DNA of 35,666 nucleotides from Nitratireductor sp. (GTDB taxonomy: Bacteria; Pseudomonadota; Alphaproteobacteria; Rhizobiales; Rhizobiaceae), in contig JAGRLT010000079.1 in the NCBI GenBank assembly GCA_020441665.1, forward strand, positions 1 to 35,666. Reading direction: 5' to 3'. Under the pieces are notes generated by a model that made no database searches, was not told the DNA's origin, and saw only the letters and a list, made by a program, of their open reading frames with translations. This document shows positions 1-35,666 of this stretch, one piece after another; positions within the stretch are counted from its first letter, which is position 1, and each line of letters begins with the position of its first letter. Both the position numbers and the translations under genes were made by a program.

Positions 1-45
1 GAAGCGTATTTCAAATTCAAAAACCACACTAGAATCATAAATTTG

Positions 46-121
46 CTAGTCACCCTATTGAATCCAAAGTTCGTTATGAGAGTGCTGGCAAATGAGACGA
101 ACTTTGGATTCGGGTGACTAG
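46..121. repeat. Long imperfect inverted repeat (hairpin)
   Basis: Two-part palindrome. CTAGTCACCC at 46-55 pairs with GGGTGACTAG at 112-121, and AATCCAAAGTTCGT at 61-74 pairs with ACGAACTTTGGATT at 97-110. A 5-nt bulge on the left faces one base on the right, and the loop is about 22 nt. The stem is AT-rich compared with the rest of the window and is followed by no T-run, so it is not an obvious terminator. Its right arm directly abuts the next repeat element, sharing the TAG at 119-121. It could be the end of a mobile element or a palindromic intergenic repeat. Confidence 0.75.
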
Positions 122-387
122 GCTGTATCGACATTCAGATTTCGGGCGCGGCGCGAGACGGATTTTGTCGCTGGCAAGGCGAAAAGACCGCCATGGTGCC
201 GCCCACCATAAGGGGTTTTCAACGCAGCCAGGGGCGAAATCCGCCGCGTCCCGCAGGGATAGGGCGAAAATCGCCCATTTCGGCGTCGCAGAGCCTTGAA
301 AGGCGACCGGCCTTGCCGCGGCTCCGCTCCTGAAACCGGCCGATTTTCATCCCTGCCGCGCACCAATCCTGAAGGTCGATACAGCCT
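120..387. repeat. 268-bp MITE-like element with 13-nt terminal inverted repeats
   Basis: The left end AGGCTGTATCGAC (120-132) and the right end GTCGATACAGCCT (375-387) are perfect inverted repeats; the similarity continues imperfectly for about six bases (A/C then TTCAG). The interior has no convincing reading frame but contains further symmetry, for example GGGCGA-AAA-TCGCCC at 262-276. The short ORFs over it have no recognisable domain. The right end overlaps the TAG stop of the flavodoxin-like gene. The same 14-mer TAGGCTGTATCGAC occurs again near 13.2 kb, also on a stop codon. No target-site duplication is evident, so 'MITE-like' is an inference from the terminal repeats and size. Confidence 0.6.
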
Positions 388-871
388 AAAACACTCCCAT
401 GGCGAGGCCGGCGGCCAGCGCCGCGCCGATCTCGCGGCAGCGGGCAAGCTGGTCTTCGGGGATCGTCTTTTGCGCCAGGATCGCTTCCGGCGTCTGGGCG
501 TGAGTGCAGACGATGATCGGCTCCTGCACCGCCTTCAGCCGCCAGCCGGTGGCGATGCGGGCGATCTGGCGCACGGCGTTCTCGCCATCGGAACCGGCAC
601 AGACCATCAGCGCATAGGGTCGGCCCTCGATACGGCCGAGCACCGGATAATAGCAGCGGTCGAAGAAATCCTTCATGACGCCGGAGATCGCGGCAAGGTT
701 TTCCGGGCAGCAGAAGAGATAGCCATCGGCGGCAAGCAGGTCGTCCGGCCCGGCCCGGTCGGCAGGTTTGAGGCTCACCGCACCATGTTCGCGCGCAGCT
801 TCGGCCGCCGCCTCGGCCATCTGACGGCTGCCGCCGGTACGCGAGTGGTAGACGATGAGCAGGCCGGCCAT
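386..871 (-). CDS. Flavodoxin-like / NAD(P)H-dependent FMN reductase-like protein
   Basis: A 161-residue single-domain protein of flavodoxin-fold size. The N-terminus has a beta strand (LLIVYHS) followed by a loop S10-R-T12-G13-G14-S15 that matches the FMN-phosphate-binding loop of flavodoxins. A later segment, SGVMKDFFDRCYYPV, is typical of flavodoxin/WrbA-like oxidoreductases. It probably binds FMN and carries electrons or reduces a small substrate in the cytosol; the partner is unknown. It is the last gene of the minus-strand run, 9 nt after the thioesterase gene, so it is probably co-transcribed with it. Its TAG stop lies inside the end of a repeat element, so its C-terminus (GLAMGVF) may have been set by that repeat. 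Confidence 0.75.
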   Translation of the reverse strand: MAGLLIVYHSRTGGSRQMAEAAAEAAREHGAVSLKPADRAGPDDLLAADGYLFCCPENLAAISGVMKDFFDRCYYPVLGRIEGRPYALMVCAGSDGENAVRQIARIATGWRLKAVQEPIIVCTHAQTPEAILAQKTIPEDQLARCREIGAALAAGLAMGVF

Positions 872-880
872 CAGACAGGA

Positions 881-1387
881 CTAGCCCTTGCTGCCAACGG
901 GAAAGAGCGCGCAGGTCTCGGTGCCGTGGGCGATCAGCTTGCCTTCCAGCGTCCTGAGCGTCGCCTCGGAGGTGGCGATGGTGCGGCCGAAATGGATCAC
1001 CCGGCCCTCGCAGATCACTTCGCCCGTGGTTTCGAACATCGGGCGCACCAGGTTCACCTTGAACTCGACCGTGGTGTAGCCGATGCCCTTTTGCAGCATG
1101 GTGTGCACGGCACAGCCAAGGGCTGAATCAAGGATGGTCGCGGGCCAGCCGCCATGCACCGTGCCGGCCGGATTGTAGTGATCGTAAAGCGGCACGCCGC
1201 GGAAGACCGCCCTGCCCTTTTCGGCTTCCGTCAGGGTGAAGTTCAGAGTGCGGGCCATCGGCGGCGGCGGAATTTCGCCGGCGAGCATCCTGGCGAAAAT
1301 CTCGATGCCGTCATGCTGCATCGCCAGTTCGCTCGGGACCGTGCCTACCGGTGCATCAAGGGGCATGAAACGGGTCTGATCTTGCAT
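881..1387 (-). CDS. PaaI-family hotdog-fold thioesterase
   Basis: 168 residues. The segment GTVHGGWPATILDSALG contains the hotdog active-site pattern of PaaI-type acyl-CoA thioesterases: H78-G79-G80 followed by the acidic D87 on the central helix. The following beta strands (TTVEFKVNLVRPM, GEVICEGRVIHFGRTIATSEATL) are characteristic of the same fold. Family knowledge predicts hydrolysis of an acyl-CoA thioester in the cytosol; the acyl group is not predictable. There is a start-proximal extension of about 40 residues compared with minimal PaaI proteins. It sits between the speB-like gene (18 nt upstream) and the flavodoxin gene, in what looks like one transcription unit. Confidence 0.85.
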   Translation of the reverse strand: MQDQTRFMPLDAPVGTVPSELAMQHDGIEIFARMLAGEIPPPPMARTLNFTLTEAEKGRAVFRGVPLYDHYNPAGTVHGGWPATILDSALGCAVHTMLQKGIGYTTVEFKVNLVRPMFETTGEVICEGRVIHFGRTIATSEATLRTLEGKLIAHGTETCALFPVGSKG

Positions 1388-1405
1388 TTTGTCTTTCCAG
1401 AAAAT

Positions 1406-2362
1406 TCAATGTCCACGGGCATGCATGATGAAGCCGAGGAAGTTCAAAAGGACTTGCGCCGCCAGGAAGGAAGTCGATCCCGACTGATCGTAGTCGGGCG
1501 CGACCTCGACCAGATCGATGCCGGCCACGGTGCCGCGCCGGGCGATCAATTGCAGCAGTTCGAGCACCTCGTAGTAGAGAAAGCCGCCATGGGAGGGTGT
1601 GCCGGTGCCGGGCGCGATGGAGGGGTCGAAGCCGTCGATATCGATGGTGACGTAATAGCGCGCGCCCTCGGGAATGCGGCTTGCCACCGCCTCGACGCCG
1701 AGCTTTCGAAACTGGCGCACGGACAGGATATCCGAGCCCATCCTGCGGGCATCGTCATAGCCTTCCCTCGCCGTCGACGAGACGTTGCGGATGCCGATCT
1801 GGGAAAGGCCCGTAACATGATCCTGTTCGGCCGCGCGGCGCATGGGATTGCCATGGCCATGGCGCACGCCATGGCGGACATCGACGAAATCGAGATGGGC
1901 ATCGATCTGGACGATGTGGATCGGCTCCTGCTGGTCGAAGGCGCGAATGCAGGGAATGTTGATCGAATGATCGCCGCCGAGCACCACCGGCAAAGCGCCG
2001 GCGGCCAGCGCCTTGCGGACACCCAATTCGATATTGGCGTGGCTCGTTTCGGTGTCGGTGTGGACGATGTCGGCATCGCCCATGTCGACGATCTTCACGC
2101 TGCCGGGCAGATAGACCGCCTCGTCCTCATGGTCATAGGCGCCGGCATGGCCGAAGGAGAACAGGGTCGAGGCCTCACGGATGGCGCGCGGCCCGAAGCG
2201 GGCGCCGGCGCGGTATTGCGTACCGAAATCGAACGGCGCGCCGAGGATGGCGATATCGGCCTCGATCGCATCCCAGTCGTCGGCGATCGGCCGCTTGCCG
2301 AAGGTCGAAAAACCGACAAAGGGCAGGTTGAGCCGCCCGCTTTCATAGCCATGCCCGCTCAT
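1406..2362 (-). CDS. speB: Agmatinase / ureohydrolase-family protein
   Basis: 318 residues, the usual length for agmatinases. All six manganese ligands of the arginase/agmatinase fold can be placed: H132 in GGDHSI, D154, H156 and D158 in QIDAHLDF, and D241 and D243 in DIDGFDPSIAPGTGTP. The enzyme would hydrolyse agmatine to putrescine and urea, or act on a related guanidino compound such as guanidinobutyrate; this family is often misassigned, so the substrate is uncertain. The ATG at 2360-2362 overlaps the recO stop as ATGA, indicating translational coupling. It lies in a housekeeping operon without other polyamine genes. Confidence 0.85.
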   Translation of the reverse strand: MSGHGYESGRLNLPFVGFSTFGKRPIADDWDAIEADIAILGAPFDFGTQYRAGARFGPRAIREASTLFSFGHAGAYDHEDEAVYLPGSVKIVDMGDADIVHTDTETSHANIELGVRKALAAGALPVVLGGDHSINIPCIRAFDQQEPIHIVQIDAHLDFVDVRHGVRHGHGNPMRRAAEQDHVTGLSQIGIRNVSSTAREGYDDARRMGSDILSVRQFRKLGVEAVASRIPEGARYYVTIDIDGFDPSIAPGTGTPSHGGFLYYEVLELLQLIARRGTVAGIDLVEVAPDYDQSGSTSFLAAQVLLNFLGFIMHARGH

Positions 2363-3201
2363 TGGGTTCGTTCCGCCTCCCTTGTCGCCTCTGCTTGCCT
2401 TGCCAACTCTGTCTCTCTGGCCAACTCCGCCTCCCTGGCGACCATTGCCGTGATCCGGCGTATCAGGCCGGCACGCTCATCGGGCGGCCGGATGCCCCTT
2501 GGACCATAAACATTTCGTTCGAGGAAAAAAAACGAAAGGTTGAAGCCCTGTTCGAGGGCATCGCCGGGTCCATGGGTGCCTGATGCAGCCTGCCCCGGCG
2601 CGACGAGGCGATTCCGCTGCGCTTCGGAAAGCAGAAAAGGCGGCAGGGCGAGCAACTGCGCCTGCCATGGCCGGCCCGCCTGCCTGCTGACGGCGCGGCC
2701 GGTTTTCGGCGACACGAAGACCAGTTCGTCCTGCGTACCGGATGCCGCACAGGCGGTCAGATCGAGGCCGAAGCCCAGTTCTTCGAGCAGTGCCAGTTCG
2801 AATCGGATCAGCAGGCGGGCGGCCTTTTCCGGCTCGTCGAGATGATCGAGCACAACCAGCGCCGCCTGATAAAGCCCGGCATGGGGGTCGCGCTCGGGCA
2901 GAAGGCGCAGATGGGCCGCCAGGGTCTGCAGCCCGTAAATGCCGAGCGGCTCGTCCATCAGCCTGGCGGCGCGCAGGGTCTCGCCCTCGACGGTGAACAC
3001 GCCCAGATGTTCCTCGAGCCGGGCGCGCCATTCCAGCATCACCGAATTTCCCGGCTGCAGGACGGGACGCTGGCGCGACGACCGGCCGCCGCGCACCAGG
3101 CCGAGATGGCGGCCATGGCGCGGCGTCATCACCTCGATGATGGCACTCGTCTCGCCATGCTTCCTGACGCCCAGAATCAGGCCCTGATCCTTCCATTCCA
3201 T
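2359..3201 (-). CDS. recO: DNA repair protein RecO
   Basis: 280 residues from ATG 3199-3201 (MEWKDQGLILGVRKHGE), which is the conserved RecO start; the reading frame stays open further upstream only as a shadow of era. The N-terminal OB-fold (about 1-80) is followed by the helical domain with LGIYGLQTLAAHLRLLPE. RecO binds ssDNA and SSB and loads RecA with RecR in gap repair. Family members often carry a four-Cys zinc site, but I see only one Cys here, so zinc binding is probably absent. The last 25 or so residues are a repetitive Ala-Arg-Glu tail (AREAELARETELARQAEA) encoded by 18-nt near-repeats. The gene starts 19 nt after era and overlaps speB by ATGA. Confidence 0.93.
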   Translation of the reverse strand: MEWKDQGLILGVRKHGETSAIIEVMTPRHGRHLGLVRGGRSSRQRPVLQPGNSVMLEWRARLEEHLGVFTVEGETLRAARLMDEPLGIYGLQTLAAHLRLLPERDPHAGLYQAALVVLDHLDEPEKAARLLIRFELALLEELGFGLDLTACAASGTQDELVFVSPKTGRAVSRQAGRPWQAQLLALPPFLLSEAQRNRLVAPGQAASGTHGPGDALEQGFNLSFFFLERNVYGPRGIRPPDERAGLIRRITAMVAREAELARETELARQAEATREAERTQ

Positions 3202-3220
3202 GACCGGCAGTGGAGGCTGT

Positions 3221-4174
3221 TCAGCGCGGAAACTCAAGTCCCATTTCGCGGTAGCGCTCGGGATCGTTGACCCAGTTCTCGCGTACCTTGACGAAGAGAA
3301 ACAGGTGTACAGGCTTTTCGAGGATATCGGCCAGTTCCTTGCGCGCCGCGGTGGAGATCGCCTTGATCGTCTCGCCCTTGCGGCCGATGACGATCTTCTT
3401 CTGGCTGTCGCGCTCGACATAGATCGCCTGATCGATGCGCACGCCCTTGTCCGTCTCCTGCCAGCTTTCGGTCTCCACATGGGAGGCATAGGGCAATTCC
3501 TGATGCAGGCGCAGATAGAGCTTTTCCCTGGTGATCTCCGCCGCCAACTGCCGCATCGGCAGATCCGAAACATCGTCCTCGGGGTAGAGGAACGGCCCCT
3601 GCGGCATGGCGGCGGCAAGATAGTCCATCAGGTCGGCGCAGCCATCGCCCTTCAATGCCGAAACCATGAAGGTCCGGTCGAAGGCAGCCAGTTCGTTGGC
3701 CTTCGCCGTCAGCGCCAGCAGGCTGTCGCGCGGCACGGCGTCGATCTTGTTGAGGATCAGGATGGCCTTGTGGGGGAGTGCCGCCAGCCCGCGCAGGATC
3801 GCCTCGACATCCTCGCCGATGCCGCGCTCGCAATCGATCAGCAGGGCAACGAGATCGGCATCCCTGGCGCCGCCCCAGGCGGTCGTGACCATGGCCTCGT
3901 CGAGCTTGCGGCGCGGCCTGAAGATGCCCGGCGTGTCGACGAAAACGATCTGGGCGTCGTCATGCACCGCAATACCGCGAATGATGGCGCGGGTCGTCTG
4001 CACCTTGTGGGTGACGATCGACACCTTGGTGCCGACGAGCTGGTTCATCAGCGTCGACTTGCCGGCATTGGGCGCGCCGATCAGCGCGACGAAACCGGCG
4101 CGACGCATCGATGCGGCGGCTTGCATTGCCTCGCCGGGCACTGCCGGTGTTTCACCCTTGTCGTCCGCGCTCAC
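3221..4174 (-). CDS. era: GTPase Era
   Basis: 317 residues. GTPase motifs are in order: G1 GAPNAGKS 33-40, G3 DTPG 80-83, G4 NKID 142-145 and G5 SAL 172-174. A C-terminal KH RNA-binding domain follows, with the GRKG loop at 264-267. Era binds the 3' end of 16S rRNA and helps 30S subunit maturation at the inner face of the membrane. The start is a GTG (4172-4174) that overlaps the rnc stop as GTGA, so RNase III and Era are translationally coupled, as in many proteobacteria. The N-terminal 25 residues before the G domain are a short extension common in rhizobial Era. Confidence 0.97.
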   Translation of the reverse strand: MSADDKGETPAVPGEAMQAAASMRRAGFVALIGAPNAGKSTLMNQLVGTKVSIVTHKVQTTRAIIRGIAVHDDAQIVFVDTPGIFRPRRKLDEAMVTTAWGGARDADLVALLIDCERGIGEDVEAILRGLAALPHKAILILNKIDAVPRDSLLALTAKANELAAFDRTFMVSALKGDGCADLMDYLAAAMPQGPFLYPEDDVSDLPMRQLAAEITREKLYLRLHQELPYASHVETESWQETDKGVRIDQAIYVERDSQKKIVIGRKGETIKAISTAARKELADILEKPVHLFLFVKVRENWVNDPERYREMGLEFPR

Positions 4175-4899
4175 AGCGTTCCTTCCTCTTCCTGCCAGAC
4201 GCCCTCGCGGATCAGCACCGCCCTCGCGGCATTCTGTTCGGCGGAACGCTTGGAGCGGCCCGTGCCTTCGGTATCCTCGCGGCCATGAATCTGGACGGCG
4301 ACGGTAAAGACCGGGTCATGATCGGGCCCCGAGCGCTTCTGCTCGCGATAGCGCGGCGTGCCGAGCCGGTTGGAATGGGCCCATTCCTGCAGCGCGGTCT
4401 TGGAATCGCGCCTCGCCTCCTCGCTGACATGCAGGCGCTGCTTCCAGAACCGCTTGATGAAATCGACCACCACCGGCAGGCCGGCATCGAGATAGATCGA
4501 GGCGATCAGCGCCTCGAGCACATCGGCGCGCACGCTCTGCATGCGCTTTCCCGTCAGTTCCTTGAGGTCGCCGCCGGTGCGGATGAATTCGTGCAGTTCC
4601 AGTTCGTCGGAAATCTCGGCCAGCGTGCGGCCCTTTACGAGTGCGTTTAGACGCAGCGACAATTCGCCTTCATTGGCATCGGGAAAGCGTTCGAACAGCA
4701 GTTCGGCAACGGCAAGGCCCAGCACCCGGTCGCCCAGGAATTCCAGCCGCTGATAGTGAAAATTGTTGTCGGATTTCTTGCGCACGCTGGCATGGGTCAG
4801 CGCGCGCTCGAGATTTTCGTAGTCCGAAAACTCGATACCCAGGCGTTTTTCAAGCACTCCAAAGCGTTGGCTACCGCGGGACCTGCTTGAAAACTTCAT
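4171..4899 (-). CDS. rnc: Ribonuclease III
   Basis: 242 residues from ATG 4897-4899 (MKFSSRSRGSQRFG). The open frame extends upstream into lepB, but that part is a shadow of lepB, and this ATG is 4 nt after the lepB stop. The RNase III signature RLEFLGDRVLGL is at 51-62, with acidic active-site residues E53 and D57, and SVRADVLEALIASIYLDAG supplies the second acidic set. A double-stranded RNA-binding domain occupies about 165-238. The enzyme processes rRNA precursors and cleaves dsRNA. It is in the conserved lepB-rnc-era order and its stop overlaps the era GTG. Confidence 0.96.
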   Translation of the reverse strand: MKFSSRSRGSQRFGVLEKRLGIEFSDYENLERALTHASVRKKSDNNFHYQRLEFLGDRVLGLAVAELLFERFPDANEGELSLRLNALVKGRTLAEISDELELHEFIRTGGDLKELTGKRMQSVRADVLEALIASIYLDAGLPVVVDFIKRFWKQRLHVSEEARRDSKTALQEWAHSNRLGTPRYREQKRSGPDHDPVFTVAVQIHGREDTEGTGRSKRSAEQNAARAVLIREGVWQEEEGTL

Positions 4900-4903
4900 C
4901 GGC

Positions 4904-5665
4904 TCACAATCCCTTGAACAGCCGGTCCGTGCGCATTTCGGAGGGCCAGTTCCAGATGGCGAGCGGATGGCTGTCATGGGCAACCGAGAAGAAGATCGCG
5001 CGGGCCGGGCCGATGAAGTTTTCCAGCGGCACGAAGCCGACGTCGAACCGGCTGTCGAGCGAGTTGTCCCGGTTGTCGCCCATCATGAAGTAGTGGCCGG
5101 GCGGCACCTCGAAGACCCTGGTATTGTCGCCGGCGCTGCGCGGATTGGATTCCAGGACATTGTAGCTGACGCCGTTCGGCAGGGTTTCGAGGAACATCGG
5201 AACGTCCGGGCCGCCATCGGGATGCTTGAACATGCCGGCGGGTACGCGCTTTACCGGCTCGTCATTGATATAGAGAATGCTTTCGCGCACCTGGACCCGG
5301 TCGCCCGGAAGGCCGATGACGCGCTTGATATAGTCGATCGAGGGATTGGTCGGCAGCCGGAAGACGGCGATCTGGCCGCGCTGCGGCGCTCCCTCCCAGA
5401 TACGGCCGTCGAACAGGTCGGGGGAGAACGGCAGGGAATATTTCGAATAGCCGTAGCTGTATTTGGAGACGAACAGATAGTCGCCGATCAGCAGGGTCGG
5501 CTCCATCGAACCCGAGGGAATGGTGAAGGGCTGGAACAGCAGGGTGCGCACCACCAGGGCGAGCAACAGGGCCTGGATGACGATGGATACCGTTTCGCCC
5601 AGCCCGCCTTCCTTCTTTCTGGTGGAGTTCTGGGTCACGGAATTTTCCTGTTCATGGAGGGTCAT
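4904..5665 (-). CDS. lepB: Signal peptidase I
   Basis: 253 residues. An N-terminal membrane segment at about 25-44 anchors it in the inner membrane. The catalytic serine is S53 in IPSGSMEPTLLIGDYLFV, and the lysine general base is K114 in DYIKRVIGLPGD. The late family box GDNRDNSLDSRF is present. The enzyme cleaves signal peptides of Sec and Tat exported proteins on the periplasmic side; the porin, lipoprotein-like and exported proteins of this window are the kind of substrate it serves (except true lipoproteins). The gene lies 21 nt downstream of acpS and 4 nt upstream of rnc, within the operon. Confidence 0.97.
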   Translation of the reverse strand: MTLHEQENSVTQNSTRKKEGGLGETVSIVIQALLLALVVRTLLFQPFTIPSGSMEPTLLIGDYLFVSKYSYGYSKYSLPFSPDLFDGRIWEGAPQRGQIAVFRLPTNPSIDYIKRVIGLPGDRVQVRESILYINDEPVKRVPAGMFKHPDGGPDVPMFLETLPNGVSYNVLESNPRSAGDNTRVFEVPPGHYFMMGDNRDNSLDSRFDVGFVPLENFIGPARAIFFSVAHDSHPLAIWNWPSEMRTDRLFKGL

Positions 5666-5686
5666 CGGCCAGGCTTTTGCGATTTG

Positions 5687-6103
5687 TCAGCGTTTCGGAC
5701 TATCCGATATGGGTACTGCCTCGATGATTACAAAGGCCTGAGCGAGCGGCTTGTCATCGGTAATCGTCAAATGAATTCTGGGTTCGTAGCCATGTGGAAT
5801 GAGTTCTTCAAGCCTTTTTGCGGCGCCGTTGGTCAATTTCATGGTCGGCTTTCCGCCCGGCAGATTGACCACGCCCATGTCGCGCCAGAAGACGTCCTGG
5901 CCTATCCCCGTGCCGAGCGCCTTGGAACAGGCTTCCTTGGCGGCAAACCGCTTGGCATAGGAGGCTGCCCGTTCGCGGCGGCGATCGGATTTGGCCTGCT
6001 CGATCTCGGTGAAGATGCGCTCGGTGAAGCGGTCGCCGTAGCGCTCCAGCGAGCGCTCGATGCGGCGGATGTCGATGAGGTCGCTGCCCAGTCCGATGAT
6101 CAT
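5687..6103 (-). CDS. acpS: Holo-[acyl-carrier-protein] synthase
   Basis: 138 residues. The metal-binding motif [11 protein letters not shown] includes D8, and [15 protein letters not shown] includes E57; these are the two magnesium ligands of AcpS. The enzyme transfers 4'-phosphopantetheine from CoA to apo-ACP and so activates fatty acid synthesis. The order acpS-lepB-rnc-era is conserved in rhizobia. The start ATG at 6101-6103 gives the canonical MIIGLGSDL terminus. There is a 62-nt gap to the upstream DUF2062 gene and only 21 nt to lepB. Confidence 0.96.
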
Positions 6104-6165
6104 GGCGGTGTTCTATTCCGTTCGGATGCGAAAGAAAATGCCGTATCTTTCGGTCGTGCCGGCGC

Positions 6166-6801
6166 TCACGCGTTGATGCGGTCGTCCGATTCGGCGAGGC
6201 GCATCGCCTTTTCCTTCAGCTTGCGGGCCTTTTCGGCCAGCATCTTGCGGCGCGACATCTGGAATGCCACCGCGGCCCAGCGGGTGATCAGATAGGCGAT
6301 CAGCCCGGCACCGATGCCGAGCGGTATCGCCCCGACGCTCATGGGCTTGAGCACCGGTTCCCAGATCGAGGCGGCGAGATTGGCAACGCCCCTCGGGCCG
6401 AGATGCCACCAGTCGGTCTTGGCGAAGGCTTCGAGCGTGTGTTGAGGGCCGCCATCGGTGATCTCGCCCTTCAGGATGAAATTGCCGGTCGAATAGGTTG
6501 CCGCCCAGATGAAGGGAAAGGTGATCGGATTGCCGATGAAGGTACCGCTGGCGGCCGCGATCATGTTGCCCGCGATGACATAGGCGACAATGAAGGAAAT
6601 GATGAAGTGCAGGCCCATATAGGGCGTGAAGGAGGCAAAGACGCCGGCGGCGATGCCAGCGGCAATCGCATGCGGGGAGGCCGTCAGGCGCAGGACGCGC
6701 TTCGCCAGGTATTTCAGCGAACGGCTCCAGGAGCGCCGCGGCCAAACCGCGACACGGAGCTTTTCGCGCCAATCCGGCGGAGATCTGCGCTGAAACAGCA
6801 T
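6166..6801 (-). CDS. DUF2062 domain membrane protein
   Basis: 211 residues from ATG 6799-6801 (MLFQRRSPPDWREKL); the frame is open 18 codons further, but that stretch is Gly/Arg-rich and not family-like. The segment ASPHAIAAGIAAGVFASFTPYMGLH and the following GTFIGNPITFPFIWAATY are the hallmarks of DUF2062. At least three hydrophobic segments are visible, so it is an inner-membrane protein; the C-terminus is basic and rich in K, A and E. The biochemical role is not established. It sits between rel and acpS, a place this family keeps in rhizobia, after a 334-nt non-coding gap. Confidence 0.85.
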   Translation of the reverse strand: MLFQRRSPPDWREKLRVAVWPRRSWSRSLKYLAKRVLRLTASPHAIAAGIAAGVFASFTPYMGLHFIISFIVAYVIAGNMIAAASGTFIGNPITFPFIWAATYSTGNFILKGEITDGGPQHTLEAFAKTDWWHLGPRGVANLAASIWEPVLKPMSVGAIPLGIGAGLIAYLITRWAAVAFQMSRRKMLAEKARKLKEKAMRLAESDDRINA

Positions 6802-7135
6802 GCTTCCCGTGTGTCCCTCAACTTCATGCCTGCCGCCCGGCCGGGCCGCGGCCATTCCTTAAAGCTTTTCCCACCCGGAGGAAATCGTTCGAAGGCCGGC
6901 AATTCGGCCCTCGAACCCTTCCATCGGCGCAGAGCAGGCACCATCCCGTTTCCGGGATATCACAATCCGCTTAACAGCATGTTGTCGCGGGGCAGAAAAC
7001 CGCCAGCGGATGAAAAGGCCTGTGACACCGGCTCAACCTTCAGGCCCAACCTTCGGGCGCAGCAGCCTTTCACGCCCAGATGGAAAGCAATTCCGGCAGA
7101 AAGCGGGCAGGCAGGCCGCGCGCACGACAAGTTGA
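6802..7135. other. Intergenic region between rel and the DUF2062 gene
   Basis: 334 nt without a supportable gene. It contains one clear small hairpin, ATCCCG (6943-6948) and CGGGAT (6953-6958). Read on the minus strand, the loop is GAAA, a stable GNRA tetraloop, but there is no T-run after it, so it is at best a weak terminator or processing site for rel. I could not identify a convincing promoter for the DUF2062-acpS run, though one is expected here. The short frames crossing the region look like chance. Confidence 0.5.
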
Positions 7136-9349
7136 TCAGCCGGTGATCCGTTCGACCTTGGTCACCGTCGACTTGGAGGACAATTGACGGATGATGCGGG
7201 TCAGATGGGCCAGGTCCCAGACTTCCAGGTCAAAGTGCATGTCCATGAAATTGTCGGGCGTGCGCGTCATGATCAGGTTTTCGATATTGGCGTCGTTGTT
7301 GGCGATCACCTCGGTGATCTGCGCCAGAACGCCCGGCTCATTGCTGGCGATCACCTTGACGCGGGCGGGAAAGCGCCTGGTATTGCCTTCCTCGATGTCC
7401 CAGCGGACATCGAGCCAACGGTCCTGGTCGTTGAACTGGGAAAGGGCGGAAGACTGGATCGGATAGATGGTCACCCCGATACCGGGTTCGAGGATGCCGA
7501 CGATCCGGTCGCCCGGCACCGCGCCGCCCTCGGGCGCGAAGCGGACCGGCATTTCGTTGCCGGTGCCGCGAATGGGAATGGCGTTGGCGCGCTTCTGGCG
7601 GGCGAATTCGCGCAATTGCTCGCGGCTGTTGTCGCGGCCCGGCAGGCGGAACAGCATGTTGGCACCGGCCTTCAGGTTGAACCAGCCCTCGCCGGTCTTC
7701 GGCTTGCCGGTGGCCCGGTCCTCGCGATAATCGGGGAAGACGGCCTTGATGACGTCGAGCGAGGGAAGATCGCCACGGCCGACATCGGTCAGCACATCGT
7801 CGAGCCGCTCGCGCGCCAGGCGCGGCAGGGCGATTTCCAGCGCCTCCTTGGAATAGGTCTTGCCGACGCGGGAAAAGGCGCGTTCGAGAATACGCATGCC
7901 GAGGCCGGAATACTGCTTGCGGATCGCCTCGCGCGTGGCGCGGCGGATGGCGGCGCGCGCCTTGCCGGTCTTGACGACCGATTCCCAGGCGGCGGGCGGG
8001 GCCTGGGCGGTGGAGCGGATGATCTCCACCTCGTCGCCGTTTTCGAGTTCGGTGATCACCGGCATAATCTTGCCGTTGATCTTGCAGCCGACGCAGGAAT
8101 TGCCGACATCGGTGTGGACCGCATAGGCAAAGTCGATCGGCGTGGCGCCCTTGGGAAGCGCGATGATCTTGCCCTTGGGGGTGAAGCAGAAGACCTGATC
8201 GAGAAAGAGTTCGAGCTTGGTGTGCTCGAGAAATTCCTCGGCATTGTTGCTTTCGGCAAGCTGCTCGATGGTGCGCCTCAGCGAGGCATAGACCGTGCTC
8301 TCATTGTGGTCGGCGTTTTCGCGATCCTTATAGAGCGCGTGGGCGGCGACGCCGTATTCGGCGATGTTGTGCATTTCCCAGGTGCGGATCTGCAGTTCGA
8401 CGCGCTGCTGGCCGGGGCCGACCACCGTGGTGTGGATCGAACGGTAGTCGTTCTGTTTCGGCGTCGAGATGAAGTCCTTGAACCGGTTGGGCACCATCTG
8501 CCAGGTCTGGTGGACGATGCCGAGCGCGCGGTAGCATTCCTCCACCGTCTTGACGATCACCCGGAAGCCGAAAATATCCGACAACTGCTCGAAGCCGAGC
8601 GCCTTCGCCTCCATCTTGCGGAACACCGACCAGGCCTTCTTCTGCCGGCTTCTGACCGTCGCATTGATGCCGTCGGCTTCGAGTTTGGCCGTCAGTTCCT
8701 TGATGATGCGGCGGATATGGGGCCGGTTGCGCTCGGCGAGATCGGCGAGATGCTGGGTGACCGTCTCATAGGCCTTCGGATTGATGTATTTGAAGGACAA
8801 CTCCTCCAGTTCGTCGCGCAGATCCTGCATGCCGATGCGGCCGGCAAGCGGCGCGTAGATTTCCATGGTCTCCTGGGCGATGCGGCCGCGCTTCTGCGGA
8901 TTGACGTGGTGCAGCGTGCGCATGTTGTGCAGCCGGTCGGCGAGCTTGACCAGCAATACGCGAATATCGTCGGAGATCGCCAGCAGAAGCCGGCGCAGGT
9001 TTTCGGCCTGCTCGGCCTTTTTCGACACCAGATCGATGCGCTTGAGCTTGGTCAGGCCCTCGACGAGGTAACCGATGCGTTCGCCGAACATCTGGTCGAT
9101 CTCGGCCCGTGTCGCGTCGGTATCCTCGATCGTGTCATGCAACAGCGCGACGGCAATGGTCTCCTCATCGAGGCGCAGATCGGTCAGGATCGCCGCCACC
9201 TCAAGGGGATGGGAGAAATAGGGGTCGCCATTGGCGCGGAACTGCTCGCCATGTTTCTTCATGGCATAGACATAGGCCTTGTTGAGCAAGGCCTCATTCG
9301 CGTGCGGCTTGTAACTGGTAACCCGCTCGACGAGCTCGTACTGGCGCAT
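7136..9349 (-). CDS. rel: Bifunctional (p)ppGpp synthetase/hydrolase (RelA/SpoT family)
   Basis: 737 residues from ATG 9347-9349 (MRQYELVERV); an adjacent GTG at 9350-9352 is an equally possible start. The HD hydrolase domain has H47 in YFSHPLE, the HD pair at 71-72 in HDTIEDT, and KLADRLHNMRTL. The synthetase domain includes DYRSIHTTVVGPG and ELQIRTWEMHNIAEYG. A TGS domain (VFCFTPKGKIIALPKGATP) and a C-terminal ACT domain follow. This is the long RSH type that is usually the single stringent-response enzyme of rhizobia. A promoter at 9393-9420 and an upstream rpoZ terminator suggest transcription independent of rpoZ. Confidence 0.96.
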   Translation of the reverse strand: MRQYELVERVTSYKPHANEALLNKAYVYAMKKHGEQFRANGDPYFSHPLEVAAILTDLRLDEETIAVALLHDTIEDTDATRAEIDQMFGERIGYLVEGLTKLKRIDLVSKKAEQAENLRRLLLAISDDIRVLLVKLADRLHNMRTLHHVNPQKRGRIAQETMEIYAPLAGRIGMQDLRDELEELSFKYINPKAYETVTQHLADLAERNRPHIRRIIKELTAKLEADGINATVRSRQKKAWSVFRKMEAKALGFEQLSDIFGFRVIVKTVEECYRALGIVHQTWQMVPNRFKDFISTPKQNDYRSIHTTVVGPGQQRVELQIRTWEMHNIAEYGVAAHALYKDRENADHNESTVYASLRRTIEQLAESNNAEEFLEHTKLELFLDQVFCFTPKGKIIALPKGATPIDFAYAVHTDVGNSCVGCKINGKIMPVITELENGDEVEIIRSTAQAPPAAWESVVKTGKARAAIRRATREAIRKQYSGLGMRILERAFSRVGKTYSKEALEIALPRLARERLDDVLTDVGRGDLPSLDVIKAVFPDYREDRATGKPKTGEGWFNLKAGANMLFRLPGRDNSREQLREFARQKRANAIPIRGTGNEMPVRFAPEGGAVPGDRIVGILEPGIGVTIYPIQSSALSQFNDQDRWLDVRWDIEEGNTRRFPARVKVIASNEPGVLAQITEVIANNDANIENLIMTRTPDNFMDMHFDLEVWDLAHLTRIIRQLSSKSTVTKVERITG

Positions 9350-9392
9350 CACGGTCGGTACAATGCCTCGCAACCCTGTTCAACAAGCGGCT

Positions 9393-9420
9393 ACTATAGG
9401 CATAGCGCCGGCAAGTTCAA
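9393..9420 (-). promoter_or_regulatory. Candidate sigma-70 type promoter of rel
   Basis: On the minus strand, TTGAAC (9415-9420) is followed after exactly 16 nt by TATAGT (9393-9398). A start point about 7 nt further would be near 9386. This gives a leader of about 35 nt to the ATG at 9349, and makes a start at the far-upstream TTG (9373) unlikely. The promoter lies just after the rpoZ terminator. Prediction from sequence only. Confidence 0.6.
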
Positions 9421-9482
9421 AGCGGAATTGGGCGCGTGGCGGGCGGACATGACCGATGCAACGGACGACATGCACCCGGGCA

Positions 9483-9521
9483 CAAAAATCCGGGCTCCGG
9501 AAACATTCCAGGCCCGGATTT
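9483..9521 (-). terminator. Rho-independent terminator of rpoZ
   Basis: On the minus strand, AAATCCGGGC (complement of 9512-9521) pairs perfectly with GCCCGGATTT (complement of 9486-9495) around a 16-nt loop that can itself fold (TGGAA/TTCCG). The right arm runs into a T-rich end, ATTTTTGTG. It starts 28 nt after the rpoZ stop and separates rpoZ from rel. Confidence 0.8.
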
Positions 9522-9548
9522 CACAACCCGATCGAAGGCGGGCCGCGA

Positions 9549-9986
9549 TCAGTAGTCGTCGCTTTTTTCCGGCGGCACCAGGCCCTCGATGCCGGCCAGC
9601 AGTTCTTCCTCGGACATCTGGTCGAAGGCAACGCTCGGCTCGGCGACATCTTCGCCGTCGGCCATCTCCACCTCGCCCGAGGCACCCTCAAGCCGCGGCT
9701 CGCTGACAATGCGGCTGTCGGAGCGGCCATCGGGCAGATCGCTTTCCGGCTCGTCAACCTCCACCTGATGCTGGTGGGAATGAATGAGATCTTCATAGAG
9801 ATCGGCCGGCGAAAGGGTTTCGTCGGCGATTTCGCGCAGGGCGACGACGGGATTCTTGTCGTTGTCGCGATCTACCGTGATTTCGGCGCCGCCGGAAATC
9901 TGGCGGGCGCGATGACCGGCCAGAAGGACCAGTTCAAAGCGGTTGTCTACCTTGTCGATGCAATCCTCGACCGTCACACGTGCCAT
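9549..9986 (-). CDS. rpoZ: DNA-directed RNA polymerase omega subunit
   Basis: 145 residues from ATG 9984-9986 ([23 protein letters not shown]), preceded by AGGAG with 7-nt spacing. The open frame runs on upstream, but that is not omega. The N-terminal half ([27 protein letters not shown]) is the conserved omega core that clamps the beta' subunit C-terminus and helps RNA polymerase assembly. The C-terminal half is an acidic tail ([31 protein letters not shown]), an extension found in rhizobial omega proteins and absent from the 91-residue enterobacterial form. In E. coli omega also contributes to ppGpp binding, which makes the rpoZ-rel neighbourhood functionally sensible. Confidence 0.95.
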
Positions 9987-10336
9987 GGGAGGCTCCTGAA
10001 TGTTTTCAATTCCGGGGAATTTCGGGAAATTTGCCGGCTGATTAACCTGAAAAGGCGGAAATTTCAAGGCAAAACCCCTACCCGGTTTCCGCCTCGGCAT
10101 AGGACAGGGGGAAGCCACGCGCGCGGTGCTTGCAGGGCCCCGGCGGCGATGGTATGCGCGAAAAGAGCCACGCTCGAAAGGGGCGGAAACGGATTGCGCC
10201 GCAACCGCCCGAAGTGTTGCCCTATTTGCCACCGATAGAAGGGCCAGGCGCGCGGCATCGGCGCGACGCCGGCATGCATTGATGGGTATCCCGCCAACAC
10301 CGGGATGCCGGATACTGTATCAATTTGGAGAAAGTC
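9987..10336. other. Divergent intergenic region rpoZ / NYN gene
   Basis: 350 nt between divergently read genes, with no supportable ORF. It holds a candidate rpoZ promoter (10040-10067, minus) and a leader hairpin upstream of the NYN gene, GGTATCCCG (10285-10293) and CGGGATGCC (10301-10309), with one G-T mismatch and loop CCAACAC. I could not place a convincing promoter for the NYN gene; the GATACTGTATC palindrome just before its ribosome binding site may be part of the control region. Confidence 0.5.
10040..10067 (-). promoter_or_regulatory. Candidate promoter of rpoZ
   Basis: On the minus strand, TTGAAA (10062-10067) and TTAATC (10040-10045) are separated by 16 nt. The -10 match is moderate. 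It would give a leader of roughly 45 nt to the rpoZ ATG. Confidence 0.4.
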
Positions 10337-10924
10337 ATGTTTGATCCACGAGAGAAGATCGTATTGCTCATCGACGGCGCCAATCTCTACGCCACCTCCC
10401 GCGCGCTCGGCTTCGACATCGATTACAAGCGCATGCTGCGCTATTTCGAGAAGAAGGCCTATCTCCTGCGCGCCTGCTACTACACCGCGCTGATCGAGGA
10501 TCAGGAATATTCCTCGATCCGCCCGCTGATCGACTGGCTCGATTACAACGGCTACCGGGTCATCACCAAGCCAACCAAGGAATTCACCGACGCTTCGGGC
10601 CGCCGCAAGGTGAAGGGCAATATGGATCTCGAACTGGCGATCGACGCGCTGGAACTTGCCGCCACGGTCGACCATTTCGTGCTGTTTTCGGGCGATGGTG
10701 ACTTCCGCTATCTGGTCGAAGCGCTGCAGCGCAAGGGCCGCAAGGTTTCCGTCGCCTCGACGGTGTCGACCCAGCCGCCGATGATCGCCGATGACCTGCG
10801 CCGTCAGGCCGATCACTTCATCGACCTTGCGCAACTCGAAAAGGAAATCGGCCGCGATCCCGCCGAGCGCCCCGCCCCGCGCCATCGCGACCCGGAAGAC
10901 GATGAGGATGACGACGATTATTGA
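10337..10924 (+). CDS. NYN domain (LabA/DUF88-type) putative RNase
   Basis: 195 residues from ATG 10337, chosen because GGAGA lies 6-7 nt upstream; a TTG twelve bases earlier lies inside that ribosome binding site. The PIN-like NYN fold is shown by LLIDGANLY (D13, N16), KVKGNMDLELAIDAL (D97) and FVLFSGDGDF (D120, D122), the acidic residues expected to bind metal. Family members are predicted nucleases of RNA processing; the substrate is unknown. After the fold comes a basic-acidic tail ending in RHRDPEDDEDDDDY. It is divergent from rpoZ, and this neighbourhood is common in rhizobia. Confidence 0.85.
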   Translation: MFDPREKIVLLIDGANLYATSRALGFDIDYKRMLRYFEKKAYLLRACYYTALIEDQEYSSIRPLIDWLDYNGYRVITKPTKEFTDASGRRKVKGNMDLELAIDALELAATVDHFVLFSGDGDFRYLVEALQRKGRKVSVASTVSTQPPMIADDLRRQADHFIDLAQLEKEIGRDPAERPAPRHRDPEDDEDDDDY

Positions 10925-10932
10925 TCAACACG

Positions 10933-10974
10933 TGGTGATCGACACATGGTCATCGACACATGGTCATCGACACA
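10933..10974. repeat. 14-bp tandem repeat, three units plus a degenerate fourth
   Basis: Units TGGTGATCGACACA (10933-10946), TGGTCATCGACACA (10947-10960) and TGGTCATCGACACA (10961-10974), followed by a decayed unit to about 10990. They begin 9 nt after the stop of the NYN gene and precede the uracil-DNA glycosylase gene. No spacers, so not a CRISPR array. Each unit contains ATCGA; it may be slippage-derived or a binding-site cluster. Confidence 0.85.
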
Positions 10975-11062
10975 TGGCGATCGTCGCACAGGGCGCGCAA
11001 TCACCTGTTGATGAGGTATGCTCGCGATTGCGCCATGGCCGTCAGGCTGGTTTTGTGGCGCC

Positions 11063-11731
11063 ATGCCGACATCCGACCTTCACAACGCCGTCTACGATCC
11101 GCCGCGCGACTGCCCGCTTTGCCCAAGGCTCAAATCCTTTCGCGAAGGCTGGCGCGAAAAAGAACCTGATTGGCACAATGCGCCGGTTGCCACCTGGTCG
11201 GCGGCAAGAGACGAAGACGTCAGGCTGCTCATCATCGGGCTTGCCCCCGGCCTGCGCGGGGCCAATCGCACCGCGCGGCCGTTTACCGGCGATTATGCCG
11301 GCGACCTGCTCTATGGCACGCTGTTGAAGTTCGGTTTCGCCCAGGGAAACTACCGCGCCGACCCACGGGACGGGTTGCAGCTCACGGGCTGCGCGATCAC
11401 CAATGCGGTGCGCTGCGTGCCGCCGGAAAACAAGCCGGTGGGAGCGGAGATCAACCATTGCCGACCGTTTCTGGCGGCAACGCTGGCCCGCTTTGCCAAT
11501 CTGCGCGCGCTGGTGACGCTCGGCAAGATTTCCCACGATTCGACCGCCCGGACGCTGGGCGAGCGGGTGGCGGCGCATCCCTTCGGCCACGGCGCGCAAA
11601 CCGAGATGGCGGGCTACCGCGTCTTTTCCAGCTATCACTGCTCGCGCTACAACACCAATACCGGAAGGCTGACCACGGCGATGTTCGAGGATGTGTTCGA
11701 GGCGGTCAGCAGGTTTCTGGAAGGGCGATGA
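11063..11731 (+). CDS. Uracil-DNA glycosylase, family 5 (UdgB type)
   Basis: 222 residues from ATG 11063 (MPTSDLHNAVYDPPRDCPLCPRL). Motif 1, GLAPGLRGANRTARPFTGD at 59-77, is the family-5 form in which the usual catalytic polar residue is replaced. The late motif SSYHCSRYNTNTGRL corresponds to the DNA-intercalating loop. Cysteines C17, C20, C118 and C133 fit the four ligands of the 4Fe-4S cluster of family 4/5 enzymes. It removes uracil and probably other deaminated bases from DNA at the start of base excision repair. The translation start is not strongly marked by a ribosome binding site. It is convergent with the following minus-strand genes. Confidence 0.88.
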   Translation: MPTSDLHNAVYDPPRDCPLCPRLKSFREGWREKEPDWHNAPVATWSAARDEDVRLLIIGLAPGLRGANRTARPFTGDYAGDLLYGTLLKFGFAQGNYRADPRDGLQLTGCAITNAVRCVPPENKPVGAEINHCRPFLAATLARFANLRALVTLGKISHDSTARTLGERVAAHPFGHGAQTEMAGYRVFSSYHCSRYNTNTGRLTTAMFEDVFEAVSRFLEGR

Positions 11732-11799
11732 GGCGCTGTCGCGGAGGCGGCTACGACAACAGGCAGGAGGATCCTTCGGCCGTCCGCTCCATCCTCCTC

Positions 11800-12003
11800 C
11801 TACTCGTAGATGGGCGTGCCGTCGGGCTGGTAGCCCACCACGCCGGGCTCCCACCACCAGATCGGATTGGCCTTGAAGCTGGCGCGCGCATCAAGCCGGT
11901 CGAGCAGTGCGGTGATTTTCGGATACGGCCCGAGGTCGAGATCGACACCGAGCGGCCTTGCCTGCACGAACCGCACATGGGCGACGAGAAAGATGTCCTG
12001 CAT
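11800..12003 (-). pseudogene. Glutathione S-transferase C-terminal fragment
   Basis: A 67-codon frame reading MQDIFLVAHVRFVQAR and then PLGVDLDLGPYPKITALLDRL resembles the last third of a GST: the end of the C-terminal all-helical domain. The thioredoxin-like N-terminal domain that binds glutathione is missing. In frame, a TAG lies five codons upstream of the ATG, and the next gene ends only 58 nt away, so no room remains for the rest. It could be expressed as a tiny peptide, but a decayed gene is more likely. Convergent with the uracil-DNA glycosylase gene. Confidence 0.6.
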
Positions 12004-12060
12004 GGATAACCCCGCCTATCAGGAAGCGGCGGGCCTGTCGGTTTCAAGGCCGCTTTCCAC

Positions 12061-12693
12061 CTACTCCCCTGCCCCGCGCATCAGTTCCGCCAGGGCATCG
12101 ATCTCGCTGCCGAAACCGGTTTCGGCGAGGCCCTCGGCGGCGGCAAGCCGAGCGGTCTCGGGCTTGTTCTGGGAGAGTTTCCAGGTGCCGTCGATGGTCT
12201 CGACGTCGAGGGCCACCGGCACGATCATGCGCAGCAGCCGGGCATAAGCGTCGGGGTTCATCTTGTCGATCCCCCAGGGCTTCTTGGGTAAAAGCCGCCG
12301 CTCCATCTCCGCCGACAGGCGCACCAGAATGCCGTGCAGGTCCTCGTCCGGCAGGCGGCGTAGCGTCCCGCGCAGATGGACCGCGACATAGTTCCAGGTC
12401 GGCACCTGGTCGTCGAGGCCGTACCAGTCCGGCGAAATGTAGCCGTCCGCTTCCGTCACGGCGATCACCGCCTTCTGCGGCGTCTCGAGCAGGCGGACAA
12501 TCGGATTGGAACGCACCAGATGGGCTTCCAGTCTCCTACCGTCCGGCGACAGTTGAAACGGGATGTGGCTTATGAGCGGAGCGTCGCCACCGAGAGGGCT
12601 GGCATTGACCGCCAGCGTGCCGAAGCACCGCCTGCGGGCAAAGTCGACGTTGCGCCGTTCGCTCTCCCGTCTGAAAACCGGGTTGGGATGCAT
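12061..12693 (-). CDS. PaiB-family FMN-binding protein (putative transcriptional regulator)
   Basis: 210 residues. The flavin-reductase-like split-barrel of the PaiB family is recognisable: N-terminal MHPNPVFRRES, HLVRSNPIVRLL in the middle, then GYISPDWYGLDDQVPTWNYVAVHLRG, the family's most conserved block. Members are annotated as FMN-binding negative transcriptional regulators after Bacillus PaiB, but DNA binding is unproven for most, and there is no helix-turn-helix visible here; an FMN- or haem-related enzymatic role is possible. It follows the lipoprotein gene by 27 nt on the same strand. Confidence 0.85.
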   Translation of the reverse strand: MHPNPVFRRESERRNVDFARRRCFGTLAVNASPLGGDAPLISHIPFQLSPDGRRLEAHLVRSNPIVRLLETPQKAVIAVTEADGYISPDWYGLDDQVPTWNYVAVHLRGTLRRLPDEDLHGILVRLSAEMERRLLPKKPWGIDKMNPDAYARLLRMIVPVALDVETIDGTWKLSQNKPETARLAAAEGLAETGFGSEIDALAELMRGAGE

Positions 12694-12720
12694 GTTTCCC
12701 CGCGCCTTGGCAAGCAGACT

Positions 12721-13041
12721 CTAGAGAGAGCCCTCATCGGTCAATGACATCACTTCAGCGACCTGGCCGTTGCTGACCAGGCAACGCCAGCGCGCACGCT
12801 GCTGGCCGACACCGAGGATGACCTCCGTGTTCGCCTGGGAAAAGTCGGAACTCAGCGTGATGACGTCGGGATTGTTGGTCTGCTGCGTGACTGCCAGCTC
12901 ACAGGCCTGTTCGTCCTGCGGGCTTCCCGTTCTCATCGACTGCTGATCGGTCGGGCCCGTGCTTTCATTTGCCGTCTCCGAACAGGCTGCAAGCGCCAGA
13001 GACAGGCCGACGGGGATCAGCGCTATGAGATATTTTTTCAT
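12721..13041 (-). CDS. Small putative lipoprotein of unknown function
   Basis: 106 residues. The N-terminus MKKYLIALIPVGLSLALAAC is a lipoprotein signal peptide with lipobox LAAC and the modified cysteine C20. The mature part starts with a polar linker (SETANESTGPTDQQ) and contains ACELAVTQQTNNPDVITL, then GQQRARWRCLVSNGQVAEV with two further cysteines that could form a disulfide in the periplasm. AGGAGA lies 7 nt before the ATG. The mature domain resembles small alphaproteobacterial envelope proteins I cannot name. Residue +2 is Ser, which favours outer-membrane sorting in enterobacteria; the rule may not hold here. Confidence 0.8.
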   Translation of the reverse strand: MKKYLIALIPVGLSLALAACSETANESTGPTDQQSMRTGSPQDEQACELAVTQQTNNPDVITLSSDFSQANTEVILGVGQQRARWRCLVSNGQVAEVMSLTDEGSL

Positions 13042-13203
13042 GATGGTTTCTCCTGAACTTCAGCCTTTCCGCGTATCGGGGACTTTCCGGCGGCCAACCG
13101 CTGCTCGAACCGATAGTGCGCATCGGACAGCCCTTGAAATGGGAAACGCCTCAATCCAGTATAGCGCTCTTTTGCCTTGCCGTCCCCGGCCAAAACGGCT
13201 TCC

Positions 13204-13217
13204 GTCGATACAGCCTA
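13204..13217 (-). repeat. Third copy of the TAGGCTGTATCGAC repeat end
   Basis: The same 14-mer that bounds the 268-bp element at the left of the window. Here, as at 375-388, its TAG is the stop codon of a minus-strand gene. Beyond the 14-mer the DNA keeps only loose similarity to the interior of the left element (a TTTTG, GGCAAGGC, AAAAGA pattern around 13165-13198). No opposite end was found nearby. Confidence 0.6.
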
Positions 13218-13835
13218 GAGCTCCAACGCTCCCTTGCCGGCGAGGATGCGGTCGCGGAATTTTTCGATCCGGGCCATCCGGGTCTCGGACTTTTTAGCCG
13301 ATGTCAGATTGATGACATAGCTTTTCTGTCGGCCGGGCGTCAGCGCATGAAAGGCTTCGGCGAGTTCAGGGTCGCAGTCGAGCGCCTCGACAAGCTCTTC
13401 AGGCCATGCCAGTTCCACCCCCTGCCGTTCCGGCCTGATGCCGTCGCGCGCATAGCCGGCCGCCTCCGCCAGATAGGTGGAAATTTCCGCTTCCAGTTCA
13501 GAGACTTGCCTGTTTCCGACAAACCGGATCATGTCCGGATGGCGGGTGTTGGGGCCGCGTCGCTCGAGCAGGGAACGGGGATCGCGCATCAGCGCCGCAT
13601 TGAAGAAGGTAAGGCGGAAATCCTCGCGAAAGGCGCCGATGAGCGCGATGTTGCGGCCCGCCGCCATATAGCAGGGATGGCCCCATTTCACGGTCTCCTC
13701 AAGACCCGCGGCAAGACAGATACGGCGCAGAGCGGCAAGGCCGGCGGCCCATTTTCGGGTCGAGCAATCGGCGGTCGCGAAGCGTTTACACCGCCCGCAG
13801 CCTTTCGAAAAATAATCCTCGATATCCGTGATCAC
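13215..13835 (-). CDS. YdeI/OmpD-associated family protein (DUF1801-type fold)
   Basis: 206 residues from a GTG at 13833-13835 (MITDIEDYFSKGCGRCKRF). The N-terminal part has a C13/C16/C24 cluster and the DUF1801-like stretch GLEETVKWGHPCYMAAGRNIALIG. The C-terminal part, AEAFHALTPGRQKSYVINL and SAKKSETRMARIEKFRDRILAGKG, is the OmdA/YdeI signature. Function is not established; the family is soluble and often linked to stress survival. The gene starts 8 nt after the smpB stop and is likely co-transcribed with it. Its TAG stop is supplied by a repeated 14-mer. Confidence 0.82.
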   Translation of the reverse strand: MITDIEDYFSKGCGRCKRFATADCSTRKWAAGLAALRRICLAAGLEETVKWGHPCYMAAGRNIALIGAFREDFRLTFFNAALMRDPRSLLERRGPNTRHPDMIRFVGNRQVSELEAEISTYLAEAAGYARDGIRPERQGVELAWPEELVEALDCDPELAEAFHALTPGRQKSYVINLTSAKKSETRMARIEKFRDRILAGKGALEL

Positions 13836-13843
13836 CCGGTAAT

Positions 13844-14326
13844 CTACCCTTTCTCGCGCAGCAGGCGGCCCTGTTCGCGCTTCCAGTCGCGCTCCTTGGA
13901 AACCTGGCGCTTGTCATGGGCCTTGCGCCCCTTGGCGAGCGCGATCTGCAATTTGGCGCGGCCGCGATCGTTGAAATAAAGCCGGTTGGGCACGATCGTC
14001 ATGCCCTCGCGGTCGACGGCGCCGATCAGCCTGGCCATTTCGCGCCGGTTGAGCAGCAATTTGCGCTTGCGGCGCGGCTCGTGGTTGTTGCGATTGCCCT
14101 CGGTATATTCGGGTATGTAGGAATTGATCAGCCAGATCTCGCCGCCTTCCTCGGCGGCATAGCTCTCGCCGATATTGGCCTTGCCATTGCGCAGGGACTT
14201 GACCTCGGTGCCGGTCAAGACAAGGCCGGCCTCAAGGCTCTCCACGAATTCGTAATTGTGGCGTGCCTTGCGGTTGTCGGCGATCAGCTTGCCGTTGAGG
14301 CTGTCCTTCTTCTTCTTCGGGGCCAT
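13844..14326 (-). CDS. smpB: SsrA-binding protein SmpB
   Basis: 160 residues from ATG 14324-14326 ([26 protein letters not shown]); the frame is open 12 codons more, but family members start here. Conserved blocks are [27 protein letters not shown] and [13 protein letters not shown], with a basic C-terminal tail ([23 protein letters not shown]) that reads the empty mRNA channel. SmpB delivers tmRNA to stalled ribosomes for trans-translation. It follows dapA on the same strand, an arrangement usual in rhizobia; no tmRNA gene is present in this window. Confidence 0.96.
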
Positions 14327-14346
14327 GGGGCATCGTCCAGACAATA

Positions 14347-14375
14347 GCGGCCGAGTTTGCATGCAACCCGGCCGC
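14347..14375 (-). terminator. Hairpin between dapA and smpB
   Basis: GCGGCCGAGTTTGC (14347-14360) and GCAACCCGGCCGC (14363-14375) form a nearly complete stem with G-T pairs and a one-base slip. On the minus strand the following bases are TATTGTC, not a T-run, so termination is uncertain; a T-rich stretch lies on the opposite side. It may partly terminate dapA or act in RNA processing before smpB. Confidence 0.4.
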
Positions 14376-14399
14376 CGTGGTTTTCTCTTTGGAAAACAA

Positions 14400-15284
14400 T
14401 CAGTTCAGCAGGCCGGCATGGGCCATGGCGGTATCGATTGCCTTCTCCGTCGCCGCTTCCACCGTGGTGAGCGGCGAGCGCACCACGTTCTCGACACGGC
14501 CGAGTTTCGACAGGGCGTATTTGGCGCCGGCAAGCCCCGGCTCGATGAAGATCGCCTTGTGCAGCGGCATGAGGCGATCCTGATAGTCGAGCGCGGTAGC
14601 GAAATCGCCGGCCAGCGTCGCCTGCTGGAACTCCGCGCAGAGCCGCGGCGCCACATTGGCGGTGACCGAGATCGCGCCCATGCCGCCCTGTGCATTGTAG
14701 CCGAGCGCGGTCGCGTCCTCACCCGAGAGCTGGATGAAATCCTTGCCGCAGGTGATGCGCTGTTCGCTCACCCGGTCGATCTTCGCCGTCGCATCCTTGA
14801 CGCCGACAATGTTGGAAAAATCCTTCGCCAGACGGCCCATGGTCTCGGGCGTCATGTCGATCACCGAGCGCGGCGGGATGTTGTAGATGAAGATCGGCAG
14901 GCGGGTCGCCTCGGCCACCGCCTTGAAATGATCGTACAGGCCGCGCTGGGTCGGCTTGTTGTAATAGGGGGTGACCACCAGAACGGCGTCGGCGCCGGCT
15001 TTTTCGGCTTGGCGGGCAAGGCGCACCGATTCAGCGGTGTTGTTGGAGCCGGCGCCGGCGATAACCGGTACGCGGCCCGCTGCCGCCTCGACGCAGAGGG
15101 CGACCACGTGATCGTGTTCCTCGTGGGAAAGCGTCGGCGATTCACCGGTCGTGCCGACGGGAACGAGACCGTTGCTGCCTTCGGAAATCTGCCATTCGAC
15201 GAAATCGCGCAGGGCCTTGTCGTCGACATTCCCCTTGCTGTCGAACGGCGTGACAAGCGCGGTGAACGATCCTCTGAACTGCAT
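14400..15284 (-). CDS. dapA: 4-hydroxy-tetrahydrodipicolinate synthase
   Basis: 294 residues, the standard length. GTTGES at 44-49 supplies the catalytic threonines, Y134 in IYNIPPR is the proton relay, and K163 in GVKDAT is the Schiff-base lysine. The enzyme condenses pyruvate with aspartate semialdehyde, the first committed step of lysine and diaminopimelate synthesis. A good promoter lies upstream (15360-15388, minus). The gene is divergent from the alpha/beta hydrolase gene and followed by smpB. Confidence 0.97.
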
Positions 15285-15359
15285 GGGCCTGCTCCCAGAA
15301 TTGCGGCATATTTTTCAAGCGAAAACAGGCCGCCTTGTGGCAGCCCGTGAAACGGCGCG

Positions 15360-15388
15360 ACCATAACGGCGGGCGCCTTCAATCGCAA
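15360..15388 (-). promoter_or_regulatory. Candidate promoter of dapA
   Basis: On the minus strand, TTGCGA (15383-15388) and TATGGT (15360-15365) with 17-nt spacing. Predicted leader of about 65-70 nt to the dapA ATG. Confidence 0.5.
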
Positions 15389-15397
15389 GCTGCAAGC

Positions 15398-15426
15398 TTG
15401 GAAAGTGCGGCCGCTAACGCTATGAA
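15398..15426 (+). promoter_or_regulatory. Candidate promoter of the alpha/beta hydrolase gene
   Basis: TTGGAA (15398-15403) and TATGAA (15421-15426) with 17-nt spacing. Because transcription would begin near 15433, it argues against the upstream in-frame ATG at 15427 and for the start at 15469. The -35 lies only 9 nt from the divergent dapA -35, so the two promoters are back to back. Confidence 0.45.
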
Positions 15427-15468
15427 ATGCAGGTTTTGTCGCCACAAGGCCTAAGATCGGGAGCCCCT

Positions 15469-16356
15469 ATGCAGCAATGGCAGGATTTCACCTATTCGGC
15501 GAGCGACGGATTGCGGCTTGCGGGCCGTCAATATGGCTGGGCACATCGCGGCGCCGCGCCCGTGGTCTGCCTGTCCGGCCTGTCGCGCAACAGCGCCGAT
15601 TTTCACGAACTGGCGCTCCATCTCGCCAACCATGACGAAACGCCGCGCCGGGTACTGACGCTCGATTATCGCGGCCGGGGAAAATCCGCCTATGATCCCA
15701 ATTGGGAGAATTACAGCCCGGTCGTCGAGGCCGATGACTGCATCCAGGGCATGACGGCGGCGGGCCTCAGCCATGCCCACATCGTCGGTACCTCGCGTGG
15801 CGGGCTGATCGCCATGCTGCTGGCCGGCATCCGGCCCGGCATGATGATCTCGGTAACGCTCAACGATATCGGTCCGGAACTTGCGGGATCCGGCCTGGTG
15901 CGGATCAAGAAGTCGCTCGAAAGCGACTATGTGGCGGAAAGTTTCGAAGACGCGGCAGAGCGGATGAAGCGGGCCGGCGAACGCGATTTTCCCAAGCGCA
16001 GCGATGCCGACTGGCTGCATCACGCCCGCAAGCTCTACAAGGAAAACGACGGCAGGAAGGGCGGCGTCATCCGCGCCTATGACCGCAACCTGGCCAGGAC
16101 GCTGGCGGCAATTGATCTCGATTCGCCGCTGCCGACGCTCTGGCCGCAATTTGCCGGGCTGAACAAGCATCCCGTCCTGCTGCTGCGCGGCGCGAATACG
16201 GATCTGCTCGAGGACGCCACCGTGGAGCGCATGCGGCAGGTTCATCCCGGCATGGCATTTGCCAACCTGCCGGATGAGGGTCACGCACCGGATGTCGGGC
16301 TGCCGGGAACGGCCGAGCGCATTGCGGCGTTTTTGGCCAGGGCGGAGCGGGAATAG
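15469..16356 (+). CDS. Alpha/beta-fold hydrolase
   Basis: 295 residues from ATG 15469 (MQQWQDFTYSASDGLRLAGRQ), preceded by GGGAG. The nucleophile elbow is GTSRGG with S109, the acid is probably the Asp in LLRGANTDLL, and the catalytic histidine is in PDEGHAPDV. The oxyanion segment is VCLSGLSRNSADF, and LTLDYRGRGKSAYDP follows. These mark an esterase- or haloperoxidase-like hydrolase; the substrate is not predictable. Cytosolic, no signal peptide. It is divergent from dapA and ends just before a REP-like palindrome. Confidence 0.9.
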   Translation: MQQWQDFTYSASDGLRLAGRQYGWAHRGAAPVVCLSGLSRNSADFHELALHLANHDETPRRVLTLDYRGRGKSAYDPNWENYSPVVEADDCIQGMTAAGLSHAHIVGTSRGGLIAMLLAGIRPGMMISVTLNDIGPELAGSGLVRIKKSLESDYVAESFEDAAERMKRAGERDFPKRSDADWLHHARKLYKENDGRKGGVIRAYDRNLARTLAAIDLDSPLPTLWPQFAGLNKHPVLLLRGANTDLLEDATVERMRQVHPGMAFANLPDEGHAPDVGLPGTAERIAAFLARAERE

Positions 16357-16362
16357 AGCGGC

Positions 16363-16388
16363 GGGGACAGAATTAAGTAAACTGTCCC
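16363..16388. repeat. REP-like palindrome (GGGGACAG family)
   Basis: GGGGACAG and CTGTCCC flank an 11-nt centre, AATTAAGTAAA. It lies between two convergent genes, 6 nt after one stop and 7 nt before the other. The complementary strand carries ACAGTTTACTTAATTC, which matches the arms of the element at 32236-32314. The GGGGACAG core resembles the targets of REP-associated tyrosine transposases. The hairpin could also serve as a shared transcription terminator (TATTT follows on the plus strand). Confidence 0.7.
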
Positions 16389-16395
16389 TATTTGG

Positions 16396-17103
16396 CTATT
16401 TGACGAGTGCCTTTGCCTCTTCGATCCAGCTTTCGCGCTCCGGGCGGCCGGGAAAGCCCAGTTCGTTGCCGATCCAGGCCGCATGGGCCGGTGTCCAGGC
16501 GGCGATCTGGTCAAAATGATGGATGCCGAGCGCGTTGAGCTTGCGTTCGAGCGCCGGGCCGATGCCGCCGATCTCGGTCAGGCCGTCGCCCGTTCCGCCG
16601 CGCGGCGCGGTCAATACCGGCGGCTTTTCGATGGTTACATCGGTCGCAGCTGACGCGGCGGTGGAACTTAGCGGCGCATCGCGCTCCGGGCGCCTGGCGG
16701 CGGGCTTGCCGGTAGCCCCGCCGGGCGCTTTCGCGGGCTCCGGCCTCTCCGGGATGGTCGCAAGAATCGGCTTTGCCGCGGCCTTTTCAGGCCTCGCCGC
16801 GGGTTTCGGTTTCGCCGATACAGCGGCTCCGCCTGATCTTTCGGCGGCGGGCCTTGCCGATGGTGATTTCGCGGCGGCCGGCTTCAGGCGGGGCGGCGGT
16901 GGCGGCGCGGGTATCGTCAGCGCGGGCTGCGCGGCTTCGGCAATCGCTTGCGGCGCCTCTTCCCGGCCAGAGCGGGCGATCTCCTCGCCTGCTGCCGGGC
17001 TGTGTTCTGCCAGGGCCGCCGGTTGCAGCAGGCGGCCCAGAACATAGCCCAGGATGAAGGCGATCGCCGCCAGCAGAGCCAATTGCAGAAGCATCATTGT
17101 CAT
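16396..17103 (-). CDS. Membrane-anchored helix-hairpin-helix protein
   Basis: 235 residues. An N-terminal membrane helix (LLQLALLAAIAFILGYVLG, about 5-23) is followed by a long low-complexity linker rich in Pro, Ala and Lys (about 30-165). A small C-terminal domain follows, starting LTEIGGIGPALERKLNALG and then IHHFDQIAAWT. The C-terminal domain has the hairpin GIGP typical of DNA-binding HhH units seen in rhizobial proteins described as predicted 5' DNA nuclease or NADH dehydrogenase-associated; no nuclease residues are obvious. The linker would let the domain reach from the membrane. A 32-codon gene lies 27 nt upstream on the same strand. Confidence 0.75.
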   Translation of the reverse strand: MTMMLLQLALLAAIAFILGYVLGRLLQPAALAEHSPAAGEEIARSGREEAPQAIAEAAQPALTIPAPPPPPRLKPAAAKSPSARPAAERSGGAAVSAKPKPAARPEKAAAKPILATIPERPEPAKAPGGATGKPAARRPERDAPLSSTAASAATDVTIEKPPVLTAPRGGTGDGLTEIGGIGPALERKLNALGIHHFDQIAAWTPAHAAWIGNELGFPGRPERESWIEEAKALVK

Positions 17104-17130
17104 GGCGAAACCCTGTAACTTTTCAACGCT

Positions 17131-17229
17131 TTAGGCTTTCCCACGCGGGCGGTGCCACCAGCCGGCGAGAATGCCGAGGGCAAAGGCCACGAGCAGAAGA
17201 TGATAGGTATCCGCAATGAGTTGCCACAT
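17131..17229 (-). CDS. Small single-span membrane protein (32 residues)
   Basis: Reads MWQLIADTYHLLLVAFALG and then ILAGWWHRPRGKA from ATG 17227-17229. GGAG lies 6 nt before the ATG. One hydrophobic helix is followed by a basic, Trp-containing end, a typical inside-positive anchor. The gene stops 27 nt before the helix-hairpin-helix gene, whose product also starts with a membrane helix, so the two may be co-expressed and could interact. The frame is open upstream, but the upstream part is not protein-like. Confidence 0.55.
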   Translation of the reverse strand: MWQLIADTYHLLLVAFALGILAGWWHRPRGKA

Positions 17230-17382
17230 GGCCGGCTCCGATTCGATGCTTGCTGACTGGCAGATATTGTCGCGCGGCAGTGGGGGAGTGGCAAGGCCGG
17301 TACCGCTTGTGAAACGCGCCATGAAGAAAGGATGCGCTCCGCAGAGGCAAGCGTAGAACGTAGCCAAAAGGCAGCGCAAACG

Positions 17383-17411
17383 AAAAGGGCCCGGTCTTAC
17401 GACCGGGCCCC
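17383..17411 (-). terminator. Rho-independent terminator of the porin gene
   Basis: On the minus strand, GGGCCCGGTC pairs perfectly with GACCGGGCCC around the loop GTAA (plus-strand arms 17387-17396 and 17401-17410). It is followed by TTTTCGTTT. It starts 27 nt after the porin stop. Confidence 0.92.
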
Positions 17412-17437
17412 AATCTCAACTCAGACTAATCTGACGA

Positions 17438-18589
17438 TTAGAACGAGCGGTGTACGCGGAGGGTGTAGCCACCAGCGGCATCGCCATCATTGAATACAGC
17501 GGTAGTGCCGTTCCAAGTAGTAGCGCTGCTTGTGATGGTCTTGAAGTACTCTGCCTGAACATACAGACCAGATACGACATTCCAGCGAACACCAGCCACC
17601 CAACGATCGACGTCAGCCGGGTCGAAAACATCCACGCCGTCAGCGTAGTCATTTTCGCCTTCGTAGCGGGAGAAACCAGCGAACGCGACCAGTTTGTCGG
17701 TCAGGTTGGCCTTCATGGTTACACCCCACTGATGACCATGTACGTAGTCGGTCTTACCATGGTCAGCACGCCACCAGGCACCAATCGAGCCGCCCGGAAG
17801 GAAGCTGGACAGATCGTAGTCAGCACGGATTTTATAGTACACGCCGCCATCATGATCCTCGACAAAAGGCCCTGCGTCATGGCTAACAAAACCATTGCTA
17901 TCATAAATCACGACGGCACCGAGCGACAGGGCGCCCATGGAACCGCTGATGCCGACATACGGATCCGGAGCACCGGAAGCACCCGAATAGACCGACTCCT
18001 GAATACCAACGACGTAGTTCCAGTCGCCGACATTGCCGCCATATTCGAAGAACAGGGCGGTATCGAAGCCATAGCCACCCGAAGCGTTGGCATTGTAGAA
18101 GCCATAACCGGCATAGCGGTTCTGGGCACCACCATTGTCGGCGTCAAAACCCGCACGGAAGCCAGCCAGATTGATGGTGGCTACCCAAAGATCGGCGGTG
18201 TAGTCAAAGGTCTCAGAAGTGGAGAACTCATCATGCACGTCCGTGGTTTCACCAGCCTGCCAGCGAACCGTGATCTGCGAACCCAAGGTACCATATTCGG
18301 TCTCGTTCTGGGCGGTGAAGCCAAGAACGGCGCGAGCATAGGAATCGTGATCCGAAACGGTCGACTCATGATCTTCATCATGGGAGACCGTGTACTGAAC
18401 GCGGACATAACCACCGATTTTCAGGCAGGTTTCCGTGCCCGGGATGTAGAAGAAGCCGGCGCCATACATGTCGCAGACCTTGACGTACTCCATCGGCTCC
18501 GGCTCGACGACGATCGCGTCAGCAGCCTGGGCACCGGAGACGGCTGCCATGACGGCAGCGGAACCAAGAAGAAGGCTCTTGATTTTCAT
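17438..18589 (-). CDS. Outer-membrane porin (alphaproteobacterial Porin_2 type)
   Basis: 383 residues. A signal peptide (MKIKSLLLGSAAVMAAVSGA, cleavage after AQA near 22) leads into VKVCDMYGAGFFYIPGTETC, the conserved start with C39 and C55, then LKIGGYVRVQYT, the first beta strand. Alternating aromatic strands follow, and the chain ends in Phe (LRVHRSF), the usual outer-membrane barrel signature. It forms a general diffusion channel. Loops are rich in Asp and His (VSHDEDHESTVSDHD). The gene is monocistronic: GGAGGT ribosome site, a possible promoter at 18704-18731, and a strong terminator. Codon choice (AAC, ACC, CGC) fits high expression. Confidence 0.92.
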   Translation of the reverse strand: MKIKSLLLGSAAVMAAVSGAQAADAIVVEPEPMEYVKVCDMYGAGFFYIPGTETCLKIGGYVRVQYTVSHDEDHESTVSDHDSYARAVLGFTAQNETEYGTLGSQITVRWQAGETTDVHDEFSTSETFDYTADLWVATINLAGFRAGFDADNGGAQNRYAGYGFYNANASGGYGFDTALFFEYGGNVGDWNYVVGIQESVYSGASGAPDPYVGISGSMGALSLGAVVIYDSNGFVSHDAGPFVEDHDGGVYYKIRADYDLSSFLPGGSIGAWWRADHGKTDYVHGHQWGVTMKANLTDKLVAFAGFSRYEGENDYADGVDVFDPADVDRWVAGVRWNVVSGLYVQAEYFKTITSSATTWNGTTAVFNDGDAAGGYTLRVHRSF

Positions 18590-18703
18590 TGTTCTGACCT
18601 CCAGTCAAAAACTTCATTGAACGGCTGATTGTCACATCACTAGTGAAATGGGATAACCAGCCCCTGAACCAAAGGATTGGGCTTTCGCCTTTTCCGAGTC
18701 TGG

Positions 18704-18731
18704 AAAATACCGGTTCAAAGCTAACAAGCAA
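18704..18731 (-). promoter_or_regulatory. Possible porin promoter
   Basis: On the minus strand, TTGCTT (18726-18731) and TATTTT (18704-18709) with 16-nt spacing. It would give a leader of about 110 nt, a length not unusual for porin mRNAs that are regulated by small RNAs. Weak matches only. Confidence 0.3.
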
Positions 18732-18955
18732 TCTCGAAATGGCGGTTCCAGGGGCAAGCAGGGTGCTTTGCGGGTCGCTGTTGCACAAATGACACGAATT
18801 GCGGAACGCGGTCACGTGTATGCAGTTCAAATCAGATATGAAAATTCCCACAATCCAAGCTGAATCATCTCCCAAATAGATCGGGCAGTCTCAAGCGCTG
18901 ACGGGCGCCTTCAATAGTTATGCCTGCCGGCAACCCATATGCCTGATCAGAGCCT

Positions 18956-18972
18956 GCCTAATTGAATTAGGC
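18956..18972. promoter_or_regulatory. Palindrome upstream of the sulfotransferase operon
   Basis: GCCTAATTGAATTAGGC is a perfect inverted repeat with a 3-nt centre. It lies 55 nt before the preferred start codon (19028). It could be an operator for a dimeric regulator or a small mRNA hairpin; nothing in the window identifies a regulator. Confidence 0.4.
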
Positions 18973-19027
18973 GTATGCGAGGTATATGGCTACCCATCCA
19001 AAATTAGCGCTCCACGGAGAGAACCGG

Positions 19028-20626
19028 ATGAACCGGGAGATCAGAATCCCTGCCTCTACACCGCAACGGCTGAGCATGCTGCGCCATTTACAAACAGCGG
19101 TGCAGCGCAACCCCGCAAACGCTGCAGCTCACTATGGCATAGCGTTGATCATGCGTGCGGAAAACCATTACGGCGATGCCGAAGAAGCATTAAAAAAAGC
19201 CATAAAATTCAGCAAGAAAGACGAAGACATTCTTCGAGCTCTGGTAGATGTATGCTATCAGCAAGCGCGCTATGCCGAGGCAAAAAAATATGCTCGCAAG
19301 CTAACTGAAATTAATCCGAAAAACCCAAATTATGTATTGCTTCTTGCTGAGGCCAATCGATCGCAAGGAAAAGTAGAACTAGCAATTGAAGCGCTCTCCA
19401 AGGGCATTAAGAATATTCCAAACGAGCCGAAATTATACAGCCGCCTTGCAGATTGCCTCGTTAATGCGGGAAGGGCCGGAGAAACAGATAGTGTATTTAG
19501 AAAGCTCTGGGCCATCGACCCCCACGATGCGGACTCAATTTATAAATACTGCACAAGCCGGAAACTTGACGCGGACGATGCCGAGAATATTCGACTGCGT
19601 ATTGTGGAAGCGCTCGAAAAATCTGACCACGCCCTGCAAAAAACGCAGCTTAATTTCGCGGCGGGTAAGGCTATGCACGATGCCGGCAGACATGATGAGG
19701 CGTTTCAGTTCTATTCCGAGGGGAATCGAAACTCGACAAAGAACTCGAAACCAGATTCGACCTTTGAAATTACAAATGTCCGAGCCGCTGTTTCCGGCAC
19801 ATATCTACAACAGCGGAAAAATTTCGGTGTTGCCGATGCTTCGCCAATTTTCATAGTCGGAATGCCACGCTCCGGCACGACCCTAACGGAAAGCCTTTGC
19901 GGCGCGCACAGCAAGATTTTTCCGGGCGATGAATTGCCTTATTTTCCGGCACTTTTCAAAAGCTTGGGAATGCGTGGCGAACTGCCAAAGGCGTTTGTAT
20001 CCGCTGTGCAGGAGATGACGGAAGAGTTCTCAGTTGAACTCGCTCAGACGTATCTCAGCCGGGTGCGGCCCATAGTGGGTAACGCCGAGTTCTTCACCGA
20101 CAAGTTACCCCATAACTTCGTTCGTGTAGGTCTAATCAAGTTATTGTTCCCAAACGCGAAAATAATCCATTGCCGACGGCATCCACTCGACAATTGCGTA
20201 TCGATCTTTACCAATTCGATGCGAAAGTTTCACAACACCTACAAATCCGATCTCAAGACGCTGGGGCTCTACTATCGGCAGTACTGGCAGTTGATGCAGC
20301 ATTGGCGCGAGATCATGCCGGGTGCGATGCACGAGGTCTATTACGAGGACATGGTGGCCAATACCGAGCTCAATGCGCGCGACCTGATCGCCCATATCGG
20401 TCTCGAATGGGAAGATGGCGTGATGGACCGGCAGAACTCCCAGAAATCGGTCAAGACCCTGTCCGCCTGGCAGGTGCGCCAGCCGGTCTATACCAGTTCC
20501 GCCGGGCGCTGGCGGGTCTATGAAAAGCATCTCGGCCCGCTGATCGACATCCTTGAGCCGATCGTCGAACAGTATGAGGCGGAACTGGCCGCGCTCGAGA
20601 CGCAAAACAGCGGAACCTCTCAATGA
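19028..20626 (+). CDS. TPR-repeat sulfotransferase family protein (mosaic gene)
   Basis: 532 residues from ATG 19028, preferred because GGAG lies 8 nt upstream; an ATG at 18986 is possible. The N-terminal 230 or so residues are tetratricopeptide repeats (AAHYGIALIMRAENHYGDAE, PKLYSRLADCLVNAGRA). The sulfotransferase domain has the PAPS 5'-phosphosulfate loop FIVGMPRSGTTLTES (about 274-288) and the 3'-phosphate motif CRRHPLDNCVS (about 381-391). It should transfer sulfate from PAPS to an unknown acceptor, with the TPRs binding a partner. GC is about 40 percent in sampled lines up to 20160 but 58-72 percent after 20280, so the gene is a mosaic. It overlaps the next gene by ATGA. Confidence 0.85.
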   Translation: MNREIRIPASTPQRLSMLRHLQTAVQRNPANAAAHYGIALIMRAENHYGDAEEALKKAIKFSKKDEDILRALVDVCYQQARYAEAKKYARKLTEINPKNPNYVLLLAEANRSQGKVELAIEALSKGIKNIPNEPKLYSRLADCLVNAGRAGETDSVFRKLWAIDPHDADSIYKYCTSRKLDADDAENIRLRIVEALEKSDHALQKTQLNFAAGKAMHDAGRHDEAFQFYSEGNRNSTKNSKPDSTFEITNVRAAVSGTYLQQRKNFGVADASPIFIVGMPRSGTTLTESLCGAHSKIFPGDELPYFPALFKSLGMRGELPKAFVSAVQEMTEEFSVELAQTYLSRVRPIVGNAEFFTDKLPHNFVRVGLIKLLFPNAKIIHCRRHPLDNCVSIFTNSMRKFHNTYKSDLKTLGLYYRQYWQLMQHWREIMPGAMHEVYYEDMVANTELNARDLIAHIGLEWEDGVMDRQNSQKSVKTLSAWQVRQPVYTSSAGRWRVYEKHLGPLIDILEPIVEQYEAELAALETQNSGTSQ

Positions 20627-22233
20627 TCACCATCAAGCAGGCGCTCGACATGCCGCCCGAAAAGCGGCAGCAGCTTCTCTCGCAGGTGGATACCGCGCTG
20701 CGGGCCAACAAGCGCAATGTGGACGCGCTTTTGAGCGGTGCCTCCCTGCATCATGTGGAGCGGCGCCAGGCCAAAACCGTGGAATTGCTCAAGCAGGCCG
20801 CCGCGCTGCGCCCGAAGGACACGATGATCCTGCAATGGATGTCGGTCGCCGCCGGCGAGATTCGCGATTTCGCCAGTGCCAAATGGTCTTCGAAGAAGCT
20901 TGTCGAGACCGATCCGGGCAATCCCGAAAACTGGCAGATTCGCGGGCGAATCCTGGAAAGCTCGGGCGATTCGGCGGGGGCGCTGAAGGCATTTTCCCGG
21001 CAACTCGAAATGGCGGGCGAGCATGCCGAACTCGTCTTCCAGATCGCCAACTGCAATTTCTATCTCTCCAATCTCGAGGCTGCACTCAAGGGCTATCGCC
21101 GTGCGGTGGAACTCGATCCGACTCATGCGCTGGCGCTGTATGCGATCTCGACGATCCACACTTTCAGCGAAGACGAGGTGCCGCCCTATCTCGAACGGGT
21201 CGAAGCGGCCGTGCCGGCCAACAAGGACAATCCGATCTACAACATCTCGGCGCTCTATTACGGGGCCGGAAAGGCGCTCGACGACATCAGGGCATTCGAC
21301 CGGGCGTTTGATTATTACCGCAAGGCCAATGACGTTCGCCGCCCGCCGGATGTTTCTCGGCTGACGGTGCCGTTTGAAAACTACCAGGCTGCCTTTGATG
21401 TTGATTTTGCAGAAAAATCAAAGGACTGGGGCGACCAGTCGCGCCGGCCGATCTTTATTCTCGGCATGCCGCGGTCGGGCACGACCCTGGTCGAAAGCAT
21501 CCTCGCCGCCCATCCCAAGGTCACCGCCGGCGGCGAAATGCCGGTACTGGAGGATCTCGCCGAACATATCGGCCTGTTTCGCGATTCGCCCGAGGCGTTC
21601 TCCGCCAAGATCAGGGGGCTTACGCGCAAGGACGTGGCGGACATGGCGCGCGCCTATCTCAACGGAGTGCGCACCCTTTGCGGCAAGGACAATCTCTTCA
21701 CCGACAAGCTGCCGCACAATTTCATGCATGTCGGCCTGATTCTCACCCTGTTTCCCAAGGCGCGCATCTTCCATTGCCGCCGCCATCCGCTGGATGTCTG
21801 CTCGTCGATCTACACCAACGGCATGACGCCGGCACACAACTACTACAAATCGGACCTTGAGACCCTCGGCCGGTATTTCTCCGCCTATGACGACCACATG
21901 GCGTTCTGGAACCACCTGTTTCCCGGCCGAATCAGGGAAGTCTTCTACGAGGATCTCATCGCCAATCAGGAACTCAACAGCCGGGCGATGATCGACCATG
22001 TCGGTCTGCCCTGGGACGACCGCGTGATGACCCGCGATAATCCCGACGGCGTGGTCAAGACCCTGTCGGCCTGGCAGGTGCGCCAGCCGGTCTATGCGAG
22101 CGCGATGGGCAAATGGAAGCGCTATGAAAACCATCTTGGCCCGCTGATCGAAGCATTGGGCGACAAGGTGGCTACCTATGAAACTGCGCTGGAGGCCATC
22201 GGCAAGGATGCGCCGACAATGGAGGCGGGATGA
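20623..22233 (+). CDS. TPR-repeat sulfotransferase family protein (second copy)
   Basis: 536 residues. TPR-like helices fill the first 260 residues (HALALYAISTIHTFSEDEVP, GAGKALDDIRAFDRAFDYYR). The PAPS loop FILGMPRSGTTLVES is at about 278-292 and the 3'-phosphate motif HCRRHPLDVCSSIYTNGM at about 383-400. It is a paralogue of the preceding gene: TDKLPHNF, KTLSAWQVRQPVY and YE-HLGPLI are shared, and a 41-nt stretch (22055-22095) differs from 20451-20491 at one base. GC is host-like throughout. ATGA overlaps on both sides couple it to its neighbours. The sulfate acceptor is unknown; TPR-sulfotransferases of this type may modify surface polysaccharide or protein. Confidence 0.87.
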   Translation: MITIKQALDMPPEKRQQLLSQVDTALRANKRNVDALLSGASLHHVERRQAKTVELLKQAAALRPKDTMILQWMSVAAGEIRDFASAKWSSKKLVETDPGNPENWQIRGRILESSGDSAGALKAFSRQLEMAGEHAELVFQIANCNFYLSNLEAALKGYRRAVELDPTHALALYAISTIHTFSEDEVPPYLERVEAAVPANKDNPIYNISALYYGAGKALDDIRAFDRAFDYYRKANDVRRPPDVSRLTVPFENYQAAFDVDFAEKSKDWGDQSRRPIFILGMPRSGTTLVESILAAHPKVTAGGEMPVLEDLAEHIGLFRDSPEAFSAKIRGLTRKDVADMARAYLNGVRTLCGKDNLFTDKLPHNFMHVGLILTLFPKARIFHCRRHPLDVCSSIYTNGMTPAHNYYKSDLETLGRYFSAYDDHMAFWNHLFPGRIREVFYEDLIANQELNSRAMIDHVGLPWDDRVMTRDNPDGVVKTLSAWQVRQPVYASAMGKWKRYENHLGPLIEALGDKVATYETALEAIGKDAPTMEAG

Positions 22234-23255
22234 TGGATCGATTCGGCGGCCAGGATCCGCAACCCTGCTCCATGCCCAATCGCCGTGCCGTGCTGGCAAT
22301 GGCGGGAGCGGCCGGGCTCCTGTTTCCCGCCGCGGCATTCGGCCAGACCGGCGAGATCAAGCAGGAAGCGGTTTCGGGCTACACATTCGACAATGAATAT
22401 CCGGCCTGGCCCTCGGGCACGGGTCCGAGGATCGGCCTGCACCGATTTGTCAGCCCCCATGTGCAGCGTGGCTCGATGGAGCCCTTTGCAACGCTCGCTC
22501 AGACCGACGGCTTCCGGTTCGAGTGGATCGATCACGCCCTGTCGGCGGAAACGCTCAAGGCGCTGGACATTTTCATGGTGGTCAACCCCTATCTCAAGGG
22601 CGGCGCGCTCGACTACCGCAACTTCGCCACGCCGGACGCGCCAAGCGTCTATTCGCCCGAGGAAATCGCCATGATCCGGCAATGGGTCGCGGCGGGCGGA
22701 TCGCTGCTGGTGCTTGCGGACCACTCGCCCTTCGCCGGCGGCGCGATCAAGCTGCTCGACGCCTTCGGCTATACCTCGATGACCGGCACGACCATCCACG
22801 AGAGCTCGACCCTGCGGGCCGTGAAGTCAGATATCGGCTTCGCGAAGCAGGGCACGGGCCTGCAGACGGGGCGTCTTGCCAGCCACCCGATCACCGACGG
22901 AGCGCTGGGCCGGCGCCCGATCGACCATTTCCGCACCTTCACCGGCCAGGCGCTGATACCGCCTGCGACGGCACAGAACCTGCTGACCATCCCGGCCGGT
23001 TATCAGACGGTACTTACCTATAAACTGTTCGAGGAGTTCGATACCGCACCGCGGATCGATGCCTCCGGCCTCTCCCAGGGGGCTGTCGAGGAGGTCGGCA
23101 AGGGCCGTATCGGCATCTTCGGCGAGACCGGTGGATTTACCGCCCAGGTCATCACCAATACCGAGCCGTTCGGCCTTACCGACCCGCAAGCCGACCAGAA
23201 CGCTGATTTCGTTCTCTCGGTGCTGCGCTGGCTGGTGCACTACCAGCCGAACTAG
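22230..23255 (+). CDS. Exported GATase-like (DUF4350-type) protein
   Basis: 341 residues; the ATG at 22230 overlaps the upstream stop (ATGATGG) with GGAGG just before it. A twin-arginine-like signal, NRRAVLAMAGAAGLLFPAAA with likely cleavage after AFG or AFGQ near 37-39, points to export, possibly by Tat. The mature part has the pattern of a class-I glutamine-amidotransferase-like fold used as a binding module: LKALDIFMVVNPYLKGG, then SPEEIAMIRQWVAAGGSLLV with LADHSPFAGGA. I see no catalytic Cys at the usual elbow, so glutaminase activity is unlikely. Coupling to the sulfotransferases suggests a role in handling the same exported product. Confidence 0.65.
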   Translation: MMDRFGGQDPQPCSMPNRRAVLAMAGAAGLLFPAAAFGQTGEIKQEAVSGYTFDNEYPAWPSGTGPRIGLHRFVSPHVQRGSMEPFATLAQTDGFRFEWIDHALSAETLKALDIFMVVNPYLKGGALDYRNFATPDAPSVYSPEEIAMIRQWVAAGGSLLVLADHSPFAGGAIKLLDAFGYTSMTGTTIHESSTLRAVKSDIGFAKQGTGLQTGRLASHPITDGALGRRPIDHFRTFTGQALIPPATAQNLLTIPAGYQTVLTYKLFEEFDTAPRIDASGLSQGAVEEVGKGRIGIFGETGGFTAQVITNTEPFGLTDPQADQNADFVLSVLRWLVHYQPN

Positions 23256-23361
23256 CCGGTCTCCCATTGCTGCCATCAAACTGTTTCAATCCCGGTACGA
23301 AACGGTCTATACACGCCGGAAATGTTCGGGAAGTGATCGCGTGAATCCAGCCAAGGGCAAT

Positions 23362-26274
23362 ATGGGGGCCGGCGCCAGGAGCCGTGGCATGCTGCGTCTG
23401 CAGCAGATCTGCGCCAGCCTGATCATATTGCTTGCCATCCTGTGTGGTCTTGGCACGGCCGCCCGCGCGGTGGAGCCGGTCTCGATCACCAAGGACGTGA
23501 CCGCGCTCGATATTTCGCGCACCGGAACCTGGTACCGCGATGTCGACGGCAGCCTGAAGATTTCCACCGCGCCCGACCGCGACGGCATCGTGCGACGCGT
23601 CGAGATCAGCCCGAAGAACCCCGGCGGCACCTCGAACTGGTATGTCTTCGCGCTTGCCAATGATTCGAGCGAACAGATCGACCGGCTGATCGTCGCGCCG
23701 CATTACCGGCTGGTAGGCGCCGGGCTGATCTGGCCCGACCTCGATTCCGAACGCATTGCCGCGATCACGCCGAGCGAGGGCTTTTCGCTCGAGGCGGTGG
23801 ACGACCGCGAGGCCGACGTCTTTCTCATCACGCTCAACCCGGGTTCGGTGATCACGCTAATCGCAGAGATGAAAACGCCGGACTTTCCAGCCCTCGTATT
23901 GTGGGAACTCAATGCCTACAAGGATGCCGTCAACAGCCTGACGCTCTATCGCGGCATCGTGCTCGGCATTTCCGGCCTGCTGGCGGTCTTCCTCACCATT
24001 CTGGTCCTGGTGAAGGGCACGGCGATCTTTCCCGCCACCGCGGCCCTTGCCTGGGGTGTGCTCGCCTATGTCTGTGTCGATTTCGGCTTCTGGGACCGCG
24101 TCGTCGCCATCAGCCAGACCAGCGAGCCCTTCTGGCGGGCGGGAACGGAAGTCTTCCTCGCCTTCGCCTTCCTGCTCTTCGTCCATTCCTATCTGAGGCT
24201 CAACCGCTGGAGCCGGAAATTCACCTATGTGGTGACCGGCTGGCTGCTGGGCCTAAGCGCGCTTGCCGGCGTCGTGCTGTTCGACCCGCAAATGGCCTCG
24301 GGCCTTGCGCGCTGTTCCTTCGCGGCAACGGTTGCGGCGACCAGCATCATCATCCTCCTGCTCACCGCCCGGCGGGACGACCGGGCGATCATGCTGGTGC
24401 CGACCTGGCTGCTGACGATTGCCTGGCTGTTCGGCGCCTGGCTGACGGTAACCGGAAAGATTTCCAACGACATCATCCAGCCGGCGCTTGGCGGCGGGCT
24501 GGTGCTGATCGTGCTGCTGCTCGGCTTCACCATCATGCAGAATGCGTTTTCCGGCGGTGTCCTGGCCCAGGGACTCGTTTCCAATTCCGAGCGCCAGAGC
24601 CTGGCGCTGATCGGCGCGGGCGACATTCTGTGGGACTGGGACGTGCTGCGGGACAGTGTCTCGACCGGCAGCCGGCTGGGCGAAACCCTGGGCATTCGCC
24701 AGAAGGACATCGACGGCAATCTGCAGAAAATGCGCAACCTGATCCATCCCAATGATCGGGAGCGGTTTCAGGCGACGCTCGACAGCATCCTGGAGCACAA
24801 ACGCGGCCAGATTTCCCAGACCTTCCGCATCACTTCGGCGGATGGCCACTACAACTGGTTCCGCCTCAAGGCCCGGCCGATGCTCGACGTGCAGAGCAAT
24901 GTGATCCGCTGCATCGGCACGATGACCGACATCACCGACGCCAAGAAGGCGGAACTGCGGCTGCTGCAGGACGCCGTGCGCGACAATCTCACCGGCCTTG
25001 AAAACCATGAACTGCTGATCAACCGGCTTGATATGGTGATCGCCATGGCGCGCAACGGGGTCGCGCTGCGGCCATCGATCCTTCATGTCAACATCGACCG
25101 GTTCCGCGAGATCAACCGGCAGATCGGCTTCAATGCCGGCGATACGCTACTGCTGACCGCCGCAAGGCGGCTGGCCAAGCTGCTCAATCCGGGAGACACG
25201 GTGGCCCGGATCGGCGGCGACCAGTTCGCCATTCTGCTATTGTCGGAAACCCAGCCGGATCGTATCGCCACCTTTGCCGACAATGTGCGCAAGACGCTCA
25301 AGGCACCGGTGACGTTTGCCGATGAAACGCTGCAACTGACCGCCTCGATCGGCATTTCGACCTGGACCAAGGACCGGGAAGACGCCGAGACTATGATGCG
25401 CGATGCCGAGCTTGCCATGCTGCATGCCAAGCGGCTGGGCGGCAACCGGATCGAGCCCTTCCGCCCGGCCTTCCGCACCGACAAGGAAACCAGCATCGTT
25501 CTGGAGCAGGATCTCAAATCGGCGCTGCAGACGGGCGCCATCGACGTGCAATATCAGCCGATCGTGCAGCTGAGCGACAACAGCACGGCGGGCTTTGAGG
25601 CGCTGGTGCGCTGGAACCACCCCAAGCTCGGCCAGGTCTCGCCGATCGATTTCATTCCGGCGGCCGAACGCTGCGGCATGATCCACGAGCTCGGCACCTA
25701 TGTGCTCGCCCGTGCCATCGCCGACTTCAAGCGCCTGCATGACGATCATCCCGATCACCGGCCCTATGTCAGCGTCAATGTTTCAAGCCGCGAACTGCTG
25801 CAGGAGGACTTCTTCGGTTCGATCGCGGAAGTTCTGAAGGAGACCGGTTTCGCACCGGAATATCTCAAGCTCGAAATCACCGAAACCATGATGATGGAAA
25901 ATCCCGAGCATTCGCGCCAGGTGCTCAGCCGGCTGCGCAATCTGGGCGTCGGGCTTTCGATCGACGATTTCGGCACCGGCTATTCGAGCCTGAGCTATCT
26001 GACACGCTTCCCCTTCGATACGCTGAAGATCGACAGTTCCTTCATCCGGGTGAAGAACCGCAAGGAACGCACCATCGTGCTGCGTTCGATCATCGCCATG
26101 GCGCATGGGCTCGACCAGACGCTGGTCGCGGAGGGGGTGGAAAGCGCCACCGATGTGGATGAATTGCGCGAACTTGGCTGCGAATTCGCCCAGGGCTACT
26201 ATTTTGGCGCCGCGGTGAGCGCGACCGAGGTCGAGGGGATGATCGCGCAGGAATACCGGATGGCCGGGCAGTAG
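23362..26274 (+). CDS. Membrane PAS-GGDEF-EAL protein (c-di-GMP turnover)
   Basis: 970 residues from ATG 23362 (AAGGG upstream); a GTG at 23341 is an alternative. A signal or anchor helix is followed by a periplasmic domain (about 40-190), then roughly seven membrane helices (about 191-395). A PAS domain (about 418-530, GDILWDWDV to TMTDITDAKK) follows, then GGDEF (about 541-700) and EAL (about 720-960). The cyclase motif is GGDQF (618-622), degenerate at the fourth position. The phosphodiesterase motifs are intact: EAL 746-748, LEITET, DDFGTGYSSL, EGVE. It is most likely a c-di-GMP phosphodiesterase with a regulatory GGDEF domain, sensing a periplasmic signal. It lies about 106 nt after the GATase-like gene. 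Confidence 0.9.
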   Translation: MGAGARSRGMLRLQQICASLIILLAILCGLGTAARAVEPVSITKDVTALDISRTGTWYRDVDGSLKISTAPDRDGIVRRVEISPKNPGGTSNWYVFALANDSSEQIDRLIVAPHYRLVGAGLIWPDLDSERIAAITPSEGFSLEAVDDREADVFLITLNPGSVITLIAEMKTPDFPALVLWELNAYKDAVNSLTLYRGIVLGISGLLAVFLTILVLVKGTAIFPATAALAWGVLAYVCVDFGFWDRVVAISQTSEPFWRAGTEVFLAFAFLLFVHSYLRLNRWSRKFTYVVTGWLLGLSALAGVVLFDPQMASGLARCSFAATVAATSIIILLLTARRDDRAIMLVPTWLLTIAWLFGAWLTVTGKISNDIIQPALGGGLVLIVLLLGFTIMQNAFSGGVLAQGLVSNSERQSLALIGAGDILWDWDVLRDSVSTGSRLGETLGIRQKDIDGNLQKMRNLIHPNDRERFQATLDSILEHKRGQISQTFRITSADGHYNWFRLKARPMLDVQSNVIRCIGTMTDITDAKKAELRLLQDAVRDNLTGLENHELLINRLDMVIAMARNGVALRPSILHVNIDRFREINRQIGFNAGDTLLLTAARRLAKLLNPGDTVARIGGDQFAILLLSETQPDRIATFADNVRKTLKAPVTFADETLQLTASIGISTWTKDREDAETMMRDAELAMLHAKRLGGNRIEPFRPAFRTDKETSIVLEQDLKSALQTGAIDVQYQPIVQLSDNSTAGFEALVRWNHPKLGQVSPIDFIPAAERCGMIHELGTYVLARAIADFKRLHDDHPDHRPYVSVNVSSRELLQEDFFGSIAEVLKETGFAPEYLKLEITETMMMENPEHSRQVLSRLRNLGVGLSIDDFGTGYSSLSYLTRFPFDTLKIDSSFIRVKNRKERTIVLRSIIAMAHGLDQTLVAEGVESATDVDELRELGCEFAQGYYFGAAVSATEVEGMIAQEYRMAGQ

Positions 26275-26316
26275 GCCCCGCGCGCCCTGCCCGACAGCGC
26301 TTCACGGGATGCCACT

Positions 26317-26898
26317 TCAGGCGTGGCCGCTATCGGCCGAAAGCAGGACGGGGTCGATGCCCATGGCGCCCATCACCCGGCTGTACTTGCTGTCGTCGCC
26401 ACCGCCAAAAACGATATCGGCGGCATGATGGGTGACGAGCCAGCCATTGGCGGCGATCTCATCTTCGAGCTGGCCGGAAGACCAGCCGGAATAGCCGAGC
26501 GCCAGCATGTAGTCGCGCGGCCCCTTGCCGGCGACGATCGAGCGCAGGATTTCAAGCGTCGCGGTCAGGCAGACGTCCTCGTTGACGCGGATGGTGCCGC
26601 TGCCGCGATAATCCGGCGAATGGAGCACGAACCCCCTGCCCGGCTCGACCGGGCCGCCATTGTGCAGCGTGCTGCCGGCAAGCCGGTCCGGCAGCGAACC
26701 GCGCTCGCTTTCGGTGACGATTTCGAGCTTGACGAAAAACTCCTCGATCGACACCTCGCCCATCGGCCGGTTGACGATGAAGCCCATCGCCCCTTCCGCC
26801 GAATGGGCGCAGACGAAGATGACGCTGTTTTCAAACCGCGCATCGCCCATGCGGGGCATGGCGACGAGAAAACTGCCTTCGAGATTTGTCTGATTCAT
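26317..26898 (-). CDS. UPF0301/AlgH (YqgE) family protein
   Basis: 193 residues. The family start LEGSFLVAMPRMGDARFENSV and the blocks MGFIVNRPMGEVS, LHNGGPVEPGRGFVLH, LALGYSGWSSGQLEDEI and NGWL are all present. YqgE/AlgH proteins are soluble, of unknown molecular function; the name comes from an alginate phenotype in Pseudomonas. It is divergent from the DsbD-domain gene and convergent with the large GGDEF-EAL gene. Confidence 0.93.
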   Translation of the reverse strand: MNQTNLEGSFLVAMPRMGDARFENSVIFVCAHSAEGAMGFIVNRPMGEVSIEEFFVKLEIVTESERGSLPDRLAGSTLHNGGPVEPGRGFVLHSPDYRGSGTIRVNEDVCLTATLEILRSIVAGKGPRDYMLALGYSGWSSGQLEDEIAANGWLVTHHAADIVFGGGDDSKYSRVMGAMGIDPVLLSADSGHA

Positions 26899-27096
26899 GG
26901 GGCTACAGAGATCGTTCCGCCGGCTTGAACTGATTTGCGGGCATCATAACCCGCACGGGCGCAAAAGGCACGAAATTATGCCGGGAGGCGAATGCCCGAC
27001 CATCCGGCCGGCTTTGCGCCGCAATCTCACGCAAGATTGATGGTGGGCGCCGATTTGTGCTTCGCCAGCACCCCTGTAGCGGGCTATTCGATATCC

Positions 27097-27945
27097 ATGT
27101 TGATGCGTCAATTTCTGCTTACCCTCGGGATTTCCGGTCTTGCGGTCGCAACGCTGGTAGCTGCATCTCCGCTGGCCCTTGCCGCCGCGTCCGACTGGCA
27201 GGACCTTGGCGGCGGAAAGGCACGGCTGATCGCTGCCAAGGACCCCGTATCGGGGGCGCTCGACGGCGTCATAGAGGTCAGGCTAGACGACGGGTGGAAG
27301 ACCTATTGGCGCTCGCCCGGCAGTTCGGGCATTGCGCCGGAATTCGATTTTTCGGCTTCCCGGGGCAGTTTCGTCGATCACGTGAATTTCCCCGTGCCGC
27401 AGCATATCAGCGCCGGCGAAGACCGGTTCTACGGCTACAGGGGAACCGTGCTGTTTACCTTTTCCGGCATGGCGGAAATGCCGGACAACGAGCTCAGCCT
27501 AGACATGCTGATCGGGGTCTGCGAGGAAATCTGCATTCCGGCAAGCGCCCATCTTGCCATCCGGGCAGACGCGCTCGACCGGTCCGATCCCCTTGCAGGC
27601 CGGCTTGTCACCATGGCCAGGAGTTTCCTCCCCGAACCTGCCGACGACCGGCTGAAAGCCGTTTCAGCTCATCGTGCCGATGACAGGATCGTGGTCGAGA
27701 TCGAGGGCGAAGTGCCCGAGGGCGAGACCGTCGCCGGCATTGTGTGGCAGGCCGGGGGCTGGAATTCCGATCCCGTGCCGGCCGAACGGCAGGGCGATGG
27801 AAGCTACCGCCTGAGCGTGCCGCTGCATGGCAATGACACCGGCGGCGATATGCCGCCCGCCGGCTGGCACTACACTTTGCTTGTCGAGAGCGGTGACGGC
27901 AAGGTCGCCCGGGCGGTCGAGGGCCGGATCGCGGCCAGCCAATGA
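27097..27945 (+). CDS. Exported DsbD N-terminal-domain-like protein
   Basis: 282 residues from ATG 27097; a longer frame starts at 26992 but would bury the signal peptide. The signal peptide is MLMRQFLLTLGISGLAVATL through ALAAA. The mature protein resembles the immunoglobulin-like DsbD/ScsB alpha domain: DGWKTYWRSPGSSGIAPEF, FYGYRGTVLFTF, and LIGVCEEICIPASA with C142 and C146 as the presumed redox pair. The membrane and thioredoxin domains of full DsbD are absent, so it would act as a periplasmic thiol carrier whose electron donor is elsewhere. The adjacent peroxiredoxin (120 nt downstream) hints at a shared redox role, though that one is cytosolic. Confidence 0.78.
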   Translation: MLMRQFLLTLGISGLAVATLVAASPLALAAASDWQDLGGGKARLIAAKDPVSGALDGVIEVRLDDGWKTYWRSPGSSGIAPEFDFSASRGSFVDHVNFPVPQHISAGEDRFYGYRGTVLFTFSGMAEMPDNELSLDMLIGVCEEICIPASAHLAIRADALDRSDPLAGRLVTMARSFLPEPADDRLKAVSAHRADDRIVVEIEGEVPEGETVAGIVWQAGGWNSDPVPAERQGDGSYRLSVPLHGNDTGGDMPPAGWHYTLLVESGDGKVARAVEGRIAASQ

Positions 27946-28065
27946 CTTGCGGACAGGTGGCAAAGCCGATTGCCAACGCACTGAAAAACTTTTCCTTTCC
28001 TGTCTCGCCAAGCGGTTGATTCGCGCTATCTTGCGAGCGAACCAATCTTTACGGAGTACCAAAAC

Positions 28066-28548
28066 ATGATCCAGCCCGGTGACAGGCTTCCCGAAGTCAA
28101 ATTCAATGTGATGAGCGATGACGGCGCCATCCAGCTCAGCACGTCGGACATTTTCGCCGGCAAGAAGGTCGTGCTGTTCGGCGTTCCGGGGGCGTTCACG
28201 CCGACCTGTCACGGCAATCACCTGCCCGGCTTTGTCGACAACCTGCCGGCGCTCAGGGACAAGGGCGTCGACGAGGTGGCGGTCGTCGCCGTCAACGACA
28301 TGCATGTGATGAAGGCCTGGGCCGAGGCGAGCGGCGCCAAGGGCAGGATCCGCTTTCTCGCCGATGGCGCCGCCGACTTCGCCCGGGCGACCGGGCTCGC
28401 GGTCGATCTGTCCGAGGTCGGCATGGGCATTCGCGTCCAGCGCTTTTCGATGATCGTCGAGGACGGCGTGGTGACGGCACTCAATACCGGCGACAAGCCC
28501 GGCCAGGCGGATGTTGCCGGCGCCGCCAGGATCCTCGATCAGCTCTGA
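28066..28548 (+). CDS. Peroxiredoxin, Prx5-like (1-Cys)
   Basis: 160 residues. The active site [16 protein letters not shown] has the peroxidatic C48 in the PxxxTxxC pattern of the Prx5 group. There is no other cysteine in the chain, so it must be recycled by an external thiol such as glutathione or glutaredoxin. It reduces peroxides, including alkyl hydroperoxides, in the cytosol. GGAG precedes the ATG by about 10 nt. Its last 10 nt overlap the 3' end of the convergent rnhA gene. Confidence 0.93.
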
Positions 28549-28997
28549 TCTGGCGCACCCTGCTTGAATGGCGCCATGCCGAGGCGGGCGAGTTCGTCCG
28601 CCTTTTCGTTTTCCGGAACGCCGGCATGGCCCTTGACCCAGTGCCAGTGCACATCGTGGCGCTGGCGCGCCGCGTCAAGGCGCTGCCACAGCTCGGCATT
28701 CTTGACCGGCTTTTTGGCGGCGGTCTTCCAGCCATTCTTCTTCCAGCCGTGGAGCCATTCGGTGATGCCGCCGCGCACATATTGCGAATCGGTGTGCAAA
28801 TGCACCGTGCAGGGGCGTTTCAGCGCTTCCAGAGCCTCGATCGCGGCGGTCAGTTCCATGCGGTTGTTGGTGGTTTGCGCCGCGCCGCCATGGAGTTCCT
28901 TTTCCCGGTCGCCATAGCGCAGCAGGACCCCCCAGCCGCCGGGGCCGGGATTGCCCGAACAGGCACCATCCGTCCAGATATCGACTTGGCCGGCCAC
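28539..28997 (-). CDS. rnhA: Ribonuclease HI
   Basis: 152 residues from a GTG (28995-28997) that shares one base with the thrB stop. The active-site acids are D10 ([16 protein letters not shown]), E48 ([16 protein letters not shown]), D70 ([15 protein letters not shown]) and the late Asp in [16 protein letters not shown]. It cleaves the RNA strand of RNA-DNA hybrids (R-loops, primers). Full length for the family, with the basic handle [15 protein letters not shown]. It is the last gene of the long cox-derived minus-strand run, a rhizobial ispH-thrB-rnhA arrangement. Confidence 0.96.
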
Positions 28998-29962
28998 TAC
29001 GCCTCCAGCCCGTAAAGCGAGGACCGGGCGATGCCCTGATGGAATTTGAGCTTGGCGATGTATTCGGCCGGGTTCTTGGGCGTCACCAGCGCGCCGGGCG
29101 GCACGTTGAGCCAGTCATAGAGCCGCGTCAGCAGGAAGCGCAGCGCCGAACCCCGGCAGAGCATGGGCAGGGCATCGAGCTCGCCTTTCTCCAGCGGACG
29201 GGCGCCGGCATAGCCGCGGGTCAGCGCCCGCGCCTTGGTGGTGTTGAAGTGATGGTTGGTCTCGAAACACCAGGCATTGATGCAGGTCGCAAGATCGTAG
29301 GCGAGAAGATCGTTGCAGGCGAAATAGAAGTCGATCAGGCCCGAAAGCTCGCCCTTGAGGAAGAACACATTGTCGGTGAACAGATCGGCATGAATGACGC
29401 CCGAGGGCAGATCGCGGGTCCAGTTCTTCTCCAGATAGTCGAGCTCTGCCTCGATCATCGCTGCAAGGCCCGGCTGCACCGTATCGGCGCGCGCTTTCGA
29501 CCTTTCGAACAGCGGCCGCCAATCCTCCAAGGTCAGACCGTTGCGGCGGGTCAGGGCGAACCCCTCGCCGGCCAGATGCATCCTGGCCAGCGCCTCGCCG
29601 ACCTGGCTGCAATGGTCGGGCTGCGGCCGCCTGACCTCGAAGCCGTCGAGAAAGCTGATGATCGCCGCCGGCCGGCCGGCAAGCGTTCCCAGGGTTGCGC
29701 CGTCGCGCATGGGGATCGGCAGCGGGCAGTTGATGCCGTGACGGGACAGATGCTCCATCAGGCCGATGAAGAATGGCAGGTCGGCGGGATCGACGCGTTT
29801 TTCGTAGAGCGTCAGGATGTAGGTTCCGGCATCGGTGGTCAGCAGGTAGTTGGAATTCTCCACGCCGCCGGCAATACCCTTGAGCGCATGCAGTTCGCCG
29901 ATGTCGTAGCGGGCAAGATGCGCCGTGATCTGTTCGTCGGTGACTTCGGTATAGACGGCCAC
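28997..29962 (-). CDS. thrB: Homoserine kinase (ThrB, APH-fold type)
   Basis: 321 residues from a GTG at 29960-29962 with GGAG upstream; the open frame continues into ispH only as a shadow. This is the alphaproteobacterial, aminoglycoside-phosphotransferase-like homoserine kinase rather than the GHMP type. Catalytic residues are D193 and N198 in [13 protein letters not shown] and D211 in [11 protein letters not shown]; the Gly-rich loop is [13 protein letters not shown]. It phosphorylates homoserine for threonine synthesis. It lies 2 nt after the ispH stop and abuts rnhA. Confidence 0.94.
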
Positions 29963-29964
29963 CG

Positions 29965-30984
29965 CTACTCTCCGTTCACGAACGCCATGTCGCCGGCCGA
30001 CAGATCGATGTCGCGCAGGTCGCGGGCGACGGGAAATTCCTCGTCCTCGCGCACCGTCTCGGCAAGTTCCACCGTGGTGGGGCGCTTCTGCCTGAAGGCT
30101 TCGATAATGGCATTGACGAGAATCTCTGGAGCGGAAGCGCCGGCGGAAAGGCCGACGATGCGGGCCTGCGCCAACTCGTCCCACGGGATGTCCTGAACGC
30201 CCTGGACCAGCTTGGCGCGCCTGGCGCCTGCCCGCTTGGCAACCTCGACGAGCCGCATCGAGTTCGATGAATTGGGCGCGCCGACGATCAGGAAATGATC
30301 GGCATCCCGTGCGGCGAGCTTCACCACTTCCTGGCGGTTGGTGGTGGCATAACAGATCGATTCGGCGGCCGGATCGGCAAGGGCGGGAAAGCGCTCGCGC
30401 AGTTTTTCGAGGATCGCCGCCGTGTCGTCCACCGAGAGCGTCGTCTGGGTGACATAGCCGAGCATTTCGGGATCGGCGGGGACGTAGTTTGCCGCCTGCT
30501 CGACGGATTCGATCAGCGACATGTCGCCGTCGGTGACCTGTCCCATCGTGCCGATCACCTCGGGATGGCCGGCATGGCCGATCAGCAGCACATGGCGGCC
30601 ATGCTTGAGGTGCCTGAGCGCCTGCTTGTGCACCTTGGAGACCAGCGGACAGGTGGCATCGAGATAGAAGAGATTGCGGGCGGAAGCATCCGCCGGCACG
30701 GATCGGGGAACGCCATGGGCCGAAAAGATCACCGGCTGGCCGGTCGGCGGGATCTGGTCGAGTTCCTTGACGAAGACCGCGCCCTTGGCTTCCAGCCCCT
30801 CGACCACATACCGGTTGTGCACGATTTCGTGGCGGACATAGACCGGCGCGCCGTATTTCTTCAGCGCCAGCACGACCATCTGGATGGCGCGATCGACCCC
30901 GGCGCAGAAGCCGCGCGGGCCGCACAGCCGCAGGGTCAGCGGCTGCGTCGCCGGTTCCGTCCTATCTGCCATGGTGCCACGCAT
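29965..30984 (-). CDS. ispH: 4-hydroxy-3-methylbut-2-enyl diphosphate reductase
   Basis: 339 residues from ATG 30984; an ATG four codons later (30972) is equally possible, as neither has a strong ribosome site. The three cysteine ligands of the Fe-S cluster are C27 in [13 protein letters not shown] and those in [12 protein letters not shown] and [10 protein letters not shown]. Substrate-binding histidines lie in SAHGVPRSV and IGHAGHPEV. It makes IPP and DMAPP, the last step of the MEP isoprenoid pathway. Isoprenoids feed the farnesyl chain of haem O made by the nearby ctaB, so the linkage to the oxidase genes may be more than accidental. Confidence 0.96.
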
Positions 30985-30987
30985 CGT

Positions 30988-31776
30988 TCAGCCGTTTTCC
31001 CTTGCCGCCCTGTCCGCCATCTGGCGCCGTGCGTACAGGAAATAGGAGCCGACGCCAAGCAGCGCCAGGGCGAGCCCGAACCAGGTGAGCGCATATTGCA
31101 GGTGATTGTTGGGGAAGGCGATGATCGTGGTGCCGACACGCGGCAGGCCGCCGGGATTTTCCGGCGCCGACTGGTCGAGCAGAAAGGGCAGGACCGGCGA
31201 CTCACCGCCTGCATCGGCCGGTTTCGCGGAGGCTGCCGCGAGGCGGGAAAGCGCCGCGATGTCCTTCCAGTAGAATTGCCGCTTGCCGGGATCGTTGTCG
31301 GGCATGAAGCGGTTCGGCTTCTCGTTGACCGGGTTTCTGGCAAGGCCGGCAATCTCGACCATGCCGTCAGGCCGCCCCTCGCCACGGGTCGCGGGATCGG
31401 CCCGGTCGATCGGCACGAAGCCGCGGTCGACGATGAGGATGGTGCCGTCGGCAAGGCGCATGGGGGTCAGCACGTCCCAGCCGACGGCGCCCTTATAGGT
31501 GGTGTAGAACAGCATTTCGCCGTCATGGAGGAAGGTGCCGGTCACTCGGGTCGGCACATAGGCGACATCGCCGGTTTCGCGCCACAGGCGGGAAAGATCG
31601 CCGATCGTGCCGGGTGGCTGCTCGATGCGGCTTTCGATCCGGGCGATCAGCGCTTCCTTCCACGCGAGCCGGTGGAGCTGCCAGACGCCCAGCGCCGACA
31701 GGACGGCGATGCCGATGGCCATGGCGGCGACGATGAAGCCGGTGGAGCGCAGCATGGATCGCCGGCGTTCAGCCAT
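30988..31776 (-). CDS. surf1: SURF1 family cytochrome oxidase biogenesis protein
   Basis: 262 residues. Two membrane helices frame the protein: GFIVAAMAIGIAVLSALGVWQ near the N-terminus and WFGLALALLGVGSYFLYARR at the C-terminus. Conserved SURF1 blocks are LGVWQLHRLAWK, YVPTRVTGTFLHDGEML, GWDVLTPMRLADG and ILIVDRGFVP. It helps insert haem a into subunit I of aa3-type oxidase. The start overlaps the DUF983 stop by 8 nt, so it is translationally coupled. Confidence 0.94.
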   Translation of the reverse strand: MAERRRSMLRSTGFIVAAMAIGIAVLSALGVWQLHRLAWKEALIARIESRIEQPPGTIGDLSRLWRETGDVAYVPTRVTGTFLHDGEMLFYTTYKGAVGWDVLTPMRLADGTILIVDRGFVPIDRADPATRGEGRPDGMVEIAGLARNPVNEKPNRFMPDNDPGKRQFYWKDIAALSRLAAASAKPADAGGESPVLPFLLDQSAPENPGGLPRVGTTIIAFPNNHLQYALTWFGLALALLGVGSYFLYARRQMADRAARENG

Positions 31777-32176
31777 CGGTCCGGTCGATCTGTCCCTCGG
31801 CCGCTTTTGTCCTGTATTGCGAGGCGATCATGATGCCCTTCATGGCGCGCAGCGACCATATGGAAAGGATCAGCGTGACCGGGACCCAGAGCAGGACGTG
31901 CAGCCAGATCGGCGGCGAAAACAGGTTTTCGAAGGCAAGCGCCAGACCGGCGACGACGCCGCCCAGAAGCAGGATGACCAGCACGGCCGGGCCGTCGCCC
32001 TCCTCGGCAAAGGACATGTCGAGACCGCAGACGCCGCAGCGGGTCACCGGCTTTAAGAGCGACTGATAGAGCCGCCCCTCGCCGCAGCGCGGACAACGGC
32101 CGGCAAGACCGGTGGCCATGACCGACTGCTCGGGATAGAGCGCCCTGTCTTCCTGTTTGCTGCTGCGCTTTGCCAT
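31769..32176 (-). CDS. DUF983 family protein
   Basis: 135 residues from ATG 32174-32176 (MAKRSSKQEDRALYPEQ); the open frame extends further but runs through the REP-like element. Two CxxC pairs, C28/C31 (GRCPRCGEGRLYQ) and C47/C50 (TRCGVCGLDM), suggest a zinc ribbon. Two membrane helices follow (PAVLVILLLGGVVAGLALAF and LHVLLWVPVTLILSIWSL). The family always appears near cytochrome oxidase genes in alphaproteobacteria but has no defined activity. It couples to surf1 by overlap. Confidence 0.9.
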   Translation of the reverse strand: MAKRSSKQEDRALYPEQSVMATGLAGRCPRCGEGRLYQSLLKPVTRCGVCGLDMSFAEEGDGPAVLVILLLGGVVAGLALAFENLFSPPIWLHVLLWVPVTLILSIWSLRAMKGIMIASQYRTKAAEGQIDRTDG

Positions 32177-32235
32177 TGTGCGGTTCCAAGAAAACGGGCG
32201 GCCTGTCTTGCAACGGACCGCCCGCCAACAAAGCC

Positions 32236-32314
32236 GGGGACAGTTTACCCAATTCGACCCGCCATCGTCTTCGGCAGAAAGCCGCAGGCAGGCTGAATTG
32301 AGTAAACCGTCCCC
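32236..32314. repeat. REP-like paired inverted element in the cox operon
   Basis: Arms GGGGACAGTTTACCCAATTC (32236-32255) and GAATTGAGTAAACCGTCCCC (32295-32314) are inverted repeats of 20 nt with two mismatches, separated by 39 nt. It sits between ctaE and the DUF983 gene, an otherwise compact operon, ending 7 nt before the ctaE stop. It shares its core with the palindrome at 16363-16388. The transcript would form a long stem at this point. Confidence 0.75.
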
Positions 32315-32321
32315 TTTCTCG

Positions 32322-33197
32322 TCAGTGGGCGATCGCCGCCCCCCACGAACCCCAGACATAGACGGCGAAGAACAGGAACAGCCAGACCACGTCGACGAAG
32401 TGCCAGTACCAGGCGGCGGCCTCGAAGCCGAAATGCTGCTGCGGGGAGAAGTGTCCGGCCATGGCGCGCAACAGGCAGATGATCAGGAAGATCGTGCCGA
32501 CGAGGACGTGGAAGCCGTGGAAGCCGGTCGCCATGAAGAAGGTCGCGCCGTAGATCGAGTTTTTGAAGTCGAACGGCGCATGGGCGTATTCATAGCCCTG
32601 AACGAAGGAGAACAGGATGCCGAGCGCGATGGTGAGCGCCAGCATGAGCTTGAGCATGCCGCGCTCGCCATGGATCAGCGAATGGTGCGCCCAGGTGACC
32701 GTGGTGCCGGAAAGCAGCAGGATGATGGTGTTGAACAGCGGCAGGTGCAGCGGGTCGAGAACCTCGATGCCCTGGGGCGGCCAGTGACCGCCGGTGAATT
32801 CGGCGCGGGCGACCTGATGGACCTCGTTGGGAAACAGGCTGGCATCGAAGAAGGCCCAGAACCAGGCGACGAAGAACATCACTTCCGAAGCGATGAACAG
32901 GATCATGCCATAGCGCAGATGCATCGACACGACGCGGGTGTGATGGCCCTGATGGCTCTCCTTCACCGTGTCGCTCCACCAGGCGAACATGGTGTAGATG
33001 ACGAAGGTGAGACCGATGGGAAGCAGCCAGGGATTGGCAATGTCGGCGCCGCCGACATCGAACGGGCTGTCATTGTGCCAGCGCATGAAGGCGACGCCGC
33101 CAACGGCGGTCAGCAACGCGCCGATGGCGCCGATCAGCGGCCAGGGGCTCGGATCGATGATGTGATAGTCGTGATTGACCTTGTGTGTGTCAGCCAT
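32322..33197 (-). CDS. ctaE: Cytochrome c oxidase subunit III
   Basis: 291 residues with about seven membrane helices, the standard aa3-type subunit III. Family blocks include NHDYHIIDPSPWPLIGAIGA, GMILFIASEVMFFVAWFWAF with the conserved Glu, LPLFNTIILLLSGTTVTWAH and ATGFHGFHVLVGTIFL. Subunit III stabilises the catalytic subunit and its proton uptake. It follows ctaG by 48 nt and precedes DUF983-surf1 in the operon. Confidence 0.97.
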   Translation of the reverse strand: MADTHKVNHDYHIIDPSPWPLIGAIGALLTAVGGVAFMRWHNDSPFDVGGADIANPWLLPIGLTFVIYTMFAWWSDTVKESHQGHHTRVVSMHLRYGMILFIASEVMFFVAWFWAFFDASLFPNEVHQVARAEFTGGHWPPQGIEVLDPLHLPLFNTIILLLSGTTVTWAHHSLIHGERGMLKLMLALTIALGILFSFVQGYEYAHAPFDFKNSIYGATFFMATGFHGFHVLVGTIFLIICLLRAMAGHFSPQQHFGFEAAAWYWHFVDVVWLFLFFAVYVWGSWGAAIAH

Positions 33198-33245
33198 GTT
33201 CAGCTCCCGTCAGTTACCGCGTTCCTAACGCAGACACATTTGAAT

Positions 33246-33878
33246 TCAAAGCTTGTTTTCAGTTTTCACACCGTCTTCCGGCTTGGGATCGCCGCCAAGT
33301 GCCGCAACCGGCTTTTCGGCGGGTTCCTTTTCGAAGAAGGTGTAGGAAAGGGTGATGGTGTGGATGTTCCTGGTTTCGGCCTCGTCGGCCATGTCGGGAT
33401 CGACGAAGAAGACCACCGGCAGGATGAGTTCCTCGCCAGGCTGGAGCGTCGTCTCGGTGAAGCAGAAACACTCGATCTTGTTGAAATAGGCGCCGGCGGA
33501 TTGCGGCGTCACGTTGAAGGCCGCCGTGCCGGTAAGCGGTCTGTCGGTCAGGTTGCGGGCGTGGTAGGCGATCTGAGCGGTCTCGCCCATCTTGAGCGTC
33601 ACCTCGCGCTTGACCGGCGCGAATTCCCAGCCAAATCCCTTGGCGACATTGGCATCGAAATGGATCTTGATGTCACGGTCGATGACGCGTACGCCCTCGG
33701 AATTGACGGCAAGCTGCGTCGTGCCGCCATAGCCGGTGGCACGGCAGAAAAGATTGTAGAGCGGAACCGCCGCATAGGCCATGCCGACCATGCCGATGAC
33801 GGCGGCAACACACAGCGCGGCGATGCCGCCATTGCCTGGGCCGCGCTTGCCGTTCGGTGAAGCGGTGCCGTCTACCAT
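33246..33878 (-). CDS. ctaG: Cytochrome c oxidase assembly protein CtaG/Cox11
   Basis: 210 residues. One N-terminal membrane helix (about 18-40) is followed by a periplasmic Ig-like copper-binding domain. The copper ligands are C137 and C139 in NKIECFCFTETTLQPGEE, and C45 lies in YNLFCRATGYGGTT. It delivers copper to the CuB site of subunit I. The ATG is 7 nt after the coxF stop with GAGGCGGCG before it. Confidence 0.96.
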   Translation of the reverse strand: MVDGTASPNGKRGPGNGGIAALCVAAVIGMVGMAYAAVPLYNLFCRATGYGGTTQLAVNSEGVRVIDRDIKIHFDANVAKGFGWEFAPVKREVTLKMGETAQIAYHARNLTDRPLTGTAAFNVTPQSAGAYFNKIECFCFTETTLQPGEELILPVVFFVDPDMADEAETRNIHTITLSYTFFEKEPAEKPVAALGGDPKPEDGVKTENKL

Positions 33879-33885
33879 CGCCGCC

Positions 33886-34053
33886 TCACAGGTCGCGCAT
33901 CAGCACACCGGCGCCGAGCTTGGCCCAGGTGGCGACATACAGAATGATGACGAAGGCGGCGAGCGCCAGGCCGATCGCCACGCTGCGCGCGCGCTGCGCC
34001 TTGCGGCGGCGCTCCTCCAGTTCGGCTTCGCTCGGTCCGGTTTCCGCGCTCAC
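33886..34053 (-). CDS. coxF: CoxF-type small membrane protein
   Basis: 55 residues from a GTG at 34051-34053 overlapping the ctaB stop as GTGA. It reads [20 protein letters not shown], then [20 protein letters not shown] and [15 protein letters not shown]: an acidic-basic N-terminus, one membrane helix and a short tail. Small single-span proteins of this kind sit between ctaB and ctaG in alphaproteobacterial oxidase operons and are called CoxF; the role is presumed assembly or stability of the oxidase. Too short to be found by a length cut-off, but its exact coupling on both sides supports it. Confidence 0.85.
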
Positions 34054-35015
34054 GAGGCAACTCCCATGACGAGCGCGGCAAGGCCCGGCAGGGCGGCTTC
34101 GAGGATCAGCGCGCCGAACAGAACAAACAGGTAGAGGATCGAATAGGCGAACAGTTTCTTCGCCGGCAGCATGGCCTTGTCGTCAGAAGGCATCTGCCAG
34201 CAGCGCAGCGCGAGCCAGACAAAGCCCAGGCCGGCGGCAATCGACACCACGCCATAGGCGGTGCCGGCAAAGCCCATCAGCCAGGGCAGCACGCCAACCG
34301 GCGCCAGCACCAGCGAATAGGCCAGAATCTGGTTCTGGGTCGAGCGGTTGCCGGCGACATTGGGCATCATCGGCACGCCGACCTTCTCATAGTCGCCGGA
34401 CTTGAACAGCGCCAGCGCCCAGAAGTGCGGCGGGGTCCAGATGAAGATGATGGCGAAGAGAACGAGGCTTTCAAGGGTGACCGTGCCGGTCACCGCCGCC
34501 CAGCCGATCATCGGCGGAAAGGCGCCGGCGGCACCGCCGATGACGATGTTCTGCGGCGTCGAGCGCTTGAGCCACATGGAATAGATGACGGCGTAGAAGA
34601 AGATGGTGAAGGCAAGCAGGCCGGCGGAAAGCCAGTTGACCAGGAAGCCGAGCACGAAGACCGCGAAAAAGGCGAGCGTGAGGCCGAAGGCCAGCGCCTC
34701 GTCGCGGGTGACGCGGCCGCTCGGGATCGGCCGCGAGCGGGTCCGCGTCATGACGGCGTCGATATCGGCGTCATACCACATGTTGAGCGCGCCCGAGGCG
34801 CCGGCGCCGACGGCGATGCAGAGGATCGCGATCAGCGCCAGAACGGGGTGCAGATGGCCTGGAGCGATGACGAGGCCGGCAATGGCGGTAAAGACCACCA
34901 GCGTCATGACGCGCGGCTTCAGCAGCTCGAAATAGTCGGACGGCAGGGCGGTCGACACCGCCGCCTCGCCCTTCGTGACGCGCCCCGTCGCGCTATGTCC
35001 GGTCATTTCTGCCAT
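34050..35015 (-). CDS. ctaB: Protoheme IX farnesyltransferase (haem O synthase)
   Basis: 321 residues from ATG 35013-35015 ([10 protein letters not shown]); ATG 35004-35006 or an ATG further upstream (35051) are alternatives. It belongs to the UbiA prenyltransferase family: [20 protein letters not shown] is the first Asp-rich magnesium-diphosphate motif and [13 protein letters not shown] the second. About nine membrane helices are visible. It farnesylates haem B to haem O, precursor of the haem A in subunit I. It follows ctaD after a hairpin and is coupled to coxF. Confidence 0.96.
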
Positions 35016-35052
35016 TGCGAGCTTTGTCTTCTGCCTCAGGATAAACCGCAAA

Positions 35053-35074
35053 CCGCCGGGGCGAACCCCGGCGG
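35053..35074 (-). terminator. Stable hairpin between ctaD and ctaB
   Basis: On the minus strand, CCGCCGGGG-TTCG-CCCCGGCGG is a perfect 9-bp stem with a UUCG tetraloop, followed by TTTGCGGTTTATC. The broken T-run suggests partial termination or a 3'-end stabiliser that lets ctaD exceed the assembly genes downstream. Confidence 0.6.
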
Positions 35075-35093
35075 CAATTCCTGCCCCATGCCG

Positions 35094-35666
35094 TTACTTG
35101 ATCTTCGGCAGGGTTTCCCACTGGTGATAGGGCGGCGGAGACGGCAGCTGCCATTCCAGCGTCGTGGCGCCCTCGCCCCACGGATTGTCGCCCGCCACCC
35201 GCTTCTTGGAGAAGGCTTCCACAATGCCGACCAGGAAGACCAGCACGCCGAAGGCGGAGATGTACGACCCCCAGGAGGAGACCGCGTTCCAGCCGGCAAA
35301 GGCGTCGGGATAGTCGACATAGCGGCGCGGCATGCCGGCAAGCCCCAGGAAGTGCTGCGGGAAGAAGATCAGGTTGACGCCGATGAAGGTGACCCAGAAA
35401 TGGGTCTTGGCGATCACCGAATTGTACATGTAGCCGGTCATCTTCGGGAACCAGTAGTACCAGGCGGCGAACATGGCGAAGACGGCGCCGAGCGACAGCA
35501 CGTAGTGGAAGTGGGCGACCACGAAATAGGTGTCGTGGAAGGAGCGGTCGAGGCCGGCATTGGCAAGCTGCACGCCGGTAACCCCGCCGACCGTGAACAG
35601 GAAGATGAAGCCGATCGCCCAGACCATCGGGGTGCGGAAGGTGATCGAGCCGCCCCACATGGTGGC
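35094..35666 (-). CDS. ctaD: Cytochrome c oxidase subunit I, C-terminal part (cut by window edge)
   Basis: The last 190 or so codons of subunit [21 protein letters not shown] contains the His-Phe-His pair that ligates haem a3 and haem a. [17 protein letters not shown] and the later membrane helices are highly conserved, and the chain ends [14 protein letters not shown]. The frame is open at the edge (A-T-M-W-G-G), so the gene continues beyond 35666. It is the catalytic subunit that reduces oxygen and pumps protons. Confidence 0.97.

Follow-up and report, generated by a model that had tools for sequence, protein, structure and literature searches.

The window analysed here is the whole 35,666 nt stretch of a Nitratireductor sp. 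contig, and it carries a tandem pair of sulfotransferase genes on the forward strand. Gene A (19028..20626, +) encodes a protein of 532 amino acids with N-terminal TPR repeats (TPR_19 and others) and a Sulfotransfer_3 domain (PF13469) at residues 273–463 that scored 164.2 bits against a curated cut-off of 27 in Pfam. An SD-like GGAG is found upstream of the ATG at 19028. Gene B (20623..22233, +), a TPR sulfotransferase of 536 amino acids with the same domain layout, overlaps gene A by an ATGA, and a second ATGA joins gene B to a DUF4350-like gene (22230..23255, +), named from a Pfam match under the curated cut-off. On the other side of gene A lies a divergent porin (Porin_2; 17438..18589, − strand) with a third-position G+C content (GC3) of 0.63. 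The PRSGTT sequence of gene A, which we take from its motif name to be the P-loop, is invariant across an alignment of 14 sequences; the 3'-phosphate-binding helix is presumed, also from its motif, to lie in the same front part of the protein. As expected of its relatives, the product of gene A should perform PAPS-dependent sulfate transfer, an activity that is predicted.

The order of gene A, gene B and the DUF4350-like gene is common to three congeners (G124, G125 and G121), in which abhydrolase and o16396 genes are found on the far side of A and a porin is found beyond the DUF4350-like gene. In the window, the porin is divergent from A, and the same is true of genome G039. Since the gene order and the neighbours are kept among congeners, the sulfotransferase locus looks old and resident, and gene A is an ordinary TPR-sulfotransferase that stands first in a conserved unit. 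In G288 (L143) and G332 (L144), an A-like tail is located directly ahead of the DUF4350-like gene, and no B gene intervenes. The A gene of G121 (L073, 3783–5356) is broken into two frames near residue 80, by a frameshift or an assembly error. As far as the text available from a literature search extends, no paper appears to describe this locus.

The base composition of gene A changes abruptly within the coding frame. Codons 1–400 (19028..20227), which include the TPR repeats, the P-loop and the 3'-phosphate-binding helix, have a GC3 of 0.51, and codons 401–532 (20228..20626) form a host-like tail, A-type by sequence, with a GC3 of 0.79 (p = 1.5e-8). A single break fits best at codon 401/402 (nt ~20228), with a likelihood ratio (LR) of 34.5 and a support interval of codons 327–412 (nt 20006–20261). 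None of 20,000 shuffles reached this value (maximum 23.7), and no second break is evident within the front (LR 5.3). At four-fold sites, G+C was counted at 63/120 positions before the break and 32/35 after it (0.53 to 0.91, Fisher p = 2e-5). The composition break in gene A is real and strong. An earlier note on this DNA had proposed the shift from the G+C counts of six 60-nt lines (23, 24, 25, 30, 35 and 43), every one of which is exact; that the shift lies inside gene A and that the frame is uninterrupted across it were also borne out, the former well above chance and the latter by a reading frame that is open throughout. Conservation of the tail as a sufficient cause of its high GC3 was considered and rejected because conserved columns of the front are AT-ended too. 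The shift is present at variable columns (168/342 third positions in the front vs 64/86 in the tail, p = 2e-5) and conserved columns (28/49 vs 30/36, p = 0.018) alike, and thus does not simply reflect tail conservation.

The break was ranked against 177 ORFs of at least 200 amino acids from the window and 20 stretches of its own genome, a set that was selected by length and may include some wrong frames. Four ORFs have a larger LR. In these, the break occurs ahead of the Pfam domain or in its first ten residues, and for this reason they look like in-frame upstream extensions. Gene A is the sole member of the top five with a break well inside a domain; weaker interior breaks occur elsewhere, such as one with an LR of 27.2 in an ORF to which Pfam assigns no domain. 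The window ORF at 28997–30925, which contains an APH domain (residues 348–578), begins with a long low-GC3 extension that stays in frame, and its true start is probably far downstream.

An AlphaFold model of the gene A protein, calculated with 14 sequences (mean pLDDT = 86.3, pTM = 0.81), places the helices of the TPR part at residues 11–236 and the sulfotransferase fold from residue 273. Codon 401 corresponds to a loop and short helix between the helices at 386–394 and 409–429. According to the model, the break divides the catalytic sulfotransferase fold and does not fall at the border between the TPR and catalytic parts. A break inside this fold argues against a swap of a whole TPR or PAPS module, and the exchange of the TPR and PAPS-loop half put forward in the earlier note is not upheld. 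Foldseek matches of the model include TPST1/2, with 5wrj at a TMt of 0.73 and 8w5z at 0.61. The TPST1/TPST2 tyrosylprotein sulfotransferases resemble gene A in fold and in a sequence match over residues 249–470 (E = 3.9e-9), but gene A differs in its ~20% identity, its TPR front and its bacterial origin.

The relatives of the front and the tail were compared separately. Against 394 family genomes, 57 of which had a match at E 1e-20, the best long matches to the 400-residue front were 38–40% identical: 38% for the A genes of G125 and G124 and 40% for that of G121, followed by S_G039 at 36% and S_G053 at 35%. The TPR part is especially diverged, with an identity of 26–29% to the nearest A-type genes and a long tip branch of 1.1. 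A clade that unites gene A with S_G039 and the A genes of the three congeners was supported at 98/99 in the front and weakly in the tail (58/82); S_G039 is the sister of A in both trees (90/82 front, 89/69 tail), and the best topologies do not conflict. On its own, the mid part of A is poorly placed and the A clade is unrejected (p = 0.447). Grouping A with S_G053 was rejected in the front (p = 8e-5). In the tail, grouping A with S_G053, S_G288 and G332 was unrejected (p = 0.105); the tail may thus have had a different history. By identity, the nearest relative passes from the congener A genes at residues 281–380 to S_G039/S_G053 at 481–525 and, less clearly, at 401–460. From these comparisons, the front is of A-type and so, less firmly, is the tail. 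The earlier note had reasoned that a common set of closest relatives for the two halves would speak against its reading, and the nearest-relative set is identical; its view of a front of distinct origin stands for the foreign composition but not for the ancestry. With the same nearest relatives for front and tail, no distant module was brought in.

The tip branch of the A tail, at 0.099, falls short of the 0.43 expected from the front, and 0/100 simulations were as short, given one fixed topology of 14 genes and a strict null from which S_G269 departs too (front/tail tip ratio of 6.8, compared to 9.0 for A). In the pairs compared, identity climbs at about residue 361, so part of this rate contrast is family-wide.

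The search for a front donor was extended to 297 order genomes and 385 class genomes with the best few candidates per genome scored; in these, no genome except that of the window passed E 1e-50 for the front. Plasmids and phages were searched with the whole protein as the query and gave one phage match, 30% identical over residues 338–498. A distant front donor was rejected as none closer than the genus was found in the order, class, plasmid and phage searches. A contig-end partial gene of G288 is 47% identical to the front over residues 299–400.

The tail of A has identities of 0.72 to S_G039, 0.71 to S_G053 and a G332 contig (also L067), 0.65–0.67 to the A genes of G124, G125 and G121, 0.62 to the B gene of G121 and 0.54 to the window's own B. 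When the tail was used as the query against the 394 family genomes, 58 of which had a match at E 1e-8, own B came sixteenth by E-value, after its counterparts in G121, G125 and G124. At tail sites with the same residue, window A and B have identical codons at 35/62 (0.56), within the 0.43–0.58 obtained for window A against the A and B genes of the three congeners, so silent identity is at background. In AU tests, a clade of A and B was rejected for every part of the gene, with p = 0.008 for the tail, 5e-5 for the front and 0.037 for the mid part. Placing A with all four B genes was rejected in the front (p = 0.0016) and unrejected in the tail (p = 0.080) and mid part (p = 0.077). A tail shared with the paralogue by recent origin, as first suggested, is contradicted by the 54% identity to own B vs 65–72% to A-type genes and by the rejected A and B clade.

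The 40 of 41 bases that the earlier note counted in common between 20451..20491 (+) of A and 22055..22095 (+) of B are exact, and encode the conserved motif VKTLSAWQVRQPVY, which is itself exact in 7/8 A and B genes. Window A and B share 13/14 of its codons, where host codon usage predicts 6.8 (p = 2.4e-4, for a stretch that was singled out), and window A shares 10/14 with the A gene of G124. Over codons 475–489, the A-B identity is 0.93 in the window vs 0.78–0.82 in the G124, G125 and G121 pairs. Based on these values, conversion may have affected a very short tract, of about 41 bases. They would also suit a resident tail converted in its entirety by neighbouring B, but this is refuted by identity, silent-site identity and the AU test of the A and B clade, and is highly improbable even with the unrejected grouping of all four B genes. 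A tail closer to the neighbour than to orthologues, the mark of conversion between tandem paralogues, is not observed in A.

Milder shifts in GC3 from front to tail were found in other homologues: 0.36 to 0.46 in S_G039 (p = 0.045), 0.44 to 0.59 in S_G212 (L146, p = 0.004), 0.69 to 0.77 in the A gene of G124 (p = 0.10), 0.67 to 0.71 in that of G125 and 0.69 to 0.73 in that of G121, with no significant shift in these last three. The four B genes show no step at GC3, though that of G121 shifts from 0.70 to 0.90 at four-fold sites (p = 0.024). Without correction, p < 0.05 was obtained for 3/15 genes at GC3 and 2/15 at four-fold sites. A composition shift running along related strains, which the earlier note would have taken as counting against it, is weakly present: mild in S_G039 and S_G212 and significant in none of the A genes of G124, G125 and G121.

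The pooled GC of sampled stretches under one genus code is 0.41 in G122, 0.47 in G039, 0.60 in G124 and 0.64 in the window's own genome, G000 (0.638, N's excluded). From the congener values, low-GC donors exist in the genus. In terms of codon usage, the front of A scored −1.64 (TPR) and −1.72 (mid) bits per codon under G039 usage and −1.95 and −1.83 under own usage; the tail scored −1.19 under own usage and equally well under that of G053. Only 1/69 own-genome genes scored as low as A over the first 400 codons.

Porins are GC-poor relative to the sampled genes of their own genome in G000, G039 (GC3 of 0.36 and 0.39 vs 0.45) and G124 (0.67 and 0.67 vs a median of 0.71), which probably reflects the codon usage of this gene itself. 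Import of the porin and the front of A as one low-GC block is not favoured since the G124 and G039 porins are GC-poor too. The window porin is 57–62% identical to the G124 and G121 porins and 42% to the full-length porin of G039; the partial porin beside A of G039 is 82% identical to it over residues 1–73 and 40% over residues 83–224.

Most likely, the break arose when A-type alleles that differ in GC underwent homologous recombination in frame, an explanation to which we assign a probability of roughly 0.55. Of the two orthologues involved, a lower-GC relative in the A-type group would have supplied the front, to about codon 401, and a host-like A allele the tail; both the cause and this direction are what we infer. 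Of the earlier reading, the in-frame joining of a part of foreign composition to a host-like part remains the best account, with a tail that is of A-type and not the paralogue's. The sharp single change point, present at variable and conserved columns, speaks for recombination, as do the better fit of the front to G039 codon usage and of the tail to own usage, the low-GC congeners, the placement of both parts next to S_G039, the short tail tip of A and the tail grouping with S_G053, S_G288 and G332 that was unrejected. Against it are the mild shifts of the same sign in S_G039 and S_G212, the four-fold-site shift in the B gene of G121, the lack of a front donor, the agreement of front and tail topologies, the partly family-wide front/tail rate contrast and the tip ratio of S_G269. 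Several of these points would suit a gene A that was inherited whole, its front having drifted to or kept AT-rich codon usage and its slow tail not. Both halves have the same relatives, GC3 is lower in the front in 5/5 A-clade genes (clear only in window A and marginal in S_G039), and the A fronts of G124, G125, G121 and G039 are ~2–10 GC points under the 500-base bins beside them or under the sampled genome. Drift is a credible but unlikely explanation, as the shift at four-fold sites exceeds that of all 14 other homologues tested, the sharpness of the break stands out in its own genome, and conserved front columns are AT-ended too.

Rather less probable is a draft assembly that joined the A front of one strain to the A tail of another. 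The genome is fragmented (173 contigs, 93.65% complete, 2.16% contamination) and A-type genes are fairly well conserved around the join; however, the genes flanking A on both sides have their counterparts at this locus in G124, G125 and G121, the frame is kept, and a protein search of the genome found A and B only. All of these results are still compatible with a join between strains. Replacement of the TPR and PAPS-loop half by that of a distant sulfotransferase, with a change of acceptor, is hardly credible: the divergence and long tip branch of the TPR part would agree with it, but the front falls among A-type genes with support of 98/99, the break is away from the domain border and the order, class, plasmid and phage searches gave no distant donor. 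The changed acceptor specificity suggested in the earlier note is not supported for gene A. It is also very doubtful that A-type genes across the genus repeatedly trade fronts while keeping a slow, conserved tail, and in this way diversify the sulfated surface; the pattern elsewhere amounts to long front and short tail branches in S_G269 (less so in S_G039) and to the mild GC3 steps of S_G039 and S_G212.

With a TPR front and a Sulfotransfer_3 domain, gene A resembles the known TPR-containing sulfotransferases (8/12 plasmid relatives listed are annotated as 'tetratricopeptide repeat-containing sulfotransferase family protein') and differs from them only in its composition break. Mosaic genes formed by intragenic recombination, such as the aph(3')-IIa homologues (PMC4437187), arise by a known process in which parts with different histories are joined in frame. 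Gene A shows the abrupt composition change inside a coding frame that marks such genes, and differs in having no identifiable donor among the sampled genomes and in its weak tree signal. The break does not point to a new mechanism or a new enzyme function, and is ordinary in kind. If recombination is the correct reading, gene A would be one more case of exchange between congeners in which the exchanged unit stops within a catalytic domain; in this genus, the GC range of 0.41 to 0.64 among sampled members makes such joins easy to see.
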